From NCBI RefSeq assembly GCF_014192285.1, contig NZ_JACHXQ010000001.1, positions 558,001 to 622,000 on the forward strand: a DNA stretch of 64,000 nucleotides, written 5' to 3'. The DNA comes from Halomonas fontilapidosi. Its GTDB lineage: Bacteria > Pseudomonadota > Gammaproteobacteria > Pseudomonadales > Halomonadaceae. The notes beneath the pieces are model-generated. The model was not told where the DNA came from. It searched no databases and saw only the letters and a list, made by a program, of their open reading frames with translations. The translations under genes and the position numbers were made by a program. The stretch's first letter is position 1; the number at the start of each line of letters is the position of its first letter. Shown here one piece after another: positions 1 to 64,000 of this stretch.

Positions 1-227
1 TGGTCGGGGGTAGCGAAATAGTCGGCCAGGAACCCCTTCACGCTGAGGTCTCCCGCCTGCTTGGCCAGGTTGTTGCGCAGGGTGGAGTCGCTGATCATGG
101 CGCAAGCCCCCTTGGCCGCCAGCAGCGGCGGCTCGGGGAAGCGCACCGCCATCGAGCTGCGATGCCGCCGCCGATCAGGCGCCACGAAGGCCTGTCCGTA
201 GCTCAGTGACAGTTGCACGGGTATCAA
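1..227 (-). CDS. N-terminal end of a PP2C-like bifunctional protein kinase/phosphatase (partial)
   Basis: The gene runs off the left edge; only about 75 N-terminal residues are present. A TTG start at 225-227 (minus strand) is preceded by a good AAGGAG ribosome site about 6 bases away. The order of elements (LSYGQAF, then EPPLLAAKGA, then VKGFLADYFATPD) resembles the N-terminus of PP2C-type phosphatases fused to a Ser/Thr kinase domain in gammaproteobacteria. The usual metal-binding acidic positions look altered: the early N-x-D region reads RRHRSS, and the usual A-D-G reads ISDST. The phosphatase half may therefore be inactive. Family call is from pattern memory only; the kinase half is outside the window. 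Confidence 0.5.
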   Translation of the reverse strand, partial: MIPVQLSLSYGQAFVAPDRRRHRSSMAVRFPEPPLLAAKGACAMISDSTLRNNLAKQAGDLSVKGFLADYFATPD

Positions 228-447
228 GGCACTCTCCTTGCTATCAGCGCGAAGCGCCGGCCGGTGGCCGGGACCGTCCATCGGAGACCCATGATACACC
301 CTGCCTTGCCGGCTGGCCCGTCGACCAAAGGCCTGGCATGCCACCTAAGGCCCATTGGTAATCCCCGCCGCGGGTTCGTATAATTCGGCGGACTTTACAC
401 CTGCCCGATTCGCCAAGCCTTACTATTGCCAACCCAAGGAAGCGACG

Positions 448-978
448 ATGAACCTCGACAACATCCCCGCCGGCAAGGATCTCCCCAACGACGTCTACGT
501 GGCGATCGAGATCCCTGCTAACCACGTGCCGATCAAGTACGAGATCGACAAGGACATGGGCGCGCTGCTGGTCGACCGCTTCATGGCCACGCCGATGTTC
601 TATCCGGCCAACTACGGCTTCATCCCGCACACGCTGGCCGACGACGGCGACGCCCTGGATGCTCTGGTCGTGACGCCCTACCCGGTCCAGCCCGGCGCCG
701 TGATCCGCGCCCGCCCGGTGGGCATCCTCAACATGACCGACGAGGCCGGCGAGGACGCCAAGCTGGTGTGCGTCCCGCATCCCAAGCTGTCCAGCCTCTA
801 CGATGACGTCCACGAGGTCACCGACCTGCCCGAGCTGCTGCGCCAGCAGATCGCCCATTTCTTCGAGAACTACAAGGATCTCGAGAAGGGCAAGTGGGTC
901 AAGGTGGAATCCTGGGAAGGCGCCGAGGCGGCCTGCAAGGCTATCGAGAAGGCCGTGGCCGCCCACGAGAAGGCCTGA
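448..978 (+). CDS. ppa: Inorganic pyrophosphatase, family I
   Basis: Soluble cytoplasmic enzyme hydrolysing PPi to two phosphates, which drives biosynthetic reactions forward. The 176-aa product has the family length and layout: [15 protein letters not shown] start, YEIDKD near residue 35, [12 protein letters not shown] around 50-62, and the acidic active-site stretch [11 protein letters not shown] around 68-78, with Ala where the D-G-D-P-x-D signature usually has Pro. C-terminal GKWVKVESW matches the family end. The frame is open upstream to 355, but the ATG at 448 has an AAGGA ribosome site and gives the family N-terminus. Monocistronic; followed by a hairpin shared with the convergent gene. 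Confidence 0.97.
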
Positions 979-1010
979 AGCCAGGCCGCCCGACCTCGGC
1001 CGAGCGCCTG

Positions 1011-1048
1011 AAAAGACAACGGGCCGCCCGCCAGGGCGGCCCGTTGTC
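1011..1048 (-). terminator. Rho-independent terminator between convergent genes
   Basis: A perfect 15-bp GC-rich stem (GACAACGGGCCGCCC and its complement, 1015-1048) with a 4-base loop. Read on the minus strand it is followed by TTTT (AAAA at 1011-1014 on plus), so it best serves the DUF2333 gene. It may also stop ppa transcription, though the T tract is poor on that side. Confidence 0.75.
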
Positions 1049-1069
1049 GTTCGGGGATATCTGTTTTCC

Positions 1070-2473
1070 TCAGTTCGCCGACGGCTCGCCCTCGGTCGTG
1101 GCGCCTGCGTCGACCGAGGCGTCGCTGCTGCCTTCTTCCACGCTATCGCTGGGCCTCTGCTGGCCCTCCTGGGAGGCGTCGTCGCTGCCCTCGACGCTAT
1201 CGGCAGCCTGCTGTTCGACGACCGATTCGTCGGCGACGCTCTCATCGCTGGCCGCCTCTTCGGCGGGTGCTTCGCCGCTGGACGCCGGCACCTCGCCCTC
1301 GGACGCATCGCCAGTATCCGTGTCAACGGCACTCTCCGCGGTGACGGCTTCCTCGGTGGGGGCGGGCATCGGGTCCCCGCCTTCATCGGCGACCGGTTCC
1401 TGGCCGGCATCCTCGCGGCGCTCGACGTCCACCACCGGCGGCTCGCTGGCCGTGGCAGCCGGTGCCGGCGCCACCTCGGCCAGGCCCTCGGTGACCTGAC
1501 GGGCCAGGTCTCGGGCTCGCACCATATGATTGGCCAACACCAGCGAATGGTTGGCGAAGATGCCGAAACCCGAGCCATTCAGCACCAGCGGGCTCCACAG
1601 CCGGCGCTGGCTCTGTTCGAGCTCGGCCACCAGGCGCTCCCAATGGTCGGTAACCCCGGCCGAGGCCAGCACGTCGGCCTGGTCCCGCCGCATCGCCTCG
1701 AGCAGGTGCATCAGCGCCCAGGCCTGGCCGCGCGCCTCGAAGAAGACGTTGTCGACTCGATACCAGGGTGTCTTCCCCGGGATGTTCTCGGCATCGATAT
1801 CCAGGTCGCGCAGCTCTTCGTGACTGCCGATGCTCGCCGAGAGCCGCAGACCCAGCTCGTCCAGTGACTCAGTGATGGCCTCTAGCCAGGCCACCAGGCC
1901 CTGCCCCTGGTCACCGAAAGCGGCGTCACCGCCCGTGCCAAGCGCCTCGAGATAGTCGCTCAGTTCCCCCAGGGCCTGATTGAGGCGCTTCTCGGTGGAG
2001 GGATAGAGCCAGTCACTGCTGTCCCCCATCAGGCTCTCCTGCACGACGCCCAGCACCGGAGCCGACGACTGCTCCATGGCCGGCAGCGACCTCGAGATCC
2101 GACGGGCCTGGACGAGCACACCCAGTTCCCAGGCCGGCATGTTGTCGAGCCACAATCCGGGCGGGGCCACATCATTGCGCAGGTAGCCACCCGGCTTCTC
2201 GAGCAGGGTCTCGATCAGGGTCATCAGCCCGGCGGTAGTGACGGCCCCGCGGGCTGCCGTGTTGCCCGACGCGGTGCCGCGCTGGTCGACGACGGCCTGC
2301 TCAACGTTGAAGCTCGCCGGCGGGCGGCTCCACCAGATGCCCAGCGCGAGGCATACCACCAGGTAGATGACCAGCAGCGTCAGCAGCGGCTTCCAGATCC
2401 AGCCATACTCCGGACGCTCGAGTACCTCGTTCCGGTTGCGGCGCCTGGCGGCACCCTTATGCGTCAATGCCAT
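1070..2473 (-). CDS. DUF2333 family inner-membrane protein
   Basis: 467-aa protein of unknown function, with one N-terminal membrane span (LLTLLVIYLVVCLALGIWW, about residues 30-50) following a basic, cytoplasmic N-tail. The body (PGGYLRNDVAPPGLWLDNMP, GVLVQARRISRSLP, then a long helical periplasmic part) matches the DUF2333 family known from Pseudomonas and Halomonas. The last ~110 residues are a low-complexity acidic Ser/Ala/Glu/Asp tail, more variable than the domain and perhaps a halophile-style extension. The start at 2473 has AAGGAAA eight bases upstream; the frame also opens to 2530 without a ribosome site. Confidence 0.85.
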   Translation of the reverse strand: MALTHKGAARRRNRNEVLERPEYGWIWKPLLTLLVIYLVVCLALGIWWSRPPASFNVEQAVVDQRGTASGNTAARGAVTTAGLMTLIETLLEKPGGYLRNDVAPPGLWLDNMPAWELGVLVQARRISRSLPAMEQSSAPVLGVVQESLMGDSSDWLYPSTEKRLNQALGELSDYLEALGTGGDAAFGDQGQGLVAWLEAITESLDELGLRLSASIGSHEELRDLDIDAENIPGKTPWYRVDNVFFEARGQAWALMHLLEAMRRDQADVLASAGVTDHWERLVAELEQSQRRLWSPLVLNGSGFGIFANHSLVLANHMVRARDLARQVTEGLAEVAPAPAATASEPPVVDVERREDAGQEPVADEGGDPMPAPTEEAVTAESAVDTDTGDASEGEVPASSGEAPAEEAASDESVADESVVEQQAADSVEGSDDASQEGQQRPSDSVEEGSSDASVDAGATTEGEPSAN

Positions 2474-2677
2474 GATCGGGTTTCCTTGATGGTGAGAGCT
2501 TCCGGCAACGCGACAATACGGCGCAGCCATGCGGGCGGGAGGCCATCAACAGCCGCCCTGTTACTGCGATATCCTAGCAGGACCTTGGCCTCGGCGCCGA
2601 TGAACGGAACCCGGCGTCACAGAAAGGGGTCCAAGCCGCGCCTTGCGTCAACGATTTCACCGCAATAAGGAAGTGTC

Positions 2678-4600
2678 GTGCCGATCGTCCTGAGATTCGT
2701 CCTGCTGATCACGCTGCTGCTGCCGCTGGGCGCCCAGGCCCAGTGGTTCTCCCAGAAAGACGATGAGGCGTTCCTGCCGGTGCTCGAGGCCTTTCAGCCC
2801 AGCGCCTGGCATGACGGCGAGACGCTCCATGTCGGCATCGAGAATGCCGAAGGCTACTATCTCTATCGTCACCAGCTCGCCGTCGAGACAGCCGAGAAGG
2901 GCCTCGAACTGGGCAGCCCCGCCCTGCCTACAGGACTCGCCAAGAGCGACGAATTCCTGGGCGACGTCAAGGTCTTCTATGACAGCGTGGTCTTCGCTGT
3001 GCCCCTCGAGCCGGGCCATGAGGGTCCACTGGACATCACCTTGACCTTCCAGGGCTGTGCCGATGCCGGCCTCTGTTATCCGCCGGAACGCGTCGAACTG
3101 ACCGCCGCCGAGGGGGAGGCACCGGCGGCTTTTGCCGGCTGGTCACCGAACGACGAGACGGGCACGTCCGGCCGTGACACGTCGGCTGGCGATATGCCTT
3201 CCGCCGACCAGGCGAGCGGACAGGATGTCGCCGGAACGAGTGGCAATGCCTTGGGTGGCGCCCCTCAGAGCGAGGATGGCCGCTTTCGTGCCCTGATGGC
3301 CGAGGCCAGCCTGCCGCTGGTCCTCGGACTGTTCTTCCTCGCCGGCCTGGGGCTGACCTTCACGCCCTGCGTGCTGCCCATGGTGCCGATCCTCTCGTCG
3401 ATCATCGTCGGCCAGCACCCAACGCGTTCCCGCGCTTTCTTCCTCTCAGCCAGCTATGTGGCCGGAATGGCGCTGACCTATGCGGCCGTGGGGGTGCTGA
3501 TGGGCCTGTTCGGGGCCGGCCTCAACCTCCAGGCCCGGCTGCAGTCCGCCCCGGTGCTGATCACCTTCGCGGCGCTTTTTACCCTCTTCGCCCTGGCCAT
3601 GTTCGGTGCCTTTGACCTGCGCTTCTCGCCCCGCCTGGCCGGCCGCATCGATGGCTGGCAGGCCCGCGCCCAGCGCAGCGGCCCCGCGGGTCTGGCCCTG
3701 GCCGGGGCCCTCTCCGTGCTGGTGGTCTCGCCCTGTGTGTCGGCACCGCTGGCGGGGGCCCTGGTGTTCATCTCCTCCACCGGTGATGCGCTGATGGGCG
3801 GGGCCGCGCTATTGGCGCTGGCGCTGGGGATGGGCGTGCCGCTGCTGTTGGTGGGCACCTTTGGCACCACGCTGCTGCCGCGTTCCGGCGCCTGGATGAA
3901 TGGGGTCAAGGCCACCTTCGGCATCCTGCTGCTGGGGGTCGCCATCTGGCTGGTGGAGCGGCTGCTACCGGGCAGTATCGCCCTGCTGCTGTGGGCCGGG
4001 CTTGCCATCGGCAGTGCCCTGGCACTGGGCGCGCTGACCGTGAACCAGGCCCAGGGCTGGCCGCGGGTTCGCCAGGCAGCGGGCGTGATGTTGCTGATCT
4101 GGGGCATCGCCCTGGTGATCGGCGCGTCGCGAGGCGGGGATGACCCACTGCGCCCCCTGGCGCCCGTCACATCGGCGCCTGCCACACCGGTGGCCGGCAC
4201 CGTGCCCGCCGAGACGGCCAACGCTGCCCGGGCGATCACCACCGTGGAGGACCTCGATGCCTTGCAGGCCTCGCTTGCCGAGAGCGAGCGGCCGGCATTC
4301 GTCAACGTCACCGCCGACTGGTGTATCTCCTGCAAGATCATGGAACGCGACGTCTATCCGGCAGCCGAGGTAGCCGGCCCGCTGGCCAACTTCCGGCGCA
4401 TCAACGTCGACGTCACCGACAGCGATGCCACCAGCCGCGAGATGCTGGACCACTTCCAGCTGTTCGGCCCGCCCAGCCTGCTATTCTTCGACGACGGCAA
4501 GGAGCTGCGTGATGCCCGGGTACAGGGCGAGGTCACGGCCCCTCAGCTGGCCAGCCACCTCGAGGGGGTGCTGGAGTGGCTCAAGGGTCGCCAAGGCTGA
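2678..4600 (+). CDS. dsbD: Thiol:disulfide interchange protein DsbD
   Basis: Moves electrons from cytoplasmic thioredoxin across the inner membrane to periplasmic DsbC/DsbE-type acceptors. 640 aa, GTG start at 2678 after AAGGAAG. Order: signal peptide (LLITLLLPLGAQAQ), periplasmic alpha domain with the Cys pair in GCADAGLCYPPE (about C127/C133), a low-complexity linker, then eight membrane segments with the redox Cys in FTPCVLPMVPI (about 231) and VVSPCVSAPLAG (about 353). The C-terminal gamma thioredoxin domain carries WCISCK (C549/C552). All six catalytic cysteines are present, so it should be functional. Confidence 0.96.
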   Translation: MPIVLRFVLLITLLLPLGAQAQWFSQKDDEAFLPVLEAFQPSAWHDGETLHVGIENAEGYYLYRHQLAVETAEKGLELGSPALPTGLAKSDEFLGDVKVFYDSVVFAVPLEPGHEGPLDITLTFQGCADAGLCYPPERVELTAAEGEAPAAFAGWSPNDETGTSGRDTSAGDMPSADQASGQDVAGTSGNALGGAPQSEDGRFRALMAEASLPLVLGLFFLAGLGLTFTPCVLPMVPILSSIIVGQHPTRSRAFFLSASYVAGMALTYAAVGVLMGLFGAGLNLQARLQSAPVLITFAALFTLFALAMFGAFDLRFSPRLAGRIDGWQARAQRSGPAGLALAGALSVLVVSPCVSAPLAGALVFISSTGDALMGGAALLALALGMGVPLLLVGTFGTTLLPRSGAWMNGVKATFGILLLGVAIWLVERLLPGSIALLLWAGLAIGSALALGALTVNQAQGWPRVRQAAGVMLLIWGIALVIGASRGGDDPLRPLAPVTSAPATPVAGTVPAETANAARAITTVEDLDALQASLAESERPAFVNVTADWCISCKIMERDVYPAAEVAGPLANFRRINVDVTDSDATSREMLDHFQLFGPPSLLFFDDGKELRDARVQGEVTAPQLASHLEGVLEWLKGRQG

Positions 4601-4804
4601 GCCTGAGCCCCGCCTGCCAACGGCTCGAACACTGTTCCCGCACGGCTGGACATCCCGCCGGAATTTCGTCAGACTCCGGCATCATTGCTCCTTCATGGTC
4701 AATAGATGCCTCAAGACACGTTATCTTGCCGCGATCTATTGAAAGTTGGCCGGGGTTGACAGCACCCCGGATCACCCCCCAACCCCACCGGTCGAGACAA
4801 CGTC

Positions 4805-5257
4805 ATGGATATCCGCAAGGTCAAGAAGCTGATCGAGCTGCTCGAAGAGTCCAACATCAGCGAGATCGAAATCCAGGAAGGGGAAGAGTCGGTTCGCATC
4901 AGCCGTCACCCCAACGGCACGAATTGGCAAGCGCCCATGTCCCAGGCGGCGCCGGCAGCCCCCGCGCCCCAGACACCGGCCCCGACCGCCGAACCCGCCG
5001 CCGATGCCGCCCCGACCTACACGGGGCATACCGTCAACTCGCCGATGGTCGGCACCTTCTATCGCTCCCCGGCACCTGGCTCCAAGTCCTTTGTCGAGGT
5101 CGGCTCGAGCGTCAAGAAGGGCGAGACCATCTGCATCGTCGAAGCGATGAAGATGATGAACCAGATCGAGGCCGACCGTGACGGCGTGATCGAGGCCTTC
5201 CTGGTCGAGGATGGCGAACCGGTCGAGTTCGATCAGCCGATGCTGGTCATCGCCTGA
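4805..5257 (+). CDS. accB: Acetyl-CoA carboxylase biotin carboxyl carrier protein
   Basis: Carries the biotin that shuttles carboxyl groups between AccC and the carboxyltransferase in the first step of fatty-acid synthesis. 150 aa: an N-terminal helical dimer region ([16 protein letters not shown]), an Ala/Pro-rich flexible linker (about 45-75), then the biotinyl domain with EAMKMMN, biotinylated Lys about K116. The ATG lacks a strong ribosome site. It forms an operon with accC, 42 bases downstream. The 204-bp leader upstream holds no gene; aroQ, which lies next to accB in several gammaproteobacteria, is not here. Confidence 0.97.
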
Positions 5258-5299
5258 CGCGCCCCCTGTCCTCATCATTCACCAACTGGCGGATTCCTC

Positions 5300-6640
5300 A
5301 TGTTGGACAAGGTCCTCATCGCCAATCGCGGCGAGATTGCCCTGCGCATCCTGCGCGCCTGCAAGGAGCTGGGTATCAAGACGGTGGCCGTCCATTCGAC
5401 GGCCGATCGCGAGCTGATGCACGTACGCCTGGCCGATGAGGCGGTGTGCATCGGGCCGGCCTCCTCGGCGAACTCCTACCTGAACATTCCGTCGCTGATC
5501 AGCGCCGCCGAAGTCACCGACTCCAGTGCCATCCACCCCGGCTACGGCTTTCTTTCCGAGAATGCCAACTTCGCCGAGCAGGTGGAACGCTCCGGCTTTA
5601 CCTTCATCGGGCCCCGGGCCGAGACCATCCGCCTGATGGGCGACAAGGTCAGCGCCATCGAGTCGATGAAGAAAGCCGGCGTGCCGACCGTGCCAGGCTC
5701 CGACGGCCCGCTGGGCGACGACGAGAGCGAGACCCTCGCCGTGGCGCGGCGCATCGGCTACCCGGTGATCATCAAGGCGGCCGCCGGCGGCGGCGGGCGC
5801 GGCATGCGCGTGGTGCACACCGAGGCCCACCTGCTCTCGGCGGTCAACGTCACCCGCACCGAGGCCTACTCCTCCTTCGGCGACGGCACCGTCTACATGG
5901 AGAAGTTCCTCGAGAACCCGCGCCACGTGGAGGTGCAGGTGCTGGCCGATGGCCAGGGCAACGCCATCCACCTGTATGATCGCGACTGCTCGCTGCAGCG
6001 TCGTCACCAGAAGGTGATCGAGGAAGCGCCGGCACCCGGGCTCGACGAGGCTGCCCGCGCCGAGGTTCTCGACGCCTGCCGGGAGGCGTGCATCACCATC
6101 GGCTATCGTGGTGCCGGCACCTTCGAGTTCCTCTACGAGGACGGCCAGTTCTTCTTCATCGAGATGAACACCCGGGTCCAGGTGGAGCACCCGGTCACCG
6201 AGATGGTCACCGGCGTGGATATCGTCCGCGAACAGCTGCGCATCGCCTCGGGCCTGCCGTTGTCGGTCCGCCAGGAAGACGTCAAGCTCGCCGGCCACGC
6301 CTTCGAGTGCCGCATCAACGCCGAGGACTCCCGCACCTTCATGCCCTCGCCGGGCAGGGTGACCCTCTACCACCCGCCCGGCGGTCTCGGCGTGCGCATG
6401 GACTCCCATGTCTACACGGGCTACACCGTGCCGCCCCACTACGACTCGCTGATCGGCAAGCTGATCACCTGGGGCGTGGACCGGGAGACGGCGCTGATCC
6501 GCATGCGCAACGCCCTGGACGAGCTGCTGGTGGAAGGCATCAAGACCAACACCGACCTGCACAAGGACCTGGTGCGCGACGGCTACTTCCAGCAGGGCGG
6601 CGTCAACATCCACTACCTGGAGAAGAAGCTGGGGCTATAG
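5300..6640 (+). CDS. accC: Acetyl-CoA carboxylase biotin carboxylase subunit
   Basis: ATP-dependent carboxylation of the biotin on AccB. 446 aa, the standard length. Visible: N-terminal preATP-grasp fold ([17 protein letters not shown]), glycine-rich ATP-binding loop [14 protein letters not shown] (about 159-172), the [11 protein letters not shown] segment, and the [17 protein letters not shown] catalytic motif (about 287-303). The ATG at 5300 gives the invariant [13 protein letters not shown] start. Confidence 0.98.
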
Positions 6641-6683
6641 CCTCACGACCGCCTCTCCTGTGCCAGCTGAAAGGGGCGCCGGG

Positions 6684-6767
6684 GACAGGCTTGGAGGGGG
6701 TCCTACGCCAGGGATGGCGTCGGTAGCGCCCAGGGAAGGGTTCACAGCGCCCCCGAACAAGCCTGTC
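6684..6767. repeat. Structured intergenic element with nested hairpins
   Basis: Between accC and prmA. Outer arms GACAGGCTTG (6684) and its near complement ending CAAGCCTGTC (to 6767) pair over at least nine bases, extended by a GGGGG/CCCCC run. Inside is a second perfect hairpin ACGCCA-GGGA-TGGCGT (6705-6720). It has no coding character and no T tract. Its layout resembles interspersed palindromic elements of bacterial genomes, but a single copy is visible here, so the repeat status is inference. Confidence 0.45.
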
Positions 6768-6841
6768 GCGGGTCAGCCCCGAGCCTTCTGCACGTTCCAT
6801 CAGACCCCGCCCTTCTTCCTAACCGACCATTACGGACGCCC

Positions 6842-7762
6842 ATGCCCTGGCTGCAACTCAAGGCTCGCATCGCCCCCGAGCACGCCGAGCCCCTCGAGGA
6901 GCTGCTGCTCGCCGAGGGTGCGACCGCCATCACCCTTCAGGATGCCCATGACGATCCGGTCTTCGAGCCGGAGCGGGGTACCACCCCGCTGTGGGACGAG
7001 ACGGTGCTCACCGGCCTCTACGACGACCTGGAGGGCATCGAAGCGATGCTCGACCGGGTGCGCCAGGCCTGGGCCGCCGAGTTTCCCGAGGAGCCCTGCC
7101 CCGAGGTCGAGGTCGAGCTGCTGGCCGACCGCGACTGGGAGCGCGAGTGGATGGACGACTTCCATCCCCTGCGAATGGGCGAGAAGCTGTGGATCGTGCC
7201 CAGCTGGCACGCCCCGCCGGAGCCCGACGCCGTCAACCTCCACCTGGACCCGGGGCTGGCCTTCGGCACCGGCACCCACCCCACCACGGCCCTCTGCCTG
7301 GCCTGGCTCGACGGCCTGTCGGTGTCTGGCGAACTGCAGGGCCTGACGGTGCTCGACGTGGGGTGCGGCTCGGGCATCCTGGCCATCGCCGCCCTCAAGC
7401 TCGGGGCACAACGGGCCACCGGCACCGATATCGACCCCCAGGCGCTGCAAGCCAGCCGCGACAATGCCGAGCGCAACGCGGTGAGCGAGAGCGACTTTCG
7501 GCTCTGCTATCCCGAGCAGCTCGAGCCGGGCGACTTCCCGCTGGTGGTCGCCAACATCCTCGCCGGGCCCCTCGTAGAGCTGGCCGACGAGATCGCCGGT
7601 CGCGTGGCACCGGGGGGCCTTCTGGCCCTCTCGGGGATCCTCGAGGGCCAGGCCGAGGAGGTCCTTGAGGCCTACCGCGGACAGGGCCTGGTCATGGATG
7701 AACCTGAGGTCCGCGAGGGTTGGGTGCTACTCGCCGGGCGGCGCGTCGGGCACCGCCCCTGA
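6842..7762 (+). CDS. prmA: Ribosomal protein L11 methyltransferase
   Basis: SAM-dependent trimethylation of ribosomal protein L11. 306 aa, normal length: N-terminal L11-recognition ferredoxin-like domain (MPWLQLKARI through about 65), the DPGLAFGTGTHPTT motif (about 137-150) and the SAM-binding VLDVGCGSGILAIAALKLGA (about 170-189), then ANILAGPL catalytic-loop motif (about 237). The ATG at 6842 gives the expected start. Lies directly ahead of dusB-fis, the usual gammaproteobacterial order. Confidence 0.96.
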   Translation: MPWLQLKARIAPEHAEPLEELLLAEGATAITLQDAHDDPVFEPERGTTPLWDETVLTGLYDDLEGIEAMLDRVRQAWAAEFPEEPCPEVEVELLADRDWEREWMDDFHPLRMGEKLWIVPSWHAPPEPDAVNLHLDPGLAFGTGTHPTTALCLAWLDGLSVSGELQGLTVLDVGCGSGILAIAALKLGAQRATGTDIDPQALQASRDNAERNAVSESDFRLCYPEQLEPGDFPLVVANILAGPLVELADEIAGRVAPGGLLALSGILEGQAEEVLEAYRGQGLVMDEPEVREGWVLLAGRRVGHRP

Positions 7763-7785
7763 CAGGCATTCGCCTTGAGTAGCGG

Positions 7786-7814
7786 TTCACCAACGTCGAG
7801 CGGGGGCGTATGAT
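7786..7814 (+). promoter_or_regulatory. Candidate sigma-70 promoter for dusB-fis
   Basis: TTCACC (7786-7791), a 17-base spacer, then TATGAT (7809-7814), five of six to the -10 consensus. Transcription would begin near 7821, after the upstream in-frame ATG at 7815, which therefore cannot be the start; this points to the ATG at 7845 for dusB. Confidence 0.55.
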
Positions 7815-7844
7815 ATGCAGCCCCTGACGCCAGCGATCCCGACC

Positions 7845-8903
7845 ATGACCGACTCTCGCCCCCTGCCCCGCATCGGCCGCCACCAGCTGCTCAACCGAGT
7901 GGTCCTGGCACCCATGGCCGGGGTCACCGACCGCCCGTTTCGAACGCTCTGTCGTCGTCTCGGGGCAGGCCTGGTGGTGGGCGAGATGGTCACCTCGGAC
8001 CCCAGCCTGTGGCATACCCGCAAGTCCCGGCTGCGCATGGACCACCGCGGCGAGCCGGGTCCGCGCAGCGTGCAGATCGCCGGCGGCGACGCCCAGATGC
8101 TCGCCGAGGCGGCGCGTCTCAATGCCAGGATGGGCGCCGAGATCATCGACATCAACATGGGCTGCCCGGCCAAGAAGGTCTGCAATAAAGCGGCAGGCTC
8201 CGCCCTGCTGCGCGACGAGACCCTGGTGGCCGAGATTGTGGAGCGGGTGGTGGCCGCGGTGAACATACCGGTCACGCTGAAGATCCGTACCGGCTGGTGC
8301 GCCGACAGCAACAACGGCGTGCGGGTCGCGCGGATTGCCGAGGACGCCGGCATCCAGGCCCTGGCCGTGCATGGTCGTCATCGCCAGCAGCGCTATGGCG
8401 GCGAGGCAGAGTACGACACCATCGCTGCCATCGCCTCGGCCGTCGACATCCCGGTGTTCGCCAACGGTGATATCGATTCTCCCACCAAGGCCGCTCACGT
8501 CCTCGACTATACTGGGGCGGATGCGGTGATGGTCGGTCGCGCTGCCCAGGGCAACCCCTGGATCTTCCGCGAGATCGATCACTACCTGCGCCATGGCCAG
8601 CCGTTTGCCCCGCCGGGGAGGGCGGAGCGTGCCGAGGTCCTCGGCGACCATCTCGCGGCACTGCATGACTTCTACGGCGAGCACATGGGAGTGCGCATTG
8701 CACGCAAGCATCTCGGCTGGTACCTGGCCGAAGATGAACGTTTCGACGACGCCGGGCGACGCGCCCTGCGAGCCACCTTCAACGGCCTTGAGAGCCGCCA
8801 GGCCCAGCGTCGCTTTATCGAAGAACTCTTTCGTCACGACCCTGCCGCGACACCCGATCGCGTTGCCCGGGCCGTGACCTCGGATGGAATCTGTGCCGCA
8901 TGA
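7845..8903 (+). CDS. dusB: tRNA-dihydrouridine synthase B
   Basis: FMN/NADPH-dependent reduction of specific uridines in the tRNA D-loop. 352 aa from the chosen start. Visible: NRVVLAPMAGVTDRPFR (FMN-binding start of the TIM barrel), INMGCPAKKVCNKAAGSALL with the catalytic Cys (CPAKKVCN), LKIRTGW, ALAVHGR and NGDI, and the phosphate-binding MVGRAAQGNPWIF. The frame also opens from an ATG at 7815, but that lies on the -10/+1 of the likely promoter and neither start has a strong ribosome site. The stop overlaps the fis start by four bases (ATGA), giving translational coupling as in other gammaproteobacteria. Confidence 0.95.
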   Translation: MTDSRPLPRIGRHQLLNRVVLAPMAGVTDRPFRTLCRRLGAGLVVGEMVTSDPSLWHTRKSRLRMDHRGEPGPRSVQIAGGDAQMLAEAARLNARMGAEIIDINMGCPAKKVCNKAAGSALLRDETLVAEIVERVVAAVNIPVTLKIRTGWCADSNNGVRVARIAEDAGIQALAVHGRHRQQRYGGEAEYDTIAAIASAVDIPVFANGDIDSPTKAAHVLDYTGADAVMVGRAAQGNPWIFREIDHYLRHGQPFAPPGRAERAEVLGDHLAALHDFYGEHMGVRIARKHLGWYLAEDERFDDAGRRALRATFNGLESRQAQRRFIEELFRHDPAATPDRVARAVTSDGICAA

Positions 8904-9238
8904 CCAGCAGCCAACCCTTTGACCCGAATGCCGCGCTGCCTGGGCTGGATGCCCAGGCTTCCCGTGACCTCGCCATATTGAGCGAAGGCGTGCGTCCGAG
9001 CCCGCCGGACGATCGCCCCCTGCGCGAGGCGGTGGAAGCCTCGCTGACGCGCTATTTCGACCACCTTGACGGCAGCAACGTCACCGACCTCTATGCCATG
9101 GTAATGGCCGAGGTCGAGGCCCCCCTGCTGGCCTCGGTCCTCGAGCATGCCCAGGGCAACCAGACACGCGCCGCCGAGATGCTTGGCCTCAATCGCGGGA
9201 CCCTGCGCAAGAAGCTCAAGCACTATGGCCTGATCTGA
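8900..9238 (+). CDS. fis: DNA-binding protein Fis
   Basis: Nucleoid protein that bends DNA and activates rRNA/tRNA promoters. 112 aa. The C-terminal half is typical: [20 protein letters not shown] followed by the helix-turn-helix [26 protein letters not shown]. The ~40-residue N-terminal extension (Pro/Asp/Ser-rich) is longer than in E. coli Fis (98 aa). Starts inside the dusB stop (ATGA). Confidence 0.96.
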
Positions 9239-9293
9239 CCACTGCCCTGGCGTTGCTGCCACCCTTCACCCCCATCGACAAAGAGTGACCCCC

Positions 9294-10874
9294 ATGGCCC
9301 AAGCCTCCTCCGCCGCGGTTCGCCGCGCCCTGATCAGCGTCTCCGACAAGACCGGTATCGTCGACTTCGCCCGCGGCCTGGTCGAGCAGGGCGTCGCGCT
9401 GCTCTCCACCGGCGGCACCTTCCGCCTGCTCCAGGAGAATGGCATCGACGTGACCGAGGTCTCCGAGCACACCGGATTCCCCGAGATCATGGACGGCCGG
9501 GTCAAGACACTGCACCCGAAGATCCACGGCGGCATCCTTGGCCGCCGCGGGCAGGATGACGCGGTGATGGCGGAACATGCCATCGACCCCATCGACATGG
9601 TTGTGGTCAACCTCTACCCCTTCTCGGCCACCGTGGCACGCCCGGAGTGCACCCTCACTGACGCCATCGAGAATATCGATATCGGTGGCCCGACCATGGT
9701 GCGCGCCTGCGCCAAGAACCATGCCCACACCACCATCGTGGTGGATACCGGCGACTATGCCCGGGTGCTGGGCGAGATCGCCGCCGGGGACGGCGCGGTG
9801 AGCGATGCCACCCGCTTCGACCTGGCGGTCAAGGCCTTCGAGCACACCGCCGGCTATGACGCCGCCATCGCCGACTATCTGGGAAGCCGGGTTCCCGGCG
9901 GCGAGGATGGCTTCCCGCGCACCTACAACCTGCAGTTCGAGAAGAAGCAGGCCATGCGCTACGGCGAGAACCCCCACCAGGGGGCCGCCTTCTACGTGGA
10001 AGCCGACGCCAGCGAGGCCAGCGTGGCCACTGCCACCCAGCTTCAGGGCAAGGCACTCTCCTTCAACAACGTCGCCGATACCGATGCCGCCTTCGAGTGC
10101 GTCAAGGCCTTCACCGACACCGCCTGTGTGATCGTCAAGCACGCCAACCCCTGCGGCGTGGCGGTGGGCGCAAGTCCTAAAGAAGCCTATGAAAAGGCCT
10201 TCGCCACCGATCCGACCAGCGCTTTCGGCGGCATCATCGCCTTCAACGTAGCGCTCACCGCCGAGACGGCCCGCGCCATCATCGACCGCCAGTTCGTCGA
10301 GGTGATCATCGCGCCGGGGATCGAGGAGGAGGCGCTTGCCATCGTCGCCGAGAAGAAGAACGTGCGCCTACTCGATGTCGGCGCCAAGTGGCCGGGCGAG
10401 CGCCAGCACGCCCACGACTTCAAGCGCGTCACCGGGGGGCTGCTGGTGCAGGACCGCGACCTGGGCATGGTCGGCCGAGACGAGTTGACCGTGGTCACCG
10501 AGCGGGTGCCCAGCGAGCAGGAGATGCGCGATCTGGCCTTTGCCTGGAAGGTGGCCAAGTACGTCAAGTCCAATGCCATCGTCTACGCCAAGGATGGCCA
10601 GACCATCGGCGTCGGCGCCGGCCAGATGAGCCGCGTCTACTCGGCAAAGATCGCCGGCATCAAGGCCGCCGACGAGAGCCTCTCGGTGCCGGGCTCGGTG
10701 ATGGCCAGTGACGCCTTCTTCCCCTTCCGCGACGGCATCGATGCCGCGGCGGCGGCCGGCATCGCCGCCGTCATCCAGCCCGGCGGTTCCCTGCGCGACC
10801 AGGAAGTGATCGACGCCGCCAACGAGGCCGGTATCGCCATGGTATTTACCGGCATGCGCCACTTCAGGCACTGA
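9294..10874 (+). CDS. purH: Bifunctional AICAR formyltransferase/IMP cyclohydrolase
   Basis: Last two steps of de novo IMP synthesis. 526 aa. N-terminal IMP cyclohydrolase/MGS-like domain ([41 protein letters not shown]), C-terminal AICAR transformylase ([26 protein letters not shown] with the catalytic Lys-His, [42 protein letters not shown]). The frame opens at a GTG (9285), but the ATG at 9294 sits eight bases after AAAGAG. Ends at a strong bidirectional terminator. Confidence 0.98.
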
Positions 10875-10885
10875 CGCCAGCGGCG

Positions 10886-10906
10886 AGCTGTAAGCTGTAA
10901 GCTGTA
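10886..10906. repeat. Triple tandem 7-mer AGCTGTA
   Basis: Three perfect copies of AGCTGTA just after purH. On the far side of the terminator (10974 onward) the complement appears as TTACAGCTTAAGGCTTATGGC, so the flanks could pair around the terminator. Confidence 0.6.
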
Positions 10907-10937
10907 AGCGCAGCGTAGATAGCGTCGCCATCATCAG

Positions 10938-10969
10938 AAAACCCCGTCGGCCATGGCCGACGGGGTTTT
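10938..10969. terminator. Bidirectional terminator, purH/gabD
   Basis: A perfect 32-base palindrome (AAAACCCCGTCGGCCA and its complement) with A and T tracts on both sides, between convergent purH and gabD. Confidence 0.9.
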
Positions 10970-11019
10970 CGTTTCTTACAGCTTAAGGCTTATGGCTTAC
11001 GGCTCCGGGCGAAGCCCGG

Positions 11020-12477
11020 TCAGCCCAGATCGATGCAGAGGTACTTGGTCTCAAGGAACTCCTCCAACCCCTGATGACCGCCTTCGCGACCCAGGCCCGA
11101 GGCCTTGACCCCGCCAAAGGGCGCGGCCGCATTGGAGATCAGCCCGGTGTTGATACCCACCATGCCGTACTCCAGGGCATCGGCAACGCGCCAGACACGT
11201 CCCAGGTCCCGGGAGTAAAAGTAGGAGGCCAGCCCGAATTCCGTGTCGTTGGCCATGTGGACGGCATCCTCCTCGTCATCGAAGGGGAAGACCGCCGCCA
11301 GCGGACCGAACGTCTCCTCGCGGGCCACCTTCATCTGGTCATTGGCAAAGCTGATCAGCGTCGGCGAGAAGAAGTTGCCGCCTAGCGGGTGGGGGTGCCC
11401 CCCCAGCAGCAGCTCGGCGCCCTGATCAACGGCGTCATGGACGTGCTCGCTGACCTTGGCCACTGCCTTGTCGTCGATCAACGGGCCGATGTTGATGCCC
11501 TCCTGGGTGCCATCACCAACCTTGAGCTCGCTGTTCATGGCGACGGCCAGCTTTTCGCAGAAGGCATTGACCACGCTGGACTGGACCAGAAAGCGGTTGG
11601 TGCAGACGCAGGTCTGACCGGCGTTACGGAACTTGGCAGCCATGGCCCCCTCGACCGCGGCATCCAGGTCGGCATCCTCGAAGACGATGAAGGGGGCGTT
11701 GCCGCCCAGTTCCAGGGAGATCTTCTGGATGTGCTGGGAGGCCTGGGACATCAGCTGGCGCCCCACCTCGGTGGAACCGGTGAAGGTGATCTTGCGTACC
11801 AGTGACGACTCGGTCATCGCTGCCGCAATGTCGGAGGCACGGCCGGGTACCACATTGAACACCCCGCGCGGCACCCCGGCGCGCTCGGCCAGTTTGGCCA
11901 GGGCGGTGGCAGAGAACGGCGTCTGGCTGGCCGGCTTGACCACGATGGTGCAGCCTGCCGCCAGGGCCGCGCCCGCCTTGCGGGTGATCATCGCCGCGGG
12001 GAAGTTCCAGGGCGTGATGGCGCCGACCACGCCGATCGGCTGCTTGGTCACCACGATGCGCTGGTTGGCCTTGGCGGCGGGCACGGTTTCGCCATAGACG
12101 CGCCGCGCTTCCTCGGCAAACCAGCGCAGGAAGCTCGCCGCATAGGCGATCTCGCCGGCGGCTTCCTTGAGCGGCTTGCCCTGCTCGAAGGTCATGATCA
12201 TGGCCAGATCGTCCTGATGCTCGAGCATCAGGTCGTGCCACTTCATCAGGATATCGGCGCGCTCCTGGGCGGTCATCGCACGCCACGCTGGCAGGGCCGC
12301 ATCGGCGGCGGCAATGGCCCGCTCGGTCTCGGCCCGTCCCAGCCGCGGCACATCGCCCATGGCCTCGCCGGTAGCGGGGTTGAGGACGTTGATCTGCTCA
12401 CCGCTATCGGCGGCGACCCAGCTGCCATCGATGTAAGCGAAGGGACAGTAGAGCTGCGTTTCCTTGAGGGCTTGCAT
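11020..12477 (-). CDS. gabD: NADP-dependent succinate-semialdehyde dehydrogenase
   Basis: Oxidises succinate semialdehyde to succinate in GABA catabolism. 485 aa, ALDH superfamily: ITPWNFPAAMITRKAGAALA (about 155-174), Rossmann TFTGSTEVG (about 230), the general base in LELGGNAPFIVFEDAD (about 257) and the catalytic Cys in FRNAGQTCVC (about 286-295). Closest by eye to GabD (AYIDGSWVAADSG, EIAYAASFLRWFAEEA). The start at 12477 has AGGAGA upstream. A small hairpin (11005-11019) abuts the stop. Related semialdehyde dehydrogenases cannot be excluded without a search. Confidence 0.88.
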   Translation of the reverse strand: MQALKETQLYCPFAYIDGSWVAADSGEQINVLNPATGEAMGDVPRLGRAETERAIAAADAALPAWRAMTAQERADILMKWHDLMLEHQDDLAMIMTFEQGKPLKEAAGEIAYAASFLRWFAEEARRVYGETVPAAKANQRIVVTKQPIGVVGAITPWNFPAAMITRKAGAALAAGCTIVVKPASQTPFSATALAKLAERAGVPRGVFNVVPGRASDIAAAMTESSLVRKITFTGSTEVGRQLMSQASQHIQKISLELGGNAPFIVFEDADLDAAVEGAMAAKFRNAGQTCVCTNRFLVQSSVVNAFCEKLAVAMNSELKVGDGTQEGINIGPLIDDKAVAKVSEHVHDAVDQGAELLLGGHPHPLGGNFFSPTLISFANDQMKVAREETFGPLAAVFPFDDEEDAVHMANDTEFGLASYFYSRDLGRVWRVADALEYGMVGINTGLISNAAAPFGGVKASGLGREGGHQGLEEFLETKYLCIDLG

Positions 12478-12534
12478 GATCGTCTCCTGCCGCAAAGGCG
12501 GACTCTTGTCGGTTTTCCCCCATGCTAAGCGAAA

Positions 12535-12561
12535 GACCCCGGCGCACCAAGCACCGGGGTC
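12535..12561 (-). terminator. Terminator for folE-folX
   Basis: Eight-bp arms GACCCCGG/CCGGGGTC around an 11-base loop, followed on the minus strand by TTTCGCTT. It lies between the folX stop and the gabD promoter. Confidence 0.65.
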
Positions 12562-12584
12562 CTTAATCGGTAATTCACATCACC

Positions 12585-12995
12585 TCAGCGAGGCCGGCGA
12601 GGCTCCCGGGTTTCGGACAGGGTAATCGAGACGGAGTCGGAGAAGCGCAGCGCATGGGGCTTGTCGATCTCCACCTGGGCGGTCAGCACCGGTTCGTGGC
12701 TCATGATCAGGTCCAGCACTTCGCGCGTCATGCGTTCAAGCAGCAGGAAACGGTGATCTTCCACCAGCGCAATCACCTGCTTGGTGATGGTGCGGTAGTT
12801 CAGCGCCTGCTCGATGTGGTTGAACTCGACGGCCTTGTCAGCGCGATAGCGGATCACGGCATTGATCACCACGTCTTGACGATTCTTGATCTCGTCTTCC
12901 TTGATGCCGATGTGCGTACGTAACCGCAGGTTCTTGATGCGGATCGTGGCGAGATCATGGTCGAAGTGCTGGTCATCCAGGGCATGCATCGACAT
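12585..12995 (-). CDS. folX: Dihydroneopterin triphosphate 2'-epimerase
   Basis: Member of the FolB/FolX T-fold family, 136 aa. The N-terminal [20 protein letters not shown], then [18 protein letters not shown] and [18 protein letters not shown] are characteristic of FolX rather than FolB. It probably epimerises dihydroneopterin (mono- or tri-)phosphate to the monapterin form. The start at 12995 follows AAGGAG by seven bases. Directly downstream of folE in the same direction (23-base gap), so co-transcribed in the pterin branch. Confidence 0.88.
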
Positions 12996-13018
12996 GGTGG
13001 AGCTCCTTGCGGGGGAAA

Positions 13019-13633
13019 TCAGCGGCCATTCACGAGGGTGAGGAACTCCTGGCGCGTGCTCTGCTTCTCGCGGAACGCGCCAAGCATCACCGAGGAGGTC
13101 ATGCTGGAGTTCTGCTTCTCCACGCCACGCATCATCATGCACAGGTGGCGTGCCTCGATCACCACCGCCACCCCGCGGGCCTCGGTCACACGCTGCACCG
13201 CTTCGGCAATCTGGCGAGTCAAGTTCTCCTGGATCTGCATGCGACGGGCATACATGTCGACAATGCGGGCAAACTTGGAGAGCCCCAGTACCTTGCCGCT
13301 GGGCAGATAGGCGATATGGCACTTGCCGATGAACGGGAGAAGGTGGTGCTCGCACATGGAGTACAGCTCGATGTCCTTGACCAGCACCATTTCGTCGGTC
13401 TCGGACTCGAACACCGCGCCGTTGATGATCTCTTCCAGCGACTGGGTATAGCCGTGGTTGAGAAACTGCATCGCCTTGGCGGCCCGCTTCGGCGTGTCAC
13501 GAAGCCCTTCTCGGTCGGGATCCTCTCCGAGTTCGTGGATGATCCGGCGATAGTGACTGGCGAGTTCTTCGGTCATGGTCAGGCCCCGTGAGGTGTCGGT
13601 GTCCGATGTGTCATTGGTGGATGGCCTGGCCAT
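13019..13633 (-). CDS. folE: GTP cyclohydrolase I
   Basis: Converts GTP to dihydroneopterin triphosphate, the first step of folate and tetrahydropterin synthesis; zinc enzyme. Signature [20 protein letters not shown], then [20 protein letters not shown] with the zinc-binding Cys/His and [15 protein letters not shown]; second Cys ligand in [11 protein letters not shown]. The most upstream ATG (13633) gives 204 aa; an internal ATG at 13576 gives 185 aa and begins [13 protein letters not shown], nearer the conserved core. Neither has a clear ribosome site. The promoter at 13651-13679 would leave only a short leader for the longer form. Confidence 0.95.
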
Positions 13634-13650
13634 CGCATCACCATATACAG

Positions 13651-13679
13651 AATATATACAGATTTTTAATCTTGTACAA
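13651..13679 (-). promoter_or_regulatory. Candidate folE-folX promoter
   Basis: On the minus strand TTGTAC (13679-13674), 17 bases, TATATT (13656-13651). The spacer and leader are AT-rich and contain two copies of CTGTATAT and a small inverted repeat AGATT-AAA-AATCT, possible regulator contacts. Confidence 0.5.
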
Positions 13680-13868
13680 TAAAAGCCTAGCGAAGAGGCC
13701 AGTCTAGCGCATGTCGCCCGTCGAGAGCAGGCGGCCGTCGTACCGGCAGTGACATCATGTCGCGTATGGGCTGCCTGGAGCCGGCTGCCGCTCCGCTCGC
13801 CCTGTGATAGAGTAGAAGCAGCTCCACGCTGTGCCCCCAGTTACCTTCGAGACCTTCGAGAGCCCGAC

Positions 13869-14420
13869 ATGACCAAGACCCATGCCTCTCTGCTGATGGC
13901 CGCCATGCTGGCGATGCCAACTCTGGCCATGAGCGATACCCTCGAACTGCCGGCCGATGCCACCGTCGATGCCCAGGTTATCGACGTGTTGACGCTGTCC
14001 GCACAGACACCGCAACGCAACGACCTGTTGATCCACCCGGTCGCCGATGGCGATGCCTCCCATTCCCTCCCGGAATATTGCGTGCTGATCGGCGACGCCC
14101 AGATCGATGGCGAGCGCATCCGCCTGACCACCCAGTCACTGACCTGCATCGAGACCGAGGGCAGCGACAGCGAGATCTACAGCGGCGAGATCTCCGCCGC
14201 GGCCTATGGTAGCGACGGCAATTTCGGCCTCGCGGCCTGTCAGGACGGTGACTGCCGCCTGACCCCGGAACAGACCTTTCAACTACGATTGGCCAGCGAA
14301 CTGGCCATCGAGCAACAGGAAAATCCCGCCGCCAGGATCAACGAGCAGCGCCGCCAGGCCGAGGGCGAAGGGGTGGCCAACCCGATTCCCGCCGACAGGC
14401 CAAGCCCTGAAGATAACTGA
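13869..14420 (+). CDS. Secreted/periplasmic hypothetical protein
   Basis: 183 aa with a Sec signal peptide (SLLMAAMLAMPTLAMS, cut after about residue 22). Four cysteines suggest periplasmic disulfides (YCVLIGDAQ, LTCIETEG, AACQDGDCRL). The central part (YCVLIGDAQIDGERIRLTTQ followed by SEIYSGEISAAAYGSDGNFG) faintly recalls the beta-rich region of conjugative TraB proteins, but length and context do not fit a conjugation gene; I do not recognise a function. The frame extends to 13749, but ATG 13869 starts the signal peptide. Ends at a terminator. Confidence 0.75.
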   Translation: MTKTHASLLMAAMLAMPTLAMSDTLELPADATVDAQVIDVLTLSAQTPQRNDLLIHPVADGDASHSLPEYCVLIGDAQIDGERIRLTTQSLTCIETEGSDSEIYSGEISAAAYGSDGNFGLAACQDGDCRLTPEQTFQLRLASELAIEQQENPAARINEQRRQAEGEGVANPIPADRPSPEDN

Positions 14421-14442
14421 GCATCATCCCGATCGAGACACA

Positions 14443-14468
14443 ACGCACCCCACGGGGTGCGTTTATTT
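14443..14468 (+). terminator. Rho-independent terminator
   Basis: ACGCACCCC-AC-GGGGTGCGT stem (14443-14462) followed by TTATTT, directly after the secreted protein gene. Confidence 0.8.
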
Positions 14469-14494
14469 GTGGTGGCACCCGCTAGCGGCCACGG

Positions 14495-15481
14495 TCAAGC
14501 CAGCCAGCGCGGCCTGGCCTCCAGCGCCTGGCGCTGCTGCTCCAGCGTGCGCAGCTGCCCGTCCCAGTAACCGGCATCGGCCAGCCAGGGAAACGCCGCC
14601 GGGAAGGCCGGGTCTGCCCAGCGATCCACCAGCCAGGCGCTATGGCGCAGCAGCCGCAGGGTGCGCAGCGGCTCCACCAGCGCGAGTTCCCGGCGGTCGA
14701 AGTCGCGGTGCTGCTCGTAGCCCTCAGCCACCTCGGAGAGTTGCATCTGGCGCTCGCCCTCCTCCTGGGCGGTGAACAGCATCCATAGATCCTGGATGGC
14801 CGGGGCCATCAGGCAGTCATCGAAGTCGACCAGTGCAAAGTGCTCGTCGCGGCCGAGAATATTGCCGATATGGCAATCGCCCTGCACGCGGATCGCCTGA
14901 TCCGCGCTCCACGCATGGGGCAGGAGGCGTCGATGCAGAGTCGCAGTGATACGCTCGTAGGCCTGGCGCTGACGGCGGTCCAGCCAGCGGCTGGCCAGCA
15001 CCTTGTCACGGGCCTCGAGCACCATGCCATCAAGGTCCAGGGCGCGGCGATGCACGAAGTGTCCCTGCTCGCCCACCGCATGTACTGCGCCGATCAGCTC
15101 ACCCAGGGCAAACAGATGAGCCGGATTCTCCAACTCGGGCGCCTGGCCGGGCAGGTGAGGGAACAGCGTAAAGCGAAACCCTTCGGCGTAGTGCAGGCTC
15201 TCGCCCGCTTCATCTCTCCAGGGGGCAGCCACCTCCACACCGGCCGCGGTGAGCTCGGCAAGGAAATCATGCTCCTCGCGAATCTGGGCGTCTGTCCAGC
15301 GCTCCGGACGGTAGAACTTCACCACCCAGCGGCGACGCTCCTCGTCGTGCACCAGAAAGACCCGGTTCTCGTAGCTGTTGAGAGCAAAGGGCTCACCGGG
15401 CAGCCAGAAGCCGAGTGATTCCACCGCGGCTACCACCCGAGAGGGCGAGAGCTGAGCGAAGGGATGAAGGGTGGTGTCCAT
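14495..15481 (-). CDS. srkA: Stress response serine/threonine protein kinase SrkA (YihE/RdoA)
   Basis: Cytoplasmic APH-fold kinase linked to envelope stress and the Dsb system in E. coli. 328 aa. Visible: ALNSYENRVFLVHDEE (nucleotide region), WVVKFYRPERW with the ATP-contacting Lys, FRFTLFPHLPGQAPE, the catalytic loop VQGDCHIGNIL (about 200-210) and metal-binding ALVDFDDCLMAPAIQDLW. Start at 15481 has GGGAG upstream. Monocistronic. Confidence 0.92.
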   Translation of the reverse strand: MDTTLHPFAQLSPSRVVAAVESLGFWLPGEPFALNSYENRVFLVHDEERRRWVVKFYRPERWTDAQIREEHDFLAELTAAGVEVAAPWRDEAGESLHYAEGFRFTLFPHLPGQAPELENPAHLFALGELIGAVHAVGEQGHFVHRRALDLDGMVLEARDKVLASRWLDRRQRQAYERITATLHRRLLPHAWSADQAIRVQGDCHIGNILGRDEHFALVDFDDCLMAPAIQDLWMLFTAQEEGERQMQLSEVAEGYEQHRDFDRRELALVEPLRTLRLLRHSAWLVDRWADPAFPAAFPWLADAGYWDGQLRTLEQQRQALEARPRWLA

Positions 15482-15586
15482 GACGTCTCCCGGGTAACGA
15501 GGACGTCATGCTAACAGGGAAGCCATCGCCTGTGTCGCAAGAAGCGCGGATGGCCTTTCGCTGCACACCACGGGATATTCCGGCCA

Positions 15587-16303
15587 TCAGTGCCGGCCGG
15601 CCGGCGTTCGCGCCACCGCCCAGGCCTGCACTTCCTCGGCGCCGGCCTGTCGACACGCCACGGCCAGGGCATCCAGTGTCGCGCCGGTGGTCATGACATC
15701 ATCCACCAGTACCACCCGCCGCGGCAGGCCCGCCGGAACGCGAAAGGCCCCGCGCAGATTGCGGCGCCGCTCGCCACGATCCAGGCCGCGCTGGGTGCGG
15801 GTGTCACGGTTGCGCTGCGCCAGCGACAGGGGGCAACCCAACTGTCGCCCGAGACGCACAGCCATCCAGTGCGCCTGGTCGAAGCCACGCTCACGCGACC
15901 GCCGAGGATGCAGGGGAACCGGCACCAGCGCGTCGGGCCAGCGCTGAACCGCCGGAGACAGGCCCGCCTTCAGCAGTTCCAGGAGTACCCGGCCGGCCCG
16001 TGGTGAGGCATCGAACTTGAAGCGCTGCACCAGACCGGCGACCTCGGCATCGTAGCGCAGCGGGACCCAGGCGCGGTCGTAGCCCGGTGAACGACGTAGG
16101 CAGTGGCCACAGCGGCGCCCTCTTGCAGCGCCCGGCTGGGGCTCGGCACAGACCGGGCAGGCCGGCAGGTTCCAGGGCAACTCCGGAAAACAGGCCTCAC
16201 ACCAGGGAAGATGTCCCTGCAGGGCGTCAAGGCAAAAGACACAGCGACCGGGCAGCGCCTTCACCGCCCAACCGTCAACCTTCTTTTTCAGTAAGGTTGA
16301 CAT
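15587..16303 (-). CDS. comF: ComF family phosphoribosyltransferase-like protein
   Basis: 238 aa; needed for DNA uptake in naturally competent bacteria, with unclear biochemistry. N-terminal zinc-finger cysteines ([30 protein letters not shown]) precede a type I PRTase fold with [18 protein letters not shown] and the PRPP loop [17 protein letters not shown]. The ATG at 16303 lies within the BirA-type palindrome shared with bioB, so comF may also respond to biotin; the frame remains open further upstream without a better start. Confidence 0.9.
16274..16301. promoter_or_regulatory. BirA-type biotin operator
   Basis: GTCAACC (16274-16280), 14 bases, GGTTGAC (16295-16301): the same inverted half-sites and spacing as the BirA operator of gammaproteobacteria (TTGTAAACC-N14/15-GGTTTACAA). 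The right half contains a consensus -35 TTGACA (16297-16302) reading toward bioB, with TAGGCT (16319-16324) as possible -10. A second, weaker pair (GTAAACC at 16311, GTCAACC at 16329) follows. Confidence 0.7.
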
Positions 16304-16373
16304 GCCGGCCGTAAACCTTAGGCTATCCGTCAACCTCGATCCAAACGACAAGTTGACCATAAGCGAGCCCACC

Positions 16374-17531
16374 ATGATGCCTGCGTCACACGAGTCCCGC
16401 ACCGCTTCCCTGACCCTAGCCCCGACAGGCGAGGTCCGCCACGACTGGACGGTCGAGGAGATCGAGGCACTCTTCGCTCTGCCCTTCAATGAACTGCTGT
16501 TTCATACCCAGCACGTCCACCGGGCTCACTTCGATCCCAACGCCGTACAGGTCTCCACGCTGCTCTCCATCAAGACCGGCGCCTGCCCCGAGGACTGCAA
16601 GTACTGTCCGCAGTCGGGGCACTACAACACTGGCCTGGGCAAGGAGAAGCTGCTGGAGGTCGAGAAGGTGGTCGAGCAGGCCCGAGCCGCCCGCGAGGCC
16701 GGCGCCAGTCGCTTCTGCATGGGGGCAGCCTGGAAGAGCCCGCGTGAGAGAGACCTCGATGTCGTGCTGGAGATGGTCCGTCAGGTCAAGGCGCTGGGCC
16801 TGGAGACCTGCATGACCTTGGGCATGGTCGACACTGACCAGGCTGGCCGCCTGGCCGAGGCCGGGCTCGACTACTACAACCACAACCTCGATACCTCCCC
16901 CGAGTATTACGGCGAAATCATCACGACCCGCACCTACGCCGACCGCCTGGAGACCCTGGGCAACGTGCGCCAGGCCGGCATGAAAGTCTGCTCGGGGGGG
17001 ATACTCGGCATGGGCGAGGCCCCTCGCGACCGTGCGGCCCTCCTCCAGCAGTTGGTTCGCCTGGAACCACACCCGGAGTCAGTGCCGATCAACATGCTGG
17101 TCAAGGTGCCTGGCACGCCGCTCGAGGACGTGGAGGACCTCGACCCCATCGCGTTCATCCGCGCCATCGCCGTGGCCCGCATCCTGATGCCGACAAGCCA
17201 TGTGCGCCTGTCGGCCGGTCGCGAACAGATGACGGAGTCCACCCAGGCACTGGCCTTCCTGGCCGGGGCCAACTCGATCTTCTACGGCGATCAGCTGCTG
17301 ACCACGGGTAATCCCCAGGTGGATCAGGACCGCGCGCTGTTCGCCAAGCTGGGGCTGCATCCGGAAGAGGTGGCAAAGAGCGCTCGCGAAGCCTGTGCCG
17401 ACGACCAGGGCCAGCAAGCAACGCTGGAGGCCGCCATGGCGCGCCAAGCCAGCCAGGCCCGTGCCGCCGAGCTGTCCTACGACGCCACTGCCACTAAGTC
17501 CTACGACGCCAATGCCACTACCGAGGCCTGA
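16374..17531 (+). CDS. bioB: Biotin synthase
   Basis: Radical-SAM enzyme inserting sulfur into dethiobiotin. 385 aa from ATG 16374. Motif [19 protein letters not shown] holds the three cysteines for the SAM [4Fe-4S] cluster; [30 protein letters not shown] and RLSAGREQM provide the [2Fe-2S] ligands including the Arg. The C-terminal tail carries a short imperfect repeat ([15 protein letters not shown]). First gene of bioBFHCD; bioF overlaps its end. Confidence 0.97.
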
Positions 17532-18717
17532 GGTCCGCGTGTTGGCACCGGGCGACAGCTGGACGACATGGCTCGCCGAGCGCCGAGAACAACGCCGGGC
17601 TCGCGGGCTGTGGCGGACGCGCCGCTGCCAGGCTCCCGGGGGCATTCTCGACTTCGCGGGCAACGACTATCTGGGTCTGGCCGGCGACCCGCGTCTTGCC
17701 GAGGCCCAGGCCGAAGGCGCCCGACGCCACGGCGCCGGTGCCCGTGCCTCGCACCTGGTCAGCGGCCATCTCGCGGTACACGAGGCTCTGGAACAGCGCC
17801 TGGCCGCGCTGACCGGGCGGCCGGCGGCGCTACTCTTCTCCACCGGCTACATGGCCAACCTCGGAACGCTGCAGGCCCTCTGCGATGCCGACACCCGGGT
17901 CTTCCAGGACCGCTTGAACCACGCCTCGCTGCTCGATGGCACCGCGCTTGCCGGCGCCCGCTCACGGCGCTTTCACCATGCGGACCTCGAGGACCTCGAG
18001 CGGCTGCTCAGTCGAACCCCGCGAGAGGCTCGCATGCTGGTGGTCAGCGACGGGGTCTTCAGCATGGATGGCGACGTGGCCGACATTGCCGGGCTGGCCG
18101 CAACCACCCACCGCCATGGTGGCTGGCTGATGGTCGATGATGCTCACGGCCTGGGTGTGCTGGGCGCGGCCGGCGACGGCTGCGTGGGACGTGCCCACGG
18201 CATCGGCCGGGTTCCGGTACTGGTCGGCACGCTGGGCAAGGCGCTGGGGTCCGCCGGCGCCTTCGTGGCCGGCAGCCAGGCGCTGATCGACCATCTTGTT
18301 CAGTTCGCTCGCCCCTACATCTACACCACCGCCCAGCCGCCGGGGGTGACCGCCGCCACGCTGAAGGCCCTTGACCTGCTCGAGGCGGAACCCGAACGGC
18401 GCACCCGCCTCGCCAAGCTGATCGCGCGCTTTCGTAAAGAAGCCGCCACCCTGGGACTGCCGCTGGCTGGCTCCCGCACACCGATCCAGCCGCTGGTGCT
18501 GGGCGAGAGCCACCGGGTGATGCACTGGGCAGCTCGACTGGCCGAGCGCGGCATCCTGGTCGGCGCGATTCGCGAGCCTACGGTACCTCGCGGCCAGGCG
18601 CGGCTGCGCATCACCCTGAGTGCCGCCCACCGCGATGCCGACCTGGAGGCGCTGTTCGAGGCACTCGCCGACTGCCATGCCCGGGACGCCCTCGCAGAGG
18701 GCGAGGTGGGCCCATGA
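17512..18717 (+). CDS. bioF: 8-amino-7-oxononanoate synthase
   Basis: PLP enzyme condensing pimeloyl-ACP and alanine. About 400 aa. Core: [70 protein letters not shown], and the PLP Lys in [19 protein letters not shown] 17512 overlaps bioB by 20 bases but has no ribosome site; a GTG at 17539 placed just after TGAGG (391 aa) is an equally good or better start. Stop overlaps the next gene (ATGA). Confidence 0.95.
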
Positions 18718-19427
18718 CGCCCTTGGTGCTGCTCTCCGGCTGGGGCTGCGACGCGCGACTCTGGCAGCCGCTGGACGGGCACTGGCCCGACGCAGTTCGC
18801 GTCAGTACGCCGAACTGGCCCGGCTACGGGGACCGCCCCCCGCTGGCAGATCCCGGCAGCCTGGCTCAGCTGGCCAAGGACATGGTGGGCGCTCTTCCAG
18901 CGGACGCCATCTGGGTGGGCTGGTCGTTGGGTGGGCTGCTCGCCGCCGCGCTGCTCGACCACCTGCCCGCGCCTCGCGCGCTGGTGCTGCTCGGCATGGC
19001 CGAGCGCTTCTGTCACCCGAAGGGCATCCCCGTCACGGAGTTGCGGTCCTTCCAGCGGGCCTTCGCGCGAGCCCCCGACGCCACCCACCGGCACTTCCTG
19101 CGCTGGCAGCTGGCCGGCGAGCCCGACCCGCGCGCCGCGCATCGACGACTGCGCGCACTGCTCGACGATGGCGGCGCCGCCGACCGCGCCACCCTGGCCG
19201 CGGGACTCGACCAGCTCGGCGAGCTGGATAACGCTGAGCGCCTGGCCCACGCACCCTGCCCGGTATGGCGGGTCTCAGGAGCACATGACCCGCTGCTCGC
19301 GCCGACCCAGCGCGAGAGCGCCGATCATCATCTGACCGGTGCCGGTCACTGCCCGATGCTCAGCCGGCCGGCGTCACTGGCCGCCTGCCTGGCCGGTATC
19401 GCCTCCAGCGGAGGCGCCACGTCATGA
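18714..19427 (+). CDS. bioH: Pimeloyl-ACP methyl ester carboxylesterase (BioH-type)
   Basis: Alpha/beta hydrolase of 237 aa that frees pimeloyl-ACP from its methyl ester. Oxyanion start VLLSGWGCDARLWQPL, nucleophile elbow WVGWSLGGLLAAALL (Ser about 72), acid in SGAHDPLLAPTQ and His in LTGAGHCPMLSRP. Position between bioF and bioC with four-base overlaps at both ends makes BioH the natural call, though other gatekeeper esterases share the fold. Confidence 0.9.
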   Translation: MTPLVLLSGWGCDARLWQPLDGHWPDAVRVSTPNWPGYGDRPPLADPGSLAQLAKDMVGALPADAIWVGWSLGGLLAAALLDHLPAPRALVLLGMAERFCHPKGIPVTELRSFQRAFARAPDATHRHFLRWQLAGEPDPRAAHRRLRALLDDGGAADRATLAAGLDQLGELDNAERLAHAPCPVWRVSGAHDPLLAPTQRESADHHLTGAGHCPMLSRPASLAACLAGIASSGGATS

Positions 19428-20236
19428 CCGCACTGCCGCTCGCCACGTCCGACTGCGCAGGCGCCCTGCGCGGTGACGACTGGCAGGCCCGCGTGGCCCG
19501 GGCCTTTTCGCGTGCTGCGCCACACTACGCCGAACGCGCCGTCGCGCAACGCCGCATGGCCGAGACACTGCTATCCCAGCTTCCCGAGAACGCCGAAGAG
19601 GTTCTGGACCTGGGGTGCGGGCCGGGGGAGCTGGCCGCGCACCTGGCCGCCCGCTTCGGTCCCCGCTGCACGGTCATCGGCCTGGACCTGGCCCCGGGCA
19701 TGCTCGAGGTGGCCCGCCGCACACACGGTAAAGCAGCCCGCTGGCTGTGCGGCGATGCCGCCGCCCTGCCGCTGGGCGAGGCCAGCCAGGATCTGGTGGT
19801 ATCCAACCTGGCCGTACAGTGGTGCCCGGACCTCGACGCCGTGATGGCCGAGCTTCGTCGCGTCCTGCGCCCTGGCGGCCGGGCGTTGATCAACACCCTG
19901 GCGCCGGGGACCCTGGCCGAGGTCGATCACGCCTGGTCACGGCCCGGCCAACCCGCCGACCTGCTGGGCTTCCGCGACGCCGCGCGTCATCACGGCGCGG
20001 CCAGAGGAGCAGGCTTTCGCCATCTCGACTGTCGCGAGCAGATGCTGCAATTTCACTATCCGGACCTCGCCGCGGTGATGGCCTCCATCAAGGGCATCGG
20101 CGCCCAGACCTCGCGGCCCGGGACGCAGCTCACCCGCGGCGACCTGGCAAGGGCGGCACATCGCTATGAGGCGCAACGCGAACCCCAGGGCTTGCCCGTG
20201 ACCTATCGCCTGCTGACCCTGGAGCTTTACGCCTGA
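19424..20236 (+). CDS. bioC: Malonyl-ACP O-methyltransferase
   Basis: SAM-dependent methylation of malonyl-ACP, priming pimelate synthesis. 270 aa: VARAFSRAAPHYAERAVAQR (BioC N-terminus), SAM motif VLDLGCGPGELAAHLA, VIGLDLAPGMLEVAR, LVVSNLAVQWCPDLDAV, and the C-terminal MASIKGIGAQTS typical of BioC. Overlaps bioH by four bases; bioD starts one base after its stop. Confidence 0.95.
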   Translation: MTALPLATSDCAGALRGDDWQARVARAFSRAAPHYAERAVAQRRMAETLLSQLPENAEEVLDLGCGPGELAAHLAARFGPRCTVIGLDLAPGMLEVARRTHGKAARWLCGDAAALPLGEASQDLVVSNLAVQWCPDLDAVMAELRRVLRPGGRALINTLAPGTLAEVDHAWSRPGQPADLLGFRDAARHHGAARGAGFRHLDCREQMLQFHYPDLAAVMASIKGIGAQTSRPGTQLTRGDLARAAHRYEAQREPQGLPVTYRLLTLELYA

Positions 20237-20237
20237 G

Positions 20238-20939
20238 ATGAGCGCCTACTTCGTTACCGGCACCGACACCGATGCCGGCAAGACCCTGGTCACCAGCGGC
20301 CTGCTGGCCCTGGCGCGCCGTCGCGGCCTGACCACCCTGGGCCTCAAGCCCGTGGCCTCCGGTTGCGAAACCACATCCGAGGGACTGCGCAATGCCGATA
20401 CCCTGGCGCTGCAGGGCCAGAGTCACCCCGCGGCGAATTACACCATGGTCAATCCCTTCGCCTTCGCCCCCGCCATTGCCCCGCATCTGGCCGCGCGCCG
20501 GACTGGCGTACGGCTGGCCCTCGATGACCTGGTCGACCATGCCCGGCCACTGCTTGCCGAGCAACGCGACCTGACCCTGATCGAGGGCGCCGGCGGCTGG
20601 CGGGTACCGCTCAATGGGCAAGAGGACCTCTCGGCGCTGGCCGTCAGGCTCGAGCTACCGGTGATTCTGGTGGTGGGCCTGCGTCTGGGTTGCATCAGCC
20701 ATGCGCGACTGACCGCCGAGGCCATTCGGGCAGACGGTCCACGCCTGGCCGGCTGGGTGGGCAGCCTGGTGGACACGGCGTTCGCTGCCGACACGAGCCT
20801 CTACCGTGACAACCTGGCCACCCTCGAGGCCACGCTACCCGCGCCCTGCCTGGGCGTTTTGCCACGGCTGGCCTCCGATCCGCCATGGGCCATGGCCAAG
20901 GCCGCCGCGGATTATCTGATGCTGCCCGATGGTGATTGA
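20238..20939 (+). CDS. bioD: ATP-dependent dethiobiotin synthetase
   Basis: Closes the ureido ring of dethiobiotin from DAPA. 233 aa. P-loop FVTGTDTDAGKTLVTSGLL (6-24), GLKPVASGCE, LIEGAGGWRVPL and VILVVGLRLGCISHARLT. Last gene of the upstream biotin segment; the tRNA promoter overlaps its 3' end. Confidence 0.96.
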   Translation: MSAYFVTGTDTDAGKTLVTSGLLALARRRGLTTLGLKPVASGCETTSEGLRNADTLALQGQSHPAANYTMVNPFAFAPAIAPHLAARRTGVRLALDDLVDHARPLLAEQRDLTLIEGAGGWRVPLNGQEDLSALAVRLELPVILVVGLRLGCISHARLTAEAIRADGPRLAGWVGSLVDTAFAADTSLYRDNLATLEATLPAPCLGVLPRLASDPPWAMAKAAADYLMLPDGD

Positions 20940-20963
20940 CTTGCACGGGAGCGTCCGTAGAAT
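20936..20963 (+). promoter_or_regulatory. tRNA-Leu promoter
   Basis: TTGACT (20936-20941), 16 bases, TAGAAT (20958-20963), followed by a GC-rich discriminator, as in stringently controlled stable-RNA promoters. The -35 overlaps the bioD stop codon. Confidence 0.75.
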
Positions 20964-20983
20964 ATGTCCGCCTGCCTACCCGT

Positions 20984-21068
<85 letters not shown>

Positions 21069-21130
21069 GGTTCGCCCCGAGCCTGCATGAGTCCTAACTC
21101 CTTGAGTCAGAAAGGCTTACAGCCGTGGAA

Positions 21131-21143
21131 GGTGTCACACTTC
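21131..21143 (+). repeat. Terminal 13-mer GGTGTCACACTTC, left copy
   Basis: Identical to 25903-25915 in direct orientation, each about 65-95 bases inside an att site. This position suits integrase arm-type binding sites (inference). Confidence 0.55.
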
Positions 21144-21165
21144 GGTGCGACATTTGGAGTCTCCC

Positions 21166-21337
21166 ATGGCCTACGGCAGCTACCTGACTCGGAGCCTACA
21201 CCGGACAACCTACTACGCCCGGATCGTGATCCCACTTGATCTGCGACAACAGCTCGCAGGGAAATCTGCGACAACAGCTCGCGGGGAAGCGTGAGGTCAG
21301 GCAAAGCCTCAAAACCACCTGCAAGGCAACAGCCAAG
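21166..21337 (+). pseudogene. Tyrosine-recombinase integrase, N-terminal fragment, frameshifted and IS-truncated
   Basis: ATG 21166 encodes YGSYLTRSLHRTTYYARIVI, then PLDLRQQLAGK, resembling the N-terminal DNA-binding part of phage/island integrases. A 25-base tandem duplication (21241-21265 and 21266-21290, 22/25 identical) shifts the frame and gives a stop soon after. Removing one copy restores DLRQQLAGKREVRQSLKTTC and KATAK. The reading is then cut at 21338 by the end of an IS3-type element. No catalytic domain follows. Adjacent to attL, where an island integrase is expected. Confidence 0.65.
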
Positions 21338-21534
21338 TGAACCGTACCGGCTTTCTCGGAGAACCGTTGGTTTGAGTCAAGCCACCTTCTTGGCCTGGCC
21401 CTATTGTCATAATACTGCGCTTCTCGCTCGGCCGGCGGCATGTTGCCGATCGGCTCCAGGAGCCGTCGATGGTTGAACCAGTCGACCCACTCCAGGGTGG
21501 AGAGTGTAAAGTGACCCGATTGGAGCGGAAGCAA
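21338..21534 (-). mobile_element. IS3-family transposase (OrfB) C-terminal remnant
   Basis: Minus-strand translation contains TLEWVDWFNHRRLLEPIGNM followed by PPAEREAQYYDN, the conserved C-terminus of IS3-group OrfB integrase-type transposases. The terminus TGAACCGTACCGGCTTTCTC at 21338 looks like the IS end and abuts the integrase fragment. Only the last ~60 residues of the transposase survive; its DDE catalytic region and the other end are missing. Confidence 0.7.
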
Positions 21535-21556
21535 AAGCCTGTGGCAATCTTTGGCA

Positions 21557-21757
21557 ATGAGCTCTAAAAATTTAGCTGCTTCAGAAGCTAAACACTACAC
21601 GAGAAGGCATCACTCTCGACTCGGCGAATTTTCTATAACAAAGGAAAAAGCATGCCACACTGCGAGGAACGAATTATTAAAAATAATCGATTACATTGAT
21701 AGAGAAAGCTTCAAGACCGGCCTTACGGATAATGGGCATAACAAGTTATTTAAATAA
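21557..21757 (+). CDS. Small hypothetical protein (island, AT-rich)
   Basis: 66 codons, about 40% GC, highly charged (KNLAASEAKHYTRRHHSRLG, ending IDYIDRESFKTGLTDNGHNK). No ribosome site before the ATG and it starts close to the IS3 remnant, so it may be the tail of a gene cut by that insertion. No function recognised. Confidence 0.3.
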   Translation: MSSKNLAASEAKHYTRRHHSRLGEFSITKEKACHTARNELLKIIDYIDRESFKTGLTDNGHNKLFK

Positions 21758-21761
21758 GTAA

Positions 21762-21983
21762 AAATCAATTTTTATAAAAATTGCGCAAAGCCCATATTTT
21801 AATATTCTGAGCGGCCTGGTTCTTCTTGCCACTGCCGGCTACGAGACATGGGCAAACATTGAAGAAGTGTCTATAGGTACTCACCATGGCATCTTGATTT
21901 TCATCATTGTTCATCTCTTAAAAACAATACCCAAGTTTGTGCAAGGCCTAAAGGACGTGAATGAGTCAAAGAAAACACACTAA
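21762..21983 (+). pseudogene. Small membrane protein lacking a normal start codon
   Basis: A frame open from 21762 encodes KIAQSPYFNILSGLVLLATA, then GYETWANIEEVSIGTHHGIL, IFIIVHLLKTIPK and a charged tail ending at TAA 21981. Two hydrophobic segments around a His-His turn and clean reading to the stop look like a genuine small inner-membrane protein. There is no ATG, GTG or TTG before the first hydrophobic segment (only ATT codons, and CTG at 21807). It is either 5'-truncated or uses a rare start. Confidence 0.4.
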
Positions 21984-22081
21984 ATCTATACCTGAATATA
22001 CAAAATCGACATATTGAAAATCTCGCAAAACATTTAGCTATAAAGCAATATTATCTCATCATCGTTGAGTGTGGAATTCTC

Positions 22082-22535
22082 GTAAGCGCTCCACGAACCC
22101 CATCTGTTGCGGCCTGAGTTAGACCGGTAGAGCGTCTTTCCAGCGCCAGGGGAACAGCGCGTCGAGATCGTCATGCTAGCCGAGTATCGGCAGGGTTTCG
22201 AACACGAATTGCAGATCGTCGTAGGGTGACAGGCCGTTGCCCTTGGCCGTCTCCATCAGGCTGTAGATTGCCGCGCTGCCGTGGGCGCCGCTCGGTGTGT
22301 GGCTGAACAGCCAGTTCTTGCGGCCTACCACAAAGGGTCTGATGGCATTCTCGGCCGGGTTGTTGTCCAGCGTAATCCGGCCATCATCGAGGAAACATCT
22401 CAGGCGTTGCCACTGACCATCCAAGTAGTGCAGCGCCTTACCCAGCGCGCTTTTCTGCAGCACCTGGTTGGCTGATTTTTCGAGCCAGGTGCGCAGTTGG
22501 GTGATCAGCGGGCGGGTCTGAAGAGCGGGCCAGCA
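22082..22535 (-). mobile_element. IS66-family remnant (TnpC C-terminus, nonsense codon)
   Basis: The minus strand encodes LITQLRTWLEKSANQVLQKS, ALGKALHYLDGQWQRLRCFL, DDGRITLDNNPAENAIRPF and VGRKNWLFSHTPSGAHGSAA, the C-terminal catalytic block of IS66 TnpC with its DDE-type Glu in NPAENAIRP. A TAG at 22176-22178 interrupts the frame; reading through gives HDDLDALFPWRWKDALPV and the natural stop at 22119. GTAAGCG at 22082 matches IS66 terminal repeats. The N-terminal part, tnpA and tnpB are gone. Confidence 0.8.
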
Positions 22536-22552
22536 CTAACCCCAGTCCGCTT

Positions 22553-24175
22553 TTACTGGGTTACCGCCAGCCTTATCTGTTGGAAAGAATCACGCTCGCT
22601 CTCCGGAGCGGTTTCCAGCAGCCGGCGGGACCAGAGCTCGGCAGCGTCGCCATCACCAGCAGCTTCCGCCGCGCGGACGGCGCCCTCGAGGGTGTTATAG
22701 CGTTGCGGCCAGGTTCGATTGGAGTTGTCGTAAGCGGCCAAGGCCTCCGCCGAACGATCAAGAGACACCAGCAGGTCCCCGAGTGCCTCGTAAGGAGGGA
22801 GCAACGATCCCGGTGTAACCGGATGTTTTTCGGCGGTGGCCTCTAGCTCTCCAGCGGAGCGCAACAGCGCTATAGCATCTTCAGGCCTGCCCTCGGCTTT
22901 CGCAATCCAGCCGGAAAGAATGCGGCGGTCCACTTCGATATAGGTTGAGAAACGCGGATCTGCGGCAGAACCGGCATCCCTCACCAGGGATACCAACTGC
23001 TGTTCCGCTTCACGGGCGGCGGCCAAGTTGTCGGTATGGACGGCGCCCAGCCCCCGCGCAAACCAGCTCAAGCCAGTCGGCCAGGGAAATTGCTGCCAGC
23101 GGATATAGTCGGGATCGCCGAGCGTAAGGGTTGCTGCCGTTTCCCAATCTCGTGTTTCGACAGCCAGCCTTGCCGGCATGGAGGCCAGATGGAAAGCTCC
23201 GGGGAAATTCGCCTGATGCGGCCCATTCGCCTGGGCAGTTGCCCACACGTCCCTAGCCGCACTGTCCTCACCACGCTGGAGGTGGCCATAGACCTGATAG
23301 TCAAGCGCGTGGACGTAATGAAAGGATTTCGCACCATCAGCCACGTGATTCACCGCCACCTCGGCGGACCGTTGGTTCCACTCGATCACCCGAGCCCAGT
23401 CGCCAAGCCGGACATAGATATGTGAAGGCATATGAAGCGCATGGGGCACACTGGGGGCAATCGCGCCATAGGATTCCACAACCTCAGTCGCATCCCCCGC
23501 CCGGCCATCCGCATCGGTGGCGTGGATGCTGTAATGGACTGCCCCAGGGTGTCTGGATTCGTTTTCCCAGACCCTGCGAAGGACCTGCTCAGCCTCGTTG
23601 AGTAGGGCACTGCGATCATCGGCGGACAGTGCGAGTGTCAGGCGCGACAACGCATAAAGCGAAGCGACGTCAGAATCCTCTGGAAAGGCCTGATACGCCT
23701 CACTCATGCCGTTAATCCAGCCCGCCAGGCGCACCTGCACCTGGTCGGTCTCGGGAGCAAAGAAAGCTGCGGTAGCCTCAACCAGCTGCCGCTCACGTGG
23801 GTCTTCGACAGCGTCCAGCGCTTTCTGGATGCTCCGCCGACCGAGGGTGATATCCCCTTCGCTCGGCGTGGTAGCCCATAACGGCTGGAACAGGGTTGTC
23901 GCTACGCCCCAATGGCCCATGGCGCAGCCGGGATTGGCGCGGACCACGGCTTCGAACTCCGCTCGCGCTCGGGCATACATCATATGATGCATCATCCCTA
24001 ACGCATGGTCGACGTCAGCGCGAACAGCATCGTCACAGTTAGCCTGGAAGTCGATGGTGCCGATGTCGTTTCTGGCACTGAGCGCAGGGTCATCTTGACT
24101 GGTTTCTTCCAAGGCAATCGCAGGAATAGCAACACCAAGAGAGGCGGCAAGCAAGACAAGACGGAATGTTTTCAT
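22553..24175 (-). CDS. Periplasmic tetratricopeptide-repeat protein
   Basis: 540 aa with a signal peptide (MKTFRLVLLAASLGVAIPAIA). Helical repeats of TPR type run through it: MMYARARAEFEAVVRANPGC near residue 85, AAREAEQQLVSLVRDAG, and PPYEALGDLLVSLDRSAEAL AAYDN near the end. It carries many Trp and His residues (HALGMMHHMM, FHYVHALDYQVYGHL), suggesting ligand or metal contacts, but no enzyme motif is evident. The start at 24175 has GGAG upstream; the frame also opens to 24226. Its base composition is closer to the chromosome than the rest of the island. Function unknown. Confidence 0.8.
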   Translation of the reverse strand: MKTFRLVLLAASLGVAIPAIALEETSQDDPALSARNDIGTIDFQANCDDAVRADVDHALGMMHHMMYARARAEFEAVVRANPGCAMGHWGVATTLFQPLWATTPSEGDITLGRRSIQKALDAVEDPRERQLVEATAAFFAPETDQVQVRLAGWINGMSEAYQAFPEDSDVASLYALSRLTLALSADDRSALLNEAEQVLRRVWENESRHPGAVHYSIHATDADGRAGDATEVVESYGAIAPSVPHALHMPSHIYVRLGDWARVIEWNQRSAEVAVNHVADGAKSFHYVHALDYQVYGHLQRGEDSAARDVWATAQANGPHQANFPGAFHLASMPARLAVETRDWETAATLTLGDPDYIRWQQFPWPTGLSWFARGLGAVHTDNLAAAREAEQQLVSLVRDAGSAADPRFSTYIEVDRRILSGWIAKAEGRPEDAIALLRSAGELEATAEKHPVTPGSLLPPYEALGDLLVSLDRSAEALAAYDNSNRTWPQRYNTLEGAVRAAEAAGDGDAAELWSRRLLETAPESERDSFQQIRLAVTQ

Positions 24176-24475
24176 GACAGGACTCCAGTGAAACCCGATT
24201 GCGGGCGGAGCCGGCATGTCATACATCGATCAGGAACTGGGAACACGCTACCAGAAACTGGTCCAGCATGCGCAGCTTATAACAACAATGGTAGTCCGTT
24301 GTGGGTTGCTTAGCCAGCACCTTTCTTGCTCAATTTATCCGCCAGCTCAGAAAAATAAAGTCGAGAGACTGCATACTCGCGACCGTTATGGTCCTTGCCT
24401 TTAGTGGCAGGACGATGGCAGGAATTCGCGTATGACACTAGGGATCGATGGAGTTGACCTGAATCCATTATCAAG
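24176..24475. other. Intergenic region, no gene seen
   Basis: Promoter-side spacer of the TPR gene and downstream side of the small secreted gene. Short frames here have no ribosome site or coding character. Confidence 0.5.
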
Positions 24476-24503
24476 AAAAACCACGGCTCTAGATGAGTCG
24501 TGG
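24476..24503 (-). terminator. Terminator of the small secreted protein gene
   Basis: Minus strand: a nine-bp stem (CCACGACTC with GAGCCGTGG, one G-T pair), five-base loop, then TTTTT (AAAAA at 24476-24480 on plus). Confidence 0.75.
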
Positions 24504-24568
24504 AAGTGACGAAAATTCTTCACACCAGGCATTCTTTTCTAGATAAAGGAATTACCCGATGCATAGTG

Positions 24569-24805
24569 TCAGTGCCACCAGGGATCGGGTGTCACGACGG
24601 TAGCCGGAGTTGTTCGAGTTGCCGGTATGACCATTGTTCCCAGTTGCGCCCTTGTCGGTGTTGACGTCTTTATCATGGTGGACATCACTGCCTTTTCATG
24701 GAGACGTTTCATGCGCTCTTCCAGATACACCGAGTCTTCCGCCATCACAGTAGGGGCGAACAGCAGTGTGATGACCAAGGCTGATGCGTATGCCGTGAGT
24801 TTCAT
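24569..24805 (-). CDS. Small secreted protein of unknown function
   Basis: 78 aa. Signal peptide MKLTAYASALVITLLFAPTV-MAEDS with likely cleavage after MA, then a charged helix (YLEERMKRLHEKAVM) and a Thr/Pro-rich tail ending PDPWWH. GAGG lies eight bases before the ATG and a rho-independent terminator follows, so the unit looks complete. No cysteines. I do not recognise a family. Confidence 0.6.
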   Translation of the reverse strand: MKLTAYASALVITLLFAPTVMAEDSVYLEERMKRLHEKAVMSTMIKTSTPTRAQLGTMVIPATRTTPATVVTPDPWWH

Positions 24806-25287
24806 GTTGATTACCTCGCAAGGGTATCGAGGGTGCGTATATGGTCGACAGCAGACTCTTGATGCCGAATGACGCCCCGATACCGTGATGAGCCCTACGG
24901 CGCTGAGTCACGCAGGAGCAGCACAGCATTTTCTGTGAGCAGGTGCTTGGATGGTCCCTCGGCGCGATAACCGAAGGCGGATGCTCGAGTCCCCGATGCG
25001 GTGTTGCACGTTGCGAAAATCGCCGTGCCATCAGCCTGAGGCATCTCGGTGAGGACATTGGAATGACTTGGGCAAGTCACATTTGCTCATCAGAACAATA
25101 AGCGCATGGTCAATGTCGTGGGTCTCGTATTTGTCGCCAGGGAGCGTCTTGCTTAGGCATGTTTACTATAGTGCACTTCGAGATAAACATTTCATTTCTG
25201 TGCGAGATTTTTTTTCACGTCATGGGAGTTATTGGTGATTTTATAACATAAAAGATTGTCGAATATTAGGGCTCTCCGTCGCTGGGT
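24806..25287. other. Intergenic region in island, mostly non-coding
   Basis: Contains an uncertain 61-codon minus frame (24895-25080, GTG start, no ribosome site). The right part (25180-25260) is AT-rich, with promoter-like sequence but no clear pair of boxes. Nothing else supported. Confidence 0.4.
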
Positions 25288-25704
25288 GTGGAATTCGCCC
25301 CCTGCACTGGGCCAGGATATGACCTCCACGACGCTCGGAGGCATGGCATGGAAGGCACCCTGGTCTGCCCTAGTCTGGTGCTGGAAGAGCCCGGTATTCT
25401 CAATAAGCAGCACTTGGATACTTTCCACCTGGCGGACTGGCATGCATTAGAGCCAATTCTTGAGAGCAACGTGCCCTTCCTCCTTGCGGCTGGCGACATT
25501 GCGCTGCCCACCATTGCGGACCTGGGTGATGGTGGCCTTGGTGAAACCTTAGGCGTCAAGCAAGGAATAGATGAACTCATCGCTGTCGGCGTCTGGACGT
25601 GTCGCAACGGTAAGGGTGTCCATGCTGTAGGACTGATCGAAGGCCATGCGGGGCGTGCTCCCTGCGTGCAGGCTTTGGCTGAGCCCGTCATTCGTTATTC
25701 TTAG
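25288..25704 (+). CDS. Unidentified open frame in island (doubtful)
   Basis: 138 codons, e.g. HLDTFHLADWHALEPILESN and DIALPTIADLGDGGLGETLG. The composition is protein-like, but there is no ribosome site and two frames on the opposite strand also stay open for similar lengths. It could be the antisense of a decayed gene. No homology recognised. Confidence 0.22.
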   Translation: MEFAPCTGPGYDLHDARRHGMEGTLVCPSLVLEEPGILNKQHLDTFHLADWHALEPILESNVPFLLAAGDIALPTIADLGDGGLGETLGVKQGIDELIAVGVWTCRNGKGVHAVGLIEGHAGRAPCVQALAEPVIRYS

Positions 25705-25902
25705 AGACTACTCACGCAAACAGGGGATGTCACTCGAGCGGAGCGCTGGAGGCCGGGGGCAGTCGGCTATTTTGTCAAACAGGTATCTCAGATGGCGAGC
25801 GCTTCCCAATAACGCTGTAAACTAGCTAAGGGGGAACAAGGTTACACCTTGCTGTCTCGCTCACGCCTCGCTAGGATAACCGCACCAACCCACTCACTGT
25901 TG

Positions 25903-25915
25903 GGTGTCACACTTC
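25903..25915 (+). repeat. Terminal 13-mer GGTGTCACACTTC, right copy
   Basis: Direct repeat of 21131-21143; see the left copy. Confidence 0.55.
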
Positions 25916-25988
25916 CACACAGATGGTTAGCGAACGCTAACCATCAAGGCTATGATTCATGGGAATTTGTGGTGCCGGTTGGCGTAGT

Positions 25989-26014
25989 GAGTTCCCCTCT
26001 CCCCATCCGCACCA
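25989..26014 (+). other. attR: duplicated tRNA-Leu end
   Basis: GAGTTC-CCC-TCTCCCCATCCGCACCA: 23 of 26 bases match the tRNA-Leu 3' end (21043-21068) in the same orientation, without a tRNA gene around it. Confidence 0.8.
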
Positions 26015-26118
26015 TCTGTTCTCCCTGTTGTCGACGCGCTCCCGTCCGTCATCCCCCGAGATGCGCGGCGCCTTCGCGTGCCCATCGTACCGCTTTCACG
26101 CTGCCACGGAGTTCTCTC

Positions 26119-27402
26119 ATGACCGCTCCCCTCTCCTCTCCCGTCTGGCACCCCTATGCCCATCTCAAGACCCAGCGCCAAGCGCCCAAGGTGGTCGGCG
26201 GCGAGGGGCCGCGCTTTACCCTGGAGGGCGGCGAGACGCTGCTCGACGCCACCTGCTCCTGGTGGTGCATGATCCACGGCTACGCGCACCCGCGGCTGGT
26301 GGCGGCGATCCGCGAGCAGGCCGGCGAACTCTGCCACGTGATGCTCGGCGGCCTGACCCACGAGCCCGCCGACCGCCTCGCCCGGGAGCTGGTGCGCGTC
26401 ACGCCCGAGGGGCTCAATCACGTCTTCTACTCCGACAGCGGCTCGGTGGGCATGGAAGTCGCCATGAAGATGGCCGTGCAATACCACCAGCTGCACGGCA
26501 AGCCGGGCAAGCACCGCCTGATGTCGCTGATGAAGGCCTACCACGGCGATACCGCCGGCTGCATGGCAGTCTGCGATCCGGAAGAGGGCATGCACTCGCT
26601 GTTTGCCGGCTACCTGCCCCGCCACCCCTTCGCGCCGGCCCCCACCGCGCCCTTCGATGCCGAGCCCGACGCCGTGGCGGCGGACCTGGCTGCGCTGCGC
26701 GAGGTTCTGGAACGCCATCACCACGAGGTCGCCGCCCTGCTGATGGAGCCGCTGCTGCAGGCCGCCGGCGGACTCAACATGACCTCGCCCCACTATCTCA
26801 AGGGAGCGCGCGAGCTGTGCGACGAATTCGACGTGCTGCTGGTCTTCGACGAGGTGGCCACCGGTTTCGGCCGCACCGGGCGGATGTTCGCCGCCGACCA
26901 TGCCGATGTCACGCCCGACATCATGGTGCTCTCCAAGGGGCTTACCGGCGGCTATCTCGGCCACGCGGCGACGCTGGCCACCGACCGGGTCCATGATGCC
27001 TTCGTCGGCGACACTCCCGAGCACGCCTTCATGCATGGCCCCACCTTCATGGGCAACCCGCTGGCCTGTCGTGTGGCGCTGGAGAGCCTGGCCGTCTTCG
27101 AGGAAGAGGACTATCCGGGCAAGATCCACGGGCTCAACCGGGTGCTGCGCGAGACGCTGCTGGATGACGAGGCGCTGGCCGCACACCCCGCCGTTGCCGA
27201 CGTGCGAGTGCTGGGCGCCACTGCAGTGATCGAGACCCATGACGCAGCCGTCCTGGCCGGCGTCGGCGACTGGGCCCGCGAACAGGGCGTCTGGCTGCGT
27301 CCCATCGGCCGCTGGCTGTATACCATGCCCGCCTACATCACCGCCGAGCGCGACATGCGCCACATCACGACGGTGATGAAGGAGTGGTTCCTGGCGCGGT
27401 GA
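26119..27402 (+). CDS. bioA: Adenosylmethionine-8-amino-7-oxononanoate aminotransferase
   Basis: PLP enzyme turning KAPA into DAPA with SAM as amino donor; the step between BioF and BioD. 427 aa, class III aminotransferase: VWHPYAHLKTQRQAPKVVGG start, DATCSWWCMIHGYAHPRL, FYSDSGSVGMEVAMKMAVQY, KAYHGDTAGCMAVCDPEEGM, LLVFDEVATGFGRTGRMFA, and the PLP Lys in MVLSKGLTGGYLG. GGAG precedes ATG 26119. It lies outside the bioBFHCD operon because the tRNA-borne island was inserted between. Confidence 0.96.
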   Translation: MTAPLSSPVWHPYAHLKTQRQAPKVVGGEGPRFTLEGGETLLDATCSWWCMIHGYAHPRLVAAIREQAGELCHVMLGGLTHEPADRLARELVRVTPEGLNHVFYSDSGSVGMEVAMKMAVQYHQLHGKPGKHRLMSLMKAYHGDTAGCMAVCDPEEGMHSLFAGYLPRHPFAPAPTAPFDAEPDAVAADLAALREVLERHHHEVAALLMEPLLQAAGGLNMTSPHYLKGARELCDEFDVLLVFDEVATGFGRTGRMFAADHADVTPDIMVLSKGLTGGYLGHAATLATDRVHDAFVGDTPEHAFMHGPTFMGNPLACRVALESLAVFEEEDYPGKIHGLNRVLRETLLDDEALAAHPAVADVRVLGATAVIETHDAAVLAGVGDWAREQGVWLRPIGRWLYTMPAYITAERDMRHITTVMKEWFLAR

Positions 27403-27413
27403 CTGTCCCGGGG

Positions 27414-29438
27414 CTAGACCAGCCGGCGCGGAATAGTGAGATCCCAGCTGCGGCAGTGAACGCGCCGTTCGCCCTCGTAGGCATCCAGCGTGGCGTGCAA
27501 CTCGAAGGCCACGGCGGTCGACGTCAGCACGGTGCGGGTTACCGTGCTCACCTCCCAGTCCCCCCGCTTCAACGAGCGTTCCCAGAGCGTGGTAGCCTTC
27601 AGGGAGTCGAAATCGTCGTCTCGCGACTGATAGGTCTCCACCGCGCGTGTTGCCACCTCCAGCTCGCTGTCCTCCAGACGAATCCGGCCGTTGTCGTTGA
27701 TCACCTCCAGCGTCGAGAGATCCTCGGCGAGGTCACGATGCACATACCAGTTGTGATGCCCCGTCTCGAGTGTCGTCGCCGGGATGGTCGGCGCGGCCTC
27801 GGGCTCGGCAAATTCAGCCAGACGATCATCCTCGTCGCGCGGCGGGCGCTGCGGCAGATGCAGCGCACTGCCCTTGTCGAAGATCGTCAGTCGCACCCGC
27901 TCGGGCGGCGCCCACGCCAGCGGCCAGTAGGACGTGGAAAGCGAGAGCCTGAGTCGGTGACCCCGCGGGAACACCTGAGCGACGTCGTTGCACTTGACGC
28001 GGACCCGGTAGCGACGCCCCGGCTCCAGGGCGCTAGGGGTCTCGTTGCTGTCACGATGCGTCAGATTGAGCAGGCCATAGGTCACGCGGGTGGCCTTGTC
28101 GTCTGGCGCCACGTCGGAAAGCCGGACCGCCAGCATCGCCACGGGACGGTCGGCGGAAAGCTCCAGCTCCACTTCCGGCGCGCCCATTATTTCGAGGGCC
28201 TCGTCCAGCGGCGGCGTTTCGAAGGTCAGGGCGCCCCCATCCTCTTCTCGCTGGTCATGGGCCAGATCGGGGCCTGCCGCATAGGAGCACCATTTACCGG
28301 CAAACAGGCCGCAGGTCAGCGGCGACTGCAGGGTGAGGGCGGTTTCCTCCCGGCGCCGCTGGCCATCCAACGCCAACCTGCCTGGCGCCAGCGACAGGCG
28401 CCAATAGGAAACGTTGGGCGAAGGCCAACTCGGCTCAGCCACCCAGCGCCCCGGCCGACAGCCATAGCGAGTGGTCGGCGGCATACTGTCCTGCATCCAG
28501 ACCCGAACGGCGGGATCCTGCTCCAGGCCGCGGTCTATGCCCTTCAGGCATTGGTCCCACCAGCGCAGGCACTCCTGCAGGAAACCGATGGCCGGCCCCG
28601 GCTCGCCAAGATGGGGATACTTGTGGCTCCAGGGCCCGATCAACCCCTTGCAGTGCTCGGGCAGATTCTCCACCAGCCGCTTGACGGCGTTGGAATAGCC
28701 GTCCGCCCAGCCGCTGACGGCCAGTATCGGCACCTCGACGCGGGAAAAGTCCTCGCAGATGGAACCGTGCTGCCAGTAGGCGTCACGGTGTTGGTGCTCG
28801 AGCCAGGTGGCAAGCCATAGGCCGCTCCCTTCGAGCCGCTGGTGCCACATCTCTCGCCAGGCATCACCGACCACGCTGGGATCCGGCGGCAGCGAATTGT
28901 AGGCGAACATGGTGGAGGCCCAGGAGAGATTGTCGCCCAGCAGGCAGCCGCCCATGTAGTGGACATCGTCCGCATAGCGGTCGTCGGTGGAACAGACGCT
29001 GATCACCGCGCCGAGTTCCGGTGGGCGCCGATAGGCCAGCTGCAGGCCATTGAAGCCGCCCCAGGAAATGCCGATCATGCCCACCTTGCCGGCACACCAG
29101 GGCTGAGCGGCGATCCAGCGCAGGATCGCCTCGCCGTCGAGCAGTTCCTGTTCCAGGTATTCGTCGGTGAGTACGCCGCCGGAGTCCCCGCTGCCACGAA
29201 TATCCACCCGCAGCGAGGCGTAGCCATGCCCGGCAAAGTAATGGTGGTGCATGGCGTCCCGCCGCGCGGAGCCATCGCGCAGGCGGTAGGGGATATATTC
29301 CAGAATGGCGGGCACCGGTGCCTCTTCGGCGCCTTCCGGCAGCCACAGGCGGGCACAAAGTTCGATGCCGTCGTCCATGGGAATCCAGACGGGATCCCGG
29401 CACTCGACCGGGTAGGGAAAGTCGGTCACGACATGCAT
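27414..29438 (-). CDS. CocE/NonD family hydrolase (peptidase S15-like)
   Basis: 674 aa, likely cytoplasmic (no signal peptide). N-terminal alpha/beta hydrolase: IPMDDGIELCARLWLPEGA, RVDIRGSGDSGG, nucleophile elbow GMIGISWGGFNGLQ (Ser about 133), acid in VSGWADGYSNAV, His in GPWSHKYPH. The C-terminal ~300 residues are the jelly-roll domain of X-Pro dipeptidyl peptidase/cocaine-esterase proteins (VTYGLLNLTHRDS, FPRGHRLRLSLSTSYWP). An AAGGAGG site precedes the ATG. Directly downstream of the ATP-grasp gene (30-base gap), so co-transcribed. It probably cleaves an amide or ester; substrate unknown. Confidence 0.9.
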   Translation of the reverse strand: MHVVTDFPYPVECRDPVWIPMDDGIELCARLWLPEGAEEAPVPAILEYIPYRLRDGSARRDAMHHHYFAGHGYASLRVDIRGSGDSGGVLTDEYLEQELLDGEAILRWIAAQPWCAGKVGMIGISWGGFNGLQLAYRRPPELGAVISVCSTDDRYADDVHYMGGCLLGDNLSWASTMFAYNSLPPDPSVVGDAWREMWHQRLEGSGLWLATWLEHQHRDAYWQHGSICEDFSRVEVPILAVSGWADGYSNAVKRLVENLPEHCKGLIGPWSHKYPHLGEPGPAIGFLQECLRWWDQCLKGIDRGLEQDPAVRVWMQDSMPPTTRYGCRPGRWVAEPSWPSPNVSYWRLSLAPGRLALDGQRRREETALTLQSPLTCGLFAGKWCSYAAGPDLAHDQREEDGGALTFETPPLDEALEIMGAPEVELELSADRPVAMLAVRLSDVAPDDKATRVTYGLLNLTHRDSNETPSALEPGRRYRVRVKCNDVAQVFPRGHRLRLSLSTSYWPLAWAPPERVRLTIFDKGSALHLPQRPPRDEDDRLAEFAEPEAAPTIPATTLETGHHNWYVHRDLAEDLSTLEVINDNGRIRLEDSELEVATRAVETYQSRDDDFDSLKATTLWERSLKRGDWEVSTVTRTVLTSTAVAFELHATLDAYEGERRVHCRSWDLTIPRRLV

Positions 29439-29468
29439 GACACGGTCCTCCTTGAATAACGCAATGGC

Positions 29469-30773
29469 TCAGTGGGACTCCTGCTCGGTTAGGGGGTCGA
29501 TCTCGAAGGGCAGCATCCGCCGACACGCCTCGATCCGCTCGATCAGCGCCTCGCGGTTCTCGGCCCCGGTAAACAGCACGCCCAGTTCGAAGGAGAAGGA
29601 GTCCTGGTGCTGAAGCTCCGAGAGCTGCATGCCCTCTTTCACGTTGAGATGCACCAGGGTCCCCGGGAACCGCTCCTCGACCTCGCGGATCTCCTCTTGC
29701 GAGGGCACGCGACGCACCCAGCCATCCTCGAAGACGCGCAACATCTGCTTGGCAGCAATGGCGTAATCGCCTTCGCGGTGTGGCATGCGCGGGGCAATGC
29801 CCAGCGCCGTGTCGACCATTACCTGCATGTGCGGCGCGCCGTCGACCAGCTGAAATATCGCCGCATGCGAGCGAGAGATGCGCGAATTGATCTCGAGCAG
29901 CCACAGACGGTCATTCTCCTCATCGAGGAAGTACTCGATGTTGAACGGTCCATCGTCGTAGCCGATATGCGACAGAAAGCGGCGAGTGTTCGACAGTATC
30001 CGCTCCTGCAAGGCGTCGGGCAGCGTGGAAGGATATTCGTAACGCAGCAGCACGGAGGCGTGCGTCTCGTCCCTCAAGCTGTCGATGATCCCCTCGGCAT
30101 GTACTTCGCCGTTCTGAACATACCCCTCCAGGGTACATTGGCGACCGGCAGAGATGATCGCCTCGGCGATACAGTGATGGCCTGAAATAGCGGCCACTTC
30201 CTCGGGAAGCTCGGCCAGGGCCATCACCTCGTCGAACGGCTCGCCGAAACGGCCGATGCCGCCGCGAATCGTCGGCAGCGCCTCGCGGAGCTGGTCGGCG
30301 TTCTCGATCAGGAAGCCGAGATGAGAGGAGTGGGCCTTTATCGGCTTGATCCAGAACGGATAGTCGATCTCGACAGAATCGACGGCCCGCTCATCAAAGG
30401 GGTCGATGGCCTGGAAGGCCGGCACACACGCCGGGATCACTTTCGCCTGCTCCAGGCGGCTCCAGTACTTGTGCTCACACTTGAGAAACGCCTCGAGCGA
30501 CGGGCCGGGCAGGCCGTATTCCCGGCGCAGGACCGGCAGCAGGCCGCTGGTCGGAAAATCCCAGTACCCGACGATGGCATCCACCGACCCGGGAAAGCGC
30601 TCGAGCTGAGCCAGGGCAGTCGCGACGAGACGTTCGAAGGGGTATTCATCGGCATGCACCACCTCCTCGAAGGATAATAACTCGTGGAAGGCATAGTCCT
30701 CGCGGTGGCGCAGGTGCGGCAGCATCTGCCTGCTCAGCTCATCCTGGCCGATGATAAAGACATTCCAGCTCAT
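29469..30773 (-). CDS. ATP-grasp domain protein A
   Basis: 434 aa. N-terminal Rossmann-like part (SWNVFIIGQDELSRQML, VDAIVGYWDFPTSGLLP, PGPSLEAFLKCEHKYWSRLE), ATP-binding Lys in DYPFWIKPIKAHSSHLGF, and the C-terminal Mg/ATP motif FNIEYFLDEENDRLWLLEIN with NSRIS (about 300). This is the layout of carboxylate-amine ligases, which activate an acid as acyl phosphate and join it to an amine. Substrate cannot be inferred. First gene of a two-gene minus-strand operon with the hydrolase; a perfect FNR/Anr site lies about 104 bases upstream. Confidence 0.85.
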   Translation of the reverse strand: MSWNVFIIGQDELSRQMLPHLRHREDYAFHELLSFEEVVHADEYPFERLVATALAQLERFPGSVDAIVGYWDFPTSGLLPVLRREYGLPGPSLEAFLKCEHKYWSRLEQAKVIPACVPAFQAIDPFDERAVDSVEIDYPFWIKPIKAHSSHLGFLIENADQLREALPTIRGGIGRFGEPFDEVMALAELPEEVAAISGHHCIAEAIISAGRQCTLEGYVQNGEVHAEGIIDSLRDETHASVLLRYEYPSTLPDALQERILSNTRRFLSHIGYDDGPFNIEYFLDEENDRLWLLEINSRISRSHAAIFQLVDGAPHMQVMVDTALGIAPRMPHREGDYAIAAKQMLRVFEDGWVRRVPSQEEIREVEERFPGTLVHLNVKEGMQLSELQHQDSFSFELGVLFTGAENREALIERIEACRRMLPFEIDPLTEQESH

Positions 30774-30876
30774 GCGATTTCCTCCGACATGCTCGTCTCC
30801 TCAGTGTGGACCATACAGCCCCCAACCGTGGCGACTTGGACGACCTTTCAGCATGTCAATGTTCCGCCGTCATGAC

Positions 30877-30890
30877 TTGATATCGATCAA
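30877..30890. promoter_or_regulatory. FNR/Anr box between divergent genes
   Basis: TTGAT-ATCG-ATCAA, a perfect match to the FNR/Anr consensus, between ATP-grasp A (minus) and the outer-membrane protein (plus), 104 and 112 bases from their starts. Suggests oxygen-responsive control of one or both directions. Confidence 0.65.
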
Positions 30891-31001
30891 GGAGTCACGA
30901 GCCAAAGGGAGACAGCGGGAGGGCCGCAAGGCACGAGACGATGGTGCCAAGGATGGCGAAGCCGGTAAACTGCCCGACAAACAGGGCCAAGAGACGCAGA
31001 G

Positions 31002-31994
31002 ATGAAGGGATTGCGAACACTGTTAGCCATATCGCTGGCCACCCTCGGCCTGGCTGCCCATGCCAATCCCCCGGAGGTCGACGACAGCGATTTGCCAGCG
31101 TGGGCCGAAAAACAGCTAGGACCCTTCCATGCCCGTGTCTCGCGCTGGGTGGAGAGCACCTCGCGCCGCATCGACGGCTTCTTCGGAACCACCGATGCAC
31201 TGAGCGTGGACACCGACTCCTACTTGCGCCTCAGCCAGGAGTGGGACTGGCGGGAAGGTGAGCCCTTCGACCAGGACCTGGGCGCGCGTTTCCGCCTCGA
31301 CCTGCCCACCACCGAGGAGCGCCTGAGACTGATCATCGAGAGCGAACCCGACGAGACCCGCGGCACCTTGTCGGAGCGAGAGTCGGCGCTCAGCGATGAT
31401 CCCGCCAATAGCCTGGGCGACCTGCTGGTGGGCTTGAACCGCCTCGGCGACAAGGACAAGACGCGCCACTGGAACACGCGCGTTGGTGCCGGTATCAAGC
31501 TGCGCCTGCCGCTCGAGCCCTACGTGCGGCTAACCAGTCAACGGCTCTGGACCCTGCAGGAGGGCCCCTGGCAGTTGCACAGCGACAACCGCCTGTCCTG
31601 GTTCAACGGCGACGGCTACTCTGCCCGCACCCGCTGGGACCTGGGCAGGCCACTCGACGAGCAGCGTCACCTGCGCTTTCTCACCAACGTCCAGTGGCGC
31701 GAAACGGTCGACCACCTCGAGTTCAGCCAGGTCGTGGAGCTCAACCACCGCCTCAACCGCCGCAGCGTACTGCGCACCTCGGGCGGGGTGATCGGCGAGA
31801 GTGGATCCAACCCCGCCATCGAGGACAGCTATCTCGAGGTTCGGTTTCGTCGAGACATTCACAAGGGCTTCACGTTCCTGGACGTTGCCCCTTCTCTGCA
31901 CTTTCCCCGCGACGCCGGCCGCGACCCGCGCTGGGCACTGACCCTGCGTCTGGAAATGTATTTCCGCCGCCACATCGACCGCGTCAGCCTGTAA
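31002..31994 (+). CDS. Putative outer-membrane beta-barrel protein
   Basis: 330 aa. Signal peptide MKGLRTLLAISLATLGLAAHA. Mature part is built of alternating strands with regular Arg/Asp/Trp/Tyr pattern (GARFRLDLPTTEERLRLIIE, VGAGIKLRLPLEPYVRLTSQ, SARTRWDLGRPLD, RWALTLRLEMYFRRHIDRVS), and a final strand with an aromatic near the end, typical of outer-membrane barrels. No recognised family. The ATG follows a weak GAGACGCAGAG. Downstream are the HTH and lipoprotein genes, in the same direction. Confidence 0.7.
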   Translation: MKGLRTLLAISLATLGLAAHANPPEVDDSDLPAWAEKQLGPFHARVSRWVESTSRRIDGFFGTTDALSVDTDSYLRLSQEWDWREGEPFDQDLGARFRLDLPTTEERLRLIIESEPDETRGTLSERESALSDDPANSLGDLLVGLNRLGDKDKTRHWNTRVGAGIKLRLPLEPYVRLTSQRLWTLQEGPWQLHSDNRLSWFNGDGYSARTRWDLGRPLDEQRHLRFLTNVQWRETVDHLEFSQVVELNHRLNRRSVLRTSGGVIGESGSNPAIEDSYLEVRFRRDIHKGFTFLDVAPSLHFPRDAGRDPRWALTLRLEMYFRRHIDRVSL

Positions 31995-32011
31995 CGCGAA
32001 GGAGCCCTCGC

Positions 32012-32314
32012 ATGCCCCTGAGCAAGACCCGTTCGAGCTTCTACCGCCGCCTCTATGTGGCGCATCTGGTGGCGACCGGTACTGCCAGCGTGCCGGCCAT
32101 CACCGCGGCCACCGGCATGCCCCGGCGCACCGCTCAGGATACGCTGGGCGCGCTGGACGAGCTGGATATCCGCTGCGAGTTCGAGCCGACCCCCGGCGAG
32201 CGTCACAATATCGGCGCCTTCGTGATCCGCGACTGGGGACCGATCGATCCGGCCTGGGTAGCAGCGCATGCCGAGCGGCTGCGAGACGCCCTGGGCTACC
32301 CACCCCGAAGATGA
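32012..32314 (+). CDS. Small winged helix-turn-helix protein
   Basis: 100 aa, AAGGAG seven bases before the ATG. The N-terminal helices FYRRLYVAHLVATGTASVPA, then ITAATGMPRRTAQDTLGALD, form a winged HTH; the C-terminal half (HNIGAFVIRDWGPIDPAWVA) is shared by a small family usually encoded beside an alpha/beta hydrolase in pseudomonads. Stop overlaps the hydrolase start by four bases (ATGA). Probably a local transcription regulator. Confidence 0.8.
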   Translation: MPLSKTRSSFYRRLYVAHLVATGTASVPAITAATGMPRRTAQDTLGALDELDIRCEFEPTPGERHNIGAFVIRDWGPIDPAWVAAHAERLRDALGYPPRR

Positions 32315-33339
32315 GCCATGCGGTGAGACGACGCCTTATCCGTCAACTGACGTGGCTGGGCCTCCTGCTGCTGTTGACCGGATGCGGCTGGGGCGACTGG
32401 CGCCAGATTCCGGCATCCGGCAATGATACGACACGGCTGGCGGATGGCGGGATCATTGCCGATGACGGCTACCGATTACCCCTTCATCACTGGCCAGCCA
32501 AGGGCGACCCACAGGCCATCGTGCTCGGGGTACACGGTTTCAACGAACACGGTGGCACCTTCAAGCGCCTCGCCGACGACCTGGCACCCCAAGGCATTAC
32601 CCTCTATGCCCACGACCAGCGCGGCTTCGGCACCACCGCCCAGCGCGGCCTCTGGCCAGGCCACGAGCGGCTGGCCGCCGACGTCACCCTGCTCGCCGAG
32701 CGGCTGAGCGCGCGCCATCCGCAAATCCCGCTTTACCTGGTCGGCCACAGCATGGGCGGCGCGGTGACAATCCTCGCCCTGAGCGGTGAGAACCCGCCGC
32801 CCGTGGATGGCAGCGTGCTGATCTCACCCGCGGTGTGGGGCTTCGAGGCCATGCCCTGGTACCAGCGTCTGGGTTTGTGGCTCGGCGTGCGCCTTTTCCC
32901 CGCCTTGAGCGTCTCCTCGGACATCGTCCAGCGCTTCGGCATCGAGCCCACCGATGATCCCGCCGTCAGGCGCCGGTTGGCAAACGACCCGCTGATCCTT
33001 CGCCGCGCGCGCATTGACACCCTGCACGGCGTAAGCCTGGCCATGGAGGCGGGCCTGGAGGCCACCCGACGACTGCCGGCTCCGTCACTGATCCTGTATG
33101 GCAGCGAGGACCACATCATCCCACCGGAAGCGATCTGTGCCCTGCTCGCACGACTGCCCGAGAAGGAGGGCTTTCGCCTGGCGCTCTACCCTCAGGGCTA
33201 CCACATGCTGACCCGCTATACGAAACGCGAGCGCACCGTGGCCGATATCGCCGCCTGGCTGCTTGACCCCGACACTCCCCTGCCTTCGGAGCATGAGCTA
33301 AATCATCGGCAGGCTCGCCGGACCCTCTGCGATACATAA
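32311..33339 (+). CDS. Lipoprotein alpha/beta hydrolase (monoacylglycerol lipase-like)
   Basis: 342 aa. Lipobox LLLLLTGCGWGD places it as a membrane-anchored lipoprotein. Hydrolase features: VLGVHGFNEHGGTF, HDQRGFGTTAQRG, nucleophile elbow LVGHSMGGAVTIL (Ser about 150), acid in ILYGSEDHIIPPEA and His in LYPQGYHMLTRY. Resembles the serine aminopeptidase S33/monoacylglycerol lipase group. Translationally coupled to the HTH gene. Confidence 0.88.
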   Translation: MSHAVRRRLIRQLTWLGLLLLLTGCGWGDWRQIPASGNDTTRLADGGIIADDGYRLPLHHWPAKGDPQAIVLGVHGFNEHGGTFKRLADDLAPQGITLYAHDQRGFGTTAQRGLWPGHERLAADVTLLAERLSARHPQIPLYLVGHSMGGAVTILALSGENPPPVDGSVLISPAVWGFEAMPWYQRLGLWLGVRLFPALSVSSDIVQRFGIEPTDDPAVRRRLANDPLILRRARIDTLHGVSLAMEAGLEATRRLPAPSLILYGSEDHIIPPEAICALLARLPEKEGFRLALYPQGYHMLTRYTKRERTVADIAAWLLDPDTPLPSEHELNHRQARRTLCDT

Positions 33340-33343
33340 CGCC

Positions 33344-33372
33344 CTGCTCAACGTTTACTAAACGTTGAGCAG
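33344..33372. terminator. Perfect 13-bp hairpin after the lipoprotein gene
   Basis: CTGCTCAACGTTT-ACT-AAACGTTGAGCAG. Sits five bases after the stop, so probably a terminator, but there is no T tract; it could instead act as an operator or RNA stabiliser for the following gene. Confidence 0.5.
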
Positions 33373-33411
33373 CCCGCCGTTTACGGCCAGGTGCCTTCGG
33401 GAGGGATTGAC

Positions 33412-35442
33412 ATGTCACGAGCTAAGCCGGACTGTGAATCAATGAGCAAAGAGACAAATGACGCCTGCCCCGACGACAGCGGCACCATAGGCGAGCTAGC
33501 GCAGCAGCTCGATGCCGCCATCGAACGCCTTGCCATCGAGAATGCCGTTGCCGAGGTCTCCCCGGTCTTCGACGTCATTGATGCGGCACGCCCCTTGATG
33601 TTCGATGAAAGAGGGCTGGAAGCCCTCTATGCGCGCGTGCCCGCCATCGAGGCCGCAGGTTTCTTCGGTGGCAGCGACTGGGATTATCCCCAGACTCTGG
33701 TGCCCTCGCTGGCGGTGCGGACCGCGCGCCACGGGGACCCGATCGCCGCGCTGGTCGAAAGCCTGAGCCAGATCCGCCTGCTGGCCGTCGCCAAGGGCGA
33801 TTATTCCCATCCCTCCGTCTCGGCAGAACATGCCCATCACTTTCTCGCCCAGGTGATGGCCATGAATCTCGACATCGTGGTCGGCGACCTGCAGGAGGGC
33901 GATCGCCTGAGGCCAGACGGGCTCGGCTACGCCGTCCAGGCCCTGTATCGCTATCTGCTGAAGCACCTGGGCTACCAGAACCTGCTGGAGCACCTGGTGG
34001 CAGAGGTCTGGCGCATCCTGGCGCAACGCCCTGTCCAGGTCGACGGCGTCAAGCAGATGGTGACCCAGATTGCCACCTGCCTGCCCGGTCTGGAAGACCA
34101 GCCGGATGCCACGGTCGGCGAGGCGGGCGCAGACGCCATGCGGCTGATCAACGCCGTGTTCAGTCCCACCGAAGGTTGCCGAGAGGATCCCGGTTTCGAG
34201 GTATATGCCGAGCGCCTGGCCGGCATGGATGACGCGGCCCTGCTTCGGGAGTCCATTGACTTTGCTCAGGCCATGCACAGTACGGGGCTGGTCTCGCCTT
34301 ACATGCCGGGCTTCATACGCTACCTGCGCACCCGCTGGAACGAACTGATCCCGACGGCACTCGGCCTGAGCCATACGGGAGCCGACGCCTTTCACTGTTA
34401 TCCGGCGTTGATTCACACCCTCATCGATGAAGCCCTGTTTGCCGAAACCAGCCAGGCCGCCTACGGGCTCGCCATGATGCTGGAGAGAGGGATTCTCTAT
34501 CCGCCTCCGATGGCCCCATCGTTATGGCGGCAGTTACGGCTGACGCTGTGCGATGCTGCGGCAGAGAAGATCGCGGCTGTCTTCGGAGACCGTCGCTCGC
34601 CGGAATGCTTTCTGCTCGCCGACGTTATCAATGTCCTCGGCCGCCCGCTGGGCGTGGGTCAGGGGAACTATCCTACCTGCCAGTCGACACGGGCGTTGTC
34701 GATGTGGGCTTTCAACACCCCGGCCGACCTGTTGCGGATCGTCGCCTGGGCGGCGCGCGACGACGAGATCGTCATGCGCTTCGAGGGCCACAACATTTCG
34801 TCTCGCGAGCTTGGGGCGGGCCTGGCAACCGAGCCACCCGTGGACGTTGATGCCGTCTCCCTGATCACCGTCCCGCACCTCGATCGCATCTACTTCGAGA
34901 TGGGACGCCGCAGCGTCGGGCGCGGCGAGGATCCCCACAAGTGGGTCAACGCCGAGTTCCATGGCGATCAGGTGGGTCACGGTTTTCGCATTGCCGTCGA
35001 TGTGTTTACCGGCAATCTGAAGGATTTCGAGGGCTTTATCCGCGACTTTTACGCGGCTTACCATCCCTTCTATAATGGCAATATTCCCGTCATCAATCCG
35101 CAGCCAGCGGGTATTGCCGTGACCGATAGCGCGTCGCGCTTTCTCGGCTGGCATGCGATCACGATCCAGCGCCTGGCACTCGACCAAGACAAGGTCATGC
35201 GCGTTTACTTTTTCAACCCCAACAACGACAGTGGTCAGGATTGGGGGCAGGAAATTATCACCTCGACACAAGGCAATGGCGAACTCTACGGGGAGGCATC
35301 GCTCCCGGTGGCCCAGTTCGCATCACGGCTTTACGTCTTTCACTATGACCCGCTCGAAAAGGGCGAGCCAAACGATGTTCCGACCAATGAAGTGAGTCAG
35401 GCCATGAGCCTGGCGCGTAAGAGCTGGGCATCGGGACGCTAG
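33412..35442 (+). CDS. Uncharacterised protein with papain-like Cys/His/Asn pattern
   Basis: 676 aa, not recognised. The N-terminal ~400 residues are mostly helical. The C-terminal part shows GNYPTCQSTRALSMWAF (Cys about 423, start of a helix), SRFLGWHAITIQRLAL (His about 581) and VYFFNPNNDSGQDWG (Asn about 602-605), the order and surroundings expected of a papain-like cysteine peptidase or transglutaminase-like fold. No signal peptide. GGGAGGG lies upstream of ATG 33412; a second Met follows at 33442. It is 85 bases ahead of ATP-grasp B on the same strand and probably works with it. The enzymatic reading is inference. Confidence 0.7.
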   Translation: MSRAKPDCESMSKETNDACPDDSGTIGELAQQLDAAIERLAIENAVAEVSPVFDVIDAARPLMFDERGLEALYARVPAIEAAGFFGGSDWDYPQTLVPSLAVRTARHGDPIAALVESLSQIRLLAVAKGDYSHPSVSAEHAHHFLAQVMAMNLDIVVGDLQEGDRLRPDGLGYAVQALYRYLLKHLGYQNLLEHLVAEVWRILAQRPVQVDGVKQMVTQIATCLPGLEDQPDATVGEAGADAMRLINAVFSPTEGCREDPGFEVYAERLAGMDDAALLRESIDFAQAMHSTGLVSPYMPGFIRYLRTRWNELIPTALGLSHTGADAFHCYPALIHTLIDEALFAETSQAAYGLAMMLERGILYPPPMAPSLWRQLRLTLCDAAAEKIAAVFGDRRSPECFLLADVINVLGRPLGVGQGNYPTCQSTRALSMWAFNTPADLLRIVAWAARDDEIVMRFEGHNISSRELGAGLATEPPVDVDAVSLITVPHLDRIYFEMGRRSVGRGEDPHKWVNAEFHGDQVGHGFRIAVDVFTGNLKDFEGFIRDFYAAYHPFYNGNIPVINPQPAGIAVTDSASRFLGWHAITIQRLALDQDKVMRVYFFNPNNDSGQDWGQEIITSTQGNGELYGEASLPVAQFASRLYVFHYDPLEKGEPNDVPTNEVSQAMSLARKSWASGR

Positions 35443-35527
35443 TCCAACGCTGCCTGGCAGTTGGGATAGGCAAGACCGCTGGAAATCGAGCATCAATTTC
35501 CTGCTTAATGCAGAAGGAGAGCATCGC

Positions 35528-36835
35528 ATGTCGACTGTATCAGAAGCCCCGGACTCCAAGGACGTTTCGAGCTGGACTGACCCGACACTGGACTCGGTCA
35601 AGGGGACTGAAACGCCCAAGGATCCCAACAAGGGCTATATCGCGCTGCTGGGCTGGAGTATCAATGCCATCAAGGCCGCGCAGAAGTTTGACCGTCGTTA
35701 CGTGGTCGTAGCGCCCGACTGGGCCGCCGATTTCTGCGAGGCCAATCATATCCCCTACATTCCATGGGATTTCGTGCGCCTGAATGATCGATCCATGGAA
35801 ATTGCGGAGCGGCTCAAGGAGGAAGGCGTCGATGTCGCCATCCCGCTGTTCGAGGAAACCGTCGAATGGTCGGGTGCGATCAACTCCGTGCTTCTGGATA
35901 ACCCCCGCATGTACGGGCAGTCCATTCTGTTCCGCGACAAGGCGCTCATGAAGCGCCGCGCTCAGCTCGGCGGTATCCGTGTGGGCATCTTCGAAGAGGC
36001 CCACGAGAAAGACGACATCATTCGCTTCATGAAACGCGTCAATCAGACGCTGCTCAAGCTCGACGGCGACCCGGATGACCCGATCCACGTCAAGGCCTTC
36101 GACAAGGCCGGCTGTCTCGGGCATCGCATGATCCGCAAGCTGGAAGAGATCGACAACATACCCGACGAAGAATATCCCTTGCTGATGGAAAGTCACCTTG
36201 ATGGCTGGGAATTTGCCGTCGAGGCCTGGATCCATGATGGCAAGATCAAGTTCCTCAACATCTCCGAATACGTGACCCTGGGCTATTCGGTCTTCGTCCC
36301 GGCGACACGGGAACTCGAAAGCTGGCGAGATGCCATCACCAAGCAGATCGAGAAGCTGATCAAGACGTTCGATATCCAGTTCGGCCTGATTCACCCCGAG
36401 TACTTCGTGGCCTCCGACGGCGAGATGTACTTCGGGGAAGTCGCCTACCGGCCTCCCGGCTTCAAGGCCTTCGAACTCATAGAACGCGCCTACGGGTTCA
36501 GCGCCTATCAGGCTTCCATGCTGGTCTTCGACCCCAAGAGCACTAAGGAGGAGGTCGAGGCCTTCTTCCCGCGCGAGGTGGTCGATGCGAAAGGCTACGC
36601 GGGTTGCTTCGGCGTGTACCCACGGCGCCGTGTCGTCAGCAAGCTGGAAATGCCCAAGGAAACCACCGAGCATCCCTACTTCGAGTCTCACGAGCTGGTA
36701 GCGCCAGCGGAAGAGACGGTGCCGGACCGCTCGGCATTCGGTACACACTGGGGCCTCATCTTCTTCTTCGGTGACGACCCCATCACGATGCGGGACCTGC
36801 TCAAGGCTCAGGAGGACCTGGACTTCTACGTCTGA
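35528..36835 (+). CDS. ATP-grasp domain protein B
   Basis: 435 aa. After a ~35-residue Ser/Asp-rich N-tail, ALLGWSINAIKAAQKFDRRY starts the pre-ATP-grasp domain; HVKAFDKAGCLGHRMI is the ATP-lysine strand; YPLLMESHLDGWEFAVEAWI follows; and MYFGEVAYRPPGFKAFELIE is the metal motif in the E-x-x-x-R-P-P-G form used by several amino-acid ligases. Ends with HWGLIFFFGDDPITMRDLLK. AAGGAG precedes the ATG. Distinct in sequence from ATP-grasp A. Likely makes an amide or peptide bond; substrate unknown. Confidence 0.85.
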   Translation: MSTVSEAPDSKDVSSWTDPTLDSVKGTETPKDPNKGYIALLGWSINAIKAAQKFDRRYVVVAPDWAADFCEANHIPYIPWDFVRLNDRSMEIAERLKEEGVDVAIPLFEETVEWSGAINSVLLDNPRMYGQSILFRDKALMKRRAQLGGIRVGIFEEAHEKDDIIRFMKRVNQTLLKLDGDPDDPIHVKAFDKAGCLGHRMIRKLEEIDNIPDEEYPLLMESHLDGWEFAVEAWIHDGKIKFLNISEYVTLGYSVFVPATRELESWRDAITKQIEKLIKTFDIQFGLIHPEYFVASDGEMYFGEVAYRPPGFKAFELIERAYGFSAYQASMLVFDPKSTKEEVEAFFPREVVDAKGYAGCFGVYPRRRVVSKLEMPKETTEHPYFESHELVAPAEETVPDRSAFGTHWGLIFFFGDDPITMRDLLKAQEDLDFYV

Positions 36836-37072
36836 TGACGCCCTGAACGTCGTCTCTGGTCGAGGCGGCATGTGACCACGGGCAGGGCCTGCGCCCTGCC
36901 CTTTGCATGCCCATCATTCGTGTAGTCCCCGCTCCCCGCTCTCGATGCACCGGCGCGCCAGATAGACCACGACACAAGCGACCAGCAGTATCTCGCCCTT
37001 GGTGGTGCGCCCAACGTGGCAGGGGCCAACGGCCCAACGCTGAATTGACACAAGCGCCCAGTCACGCCTACT

Positions 37073-37090
37073 ATTGATAATTATTCTCAT
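37073..37090. promoter_or_regulatory. Fur box
   Basis: Minus strand ATGAGAATAATTATCAAT, 16 of 18 to the common palindrome ATGATAATAATTATCATT. It lies 28 bases before the ATG at 37118, so it should control that gene; the rest of the 36836-37117 gap shows no gene I can support. Confidence 0.65.
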
Positions 37091-37117
37091 CGAAAGGCTA
37101 TCGCCGGTTCGGCCCAC

Positions 37118-37528
37118 ATGACTCCCGAACGCCCCAGGTTACGTACCACCGTTGTCTTCCTGCAGGTCTCCTTTCAGGCCATCAAGCACTCCATGGCCGG
37201 CAAGGCGAGCGACGGTCTGCCCTGCTGGCTCGACGGCAGGATGCTGACGATGCTCTGTCGCGACCTCAAGGCGTGTCGCGACCAGGCGGCTGGACAAGGC
37301 GACGCCCACCAGGCCCTCGAGACGGCTTGTTCCCAGTGCGATGCCCTGCTCGGCCACTGCCCGGGCGGACTGGACAGCACGCTCTGCCACCACCATCTGG
37401 ACGCCATCCTGGCCGGCTTGCAGCGCGCCCTCGCGGCGTTGCCCCTCCCACCCGCCGAGCAGGCACCGACGGGCCTCTGGTACAGCGCGACCCGCCACCT
37501 TCGCGAAGGCTGGCGTCGCCTCTCCTGA
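37118..37528 (+). CDS. Hypothetical Cys/His-rich small protein, Fur-linked
   Basis: 136 aa, strong GC at third codon positions. Contains Cys in LPCWLDGR, MLCRDLKACRDQ, TACSQCDALLGHCPG and LCHHHLDAIL, a possible metal- or heme-binding set, and a helical body. No signal peptide or membrane span. The ribosome site is weak. A Fur box directly upstream suggests iron-repressed expression. Not recognised; a role in iron handling is only suggested by the operator. Confidence 0.6.
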   Translation: MTPERPRLRTTVVFLQVSFQAIKHSMAGKASDGLPCWLDGRMLTMLCRDLKACRDQAAGQGDAHQALETACSQCDALLGHCPGGLDSTLCHHHLDAILAGLQRALAALPLPPAEQAPTGLWYSATRHLREGWRRLS

Positions 37529-37724
37529 GACCGCATGACACCCTGCTCCCTGCCCTGCTGTCGCTTCTCCGGCCGTTAACGCCCAGCGAGCGCTGCCTGG
37601 CCCGCCTCATTAGCGGCGCCACAACGATACCCGTCCCACGCGGAAAGCGCGTCTCCCGAACGATGAAATCTCTACGCCGGGCCCCTATGCTGGAAGGCAA
37701 CGCCAATACCGGAGGGGCAGAACG

Positions 37725-38201
37725 ATGATCACCGAGACAGACAAGCAACACCTGCAGCGCTGCGTGGAACTGGCGGAGGAGGCCCTCGAGGCCGGCGACG
37801 AGCCGTTCGGCTCGGTGCTGGTGAGCGGCGATGGTGCGGTGCTGGTGGAGGATCACAACCACGTCGCCGGTGGGGATGCCACCCAGCATCCGGAGTTCTT
37901 CCTGGCGCGCTGGTCCGCGGAGAACCTGACACCCGAAGAGCGCGCGCGAGCCACCGTCTACACCTCAGGGGAACACTGCCCGATGTGTGCGGCCGCCCAC
38001 GGCTGGGTGGGGCTGGGACGCATCGTCTATGCCAGTTCGTCCGAGCAGTTGGAACAGTGGCTCGAGGCAATGGGCGCGGCGCCACCCCCGGTTCGCCCAT
38101 TGCCGATTCAGGCAATCGTGCCGGAAGCGGAAGTCGAGGGTCCAGAGCCGGCGCTCGCCGACCGCATCCACGGCCTTCATCGTCGGCTGCACGGCGCCTG
38201 A
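37725..38201 (+). CDS. Nucleoside deaminase family protein
   Basis: 158 aa, cytidine/guanine deaminase fold. Zinc site: QHPEFFLA (family H-[AP]-E) and SGEHCPMCAAAHGW (P-C-x-x-C), with GDEPFGSVLV as the substrate strand. GGAGG eight bases before the ATG. Substrate cannot be told; guanine or a modified base is possible. Downstream gene is convergent, nine bases away. Confidence 0.88.
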   Translation: MITETDKQHLQRCVELAEEALEAGDEPFGSVLVSGDGAVLVEDHNHVAGGDATQHPEFFLARWSAENLTPEERARATVYTSGEHCPMCAAAHGWVGLGRIVYASSSEQLEQWLEAMGAAPPPVRPLPIQAIVPEAEVEGPEPALADRIHGLHRRLHGA

Positions 38202-38210
38202 GCCTGAAAC

Positions 38211-39062
38211 TCAGGCCTCGGCCAGCACCTGCGCCATGTAGGCCTCGCAGCGCTGATGAGCCGGCCGCTGACGCAGCCCTTCCCAGTAGGCCACGAACTC
38301 AGGTCGCCGGGGAAGGGTACCGAAATGCATGCCCCAGCCGAGGTGAGTACCGACATAGACGTCCGCGGCGCTGAAGGCCGTGCCGGCGATATACGCCCGT
38401 CCCTCGAGGACGCCGGCCAGGGTCTCGATGACCGTCCAGTAATCGCCACAGCCGAGCTGTCGCTGCTGTTCGACCGTGGGTTGCACGCCGAGGGTGGTCA
38501 GCGCGAGAGCGGCCTCGAGGGGACCGGCCGCGAAAAACAGCCAGCGGTAGTAGTCACCCCGCGCCGCAGGCGGCGGCGCCAGGCCGGCCTCCGGGAAGGC
38601 ATCGGCAAGGTAGGTGCAGATCGCGGCGGCCTCGGTGACCACCACGTCGCCATGGCGAATCGCCGGCACCTTGCCCATGGGGTTGAGAGCCAGATAGTCC
38701 GGCGACTTCATGGTCGTGCCGTACTCGAGGGTCACCGTGCGATAGGGCACGCCGAGTTCCTCGAGCATCCAATGGACGATGCCGCCCCGCGACAGCGGGT
38801 TGGTGTAGAAGGTGAGCTCGGCCGGCTCGAGCGGAGCGGGTTCCGCCAACGTGGCTGGCGGAAGCGTGACCTCCGGCGGCAGCACATAGCCCTGGCCGGG
38901 GGCGTTGACCACCTCGACCCCGACCGCCCGCAGCGCGGCGATATCCTGATAGAGGGTGCGCAGGGTGACCCCCAACCGCTCGGCAAGCTCAGGCCCGCCG
39001 ATCGGCTCTGCGTGATGGCGCAACATCCGGATCAGGTCTTGCAGGCGCGACGTTCGTGGCAT
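38211..39062 (-). CDS. HTH domain-glutathione S-transferase fusion
   Basis: 283 aa. Residues 1-60 are a DeoR/WYL-type winged HTH (SRLQDLIRMLRHHAEPIGGP, then ELAERLGVTLRTLYQDIAAL and GQGYVLPP). From about 80 the protein is a GST: LTFYTNPLSRGGIVHWMLEE, LNPMGKVPAIRHG, VTEAAAICTYLADAFPEAGL (thioredoxin-like N-domain) and AAGPLEAALALTTLG, YIAGTAFSAADVYVGTHLGW (helical C-domain with the Asp cap). The start at 39062 has GAGGAG seven bases upstream and the two parts are in one frame. It could be a regulator that senses glutathione adducts, or a GST with a vestigial DNA-binding part. Confidence 0.85.
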   Translation of the reverse strand: MPRTSRLQDLIRMLRHHAEPIGGPELAERLGVTLRTLYQDIAALRAVGVEVVNAPGQGYVLPPEVTLPPATLAEPAPLEPAELTFYTNPLSRGGIVHWMLEELGVPYRTVTLEYGTTMKSPDYLALNPMGKVPAIRHGDVVVTEAAAICTYLADAFPEAGLAPPPAARGDYYRWLFFAAGPLEAALALTTLGVQPTVEQQRQLGCGDYWTVIETLAGVLEGRAYIAGTAFSAADVYVGTHLGWGMHFGTLPRRPEFVAYWEGLRQRPAHQRCEAYMAQVLAEA

Positions 39063-39252
39063 GGGCGACTCCTCGTGAGCGTTGATGTCTCTCGCCGCCT
39101 CAACACGGCGTCGAGGCGTCATCATGCCTTCGAGCCGCTACCGACACCAGCATGCTTTTCACATCTATCTGCCAGCAATGAGCCGCTACAGCGACTGCAG
39201 AGACTCGCTCAAGGTGCCACGCCTATCAAGCACGCTCACACACATGTTGCGC

Positions 39253-40218
39253 TCACAGCCCTTGTGCGCCGCGACGCAGCCAGTCGTGCATGAAAACCAG
39301 CTTACGGCGGACCTGTTCAGACAGCACGAAGGGGTAGAGATCCGACAGCCCCATGGCGCGATTGATGTGGTTGACTGCCATCACCTGGTGCGTCGCAATG
39401 TGGATCAAGTTCTCGGCATCTGCTTCCATGTAGGGGTCCCAGCCGAGATGAGGCAGGTCGGAGGACGAAAGGCCAGCTGCCACGAAACTATCGGCAATAT
39501 CCGTCAAGTGCAGCAGGTGGGACGCGGTTTCCGCCCAATCTTCATGGGGATGCGCAGAGGCATAGGTACTGACGAAGCGCGAGCGCCAGTCGGGCGGTGG
39601 CCCGTTATGGTAGTAGCGCTGCAGTGCCGCGGGATAGTCCTCCCGCTCATCGCCGAACATGCCCCGGAAGGCGTCGAGAAAATCTTCCCGAAGGCTGAGA
39701 CGCCACCAGAGCATATGCGAAATCTCATGGCGCATATGGCCGATCATGGTGCGATAGGGCTCTTCCAGGGCTTCTCGCCGAGTCGTGCGCAGGACCGGGT
39801 CGGCCTCGGCCACGCTGATCGTCACCACGCCGCCGACATGCCCCATGGGCACCGGGGTCGGGCCCTCGGCCAGCATGTGAAACACCGGGCGAGCGCCCGG
39901 GTCCTCGGGCCGAAACCAGTTCCAGCGTCCCAGATTGTCGAGCACCCAGCGCTTGGCGGCCTCGGTCTGCGCCCAGTTGGGCATGGCATCGGGAATGGAG
40001 GGATCCGGCGCCAGCTCGGTCATGGCGCAGGCGCGACAGAAGGCCCCCTGCTTGGGAGCGATCCAGTTGCAGCCGATCACGTCACGATTGATGCAGAACG
40101 GCGGCATGGTGATGAAGGCCCTGGCCTGCGGATCATAGGCAACCGGCGTTCCCTGGGCGGTGGCAAGGTTATCAAACCAGAGGGCGCCGGCACCGACGGG
40201 ATTGGCAAAAACGCGCAT
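39253..40218 (-). CDS. Putative zinc-binding metallopeptidase (DUF2248-type)
   Basis: 321 aa. N-terminal zinc ribbon (FCINRDVIGCNW, FCRACAMTE), then a peptidase body with MIGHMRHEISHMLWWRLS: HEISH is an HExxH zinc motif at about 170-174, and DWAETASHLLHLTDIADSF supplies a downstream Glu/Asp ligand. Cytoplasmic; function unknown. Start chosen at 40218; an upstream in-frame ATG (40245) lacks a ribosome site. Confidence 0.82.
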   Translation of the reverse strand: MRVFANPVGAGALWFDNLATAQGTPVAYDPQARAFITMPPFCINRDVIGCNWIAPKQGAFCRACAMTELAPDPSIPDAMPNWAQTEAAKRWVLDNLGRWNWFRPEDPGARPVFHMLAEGPTPVPMGHVGGVVTISVAEADPVLRTTRREALEEPYRTMIGHMRHEISHMLWWRLSLREDFLDAFRGMFGDEREDYPAALQRYYHNGPPPDWRSRFVSTYASAHPHEDWAETASHLLHLTDIADSFVAAGLSSSDLPHLGWDPYMEADAENLIHIATHQVMAVNHINRAMGLSDLYPFVLSEQVRRKLVFMHDWLRRGAQGL

Positions 40219-40331
40219 AAGGCAGTCACTCCGCAAGAATCGCAAGGCAAATAGCCGGGCGTATTACGCTGCATCCTGCTCTTTCTTCCTCTACCAATCA
40301 AATCCTCCCATTAACTGCGATCGCGCGAACG

Positions 40332-42143
40332 CTAGATCTCGAAGCCGAGCCCGAAGTCTTCGGCACTGATCGCCATCAGCGGCTCCGCGCCGGCCTCGAT
40401 GGCGGCCTTGTGAGCACGGGTGCGCGGCATCAGCCGCTGGTAGTAGAAGCGTGCGGTGTCGAGCTTGGCACGGTAGAAGGCGGCTTCCTGGGTGCTCTCG
40501 GAAAGCGCCACCCGGGCCTGCTTCGCCGCACGGGCAAAGAGATAGGCCAGGGTCACATAGCCGGCATACATCAGATAATCGACGCTGGCCGCGCCCACTT
40601 CCTCTCGGTCGCTCATGGCCTTCATGCCGATGGCCATGGTCATCTCGCCCCATTCCCGGTTCAGCTTGGCCAGCGGACGCACGAACTCGGCAAGCTCGCT
40701 GTTGCCCTCCTCGGCCTCGCAGAACTTGTGGATCTCCCTGGTGAAGACCTTCAGGCTCTCGCCCTGGCTCATCAGCACCTTGCGACCCAGCAGGTCGAGC
40801 GCCTGGATGCCGGTAGTGCCCTCGTAGAGGCGGGTGATGCGCGCATCACGCACCAGCTGCTCCATGCCCCACTCCTGAATGAAGCCGTGGCCGCCGAACA
40901 CCTGCACGCCCTCGTTGGTGGCTTCGAAGCCCACCTCGGTGAGAAACGCCTTGACGATGGGCGTCAGCAGGCCGAGCAGGGTCTCGGCGCGTTCCTTCTC
41001 GGCGGCATTGCCCCCATGCTCGACAATGTCGATCATCTGCGCGGCATACAGCACCAGCATCCGGCCGCCCTCGGCGAACGCCTTCTGGGTCAGCAGCATG
41101 CGGCGCACGTCCGGATGCACGATGATCGGGTCGGCGGGCTTCTCCGGTGCCTTCGCACCGTCGAGTGCGCGCATCTGCAGGCGGTCACGGGCGTAGGCCA
41201 GGGCGTTCTGGAAGCTCGCCTCGGTCAGCCCCAGGCCCTGAATGCCCACGCCGATACGCGCGGCGTTCATCATGGTGAACATGCAGGCCAGCCCCTTGTT
41301 GGGCTTGCCCACCAGGAATCCCTTGGCCCCGTCGAAGTTCATCACGCAGGTGGCGTTGCCGTGGATGCCCATCTTGTGTTCCAGCGAACCGCACACCACG
41401 CCGTTGCGCTCGCCCGGCTCCCCCGCGTCATCGGGAAGATACTTCGGCACCACGAACAGCGAGATGCCTCTGGAGCCCTCGGGCGCGTCGGGCAGCTTGG
41501 CCAGCACCAGATGGACGATATTCTCTGCCAGGTCGTGCTCGCCGGCGGAGATAAAGATCTTGGTGCCGGTGATCGCGTAGGCGCCATCGTCGCTGGGCAA
41601 GGCGCGCGTCTTGATCAGGCCGAGGTCGGTACCACAGTGGGGTTCGGTGAGGCACATGGTGCCGGTCCAGGTGCCTTCCACCAGCTTGGTCAGGTAGGTG
41701 GCCTGTTGCGCCTCGGTGCCGTGGTGGCGCAGGGCATCGGCGGCACCATGGGAGAGGCCCGGGTACATGCCCCATGCCAGGTTGGTGGCGCAGACCATCT
41801 CGTTGAGCACCATGGCAAGCGACGGCGGCAGGCCCTGGCCGCCATGCGCCGGATTGGCCGCGAGGCTAGGCCAGCCGCCCTCGACGTACTGGGCATAGGC
41901 CGCCTTGAAGCCCTTGGGCGCCTTTACCTCGCCGCCCTCCAGCAGGCAGCCTTCCTTGTCGCCGCTCTGATTCAGCGGCAACAGCACCTCGCGCGCGAAG
42001 CGCGCGCCCTCCTCCAGGATGGCGGCGACCACATAGGGCGAGGCCTCCTCGCCGCCGGGCAGGCCCGCATAGTGGGCCGGGTAGTCCAGCATCTCGTCCA
42101 TCACGAAACGAAGGTCGCGCAGGGGGGCCTGATAGTTGGGCAT
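40332..42143 (-). CDS. Acyl-CoA dehydrogenase with C-terminal extension
   Basis: 603 aa, the long type found in Pseudomonas/Halomonas. PNYQAPLRDLRFVMDEML is the characteristic N-terminus; GTMCLTEPHCGTDLGLIKTR and TGTKIFISAGEHDL bind FAD and substrate, RLYEGTTGIQALDLLGRKV holds the FAD-contact and catalytic Glu region, and an extra C-terminal domain of ~130 residues follows. First step of beta-oxidation; chain length unknown. Start at 42143 has AGGAGA. Its own promoter overlaps a PsrA/FadR-like palindrome (42189-42208), and a terminator separates it from the SDR gene. Confidence 0.93.
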   Translation of the reverse strand: MPNYQAPLRDLRFVMDEMLDYPAHYAGLPGGEEASPYVVAAILEEGARFAREVLLPLNQSGDKEGCLLEGGEVKAPKGFKAAYAQYVEGGWPSLAANPAHGGQGLPPSLAMVLNEMVCATNLAWGMYPGLSHGAADALRHHGTEAQQATYLTKLVEGTWTGTMCLTEPHCGTDLGLIKTRALPSDDGAYAITGTKIFISAGEHDLAENIVHLVLAKLPDAPEGSRGISLFVVPKYLPDDAGEPGERNGVVCGSLEHKMGIHGNATCVMNFDGAKGFLVGKPNKGLACMFTMMNAARIGVGIQGLGLTEASFQNALAYARDRLQMRALDGAKAPEKPADPIIVHPDVRRMLLTQKAFAEGGRMLVLYAAQMIDIVEHGGNAAEKERAETLLGLLTPIVKAFLTEVGFEATNEGVQVFGGHGFIQEWGMEQLVRDARITRLYEGTTGIQALDLLGRKVLMSQGESLKVFTREIHKFCEAEEGNSELAEFVRPLAKLNREWGEMTMAIGMKAMSDREEVGAASVDYLMYAGYVTLAYLFARAAKQARVALSESTQEAAFYRAKLDTARFYYQRLMPRTRAHKAAIEAGAEPLMAISAEDFGLGFEI

Positions 42144-42188
42144 CTCGATCTCTCCTGGAAGTCGGGCGAGGACAGCGGCGGCGGCCGC

Positions 42189-42208
42189 TTTCAAACATGT
42201 GTTTGAAA
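42189..42208. promoter_or_regulatory. PsrA-like operator upstream of acyl-CoA dehydrogenase
   Basis: TTTCAAACA-TG-TGTTTGAAA, perfect nine-bp arms. It fits the PsrA consensus (G/C)AAAC-N2-4-GTTT(G/C), a TetR-family repressor of fatty-acid oxidation released by acyl-CoA or fatty acid. It touches the -10 of the likely promoter. Confidence 0.6.
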
Positions 42209-42234
42209 TTATCCGTGACGCAACCATCAGTCAA
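42208..42234 (-). promoter_or_regulatory. Acyl-CoA dehydrogenase promoter
   Basis: Minus strand TTGACT (42234-42229), 15 bases, GATAAT (42213-42208), directly abutting the palindrome. Confidence 0.5.
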
Positions 42235-42300
42235 GCGTTCGTTTAAAAGCTTCGAGCGACAAGGTAAGAGGCGCAAGGGATATCCCCCAGGCGCAAGATG

Positions 42301-42344
42301 AAAAAAAGGAGCAAGCCAAGGGGTTTCCTTGAAGCTTGCTCCTT
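42301..42344 (-). terminator. Terminator after the SDR gene
   Basis: AAGGAGCAAGC (42307) pairs with GCTTGCTCCTT (to 42344). On the minus strand the stem is followed by a run of seven T. Ends the acyl-CoA synthetase-SDR transcript. Confidence 0.8.
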
Positions 42345-42368
42345 GTAGCTTGCGGCTGGCCGCAGGCG

Positions 42369-43136
42369 CTACTGCATGCGAATCCCGCCGTCGAGGCGGA
42401 TCACCTCGCCGTTAAGCATGGCATTGGTGATGATCTGCTCGGCCAGGCGGGCAAACTCGCCGGGCTTGCCGAGCCGCTTGGGGAAAGGCACGGAAGCGGC
42501 CAGCGCCTGGGCCGCCTCGTCGGGAATCTCGCTCATCATCGGCGTCTCGAACACGCCGGGGGCAATCGCCATCACCCGCACGCCGTGGCGCGAGAGCTCA
42601 CGGGCCGCGGGCAGACTCATGCCCACCACGCCGGCCTTGGAGGCGCTGTAGGCACACTGCCCCACCTGGCCGTCCATGGCGGCGACAGAGGCGGTGTTGA
42701 TGATCACCCCCCGCTCGCCGTCCTCGCCCGCCGGGTTCTTGGCCATGGCGGCGGCGGCCAGACGCATCACATTGAAGGTGCCCACCAGGTTGATCTGCAC
42801 GGTGCGATTGTAGGCCTCGAGGTCGGCGGGATTGCCCTCGCGATCGACCAGCTTGCCGACGCTGACCACGCCGGCGCAGTGAATCACACCGGCCAGTCCG
42901 CGCTCGCCGCCGAGCGAGACAGCGGCGTCCACGGCGGCCTGGATATCGTCGCCGGAGGTCACATCGCCGCGCACCGCCCGGGCAACCTCGCCCAGGCGCT
43001 CGGCATGCGCCTCGACGGCGTCGCTCAGGTCGCAGAGCACGACGCGACCACCGCCGGCCGCCAGACGTTCAGCAGTGGTCGCCCCCAGTCCGGAGGCGGC
43101 GCCGGTAATCAGGAAGGTGTTGTCCTTCACTTGCAT
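42369..43136 (-). CDS. SDR 3-hydroxyacyl-CoA dehydrogenase
   Basis: 255 aa. NAD-binding [24 protein letters not shown], catalytic [24 protein letters not shown] (Ser, Tyr-x3-Lys) and [13 protein letters not shown] are the signature of type II 3-hydroxyacyl-CoA dehydrogenases (HSD17B10 group). It oxidises a 3-hydroxyacyl-CoA, often in branched-chain or short-chain acyl catabolism. GAGG before ATG 43136; 13 bases after the synthetase gene, so one operon. Confidence 0.92.
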
Positions 43137-43149
43137 GTCAGGGTCCTCG

Positions 43150-44805
43150 TCATTTGGCCGGGGCCGGGTCGGCGGCATCGGCGCGTAGCTTGAAGCGCTG
43201 GATCTTGCCACTGGGCGTCTTGGGCAGTTCCTCGACGAATTCGATCACCCGCGGGAAGGCGTGAGTCGAAAGCCGTTCGCGGACCAGTTGGCGAATCTCG
43301 TCGGCCAGTTCATCGCTGGCCTCGAAACCCTCGCGCAACACGATATACGACTTGATGATCTCGCCACGAATTTCGTCGGGCTGACCCACGGCGGCGGACT
43401 CGGCCACCGCTGCGTGAGTCATCACGCTGTTTTCCACGTCGGTAGGCCCGACACGATAGCCGGCGGTGGTGATGATATCGTCGTCGCGACCGGCAAACTG
43501 GAAGGTCCCGTCCGCATTGCGAATCACCACATCGCCGGTCAAATAATACCCTTCGGCGAAGGGGTGCTTCTCCTGCCAGGTATAGCCGGCGAAGAAGTGT
43601 GCCGGGGAATTCTTGATATCCACGGCCAGCACGCCAGGCTCACCCGGCGGCAGTTCATTGTACTCGGCATCGAGGATCGCCAGGCGGTAGCCGGGCATCG
43701 GCACACCCATCGCCCCGACGTGCTTGGGGTGGTCGAGGGCATGGTGATTGTTGCAGGTCATGCCGGTTTCGGTCTGGCCGTAGTGGTCCATGACCGGACA
43801 GCCCAGCGAGCGTTCCACCCAGGTCACCACCTCGGTGTTGAGTGGCTCGCCCGCGGAACTCGCTGCGCGCAGCTCGAGGGTCTGGTGGGCATCGTCGAAC
43901 AGCCCCGAGGCCTTCATCAGGCGATAGGCGGTGGGCGCGGCGGCGAAATTGGTAATGCGGTGGCGCTTCATGAAGGCCAGCGCCCCCTCGGCACTAAAGC
44001 CCGCCTCGCAGAAGTGCGTTGTCACGCCCAGCAGCAGCGGCCCGGCGATGGCGTAGTAGAGGCCGTAGGCCCAGCCTGGGTCGGCCATGTTCCAGAAGCG
44101 GTCGCTGTCACGCAGGTCGACGGCCAGTTCCATGTAGAGAGCGAAGGCCGGCATGCCGGCCAGCGGCACGGCCACGCCCTTGGGCTTGCCCACGGTGCCG
44201 GAGGTGAACATCTGCAGGAAGGGCTCCTCGCGCGCCAGGCGCGGCGGGGTGGCCTCGATCGGCGAGTGGGCGAGCGCCTCGTTCCAGTCCAGGTCGCTGG
44301 CGTGCTGGGCATCGGGTCCGCCGACGGCGAGCACCGGCGGGCACTGGGTCAGATCATCGAACTTGAAGCGGTTGGCGTGATCGGTGATCAGCAGCTTCGT
44401 ATCGGCGCGGCCCAGTCGATAGTCCACGGCGTCGGGCCCGAAGGCGGTGAACAGCGGTTGGTAGACGGCACCGATGCGCCAGGTGGCCAGCACCGCCACC
44501 AGCAGTGCGGGAGAGCGTGGCAGCATGCAGGCAATGCGGTCCCCCACGCCCAGCCCACGCTCGGCAAACCAGCCGGCGAGCCTGGCGCTTTCGGCATCGA
44601 GTTCGGCATAGGTCAGGGTATTGACCTGGCCCTGGGTATCCTCGTGCACCAGCGCCAGGACATCGCCACGCCCGGCACGCAGGTGTCGTCCGCAGCAGGA
44701 CTCGAAGGCATTGGCCTTGCCATCGCGATGATCGTCGAGGCGTGCGATGACGTCATCGATGGAAAAGGTCTCGAGATAGCTCTGATAGTCGGGAAGGGTG
44801 CTCAT
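43150..44805 (-). CDS. AMP-binding acyl-CoA synthetase
   Basis: 551 aa, ANL superfamily: P-loop MFTSGTVGKPKGVAVP (about 197-212), DHYGQTETGM (A5), YLTGDVVIRNADGTFQFAGR (A7), DDDIITTAGYRVGPTDVENS (A8 hinge) and the catalytic Lys in PKTPSGKIQRFKLR. Close to medium-chain/short acyl-CoA synthetases of the acetyl-CoA-synthetase-like type. Activates a carboxylic acid for the neighbouring beta-oxidation enzymes. Start at 44805 after GAGAGGG. A TetR-type operator lies ~135 bases upstream. Confidence 0.92.
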   Translation of the reverse strand: MSTLPDYQSYLETFSIDDVIARLDDHRDGKANAFESCCGRHLRAGRGDVLALVHEDTQGQVNTLTYAELDAESARLAGWFAERGLGVGDRIACMLPRSPALLVAVLATWRIGAVYQPLFTAFGPDAVDYRLGRADTKLLITDHANRFKFDDLTQCPPVLAVGGPDAQHASDLDWNEALAHSPIEATPPRLAREEPFLQMFTSGTVGKPKGVAVPLAGMPAFALYMELAVDLRDSDRFWNMADPGWAYGLYYAIAGPLLLGVTTHFCEAGFSAEGALAFMKRHRITNFAAAPTAYRLMKASGLFDDAHQTLELRAASSAGEPLNTEVVTWVERSLGCPVMDHYGQTETGMTCNNHHALDHPKHVGAMGVPMPGYRLAILDAEYNELPPGEPGVLAVDIKNSPAHFFAGYTWQEKHPFAEGYYLTGDVVIRNADGTFQFAGRDDDIITTAGYRVGPTDVENSVMTHAAVAESAAVGQPDEIRGEIIKSYIVLREGFEASDELADEIRQLVRERLSTHAFPRVIEFVEELPKTPSGKIQRFKLRADAADPAPAK

Positions 44806-44927
44806 GTAATGCCCTCTCGCGGTTTGTGCTTGTTGTGGCGGCAAATGGGGCACGCCCAATGCTGACGACGTAAGGAAACGGTCATAGCCGATGGCTGGCG
44901 TGCGCGCCCACCTTCTGGTTAGATGCA

Positions 44928-44960
44928 GTTGACGTAAGCGTCAACCTAGCAAGCGCTAGG
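44928..44960. promoter_or_regulatory. Operator cluster upstream of the acyl-CoA synthetase
   Basis: Two abutting inverted repeats: GTTGACG-TAAG-CGTCAAC (44928-44945) and CCTAGC-AAGC-GCTAGG (44945-44960). The 20 bases 44940-44959 match 19/20 to the sequence in front of the TetR gene, inverted. The remaining parts of the 44806-45075 gap show nothing further. Confidence 0.6.
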
Positions 44961-45075
44961 TACACGCTAGAGGCTCTCGAGGAAGGGGGCAAGCCCTGAA
45001 CGACGGGATGGGACTAGACGATGGTCGAGCGTGGCGGAGCGATGACGTACCGGCGCTCGACCAGGGGCCGGCGGG

Positions 45076-45654
45076 TCAGGCGGGTCGATGAGTGATCATC
45101 GCGACCAGCTCGTGGGCCAGGTCATCCGGAGAGCGAGGGCCGGCGGGGTCGTACCAGCGCACCGTCCAGTTCAGCGCCCCCATCACGAAGCGAGACACCA
45201 GGAAGCGGTCGCCGTGGATCAGACCGGCGCCCAGCGCCTCGTCGATCACCGCTTCCCACAGCGCTTCGTAGGCATCGCGCAGGTGGCTCAGGTGGTCGCG
45301 GGCCTCGGGGTCCAGGCGGCGCCATTCGTAGAGGGCAACGACATGGGCATTGCGGTCGGTGAGCAGGGTTTCCAGGTGGGCACGTGCCATGGCCTGCAAC
45401 CGTGATTCGGCCGTGTTGTCACACTGCTCTAGGGCCGCCTTGGCGATGACCAGGGCATTCTGGGTGCCCTCTTCGATCACCGCGGTCAGGATCTCCTGCT
45501 TGTCGCGGAAGTGATGGAAGAGGCTGCCGGACTTGATGCCCATCTCCTGGGCGAGCATGCGCACGGTGGTCCGATCGAAGCCCTCCTGGACGAACAACTG
45601 GGCGGCCTGGCGGGTCAACTCCTTGCGACGCGGTGAGTCATTCATTACATTCAT
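45076..45654 (-). CDS. TetR/AcrR family transcriptional regulator
   Basis: 192 aa. N-terminal HTH: RKELTRQAAQLFVQEGFDRT, TVRMLAQEMGIKSGSLFHHF, RDKQEILTAVIEEG; the helical C-terminal ligand domain follows. Divergent from the thiolase gene. Its promoter and the synthetase promoter share an almost identical 20-bp site, so it most likely represses the whole cluster and itself, released by an acyl-CoA. Two Met (45654, 45645) are possible starts, neither with a strong ribosome site. Confidence 0.9.
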   Translation of the reverse strand: MNVMNDSPRRKELTRQAAQLFVQEGFDRTTVRMLAQEMGIKSGSLFHHFRDKQEILTAVIEEGTQNALVIAKAALEQCDNTAESRLQAMARAHLETLLTDRNAHVVALYEWRRLDPEARDHLSHLRDAYEALWEAVIDEALGAGLIHGDRFLVSRFVMGALNWTVRWYDPAGPRSPDDLAHELVAMITHRPA

Positions 45655-45665
45655 CGACGTTTACA

Positions 45666-45685
45666 CTAGCGCTTGCTTGGTTGAC
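45666..45685. promoter_or_regulatory. TetR operator between regulator and thiolase
   Basis: CTAGCGCTTGCTTGGTTGAC, inverted 19/20 match to 44940-44959. Positioned twelve bases before the TetR start and ~155 before the thiolase. Confidence 0.6.
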
Positions 45686-45841
45686 CCTGAGAAAACCACA
45701 GCCCCGGGGCCGGGTCAACGCAGCCTCCTTGCCAGCCCGGCCTCGATACGCCACAACCAGAAGTGACGGGGATATCACCTCAACCCCCCAACAATCACAA
45801 CGCGGTTTGTCGCAAGCCGCACGCCATCACGGAGTCACACC

Positions 45842-47029
45842 ATGAGCAACGCCAACGATATCGTTTTCCTCTCTGCCGCACGCACACCCATGGGCGGCAT
45901 GCTGGGCAGCCTCGCCAGCGTCACCGCCCCGCAACTGGGGGCCACGGCAATCCGCGCCGCCATCGAACGCGCTGGCATCAGTGCCGACAGCATCGACGAG
46001 GGCATCATGGGCTGTGTGCTGCCCGCTGGCGTCAAGCAGGGCCCGGCCCGCCAGGCCATGCGCCAGGCCGGCATTGGCGACGTCATCGGCGCCACCACCA
46101 TCAACAAGCTGTGCGGTTCGGGCATGAAAGCCACCATGCTGGCCCACGACGTGATCCGCGCCGGTAGCGGTGAGGTCGTCCTGGCCGGCGGCATGGAGTC
46201 GATGACCAATGCGCCGCACATCCTGACCAAGGCGCGGGCGGGCTATCGGCTGGGCCACGGTGAACTCAAGGACCACATGTTCCTCGACGGTCTGGAGGAC
46301 GCCGAAACCGGCAAGCTGATGGGCGGCTTCGCCCAGGAGATCGCCAGCGAGCGCGACTACAGCCGCGAGCGTCTCGACGACTTCGCCATCGCCTCGCTGG
46401 AGCGCGCCATGGAGGCCACTAACGCCGGCCACCTCAAGGCCGAGATGGCCCCGGTCACCGTCACCAGCCGCCAAGGCGAAAACGTGGTGGACCACGACGA
46501 GCAGCCCTTTCAGGCCAAGCTCGACAAGATCCGCTCGCTGCGCCCCGCCTTCGCCAAGGACGGCACCATTACCGCCGCCAACTCGAGCTCCATTTCCGAC
46601 GGCGCCTCGGCGCTGATCCTGGCCAGCCAGGCGGCGGCCGACCGGCTGGGCGCCAAGCCGATCGCGCGGATGCTGGGCCACAGCACCAATTCACGTCACC
46701 CGAGCGAGTTCACCATTGCCCCGGTCGGCGCCATCGACAAGCTGATGAAGCAACTCGACTGGACCGTCGACGACGTCGATCTGTTCGAGATCAACGAGGC
46801 CTTCGCGGTGGTCACCCTGATGGCCATGGACGACCTGGGCCTGCCCCATGACAAGGTCAACGTGTTCGGCGGCGCCTGCGCCCAGGGCCACCCCATCGGC
46901 TCCACTGGCTCGCGGATCATCGCCACCCTGATCCATGCCCTGCGCACCAAGGGCGGCAAGCGCGGCATCGCCAGCCTGTGCATCGGTGGCGGCGAGGCGA
47001 CTGCCGTGGCCGTGGAGCTGATCGACTGA
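45842..47029 (+). CDS. Acetyl-CoA C-acyltransferase (thiolase)
   Basis: 395 aa. Nucleophile Cys in TTINKLCGSGMKATMLAHDV (about 91), NEAFAVVTLM, and C-terminal GGACAQGHPIGSTGSRIIAT with the second Cys/His pair. Cleaves a 3-ketoacyl-CoA or condenses acetyl-CoA. GGAG eight bases before the ATG. Divergent from the TetR gene; followed 11 bases later by a hydrolase gene. Confidence 0.94.
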   Translation: MSNANDIVFLSAARTPMGGMLGSLASVTAPQLGATAIRAAIERAGISADSIDEGIMGCVLPAGVKQGPARQAMRQAGIGDVIGATTINKLCGSGMKATMLAHDVIRAGSGEVVLAGGMESMTNAPHILTKARAGYRLGHGELKDHMFLDGLEDAETGKLMGGFAQEIASERDYSRERLDDFAIASLERAMEATNAGHLKAEMAPVTVTSRQGENVVDHDEQPFQAKLDKIRSLRPAFAKDGTITAANSSSISDGASALILASQAAADRLGAKPIARMLGHSTNSRHPSEFTIAPVGAIDKLMKQLDWTVDDVDLFEINEAFAVVTLMAMDDLGLPHDKVNVFGGACAQGHPIGSTGSRIIATLIHALRTKGGKRGIASLCIGGGEATAVAVELID

Positions 47030-47039
47030 GGAGCGCAAC

Positions 47040-47837
47040 GTGGCAGGGATGCCCGACATCCAGTCGTCGTGGATCGACTCGCCGCACGGCAAGTGCTTCG
47101 CTGCCCGCTGGCGACCCACTGAGGGCGAGGCATCGCGCAGCCCCATCGTGCTGCTGCACGACTCGCTGGGCTGCGTGTCGCTATGGCGGGAATTCCCCGC
47201 CCGGCTAGCGGCTGCCAGCGGCCGCGAGGTCATCGCCTACGACCGCCTTGGCTACGGGAGGTCGTCGCCTTACCCGGGGCCCCAGCCGTCCAGCTTTATC
47301 GCCGATGAAGCCGAGTACTTTCATGAGCTGCGTGAGTCCTTCGGACTCGCCCATTTCGTGATTCTCGGCCACAGCGTTGGCGGTGGCATGGCGGTCGAGA
47401 TCGCCGGCCGGCATGCCGACGGCTGCAAGGCGCTGATGACGGTGGCGGCTCAGGCCTTCACCGAGCCCCGCACCCTGGCCGGCATCCGCGAAGCCGAACA
47501 GGCCTTCCAGAACCCCACCGCCATGGCGCGCCTGGCAAAACATCACGGGGCCAAGGCCGAATGGGTTCTGCGCGCCTGGGTCGACACCTGGCACTCCCAG
47601 GCCTTCGCTGACTGGACGCTGGACGGCGCCCTGCAGCGGGTAACCTGTCCGACCCTGGCCATCCATGGCCAGCACGACGAATACGGCTCGCTGGCTCAAC
47701 CCGAGCGGATCGCCACGCAGGTCGCCGGCCCGGCCAAGATGGCCATCCTGCCCTGCGGGCATGTCCCCCATCGCGAGTGCCCCGAGACGTTGATCGCCAC
47801 CCTGCTGCCCTTCCTGGCCGAGCCGGCCTCGGCCTGA
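47040..47837 (+). CDS. Alpha/beta fold hydrolase
   Basis: 265 aa, GTG start with GAGGAG seven bases upstream. IVLLHDSLGCVSLWREFP, YDRLGYGRSSPY, nucleophile ILGHSVGGGMAVEIAG (Ser about 110), acid in IHGQHDEYGSLAQ and His in LPCGHVPHRECP. No lid specificity visible. Co-transcribed with the thiolase; may hydrolyse an ester or acyl-CoA of the same pathway. Confidence 0.88.
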   Translation: MAGMPDIQSSWIDSPHGKCFAARWRPTEGEASRSPIVLLHDSLGCVSLWREFPARLAAASGREVIAYDRLGYGRSSPYPGPQPSSFIADEAEYFHELRESFGLAHFVILGHSVGGGMAVEIAGRHADGCKALMTVAAQAFTEPRTLAGIREAEQAFQNPTAMARLAKHHGAKAEWVLRAWVDTWHSQAFADWTLDGALQRVTCPTLAIHGQHDEYGSLAQPERIATQVAGPAKMAILPCGHVPHRECPETLIATLLPFLAEPASA

Positions 47838-47859
47838 GGCGTATCGATTCTGGCCTGTC

Positions 47860-48663
47860 TCACCCCTTGGGCGCCGCCAGACGATCGAGACGCAGTCGCT
47901 GGCGACCATCGAACAGCCGCCGGCTGCCCGCGGCTACCGCAGCCAGCGTGCCGAAGCCGGTTCCCAGGGTGATGGTGAACATCACCAGTATCTGGTACTT
48001 CACCGCCAGCGCCGGCGGGCTCCCGGCGAGAATCTGGCCGGTCATCATGCCCGGCAGGCTGACCACCCCGGCGGCGGCCATGGCGTTGATCATCGGCATC
48101 AGGCCACTACGCATCGCCTCGCGGCGAATGTCCCCCACCGCCGCCTGCCAGCGCTGACCTAGCATCAGGCGATTCTCGATCACCGCGCGCTGGCGCCAGG
48201 CGGTGTCGGTCAGGCGATCCAGCGCCAGGGCGACGCCGGTCATGGTGTTGCCGAGCATCATGCCCAGCAGCGGAATGGCATACTGAGGTCGGTACCAGGG
48301 CTCGGGGCCGATGATCACGGCGAGGGTCAACACGGTCACCGTGAACGACGACAGGAACATCGCTACGGTACCGATACCGAAGGCCCAGCCGCCGATCAGG
48401 CGCCGCTTCTGGCGCGCCATCACCTCGCGCCCGGCAATCAACAGCATGCCCAGCGCCATCAGCGCCACCCAGTAGAGCGTCGCTGCCGCGAACAATGCCT
48501 CCAGCACCAGACCCACCAGTGCAAGCTGGACCACCGTGCGCGTCGCCGCGATCAGCAAGTGTCGGCTCATGCCGAGCCGCATGGCCGCCGTGCATCCCGC
48601 CAGCGCCACCACCATCAGCGCCGCCAGGGCCAGCTGCCACCAGGCCAGTTCGATCACACCCAT
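47860..48663 (-). CDS. fetB: Iron export ABC transporter permease FetB
   Basis: 267 aa, about seven membrane segments (WWQLALAALMVVALAGC, TVVQLALVGLVLEALFAAAT, MFLSSFTVTVLTLAVIIGPE). The stretch IPLLGMMLGNTMTGVALALD and SLPGMMTGQILAGSPPALAV is diagnostic of the FetB/YbbM family, implicated in iron efflux and peroxide resistance in E. coli. Overlaps fetA by ten bases. Confidence 0.93.
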   Translation of the reverse strand: MGVIELAWWQLALAALMVVALAGCTAAMRLGMSRHLLIAATRTVVQLALVGLVLEALFAAATLYWVALMALGMLLIAGREVMARQKRRLIGGWAFGIGTVAMFLSSFTVTVLTLAVIIGPEPWYRPQYAIPLLGMMLGNTMTGVALALDRLTDTAWRQRAVIENRLMLGQRWQAAVGDIRREAMRSGLMPMINAMAAAGVVSLPGMMTGQILAGSPPALAVKYQILVMFTITLGTGFGTLAAVAAGSRRLFDGRQRLRLDRLAAPKG

Positions 48664-49268
48664 GCCGGTGCCTCCCTGAGGTTACGGCCTTCGATGCGCC
48701 AGTGGCGGGTCGCCACCCTGGCGATCTGATCGGCGTCGTGGGCGACCCAGAGCACCGGCCAGTGTCGCTCGCGAATGCGCGCCATTAGCCACGCCTCCAC
48801 CCGGCGCGTGGTCGCCCCGTCTAGGTTGGCGGTAGGCTCATCGAGCAGCAGCACCGAGGGCTCCAGGCTGACCGCCCGCAGCAGGGCCAGGCGCTGCTTC
48901 TCTCCCGACGACAGCCGCGCGACCTGCCATGTCAGCACCTCGGGCGTGAATCCCAGCGCCTCCAGGTCGGACGCCTCGGCCCGGGGCAGGTGCTCGCCCA
49001 CCTCGTCTTCCCACCAGTGGCTCTCTGCCGGCACCAGCATCACTCGCGCACGCCACGCATGGGCCGGCAGCGACGCCTGGTCGATATCGCCCAGCCATAC
49101 CTCACCGTCATGGGCCTCGAGATCGGCCACGGCGCGCAGCAGACGACTCTTGCCGGAACCGCTGGGACCCGACAGGCAGTGAACCTCGCCGGGAGCGACC
49201 GTCAGGGTCACCGGGGCCAACTCGCCGACGGCAAGCCGCACCAGGTGCAGCGACGGGGGTGCAGTCAT
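48654..49268 (-). CDS. fetA: Iron export ABC transporter ATP-binding protein FetA
   Basis: 204 aa ATPase: Walker A GPSGSGKSRLLRAVADLE (33-50), signature LSSGEKQRLALLRAVSLEPS, Walker B VLLLDEPTANLD, switch His in WVAHDADQ. The typical FetA feature MLVPAESHWWEDEVGEHL replaces the usual Q-loop region. GGAGG before the ATG. Operon fetA-fetB. Confidence 0.93.
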   Translation of the reverse strand: MTAPPSLHLVRLAVGELAPVTLTVAPGEVHCLSGPSGSGKSRLLRAVADLEAHDGEVWLGDIDQASLPAHAWRARVMLVPAESHWWEDEVGEHLPRAEASDLEALGFTPEVLTWQVARLSSGEKQRLALLRAVSLEPSVLLLDEPTANLDGATTRRVEAWLMARIRERHWPVLWVAHDADQIARVATRHWRIEGRNLREAPAWV

Positions 49269-49340
49269 GGTGGCCTCCGCAGCAGGGGAACTGGCTGCGA
49301 TGGTAGCAGCTAGTCGCGTACGTGAGAGTGAGACATGCCA

Positions 49341-49380
49341 CGGTCATCGCCGCGTCATCTAGGCGACTCTTCACTGTCAT
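49341..49380 (+). promoter_or_regulatory. Pho box repeats upstream of phnD
   Basis: Seven-base units at exact 11-base steps: CGGTCAT (49341), GCGTCAT (49352), GCGACTC (49363, weak), CTGTCAT (49374, perfect). This matches PhoB sites (CTGTCAT-N4 repeated), implying induction under phosphate limitation. Confidence 0.65.
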
Positions 49381-49435
49381 GAAAGGCTTCCAGGATACGT
49401 CATGCACCTCATATCCCTGACACAGGTGGACTCCC

Positions 49436-50404
49436 ATGCAAACCCTGACACGCTCCCTGCTCGCCGGCGGCTTCGCCGTCGCCGCTCTCACCGTCGGTAT
49501 CTCTCAGGCCCAGGCTGAGTTCTCCCTGAGCGAGCGCTACACCGATAGCGACGGCGACCTGGTGGCCGATATCCCCGCAGACGAGAGCCAGTGGCTCGAC
49601 CCCGACACCCTGGTGTTCGCCTATACCCCGGTCGAGGACCCCGCCGTCTACGCCGAGGTGTGGGACGGTTTCCTCGAGCATATGGAGGAGGTCACCGGCA
49701 AGACGGTGCAGTTCTTCCCGGTGCAGTCCAACTCCGCCCAGATCGAGGCGATGCGCGCCGGGCGTCTCCATGTCGCCGGCTTCAATACGGGTTCGAACCC
49801 CCTGGCCGTGGCCTGTGCCGGCTATCGGCCCTTCACCATGATGGCCGCCGAGGACGGCAGTTTCGGCTACGAGATGGAGATCATCACCCATCCGGGCTCA
49901 GGCATCGACGAGGTCGAGGACATCCGCGGCCGGACCCTGACTCACACCTCCGAGACCTCCAACTCCGGCTTCAAGGCGCCCACCGCGCTGATGGCCTCCG
50001 AGTTCGATATGGTCTCCGGCGAGGACTACGAGGTCGACTTCTCCGGCAAGCACGACAACTCCGTGCTGGGCGTGGCCAACCAGGACTACGCGGTGGCCAC
50101 CGTCGCCAACTCGGTCAAGAACCGCATGATCGACCGTGGCGTGATCGACGCCGACCAGCTCGAGGTGATCTACCAGTCCGACACCTTCCCCACCACCAGC
50201 TACGGCACCGTCTACAACCTGGCGCCCGAGCTGCAGGAGGCGATCCAGGAGTCCTTCTTCAGCTTCGAGTGGGAAGGCAGCGCGCTGGCCGAGGAGTTTG
50301 GTCGCAACGGGGAGGAGCAGTTCATCCCCATCACCTTCAAGGAGCACTGGGCGGTGATTCGCCAGATCGATGAGGCCAACGGCGTCGAATACGACTGCAA
50401 CTGA
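49436..50404 (+). CDS. phnD: Phosphonate-type ABC transporter substrate-binding protein
   Basis: 322 aa, signal peptide [20 protein letters not shown]. Body shows [77 protein letters not shown] (anion-binding Ser/Thr cluster) and [17 protein letters not shown]: PhnD family. It may bind phosphonate, phosphite or phosphate. AioX arsenite sensors belong to the same superfamily, but here phnCEE follow, so transport is the main role. A strong hairpin after the stop probably lowers downstream expression. Confidence 0.93.
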
Positions 50405-50417
50405 GCCTCAACTCAGG

Positions 50418-50447
50418 AAGGCGCGGGCGGCATGCCGCCCGCGCCTT
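50418..50447 (+). terminator. Intercistronic hairpin phnD/phnC
   Basis: Perfect palindrome (AAGGCGCGGGCGGCA and complement) with a weak following TCGCG. Likely stabilises phnD mRNA or partially stops transcription, giving more binding protein than transporter. Confidence 0.65.
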
Positions 50448-50480
50448 CGCGTAGATGAGTCACAGGGGAGAACCTGCCAC

Positions 50481-51305
50481 GTGCTGACCCTCAACCAGCT
50501 GACCAAGGTCTATAGCGTCGGCGACCCGGCACTGCGCGACGTGACCTTTCGCGTCCCGCGAGGCCAGGTCGTCGGCCTGATCGGCCCCTCGGGGGCCGGC
50601 AAGTCGACCCTGATCCGCTGCATCAACCGCCTGGTAGAGCCGTCCAGCGGCGCAATTTACCTGGACGAGACCGACCTGACCTGCCTGGGCAGTCGCGAGC
50701 TGCGCCGAGCGCGGCGGCGCATCGGCATGATCTTCCAGGAATACGCCCTGGTGGAGCGACTGACCGTCATGGAGAACGTGCTCTCCGGCCGCCTGGGATA
50801 CGTGCCCTTCTGGCGCAGCTTCACGCGGCGCTTCCCGGGTCACGACATCGAGAATGCCTACCGCCTGCTCGACCGGGTGGGCCTGCTGGCACATGCCGAC
50901 AAGCGCGCCGACGCCCTCTCGGGGGGGCAGCGCCAGCGGGTGGGCATCGCCCGCGCCCTGGCCCAGGAGCCAGAGCTGCTGCTGGTGGATGAGCCCACCG
51001 CAAGCCTCGACCCCAAGACCAGCCGCCAGATCATGCGGCTGATCACCGAGATCTGCGCCGAGCGCCAGCTGCCGGCCATCGTCAACATCCACGATGTGCC
51101 GCTGGCCCAGCAGTTCGTCGACCGACTGGTGGGACTTCGCGCCGGGCAGATGGTGTTCGATGACACGCCAGACCGCCTCGACGAGACCATGCTCAGCGAG
51201 ATCTACGGTGCCGAGGACTGGACGGCCATGGACCAGGAGGACGACGAGCCCGAGTCCAGCAGCGATGCACAGATCTCCCTGCGGCTGCCGGGGGCAGCGA
51301 CATGA
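50481..51305 (+). CDS. phnC: Phosphonate-type ABC transporter ATP-binding protein
   Basis: 274 aa from GTG 50481 (AGGGGAG upstream). Walker [21 protein letters not shown], PhnC-typical [38 protein letters not shown], signature [20 protein letters not shown], Walker [34 protein letters not shown]. The C-tail is acidic ([14 protein letters not shown]). Overlaps phnE1 by four bases. Confidence 0.95.
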
Positions 51306-52111
51306 CCGCGAACGCCGCCTATCCGCGCCGCTGGAAACGCCCACCGCAGCTGGTCACGACCCGACGCTGGCGGCTGACCCTGCCGTTGCTGGTCGTGGCC
51401 TACCTGGTGCTGGCGCTGGGCTCATTGGAGATCGACGCCGGCCGCGTCGTCGAAGGCCTGTCGCGCGGCGCACGCTTCATCCAGGGCTTCTTGCAGCCGG
51501 ACTTCGTCAGCCGCTGGCAGGATATTCGTCAGGGGCTGATCGAGAGCCTGACCATGACACTCACCGCCACGGTGGTGGGCGTGCTGATCTCCGTGCCCAT
51601 CGGCATCGGCGCGGCACGTAACCTGTCACCGCGCCCGGTCTATCTGGTGTGTCGTTCGATCGTCGCCGTCAGCCGTTCGCTGCAGGAGATCATCATCGCC
51701 ATCTTCCTGGTCGCCATGTTCGGTTTCGGTCCCTTCGCCGGCTTCCTCACGCTGGCCTTCGCTTCCATCGGCTTCGTCGCCAAGCTCCTCGCCGACGACA
51801 TCGAGGAGGCCAGCGCCAGCCAGATCGAGGCCATCCGTGCCACCGGTGCCAGCGGCCTGCAGCTGATCCATTACGCCATTCAGCCACAGGTCATGCCGCG
51901 ACTGATCGGCCTGTCGCTCTATCGCCTGGACATCAACTTCCGCGAGAGCGCGGTGATCGGCATCGTCGGCGCCGGGGGAATCGGCGCCACCCTCAATACC
52001 GCCATCGACCGTTACGAGTACGACAGTGCCGGCGCCATCCTGCTGCTCGTCATCGCCATCGTCATGCTCTCGGAGTATGGCTCAAGCTACCTCAGGAAGA
52101 CCCTGCAATGA
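51302..52111 (+). CDS. phnE: Phosphonate-type ABC transporter permease 1
   Basis: 269 aa, about six membrane spans. [40 protein letters not shown], the EAA-like coupling segment [20 protein letters not shown] and [20 protein letters not shown] mark PhnE. Forms a heterodimer with the next permease. Overlaps both neighbours by four bases. Confidence 0.94.
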
Positions 52112-52941
52112 GCGCTCTCGACACCGGCCCAGGCGAGCCCCCCCACTATTCTCAGGTCTGGACCTTTCGCACGCCGCGTGCCCGGCTGGCGCTATGGGTC
52201 GGCTGGGTGGCGCTGGTGGCACTGTTCATCTGGTGCTGGCAGATAATGAACGAGAACACGCTGTGGATCTTCGTCACCGACGCGCCCAGCCAGGCTGCCG
52301 ACATCAGCAGCCGCATGTTCCCGCCCAAGCTGGCCTATTTACCCGAGCTGCTGATGCCGCTGTGGGATACCCTCAACATCGCCACCCTGGGCACCCTGGG
52401 CGGCATCATCCTGGCGGTACCGGTGGCCTTCCTGGCGGCGCGCAACACTACCCCCTCGGCGCTGCTGATTCGGCCCGTGGCGCTGTTCATCATCGTGAGT
52501 TCGCGCTCGATCAACTCGCTGATCTGGGCCCTGCTGCTGGTGGCGATCATCGGCCCCGGCCTGCTGGCCGGCATCGTCGCCATCGCCCTGCGCTCCATCG
52601 GTTTCGTCGGCAAGCTGCTGTATGAAGCCATCGAGGAGACCGATGCCCGCCAGGTCGAGGCGGTGACGGCCACGGGCGCCGGTCGGGCCCAGGTGATCCA
52701 CTACGGGCTCGTGCCGCAGGTACTGCCCGCCTTCTGGGGCATCTCAATGTTCCGCTGGGACATCAATATCCGCGAGAGCACCATCCTCGGGCTGGTAGGT
52801 GCCGGCGGCATCGGCATGAAGCTGCAGTCCTCCATCGATACCCTGGCCTGGTCCCAGGTGGCCACCATCCTGATCGTGATCCTGGGCACGGTGGTGGTCA
52901 GCGAGACGCTCTCGGCAAAGGTCCGCCGTGCATTGATCTGA
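52108..52941 (+). CDS. phnE: Phosphonate-type ABC transporter permease 2
   Basis: 277 aa. WDTLNIATLGTLGGIILAVP, AARNTTPSALLIRPVALFII, coupling EAIEETDARQVEAVTATGAG, RESTILGLVGAGGIGMKLQS. The frame is open far upstream through phnE1, but ATG 52108 in the ATGA overlap gives the normal length. Confidence 0.94.
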   Translation: MSALDTGPGEPPHYSQVWTFRTPRARLALWVGWVALVALFIWCWQIMNENTLWIFVTDAPSQAADISSRMFPPKLAYLPELLMPLWDTLNIATLGTLGGIILAVPVAFLAARNTTPSALLIRPVALFIIVSSRSINSLIWALLLVAIIGPGLLAGIVAIALRSIGFVGKLLYEAIEETDARQVEAVTATGAGRAQVIHYGLVPQVLPAFWGISMFRWDINIRESTILGLVGAGGIGMKLQSSIDTLAWSQVATILIVILGTVVVSETLSAKVRRALI

Positions 52942-53042
52942 GCCGCGACGTCGCCATGGCATGGATGCCGCCAGACTCGCTCTCTCGATGAGTCTGCTAT
53001 AGCGTGACGAGCTCATCCGTTCATGCCTGAAGAGGTCAACCC

Positions 53043-53702
53043 GTGCCCCATTTCCTGGTGTTCCTGGGCACCGCTCGCAACAGCACCCCACCCGCCCCTG
53101 CCCGTCTCGGCCTGCGCGTGGCACGCGCCTGCGGACGGCTGCTCGAGGCAGACGGCGCCACGGTCGAGCTTATCGACCCGCTAGAGATCGAGCTCGGCGC
53201 CGTCTTCAAGCCCCATTTCGCCTACGCGAAGGCGAAGGTGCCCGAACCTCTGGACGCCCTCGCCGAGAAGATCGCGGCCGCCGATGGCTACGTGATGGTC
53301 AGCCCGGAGTACAACCACTCGATGAGCCCGGCGCTTGCCCACCTGCTGAACCACTTCGGCAGTTCCCTCTACGCCTTCAAGCCCAGCGCCATCGTCACCT
53401 ACTCCGCCGGACAGTGGGGCGGCGCCCGGGCGGCGGTCAACATGCGCACCTTTCTCGCGGAGCTCGGCTGCCTGCCGGTCTCGGCGATGATTCACATACC
53501 CAGGGCCCAGGAGGCCCTCGACGAGGACGGCCGCTTCCGCGAGGACCCGAAGCACTGGGCCGGCTACTTCGGCCGCACCCTGGGCCAGCTCGGCTGGTGG
53601 GCAGAAGCCGCCGCGCGCCATCGCGACGTCCAGGACCCGACCGAGGTCTCGCCGGCCTTCCAGCGCGCCCCGGACCAGCGCAACGCGCCGGCGTCCGGGT
53701 GA
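53043..53702 (+). CDS. NADPH-dependent FMN reductase family protein
   Basis: 219 aa flavodoxin-like fold: FLVFLGTARNSTPPAP (FMN phosphate loop), GYVMVSPEYNHSMSPALAHL (flavin-binding YNHS motif), YSAGQWGGARAAVNMRTFLA. Distinct from ArsH at 54292. GTG start after GAGG. Lies directly before the ars operator; it may supply reduced flavin for arsenic chemistry or act independently. Confidence 0.88.
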   Translation: MPHFLVFLGTARNSTPPAPARLGLRVARACGRLLEADGATVELIDPLEIELGAVFKPHFAYAKAKVPEPLDALAEKIAAADGYVMVSPEYNHSMSPALAHLLNHFGSSLYAFKPSAIVTYSAGQWGGARAAVNMRTFLAELGCLPVSAMIHIPRAQEALDEDGRFREDPKHWAGYFGRTLGQLGWWAEAAARHRDVQDPTEVSPAFQRAPDQRNAPASG

Positions 53703-53714
53703 TAGCATTGAGTA

Positions 53715-53734
53715 TATATGATTTCCCATATATG
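53715..53734. promoter_or_regulatory. Candidate ArsR operator before arsC
   Basis: ATATATG-ATTTCC-CATATAT, perfect seven-bp arms in an AT-rich patch 57 bases before arsC. SmtB/ArsR repressors bind such AT-rich imperfect palindromes; arsR lies at 62956 in this window. Confidence 0.55.
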
Positions 53735-53791
53735 ATGAGCAGCAAAACGGCCTGATACCCCGCCCCCGACGACTGTCTCAATGGAGACACC

Positions 53792-54295
53792 ATGAACGTA
53801 CTGTTCCTGTGCACCGGCAACTCCTGCCGGTCCATCTACGCCCAGGCGCTGTTCAACCACCTGATCGAGACCCGGCATCACGCCTGGAGCGCCGGCAGCC
53901 ATCCGGCCGGCGAGATAAACCCCTTGACATTGATCTGGCTGGAGAAGGAGGGCATTTCCCCCCGCGGGCTCGCCAACAAGTCCTGGGACGATCTCGAGGT
54001 GACGCCGAATATCGTCATCACCGTCTGCGATGATGCCGCCGGCGAGGCCTGCCCGCTCTTCCTTGGCAAGGCCGTGAAGGCCCACTGGGGCGTGCCAGCC
54101 CCCTCGAGGGCCGAGGGCAGCGAGGCCGAAATCGAGGCCGCCTTCGCCAGCACCTTCGGCGCCCTGCGCCGGCGCATCGAGGCCATGCTGGCCCTGCCGC
54201 TGGATCAGCTGTCCAGCGAAGCCCTGCGGCAGGCCTTGGAAAAGATCCACCAGGGTGCCTCCCGGGAAGAGACCCCACAAGGAGACACCACGTGA
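53792..54295 (+). CDS. arsC: Arsenate reductase, LMW-phosphatase (thioredoxin) type
   Basis: Reduces As(V) to As(III). 167 aa. P-loop LCTGNSCRS (C7-x5-R13, with C12), and the cysteine pair in [15 protein letters not shown], the redox relay of thioredoxin-coupled ArsC. The C-terminal ~30 residues ([20 protein letters not shown]) extend past the usual end. First gene of the ars operon; its stop overlaps arsH. Confidence 0.95.
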
Positions 54296-55017
54296 CGACC
54301 CATCCCCTCGACGACCTGCCCAATATCGACCGCGTTCGCTTCCAAGTGCCCGACGCGGCCAGCCTGGGCATCCCCGTGGACCGTGAGCATCCCACTCGCA
54401 TCCTGCTGCTCTATGGCTCGCTGCGCAGCCGCTCCTTCAGCCGCCTGGCGGTGGAGGAAGCCGCGCGGCTGCTGCGCGCCATGGGCGCCGAGACTCGCAT
54501 CTTCGACCCGAAGGGGCTGCCGCTGCCCGATGCCGAGGAGACGACCCACCCCAAGGTGGCGGAGCTACGCGAACTGGCCGAGTGGTCGGAAGGTATGGTG
54601 TGGTGCTCGCCGGAGCGACACGGCGCCATGACCGGCATCATGAAGGCGCAGATCGACTGGATCCCCCTGGCACAGGGCGCGGTGCGTCCCACCCAGGGTA
54701 AGACCCTGGCGGTGATGCAGGTGTGCGGCGGTTCCCAGTCCTTCAATACCGTCAATCAGCTGCGCGTGCTGGGGCGCTGGATGCGCATGGTCACCATCCC
54801 TAATCAGTCCTCGGTGCCCAAGGCCTTCATGGAGTTCGATGAACACGAGCGCATGAAGCCCTCGTCCTACTACGATCGCATCGTCGACGTCATGGAGGAG
54901 CTGGTGAAATTCACCCTGCTGGTGCGCGGGCGCAGCGAGGCGCTCACCGACCGCTACTCCGAACGCAAGGAGTCGGCCGAGCAGCTCTCCGCCCGGGTCA
55001 ACCAGCGCGCCATCTGA
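54292..55017 (+). CDS. arsH: ArsH, NADPH-dependent organoarsenical oxidase/FMN reductase
   Basis: Oxidises trivalent methyl- and aromatic arsenicals to the pentavalent form. 241 aa: [20 protein letters not shown] (FMN phosphate loop), [58 protein letters not shown] and [11 protein letters not shown] are all typical of ArsH. GTG start with AAGGAGA; overlaps arsC by four bases. Confidence 0.96.
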
Positions 55018-55030
55018 CAGGAGTCACACC

Positions 55031-56125
55031 ATGAGCACACTTCAGGATTCCCAGTCTCCCAGCACGTCGGAGGGCATGGGGCTCTTCGAGCGCTTCCTCT
55101 CGGTGTGGGTGGCGCTGGCCATCGTCATCGGCGTACTGCTCGGCCAGTTTGCCCCAGCGATTCCCGAGGCGCTGTCGCGTTTCGAGGTCGCCCAGGTATC
55201 GATTCCGGTGGCGATCCTGATCTGGGCGATGATCTTCCCGATGATGGCGCAGATCGACTTCAGTGCCGTGCTCGGCGTGCGCCGCCAACCCAGGGGGCTG
55301 ATCATCACCACCACAGTGAACTGGCTGATCAAGCCCTTTACCATGTTCGCCATCGCCTGGTTCTTCCTGACGGTGGTGTTCCAGCCGTTGATCCCCGCGG
55401 ACCTGGCCAGCCAGTACCTGGCGGGTGCCATCCTGCTCGGCGCTGCGCCCTGTACCGCCATGGTCTTCGTATGGAGCTACCTGACCCGCGGCGATGCCGC
55501 CTACACCCTGGTACAGGTATCGCTCAATGATCTGATCATGCTGTTCGCCTTCGCGCCCATCGTGGTCTTTCTGCTCGACATCTCCAACATTCAGGTGCCC
55601 TGGGACACCGTGGCGCTGTCGGTGGTCCTCTACATCGTGATTCCGCTCACCGCCGGCTATCTGACGCGTCGCACGTTGATCGCTCGCCATGGCAGCGAGT
55701 GGTACGACAACGTCTTCATGAAACGCATCGGTCCGGTCACCCCAGCCGGGCTGATCCTGACACTGGTGCTGTTGTTCGCCTTCCAGGGTGAGGTCATTCT
55801 CGAGGCGCCACTGCATATCGTGCTGATCGCCGTCCCGCTGATCGTTCAGACCTTCCTGATCTTCTTCATTGCCTACGGCTGGGCCAAGGTATGGAAAGTG
55901 CCCCACCGCGTTGCCGCCCCTGGGGCGATGATTGGCGCCAGCAACTTCTTTGAACTGGCCGTGGCCGCCGCCATCTCGCTGTTCGGGCTACAGTCTGGCG
56001 CAGCGCTGGCCACGGTGGTGGGCGTGCTGGTGGAGGTACCGCTGATGCTGGCGCTGGTGCGCATCGCCAACAAGACTCGGCACCACTTCCCCGAGGCCGA
56101 GGCACCCGCCGAGGCAAAGGGCTGA
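55031..56125 (+). CDS. acr3: ACR3-type arsenite efflux transporter
   Basis: 364 aa, ten predicted membrane spans. Conserved Cys in LLGAAPCTAMVFVWSYLTRG (essential in Bacillus Acr3), PVAILIWAMIFPMMAQIDF, APGAMIGASNFFELAVAAAI and GVLVEVPLMLALVRIANKT. Exports As(III) using proton-motive force. Sometimes annotated arsB, though sequence-unrelated to E. coli ArsB. Confidence 0.96.
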   Translation: MSTLQDSQSPSTSEGMGLFERFLSVWVALAIVIGVLLGQFAPAIPEALSRFEVAQVSIPVAILIWAMIFPMMAQIDFSAVLGVRRQPRGLIITTTVNWLIKPFTMFAIAWFFLTVVFQPLIPADLASQYLAGAILLGAAPCTAMVFVWSYLTRGDAAYTLVQVSLNDLIMLFAFAPIVVFLLDISNIQVPWDTVALSVVLYIVIPLTAGYLTRRTLIARHGSEWYDNVFMKRIGPVTPAGLILTLVLLFAFQGEVILEAPLHIVLIAVPLIVQTFLIFFIAYGWAKVWKVPHRVAAPGAMIGASNFFELAVAAAISLFGLQSGAALATVVGVLVEVPLMLALVRIANKTRHHFPEAEAPAEAKG

Positions 56126-56128
56126 GCC

Positions 56129-56413
56129 ATGGCCATCGAGGTCAGCGACCGCGCCCGCGAGTGGCTGCACAAGCAAGGCGGCGTGGCCACGGTGCGCCTC
56201 TCACCCCGTCATGGCTGCTGCGGCGGCAGAGCGGACATCGCGGTGGCCGAAGCCAGGACGCCGGATGCACCGAAGCGCTACACGCGCCTCGAGCACGATG
56301 GCGTGGTGCTCTATATCGCTCCGACGCTGCTCGACCAAGACCTGACACTTGATGTCGAGGGCTTCCTGGGCCTTCGACATCTCTTCGTGGACGGTGCGCC
56401 GTTGTCCAGATAG
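56129..56413 (+). CDS. CC/Se-motif small protein
   Basis: 94 aa. SPRHGCCGGRADIAVAEA carries a vicinal Cys-Cys; in relatives the same site can be Sec, giving the family its name. The fold resembles HesB/IscA-like small proteins (VATVRLSPRHGCC, DGVVLYIAPTLL). Only three bases after acr3. Vicinal thiols bind As(III) tightly, so an arsenite chaperone or sensor role is plausible but unproven. Confidence 0.8.
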   Translation: MAIEVSDRAREWLHKQGGVATVRLSPRHGCCGGRADIAVAEARTPDAPKRYTRLEHDGVVLYIAPTLLDQDLTLDVEGFLGLRHLFVDGAPLSR

Positions 56414-56462
56414 CACGCCCTCGCGGCTTGCACCCGGGCGTCTTCCCAGTGAGGATCAAGCG

Positions 56463-57662
56463 ATGACTGCGACTCTCCTGCGGCGCTACCCGCTGCTCAC
56501 CATCGTGCTGGCCCAGCTGTTCGGCACCTCGCTGTGGTTCTCCGTCAACGGCGTGGGACTGTCACTCTCCCGCGACCTGGGCGTTTCCGAGGCGGACCTG
56601 GGCCGCCTGACCCTGACCGTGCAGGCAGGCTTCATCGCCGGCACCCTGTTCATCGCCACCACCGGCCTGGCCGACCGCTTCCGCGCCAGCCGAATCTTCG
56701 CCGCCTCTTGCCTGGCCGGTGCCCTGACCAACGCTGTCTTCGTGCTCGCAGCGGCACACCCTCCCCACGCGCTGCTGCTGCGTTTTGCCACCGGGCTCTG
56801 CCTGGCCGGCATCTATCCGCTGGGCATGAAGCTGGTGATCGGCTGGACGCCCCGCTATACCGGGGCAGCACTGGCCTGGCTCGTCGGCATGCTGACCCTG
56901 GGCACCGCCCTGCCCCACCTCCTTCGCGGCTCAACCCTGGGCCTGCCCTGGGAGTGGTCGTTGTTGGGTGCTTCCATCCTTGCTGTACTCGGCGGGATAG
57001 GCATCTTCGTTCTGGGAGATGGCACGCATCTGCCATCCTCGAGCGGCAAGACACGAGTACTCGATGGACTGGCCGCCTTGCGAGAGCCCCGCTTCCGCGC
57101 CGTGGCCGGCGGTTACTTCGGCCACTGCTGGGAACTCTATGCCTTCTGGACGCTCACCCCCTTCCTGGTCGCCCGCGAGGTGGCGCGACTCGGCGCAGCC
57201 GAGGCTTGGGTTCCCTGGTTGTCGTTTACCGTCATCGCGCTGGGGTTTTTGGGCTGTGTCGGTGGCGGGCAGCTTAGCCGCCGTCTCGGCAGCCTGTGGG
57301 TGGCGCGTCGAGCGCTGGCCGCTTCTGGGCTGATCTGCCTGGTCTATCCGCTGGTCGGCTGGCTGCCACCCGGGCTGCTTCTGATACTGCTCGTCCTGTG
57401 GGGGCTGAGCGTGATCGCCGACTCGCCACAGTTCTCGGCCCTGGCCGCGGCCAGCGCGCCGCGCGAGCGAGTGGGTTCGACCCTGGCAGTGATGAACGCC
57501 GTGGGCTTCGCGCTGACCATCCCGTCCATTTACCTCACTACTGCCCTGTGGGAGTGGCAGGGCGGCTGGGTGCTTTGGTGGCTGCTGCCGGGGCCGATTC
57601 TTGGGCTGATGGCGCTCCAGCCCCTGCACCGCCAGGACCCCCTCGCCTCAGGAGATGCCTGA
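56463..57662 (+). CDS. MFS transporter in ars operon
   Basis: 399 aa, about twelve spans. LFGTSLWFSVNGVGLSLSRD, GLADRFRASRIFAASCLAGA, CLAGIYPLGMKLVIGWTPRY, GYFGHCWELYAFWTLTPFLV. Placed between acr3 and the sigma factor, so arsenic-related export (for example ArsK-like) is likely, but identity to a named Ars family is not established. Not the same as ArsJ at the right end. GAGG before ATG 56463. Confidence 0.85.
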   Translation: MTATLLRRYPLLTIVLAQLFGTSLWFSVNGVGLSLSRDLGVSEADLGRLTLTVQAGFIAGTLFIATTGLADRFRASRIFAASCLAGALTNAVFVLAAAHPPHALLLRFATGLCLAGIYPLGMKLVIGWTPRYTGAALAWLVGMLTLGTALPHLLRGSTLGLPWEWSLLGASILAVLGGIGIFVLGDGTHLPSSSGKTRVLDGLAALREPRFRAVAGGYFGHCWELYAFWTLTPFLVAREVARLGAAEAWVPWLSFTVIALGFLGCVGGGQLSRRLGSLWVARRALAASGLICLVYPLVGWLPPGLLLILLVLWGLSVIADSPQFSALAAASAPRERVGSTLAVMNAVGFALTIPSIYLTTALWEWQGGWVLWWLLPGPILGLMALQPLHRQDPLASGDA

Positions 57663-57664
57663 CC

Positions 57665-58207
57665 GTGCGCCGTGTCTTTCCCTGCATCGAGTCTGCCTGG
57701 CAAGACCACCGGGACGAGCTACGCGGCTTCCTGATCCGACACAGTGGCGATCGCGATGCCGCCGATGACCTCCTGCAGACCGTCTATGCCAAGGCGCTGG
57801 CCCACCGCCGGCAGTTCTGCGAACTGGACTCCCCGCGTGCCTGGCTGTTTCGCGTGGCACGCCACCAGTGGATCGATCAGCAGCGTCGAGACAAACGCTG
57901 GACGGACGAGGCACCGCCCGAGATCGCCACGGAGTCGCCGACGGCCTCCCCCGTGGAGAGCCTGATCGACTGTATCGAACGCGCCCTGCCCCATCTCGAG
58001 CCGCAGGATCGCGATATCCTGCAGCGCTGCGACCTGGAAGGGCTTCGCCAGGCCGACTATGCCGACGGCCACGGTCTGGGCCTGCCGGCCACCAAGGCGC
58101 GCCTACGCCGCGCCCGACAGCGGCTGCGGCTGCGCCTCATCACCCAGTGCGGGATCGTCTTCGACGAGCAGGGGCGCATCTGCTGCCATCGCGCGCACCA
58201 AGGATAA
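57665..58207 (+). CDS. ECF-type RNA polymerase sigma factor (SigZ-like)
   Basis: 180 aa. Region 2: WQDHRDELRGFLIRHSGDRD, AADDLLQTVYAKALA, FRVARHQWIDQQRRDK; region 4: RALPHLEPQDRDILQRCDLE, GLRQADYADGHGLGLPATKA, RLRRARQRLRLRL. The C-tail CGIVFDEQGRICCHRAHQG carries three Cys and two His. No anti-sigma gene is adjacent. GTG start, two bases after the MFS stop. May direct transcription of arsP and other arsenic genes. Confidence 0.88.
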   Translation: MRRVFPCIESAWQDHRDELRGFLIRHSGDRDAADDLLQTVYAKALAHRRQFCELDSPRAWLFRVARHQWIDQQRRDKRWTDEAPPEIATESPTASPVESLIDCIERALPHLEPQDRDILQRCDLEGLRQADYADGHGLGLPATKARLRRARQRLRLRLITQCGIVFDEQGRICCHRAHQG

Positions 58208-58291
58208 GCGAGATTTTTCGCATCGCGGCGGTATCCTTTTGCCGCCTGCTGCGTCTTCCTGGGTGACACCGACCGAACACACAGGGAGAGG

Positions 58292-59311
58292 ATGACCATG
58301 CTGGAGGTCTTTAGCTGGCTGGCCGACTGGCTGATCTATGGCGTCGCGGGGCTGGACCCCGAGAGCAAGCTCGGCGCCTCATTGCACTTCTTCGTCGAGG
58401 ACACCACCAAGATCTTCGCGCTGTTGGTGGTGATGATCTATGTCATCGCCCTGATGCGCGCCTCGCTGAACCTGGAGCGAGTACGCCACTACATCCAGCA
58501 GAAGCACCGCCTGGCAGGATACGGCCTGGGCGCCAGCTTCGGCGCCATCACCCCCTTCTGCTCCTGCTCGAGCATCCCGCTGTTCCTGGGCTTCACCAGC
58601 GCCGGGATCCCACTGGGCATCACCATGGCCTTTCTGTTCACCTCGCCGATCATCAACGAGGTGGCGGTGATCATGCTGTGGAGCCTGCTGGGCTGGGAAT
58701 TTACCCTCGTCTACATCGTTATCGGCATGGCCGTGGGCATCGGCGGCGGGATGCTCCTCGATGCCCTGAAGGGCGAGCGCTGGCTGAAGGCTTTCGCGGC
58801 CAAGGCCTATCAACAGGCCGCCGCGACGCCCCACGACGATGCGCCCGCACCCGAGACGCCCTCTCTGACCCTGAAGGAGCGCCATGAGTTTGCCAGAGAC
58901 GAGCTCAAGGAGATCGTCGGGCGGATCTGGAAGTGGGTGCTCATCGGCGTCGGCCTGGGGGCCGGCCTGCATGGCTTTGTGCCCGACGGCTGGTTCGCCG
59001 ACAACCTGGGCAGCGGCCAATGGTGGAACGTGCCCATCGCCGTGCTGGCCGGGCTTCCGCTCTACTCCAACGCCACCGGCGTCATCCCGGTGATGGAGAG
59101 CCTGATCCTCAAGGGGCTGCCGGTGGGCACCACCCTGGCCTTCTGCATGAGCACCGTGGCGGCCAGCTTTCCCGAGTTCATCATGCTCAAGCAGGTCATG
59201 CAGTGGCGCCTGCTGGCCACCATCTTCGTCATCCTGCTAGCCAACTTCATGATCGTTGGCTGGCTCATCAACCTGCTGAGCCCCTGGCTGTTCAGCGGAT
59301 TCCTGTCCTAG
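58292..59311 (+). CDS. arsP: ArsP-type permease (organoarsenical efflux)
   Basis: 339 aa (337 from a second ATG at 58298, better placed after GGAGAGG). Eight or so spans in two halves, with AITPFCSCSSIPLFLGFTSA containing the conserved Cys pair of ArsP/DUF318 permeases and AGLPLYSNATGVIPVMESLI in the second half. ArsP exports trivalent methyl/aromatic arsenicals in Campylobacter; complements ArsH, which oxidises the same compounds. Confidence 0.9.
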   Translation: MTMLEVFSWLADWLIYGVAGLDPESKLGASLHFFVEDTTKIFALLVVMIYVIALMRASLNLERVRHYIQQKHRLAGYGLGASFGAITPFCSCSSIPLFLGFTSAGIPLGITMAFLFTSPIINEVAVIMLWSLLGWEFTLVYIVIGMAVGIGGGMLLDALKGERWLKAFAAKAYQQAAATPHDDAPAPETPSLTLKERHEFARDELKEIVGRIWKWVLIGVGLGAGLHGFVPDGWFADNLGSGQWWNVPIAVLAGLPLYSNATGVIPVMESLILKGLPVGTTLAFCMSTVAASFPEFIMLKQVMQWRLLATIFVILLANFMIVGWLINLLSPWLFSGFLS

Positions 59312-59323
59312 AGGAGACACATC

Positions 59324-59560
59324 ATGAAGAAGATCGAGGTACTGGGTACCGGCTGCAAGAAATGCGTCAACACCGCCGAACAGATTCAGGCCATCGCTGG
59401 CGAACTGGGCATCGAGGTCGAGGTGGAAAAAGTCACCGACCCGGCCACGATCATGGGCTACCAGGTCATGTCGACGCCCGCCGTAGCCATCGACGGTACG
59501 CTCGTTCACAGCGGCAGCGTGCCGGGCCGAGAAAAGATCGAGAGCCTGCTGAAGGGCTAA
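59324..59560 (+). CDS. Small thioredoxin-fold protein (MTH895-like)
   Basis: 78 aa redox-active disulfide protein: EVLGTGCKKCVNTAEQIQAI with CxxC at about 11-14, and the cis-Pro MSTPAVAIDG. Such proteins accompany ArsP-type permeases; it may deliver electrons to ArsC or hold arsenicals for export. Last gene of the ars operon, 12 bases after arsP. Confidence 0.92.
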   Translation: MKKIEVLGTGCKKCVNTAEQIQAIAGELGIEVEVEKVTDPATIMGYQVMSTPAVAIDGTLVHSGSVPGREKIESLLKG

Positions 59561-59571
59561 GCAGGGCATAC

Positions 59572-59607
59572 CGGGCCCGTGTTGATCCTTCAGCACCGGG
59601 CCCCTTT
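59572..59607 (+). terminator. Terminator after the ars operon
   Basis: ACCGGGCCCGTGTTG and CAGCACCGGGCCC pair imperfectly around a short loop, followed by CCCTTTCC. Confidence 0.55.
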
Positions 59608-59632
59608 CCGAGACGCCCCACCGGACTATCTT

Positions 59633-59646
59633 GATCATCATCAAGT
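59633..59646. promoter_or_regulatory. FNR/Anr box upstream of aioBA
   Basis: TTGAT-CATC-ATCAA, a perfect FNR/Anr site 211 bases before aioB in the 296-base gap that must hold the aio promoter. Confidence 0.65.
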
Positions 59647-59699
59647 CCTGTTCAGGGATTACCCCTTCTCCTGGCTCAAGCCTCTGAAATTCTAGGCTG

Positions 59700-59715
59700 T
59701 TGGCAGTAGCAACGC
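59700..59715 (+). promoter_or_regulatory. Possible sigma-54 promoter of aioBA
   Basis: TTGGCAGTAGCAACGC has GG and GC ten bases apart as needed for -24/-12 contacts, but the -12 half deviates from TTGC. AioR/sigma-54 drives aio genes in several bacteria; no aioR is present here. Weak. Confidence 0.3.
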
Positions 59716-59856
59716 GCCGACGCTACCCACCGTCCTTGCGCGCCTGCCAGGGGGTAACTAATCTGAGAAATGAATCTGCTGATTCAAATATCCATATAAC
59801 TATGCAGCAACAGCCGATATCGACCTCCCTACAACAACATTCCGGAGCGCCAGACG

Positions 59857-60378
59857 ATGTCCCGACTGAGCCGCCGCAACTTCCTCAAGCTGACCGGCAG
59901 TAGTGCTGCCGTCAGCACCCTGTCCCTGTCACCGTTGGCCAAGGCCCAGCCGGACCAGGGTTCGGGCACCACCGGCAGCACGACTCTCCCCTACCCGCGA
60001 GAAGTGGTGGCCAGGCTGGGAGACGTCGCCGTCAATCAGCCCGTCCACTTCAACTATCCCGACTCCCGATCGCCATGCGTGCTGATTCGCAAGGGGCGTG
60101 AGGTCAAGGTCGGGGTGGGCCCGGACCGGGACGTGGTGGCCTACAGTACCCAATGCACGCACATGGGCTGCCCGGTTAACTACGACCAGAAGGCCGAGAC
60201 CTTCAAGTGCCCCTGTCACTACAGCGTCTTCGATCCCGACAACGCCGGCCAGATGGTGATCGGCCATGCCACCGAGAGCCTACCGCGGATCATCCTGGAG
60301 TATGACGAGGCAGAAGACGCCCTGCTTGCCGTGTCGGTCGATGGGCTGATCTATGGTCGTCAGGCCAATATCATCTGA
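59857..60378 (+). CDS. aioB: Arsenite oxidase small (Rieske) subunit
   Basis: 173 aa, Tat signal RLSRRNFLKLTGSSAAVSTL for folded export to the periplasm. Rieske [2Fe-2S] motifs CTHMGC (C100, H102) and CPCHYS (C118, H121), with the extra Cys pair C105/C120 that forms a disulfide in known arsenite oxidases. Passes electrons from AioA to a periplasmic carrier. 15 bases before aioA. Confidence 0.96.
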   Translation: MSRLSRRNFLKLTGSSAAVSTLSLSPLAKAQPDQGSGTTGSTTLPYPREVVARLGDVAVNQPVHFNYPDSRSPCVLIRKGREVKVGVGPDRDVVAYSTQCTHMGCPVNYDQKAETFKCPCHYSVFDPDNAGQMVIGHATESLPRIILEYDEAEDALLAVSVDGLIYGRQANII

Positions 60379-60393
60379 ATCGGGAGAACAACA

Positions 60394-62871
60394 ATGACGC
60401 AGTTCAAGGACCGCATCCCGCTGCCCCCGGCAGATGCCCGGAAGACCAACATGGCGTGTCACTTCTGCATCGTCGGCTGCGGCTACCATGTCTACAAGTG
60501 GCCCGCCAACCGGGAAGGTGGCAGGACTGCCGACCAGAATGCGCTGGGGCTCGACTTCACCCGCCAGCTTCCTGCCATGCAGCTCACCATGACGCCGGCC
60601 ATGGTCAACCGGATCAAGGATCACGACGGTCGCGAATACAACATCATGATCCTTCCCGACAAGGCGTGCAGCGTGAACCAGGGGCTGTCCTCGACGCGGG
60701 GCGGCCAGATGGCCAGCGTGATGTATTCGGAGGGCACCCCGATCGGCGAGCGGCGGCTTAAGTACCCACTGGTGTACACCGGTGACGACTGGGTCGAGAG
60801 CAACTGGGAGCAGGCGATGGCCCTCTATGCCGGCCTGACCCAGCGTATCCTCGACAACGAGGGCCCGGACCAGCTGTTCTTCAACCTCTTCGACCATGGC
60901 GGCGCCGGCGGCGGTTTCGAGAACACCTGGGGCACCGGCAAGCTGATCTTCAGCGGCCTGCAGACGAAGATGGTCCGCATCCACAACCGTCCCGCCTACA
61001 ACTCCGAGTGCCACGCGACCCGCGACATGGGCATCGGCGAGCTCAACAACAGCTACGAGGATGCCGAAATATCCGACGTCATCTTCTCCATCGGCGGCAA
61101 CTCCTACGAGACGCAGTCGAACTGGTTCCTGGCCCACTGGGAGCCGAACCTCAGGGGCGCCAACGTCGGCAAGAAGCGGGAATGGTTCCCCGACGAGAGC
61201 GTGGGCAAGGGCAGGGTCATCCTGGTCGACCCGCGACGCACGCCTACCGTGGCGATCTGCGAGACCGTCGCCGGCAAGGACCATGTCCTGCACCTGGCGA
61301 TCCAGCCGGGCACCGATACCGCGCTGTTCAATGGGCTGCTGACCTACGTGGTCGACCAGGGCTGGCACGACCAGGCCTTCATCGACGAGCACACCAGTGG
61401 CTTCGCGGAGATGCTCGCCGCCAACCGCTTGGAGCTGGACGAGTGCGCCCGGATCACCGGGCTGGATCGTGCCGATATCATCAAGGCCGCCGAATGGGCC
61501 TACCAGCCCAAGGCAAGCGGTCATGCCCCGCGCACCATGCACGCCTACGAGAAGGGCGTGATCTGGGGCAATGACAACTATCGGATCCAGTCCGCCATCG
61601 TCAACCTCGTGGTGGCCACCCGTAACGTCGGCCGCCGCGGCACCGGCGTCGTGCGCATGGGCGGCCACCAGGAGGGCTATACGCGCCCCCCCTATCCCGG
61701 CGGGCGCCCGGCGCCTTATATCGACCAGGAGCTGATCAAGGGCAATGGCATGATGCTGACGGTCTGGGCCTGCAACGCCTTCCAGACCACCGTCAATGCC
61801 GAGACCTATCGCCAGGTGATCAAGCGGCGAGCCGCCATCGTCAACCAGGCGCTAGCCGAAGCACGCGGCGCCTCCACCGAGGAGCTGATCGATATCGTCT
61901 ATGATGCCGTCAAGAACAAGGGCGGCCTGTTTATCGTCGATATCGACCTCTACCGCACCAAGTTCGCCGAGTCCTCCCACCTGGTGCTGCCGGCGACCCA
62001 TCCCGGCGAGATGAACCTGACCTCCATGAACGGCGAGCGGCGGCTGCGGCTGTCCGAACGCTTCATGGACCCTCCCGGCATCGCCAGGCCGGATTGCCTG
62101 ATCGCCGCCGACATGGCCAACGCCCTCAAGCAGCGCTTCGAGGCGGCAGGCAACGCGGCGATGGCCGAGCGTTTCGCCGGGTTCGACTGGACGACCGAGG
62201 AGGACGCCTTCAACGACGGGTTCCGCATGGCCCATGAGAAGGAGATCGACAGCCAGGGCGGGCCGACGGGACACCTGGCCACCTACGAGCGCCTGTCCGA
62301 GGCCGGCAACAACGGCGTCCAGCTGCCCATCAAGGCGTACAAGGACGGCAAGCTGATCGGCACCGAGATGCTGTATACCGACAGCAGGTTCGATACCGAG
62401 GATGGCAGGGCACACTTCCAGCCGTCGCCCTGGAACGGGCTTCCCGAGGTGGTTCAGCAGCAGAAGGAGAGGTTCGACTTCTGGATCAACAACGGTCGTA
62501 CCAATCATATCTGGCAGTCTGCCTATCATGATCAGCACCTGGCCTTCCGCAAGGGCCGCTACCCCATGGCCCCGGTCGAGATCCACCCGCAGGATGCCGA
62601 GGCGCTGGGGATCGCCAACGGCGATATTGTCGAGGTCTACAATGACTACGGCGCGACCATGGCCATGGCCTATCTGGAACCCGACCTGAACCGGGGGCAG
62701 GTCTTCATGATGTTCGGCTATCCCAATGGGGTTCAGGGTGACGTGGTCAGCGAATGGACGGACCGCAACATCATCCCCTACTACAAGGGGGCCTGGGCCA
62801 ACCTTCGCCGCATCGGCTCCAACCCCGCCTACCTGCGAGACGTCTCGTTCAAGCGTCGGCGCTATTCCTGA
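60394..62871 (+). CDS. aioA: Arsenite oxidase large molybdopterin subunit
   Basis: 825 aa, DMSO-reductase superfamily, oxidising As(III) to As(V). [20 protein letters not shown] holds the [3Fe-4S] ligands C22-x2-C25-x3-C29. Further AioA marks: [84 protein letters not shown]. No signal peptide; it travels with AioB by Tat. Full length. No cytochrome c, aioXSR or moeA genes follow. Confidence 0.97.
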
Positions 62872-62955
62872 GACATGACGCCGATTGCGGATCTGGCGCA
62901 GCATGGGCGAGTGAGGTTACCAATTCTCCCTCGTTCATACTGAATGACTGCCATA

Positions 62956-63309
62956 TCAGCACATGGTCAATCGCCGCTCCGGCCGATTCCCCATGCTGGC
63001 GAGACGGTTCTGCAGCAGGGCCAGACGCTCAGCCTGGCCCTGCTGAGCGGCCTTCAGGATATCCTCTATCCAGTTGGGCAGTGCCGGCGCCAGGCAATAG
63101 TAGACCCACTGACCATCACGACGGTCGCTCAGCAGGCCGCAGTTGCGCAGCTGGGCCAGGTGACGCGACACCTTTGGCTGGGACTCCTCCAAGGCGTGGG
63201 TCATCTCGCAGACGCACAACTCCTGCTCGCAGCGAATCAGCAACGTGAGCGTCAGACGCGTCTCGTCACCCAGGCACTTAAAAAGTCTTGGGGGGTCGAG
63301 CTGAATCAA
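62956..63309 (-). CDS. arsR: ArsR-family arsenic repressor
   Basis: 117 aa, winged HTH. FKCLGDETRLTLTLLI, metal-binding C-x-C in ELCVCEMTHALEESQPKVSR HL, and wing CGLLSDRRDGQWVYYCLAP. TTG start at 63309 preceded by GAGG (8 bases); no ATG gives a better frame. Convergent with aioA, downstream of arsJ. Likely represses arsJ/arsR and perhaps the arsC operon. Confidence 0.92.
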   Translation of the reverse strand: MIQLDPPRLFKCLGDETRLTLTLLIRCEQELCVCEMTHALEESQPKVSRHLAQLRNCGLLSDRRDGQWVYYCLAPALPNWIEDILKAAQQGQAERLALLQNRLASMGNRPERRLTMC

Positions 63310-63406
63310 GCGATATACCTCATAGAAACCAAGGGGGTCATTCTACGTCACCGTCCGCTGCTCCGACAGCAACCCCTGCCCAAGCCGGGTACTGTGTCAT
63401 ACCATG

Positions 63407-64000
63407 TCACGCCGCCTCACGTGGCAATGCCAGGGCCATCAGCGCACTGGCCGCCACCAGGGCAGACGAGATCCACAGGCAGGCGGCAAGGCCATGGACC
63501 TGGTAGACCCAGCCGGAGAGCAGCGTGCCCAGCAGGCGACCCATGGCGTTGGCCATGTAGTAGAAGCCCACGTCCATGGAAACGCCGTCGGCGCGGGCGT
63601 AGTGGACGATCAGGTAGCTGTGCCAGCTGGAGTTGACGGCGAACAGCACGCCGAAGGCCAGCAGCCCTGCTACCAGCCAGCCCACTTCGGCCAGGGGCAG
63701 CAGGGCCAGCAGTGCCGGCAGGCCGGCCAGCAGCAAGGCCCAGAAGGCCGTGACCCCACGCGCCCCGCCCTTGACCAGGCCGGTAAGGCGCGGTGCCTGG
63801 GTCTGCACGCCGCCGTAGCCGATCACCCAAATGGCCAGCAGCCCCCCTACCGTCCAGTGGCTCCAGCCGTGCTGGTCATAGAGAAACACCGGCAAGGCGA
63901 CCACGAACCAGACGTCCCGGGAGGCGAAGAGGCAGAGCCGCGCTGCCGAAAGCACGTTGATGGCCTTTGAGGAGGAGAACACCTCGGTGAACTTGGGCTT
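63407..64000 (-). CDS. arsJ: ArsJ organoarsenical efflux MFS transporter (C-terminal part)
   Basis: 198 codons, running off the right edge. KFTEVFSSSKAINVLSAARL, CLFASRDVWFVVALPVFLYD, WTVGGLLAIWVIGYGGVQTQ and YARADGVSMDVGFYYMANAM are characteristic of ArsJ, which exports 1-arseno-3-phosphoglycerate made by a partner GAPDH, probably encoded outside the window. Together they give As(V) resistance without reduction. Confidence 0.92.
   Translation of the reverse strand, partial: KPKFTEVFSSSKAINVLSAARLCLFASRDVWFVVALPVFLYDQHGWSHWTVGGLLAIWVIGYGGVQTQAPRLTGLVKGGARGVTAFWALLLAGLPALLALLPLAEVGWLVAGLLAFGVLFAVNSSWHSYLIVHYARADGVSMDVGFYYMANAMGRLLGTLLSGWVYQVHGLAACLWISSALVAASALMALALPREAA

Follow-up and report, generated by a model that had tools for sequence, protein, structure and literature searches.

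A papain-like protein and a putative ATP-grasp ligase kept together across genomes: probably one of two independent gene pairs at a Halomonas locus

The analyzed window (64,000 nucleotides of the 3.6 Mb genome of Halomonas fontilapidosi) contains seven closely packed genes, including those for two ATP-grasp proteins, two hydrolases, and a papain-like protein, which raises the question of whether they form one system or several and what chemistry they may perform. The earlier note regarded them as a single ligase–hydrolase locus. According to the analysis presented here, the locus quite probably consists of two independent two-gene enzyme modules lying side by side, one of which, P6–AGb, would form an amide and cut or transfer it.

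Gene content of the locus

All seven genes are open and, the barrel label of the 330-aa protein aside, are of the kinds that the earlier note had given for them:

25849..27402, + strand: bioA (BioA-type aminotransferase; TIGR00508, 517 bits at a cut-off of 405), a neighbor outside both pairs
27414..29438, − strand: CocE (P0001), CocE/NonD family alpha/beta hydrolase (Peptidase_S15 and PepX_C domains, TIGR00976)
29469..30773, − strand: AGa, ATP-grasp partner of the CocE/NonD hydrolase (Pfam; invariant residues)
31002..31994, + strand: 330-aa protein with a signal-peptide-like start, candidate outer-membrane barrel (no family)
32009..32314 (likely ORF), + strand: HTH_43 winged-helix protein of 101 aa (PF09904, E 3.1e-34)
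32311..33339, + strand: lipoprotein S33 alpha/beta hydrolase (PF12146, E 5.9e-56; lipobox LTGC by eye)
33412..35442, + strand: P6, 676-aa papain-like protein (predicted structure and invariant tetrad)
35528..36835, + strand: AGb, putative ATP-grasp ligase similar to RizA and BL00235 (structural model comparison)

The bioA gene directly borders the group and interrupts nothing, in agreement with the view that no housekeeping gene lies within it. The 330-aa protein had no family match in Pfam, NCBIfam, PADLOC, or PHROGs; it, the HTH_43 gene, and the lipoprotein hydrolase are members of neither pair.

The CocE product is a full member of the CocE/NonD family, since it combines the S15 domain, the jelly-roll domain PepX_C, and the putative triad S125, D246, and H272, which was invariant in 9/9 sequences and which we take to be the catalytic Ser-Asp-His triad; the closest PDB sequence was that of cocaine esterase (E 1.6e-27). 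In AGa, residues E280, E294, N296, and R298 were invariant in 17/17 sequences.

Distribution of the two pairs among genomes

Co-presence was evaluated in samples of a class (n = 185), a phylum (n = 299), and a family (n = 151), some genomes being common to several samples, and all counts are raw, with kinship ignored. P6 was searched for with a single sequence in all but the phylum sample, for which the query was an alignment. Cut-offs were chosen after gaps in the scores had been seen: E < 1e-200 for AGb, E < 1e-100 for AGa (next match 9.5e-60), and, for CocE, E < 1e-250 (class) or E < 1e-200 (family). In the family sample, the best CocE match of a genome without AGa reached 1.3e-196 (46% identity). 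Neighborhoods of P6 were taken from a contig scan with the P6 alignment (best 80 of at least 438 loci encoding a relative), the neighbors being called by tblastn at E ≤ 1e-10; some loci were short because contigs end.

In the family sample, P6 and AGb were both found at E ≤ 1e-60 in 99 of the 151 genomes, neither was found in 52, and in no genome was one found singly, so that the homologues, for which the earlier note had called for a neighborhood survey, do co-occur. Genera g178, g320, g321, and g325 each included both genomes with P6 and AGb and genomes with neither, and the co-presence therefore reflects more than one ancient inheritance, although the counts are uncorrected for descent. P6 was present in 5/185 genomes of the class sample and AGb in the identical five, with 13 more genomes having weak ATP-grasp matches (best 3.9e-18, the next after the AGb cut-off). 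Similarly, both were present in the identical 8/299 genomes of the phylum sample, including one outside the class (G198), and three more had weak AGb matches (next best 4.3e-7). P6 and AGb are thus a pair that is kept or lost together in all the genomes sampled.

Half of the 80 loci (40) had AGb no more than 1.2 kb from P6, with the aligned parts 12–1188 bases apart, in the arrangements P6>AGb> (21 loci), AGb<P6> (10), and AGb>P6> (9). The other 40 loci had no AGb within 3 kb, and 35/35 of the genomes reached carry AGb elsewhere, with partial matches only in two of them (G495 and G501). Copy numbers were loose, two genomes having four P6 and two AGb genes. In genome G640, P6 was found in pieces beside AGb. 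The scanned neighbors of P6 copies without a nearby AGb included genes for leucyl- and prolyl-tRNA synthetases and for a transporter of branched-chain amino acids.

The tree of P6 copies from the contig scan and the class sample, in which some inner supports were low, comprised a window-type clade, a second clade, a third clade, and one distant member. The second clade was partly paired with the window-type AGb in divergent arrangement, and the third mostly had the order AGb>P6>. Window-type P6 (82–100% identity) was found in just 5/151 family genomes; most family copies were 51–55% identical, and we take these to be putatively of the third type, judging by identity and by the AGb coordinates.

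For the other pair, CocE and AGa occurred at the strict cut-offs in the identical 8/185 genomes of the class sample and were adjacent, in two arrangements, in seven of the eight, while in genome G121 they lay on different contigs. CocE relatives without a close AGa were detected at E ≤ 1e-60 in four class genomes (G005, G051, G060, and G164), those of the incomplete assemblies G005 and G164 being pieces (59–61%), and G156, which had the more distant AGa at 9.5e-60, lacked CocE at E ≤ 1e-60. Of the 151 family genomes, 73 had both genes and 76 neither, with two exceptions (G551 and G649) having AGa and only weaker CocE matches; at E ≤ 1e-60, 34 of the 76 genomes counted as having neither hold CocE relatives, 44–47% identical where listed. 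CocE was at most 97 bp from AGa in 48 of the best 50 of 92 listed AGa matches, and the genome of the window has a second CocE–AGa pair on contig 8. CocE–AGa is therefore predicted to be a second, unrelated pair of an ATP-grasp protein beside an alpha/beta acyl hydrolase/transferase, and the idea that ligases are paired here with hydrolases was borne out for both CocE–AGa and P6–AGb.

The earlier note had placed all seven genes in one pathway for a peptide-like metabolite, partly at the envelope, and this reading retains only a very slight probability. It is consistent with the presence of the seven genes together in the window and with several Halomonas loci that contain most of them or the full set (L003, L005, L007, and L009), as well as with an association between P6 and AGa in the family sample, where both were present in 70 genomes, P6 only in 29, AGa only in 5, and neither in 47 (n = 151; odds ratio 23, uncorrected). 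However, 34 of these genomes hold one pair without the other, whereas none disagrees for P6 and AGb. Furthermore, only 7 of the 80 loci had CocE–AGa beside P6; the corresponding counts were 7 for the 330-aa protein, 8 for the HTH_43 gene, and 6 for the lipoprotein hydrolase, all in Halomonas records; consequently, the seven-gene picture stops at Halomonas in this set, and P6–AGb extends beyond it. In the class sample, G000 and G171 were the only genomes with both pairs. Of the single seven-gene locus, the co-occurrence of homologues stood within each pair, and the unity of the locus gave way to two separate pairs, which we read as separate modules that are neighbors by chance here, a looser connection between them retaining a small probability.

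Clustering of ORFs of at least 90–100 aa at the 80 P6 loci revealed no comparable third gene. The most common clusters after P6 and AGb were GST-like (12 loci), ABC/MacB transporter (9), AcrB-type pump (9), HlyD-type (9), and EAL/GGDEF (8), of which only AcrB-type (2) and EAL/GGDEF (1) occurred within 500 bp of P6, with 0 for GST-like, ABC/MacB, and HlyD-type; since all are common families, seldom near P6, they were left out as partners. In 23 wider loci, once the genes of the two pairs (P6, AGb, CocE, and AGa) and their antisense ORFs were set aside, the clusters found in at least three loci were ABC ATPases (5 loci) and, in three loci each, a histone-deacetylase-like protein, an FtsJ/S4 protein, and a large protein adjoining the latter; a P6-linked relative of this large protein, from locus L059, is an MscS-type channel. 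TelA, accompanied by a conserved gene, adjoins the lone AGb of genome G227 (L159) and the second CocE–AGa pair of the genome of the window (L163). It was absent from the remaining loci (181 searched, with some overlap), and the link was set aside as one confined to the family. No paper joining TelA, tellur-, and ATP-grasp was found.

Predicted structures of P6 and AGb

The P6 ORF has an ATG at 33412, and 9 of the 13 aligned homologues start at the equivalent of 33442; residue numbers refer to the 683-aa ORF starting at 33391. In the AF2 model (pLDDT 80.7), the N-terminal part is helical as far as about residue 420, and the C-terminal domain, at about 392–655, is predicted to be papain-like, its best structural matches being calpain/staphopain. 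Residues Q424, C430, H588, and N609 were invariant in 90/90 rows, two of which represent the window's own copy. In the model, C430 opens helix 430–442, H588 lies on strand 584–597, and strand 603–608 precedes N609. The predicted arrangement is that of the papain fold (Gln, then Cys at the start of the core helix, His on a strand, Asn) and is shared with papain, calpain, and staphopain, down to the Gln six residues before the Cys (presumably the spacing in papain as well), the His-Ala on a strand, and the Asn after the next strand; the papain-like label of the earlier note is therefore retained. Unlike these enzymes, P6 has no sequence match in the PDB, carries about 390 extra helical residues, and has a constant ATP-grasp partner.

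P6 likewise had no sequence match in Pfam or NCBIfam. Its profile retrieved from the PDB only designed helical proteins (E 0.04–1.4), and a viral fold library gave nothing at E ≤ 0.001, with weak papain-family/cathepsin rows at E 0.1–0.4; in the fold search of the whole protein, the N-terminal part was matched in helical stretches alone. The family comprises at least 1794 homologues at E ≤ 0.001. In the source records, proteins of the P6–AGb pair are labelled "hypothetical protein" and "carboxylate--amine ligase".

AGb scored 24.4 bits against Pfam ATP-grasp, just under the 27-bit cut-off, yet its structural model is clearly of the ATP-grasp fold, and the count of two ATP-grasp proteins at the locus thus holds. 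The nearest structures were those of the free amino acid ligases RizA (4wd3) and BL00235 (3vot), which share the fold with AGb but only 16–20% identity, and which ranked at least 3.3 Z units over the best PurK row at similar rmsd. Residues E291, E304, and R308 were conserved in 41/41 sequences and K138 and K189 in 40/41, with one gap; we take all five to be ATP/metal residues. The mean frequency of the commonest residue per segment was 0.90–0.93 in AGb (41 rows), whereas in P6 it was 0.66–0.80 (90 rows), and AGb identity was 74% in G198, from another class, and 77–96% among full-length family matches. Judging by the model, AGb should be an ATP-grasp enzyme resembling the L-amino acid ligases. 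It differs from RizA and BL00235 in that a gene for a papain-like partner accompanies it in all the genomes sampled. This supports, as far as chemistry can be inferred from structural neighbors, amide-bond formation as the likely theme proposed earlier.

Possible function of the P6–AGb pair

The product of AGb would be a peptide-like amide, formed from an amine and a carboxylate that the enzyme has first activated to the acyl phosphate. P6, as a papain-type cysteine enzyme, would take up the acyl group as a covalent thioester at C430 and hand it to water, thereby cutting the amide, or to another acceptor, and its helical half may select the partner. Both proteins would be cytosolic, as no signal sequence is evident by eye in either; the envelope location suggested for part of the system was not upheld, as none of the results places either pair there. 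Because AGb is nearly constant and P6 is split into several subtypes, one AGb ligation step probably feeds the reactions of several P6 enzymes. Tentatively, P6–AGb may constitute a self-contained system of amide cycling, so far undescribed, in proteobacteria that are mostly marine and salt-adapted: a highly conserved ligase would make a peptide-like compound, and papain-type enzymes, each with a helical recognition half of its own, would transfer or release it.

It is rather unlikely, but worth weighing, that the pair acts on proteins or peptides, AGb adding an amino acid or small tag and P6 removing the tag or trimming the target. Papain-type enzymes include many peptidases and deconjugases (PMC10318531), the helical half of P6, large and more variable, could serve for protein binding, and the conservation of AGb is unusually high; nevertheless, the nearest structures of AGb are ligases of free amino acids, and no recurrent substrate gene of at least 90–100 aa lies beside P6–AGb. 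The formation of a non-amide bond by AGb through acyl phosphate chemistry similar to that of PurK/PurT, with P6 acting on the product, is improbable given the lead of RizA and BL00235 over PurK in the structural comparison. A conflict or defence module, to which the patchy presence, several copies per genome, and varied chromosomal settings would correspond, is scarcely credible: the seven proteins gave 0 matches in PADLOC (2023 library, E ≤ 0.01), P6, AGb, and AGa had none in PHROGs, P6 occurred in 1/72,556 plasmid records, and the AGb identities given above, in another class and in the family, are unlike those of fast-evolving defence genes.

The preferred reading of P6–AGb, in which an amide is formed and then cut or transferred, has partial parallels. 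Glutathionylspermidine synthetase/amidase is a make-and-break amide pair of an ATP-grasp ligase and a papain-like amidase, fused in one polypeptide, its ATP-grasp part belonging to another subfamily and its amidase to the CHAP type, whereas P6 and AGb are encoded by two separate ORFs, 12–1188 bases apart in the 40 neighbor loci. In butirosin synthesis, BtrJ performs an ATP-grasp ligation step of a carrier-protein pathway. A 2010 paper describes BtrH of the same synthesis as a papain-fold transacylase and, for other peptide pathways, predicts operons with papain-fold transacylases and ATP-grasp ligases (PMC2922099). P6–AGb resembles BtrJ/BtrH in combining ATP-grasp ligation with papain-fold acyl transfer and differs in having no recurrent carrier-pathway gene among ORFs of at least 90–100 aa, a count that a small carrier protein could escape. 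Graspetide clusters have a short precursor gene beside the ligase, whereas P6–AGb has no recurrent third gene among ORFs of that size, shorter ones being outside the count. CocE, unlike cocaine esterase and alpha-amino acid ester hydrolase, is paired with an ATP-grasp gene, and no paper containing both "CocE" and "ATP-grasp" was found. Likewise, in agreement with the earlier note, which knew of no named system with this set, no paper naming P6–AGb or CocE–AGa in its title or abstract was found in literature that excluded most subscription journals and the 2009 amidoligase survey (Iyer et al.).

The P6 family, with its at least 1794 sequences, lies outside Pfam and NCBIfam, and the presence of P6 predicted that of AGb in every genome sampled; such constant pairing, together with intact active sites, is about the strongest functional clue that genomes alone can give. 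Testing P6–AGb needs the purification of two proteins only, and it would give a function to proteins now carried under the two labels found in the source records. If amide cycling is true, the pair would represent a metabolite class or a reversible modification without a known counterpart.

Start codon and neighbourhood of the papain-like gene

In the alignment of homologues of P6, the 676-aa papain-like protein, the equivalent of window position 33442 was the first residue in 9 of the 13 proteins aligned; consequently, the real start of P6 may lie downstream of that of the 676-aa reading.

33391-33442 (window): start region of P6, from the homologue alignment

In a single genome of the family (G640, contig 1, about 1718676-1721754), AGb, the ATP-grasp ligase gene paired with P6, adjoined a P6 gene broken into pieces, which may reflect sequencing error or decay. 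Of the 80 neighbourhoods analyzed (the best 80 of at least 438), 9 contained an AcrB-type efflux pump gene at a distance of 0-6.1 kb from P6, several of these 9 being close relatives (L013, L014, L018, L041, L063, L065, L067, L072 and L082).

Low-G+C stretch at a tRNA gene

At window positions 20984-26000, a tRNA-Leu gene was embedded in a stretch of about 6 kb that had a G+C content of 0.53-0.60 (2-kb steps) versus about 0.65 and contained ORFs without strong families. This stretch could be an insertion adjoining the tRNA gene.

20984-21068 (window): tRNA-Leu gene

TelA and ligase genes around AGb and CocE

TelA, accompanied by a conserved partner gene, adjoined a lone AGb in G227 (L159, 8539-10820) and the second pair of CocE (CocE/NonD hydrolase) and AGa (the other ATP-grasp protein) genes in the window's genome (L163, 9557-11984); TelA was absent from all other loci examined (181 searched, some overlapping). 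In G146, one CocE gene was accompanied by a tandem AGa duo (L103, 1501-4079; L164). D-Ala-D-Ala-ligase-like ATP-grasp genes, whose products shared 60% identity, adjoined CocE in G124 and G155, and thus CocE may in places be joined by a third kind of ligase.

L165, 9525-10559: D-Ala-D-Ala-ligase-like ATP-grasp gene
L172, 11621-12637: D-Ala-D-Ala-ligase-like ATP-grasp gene
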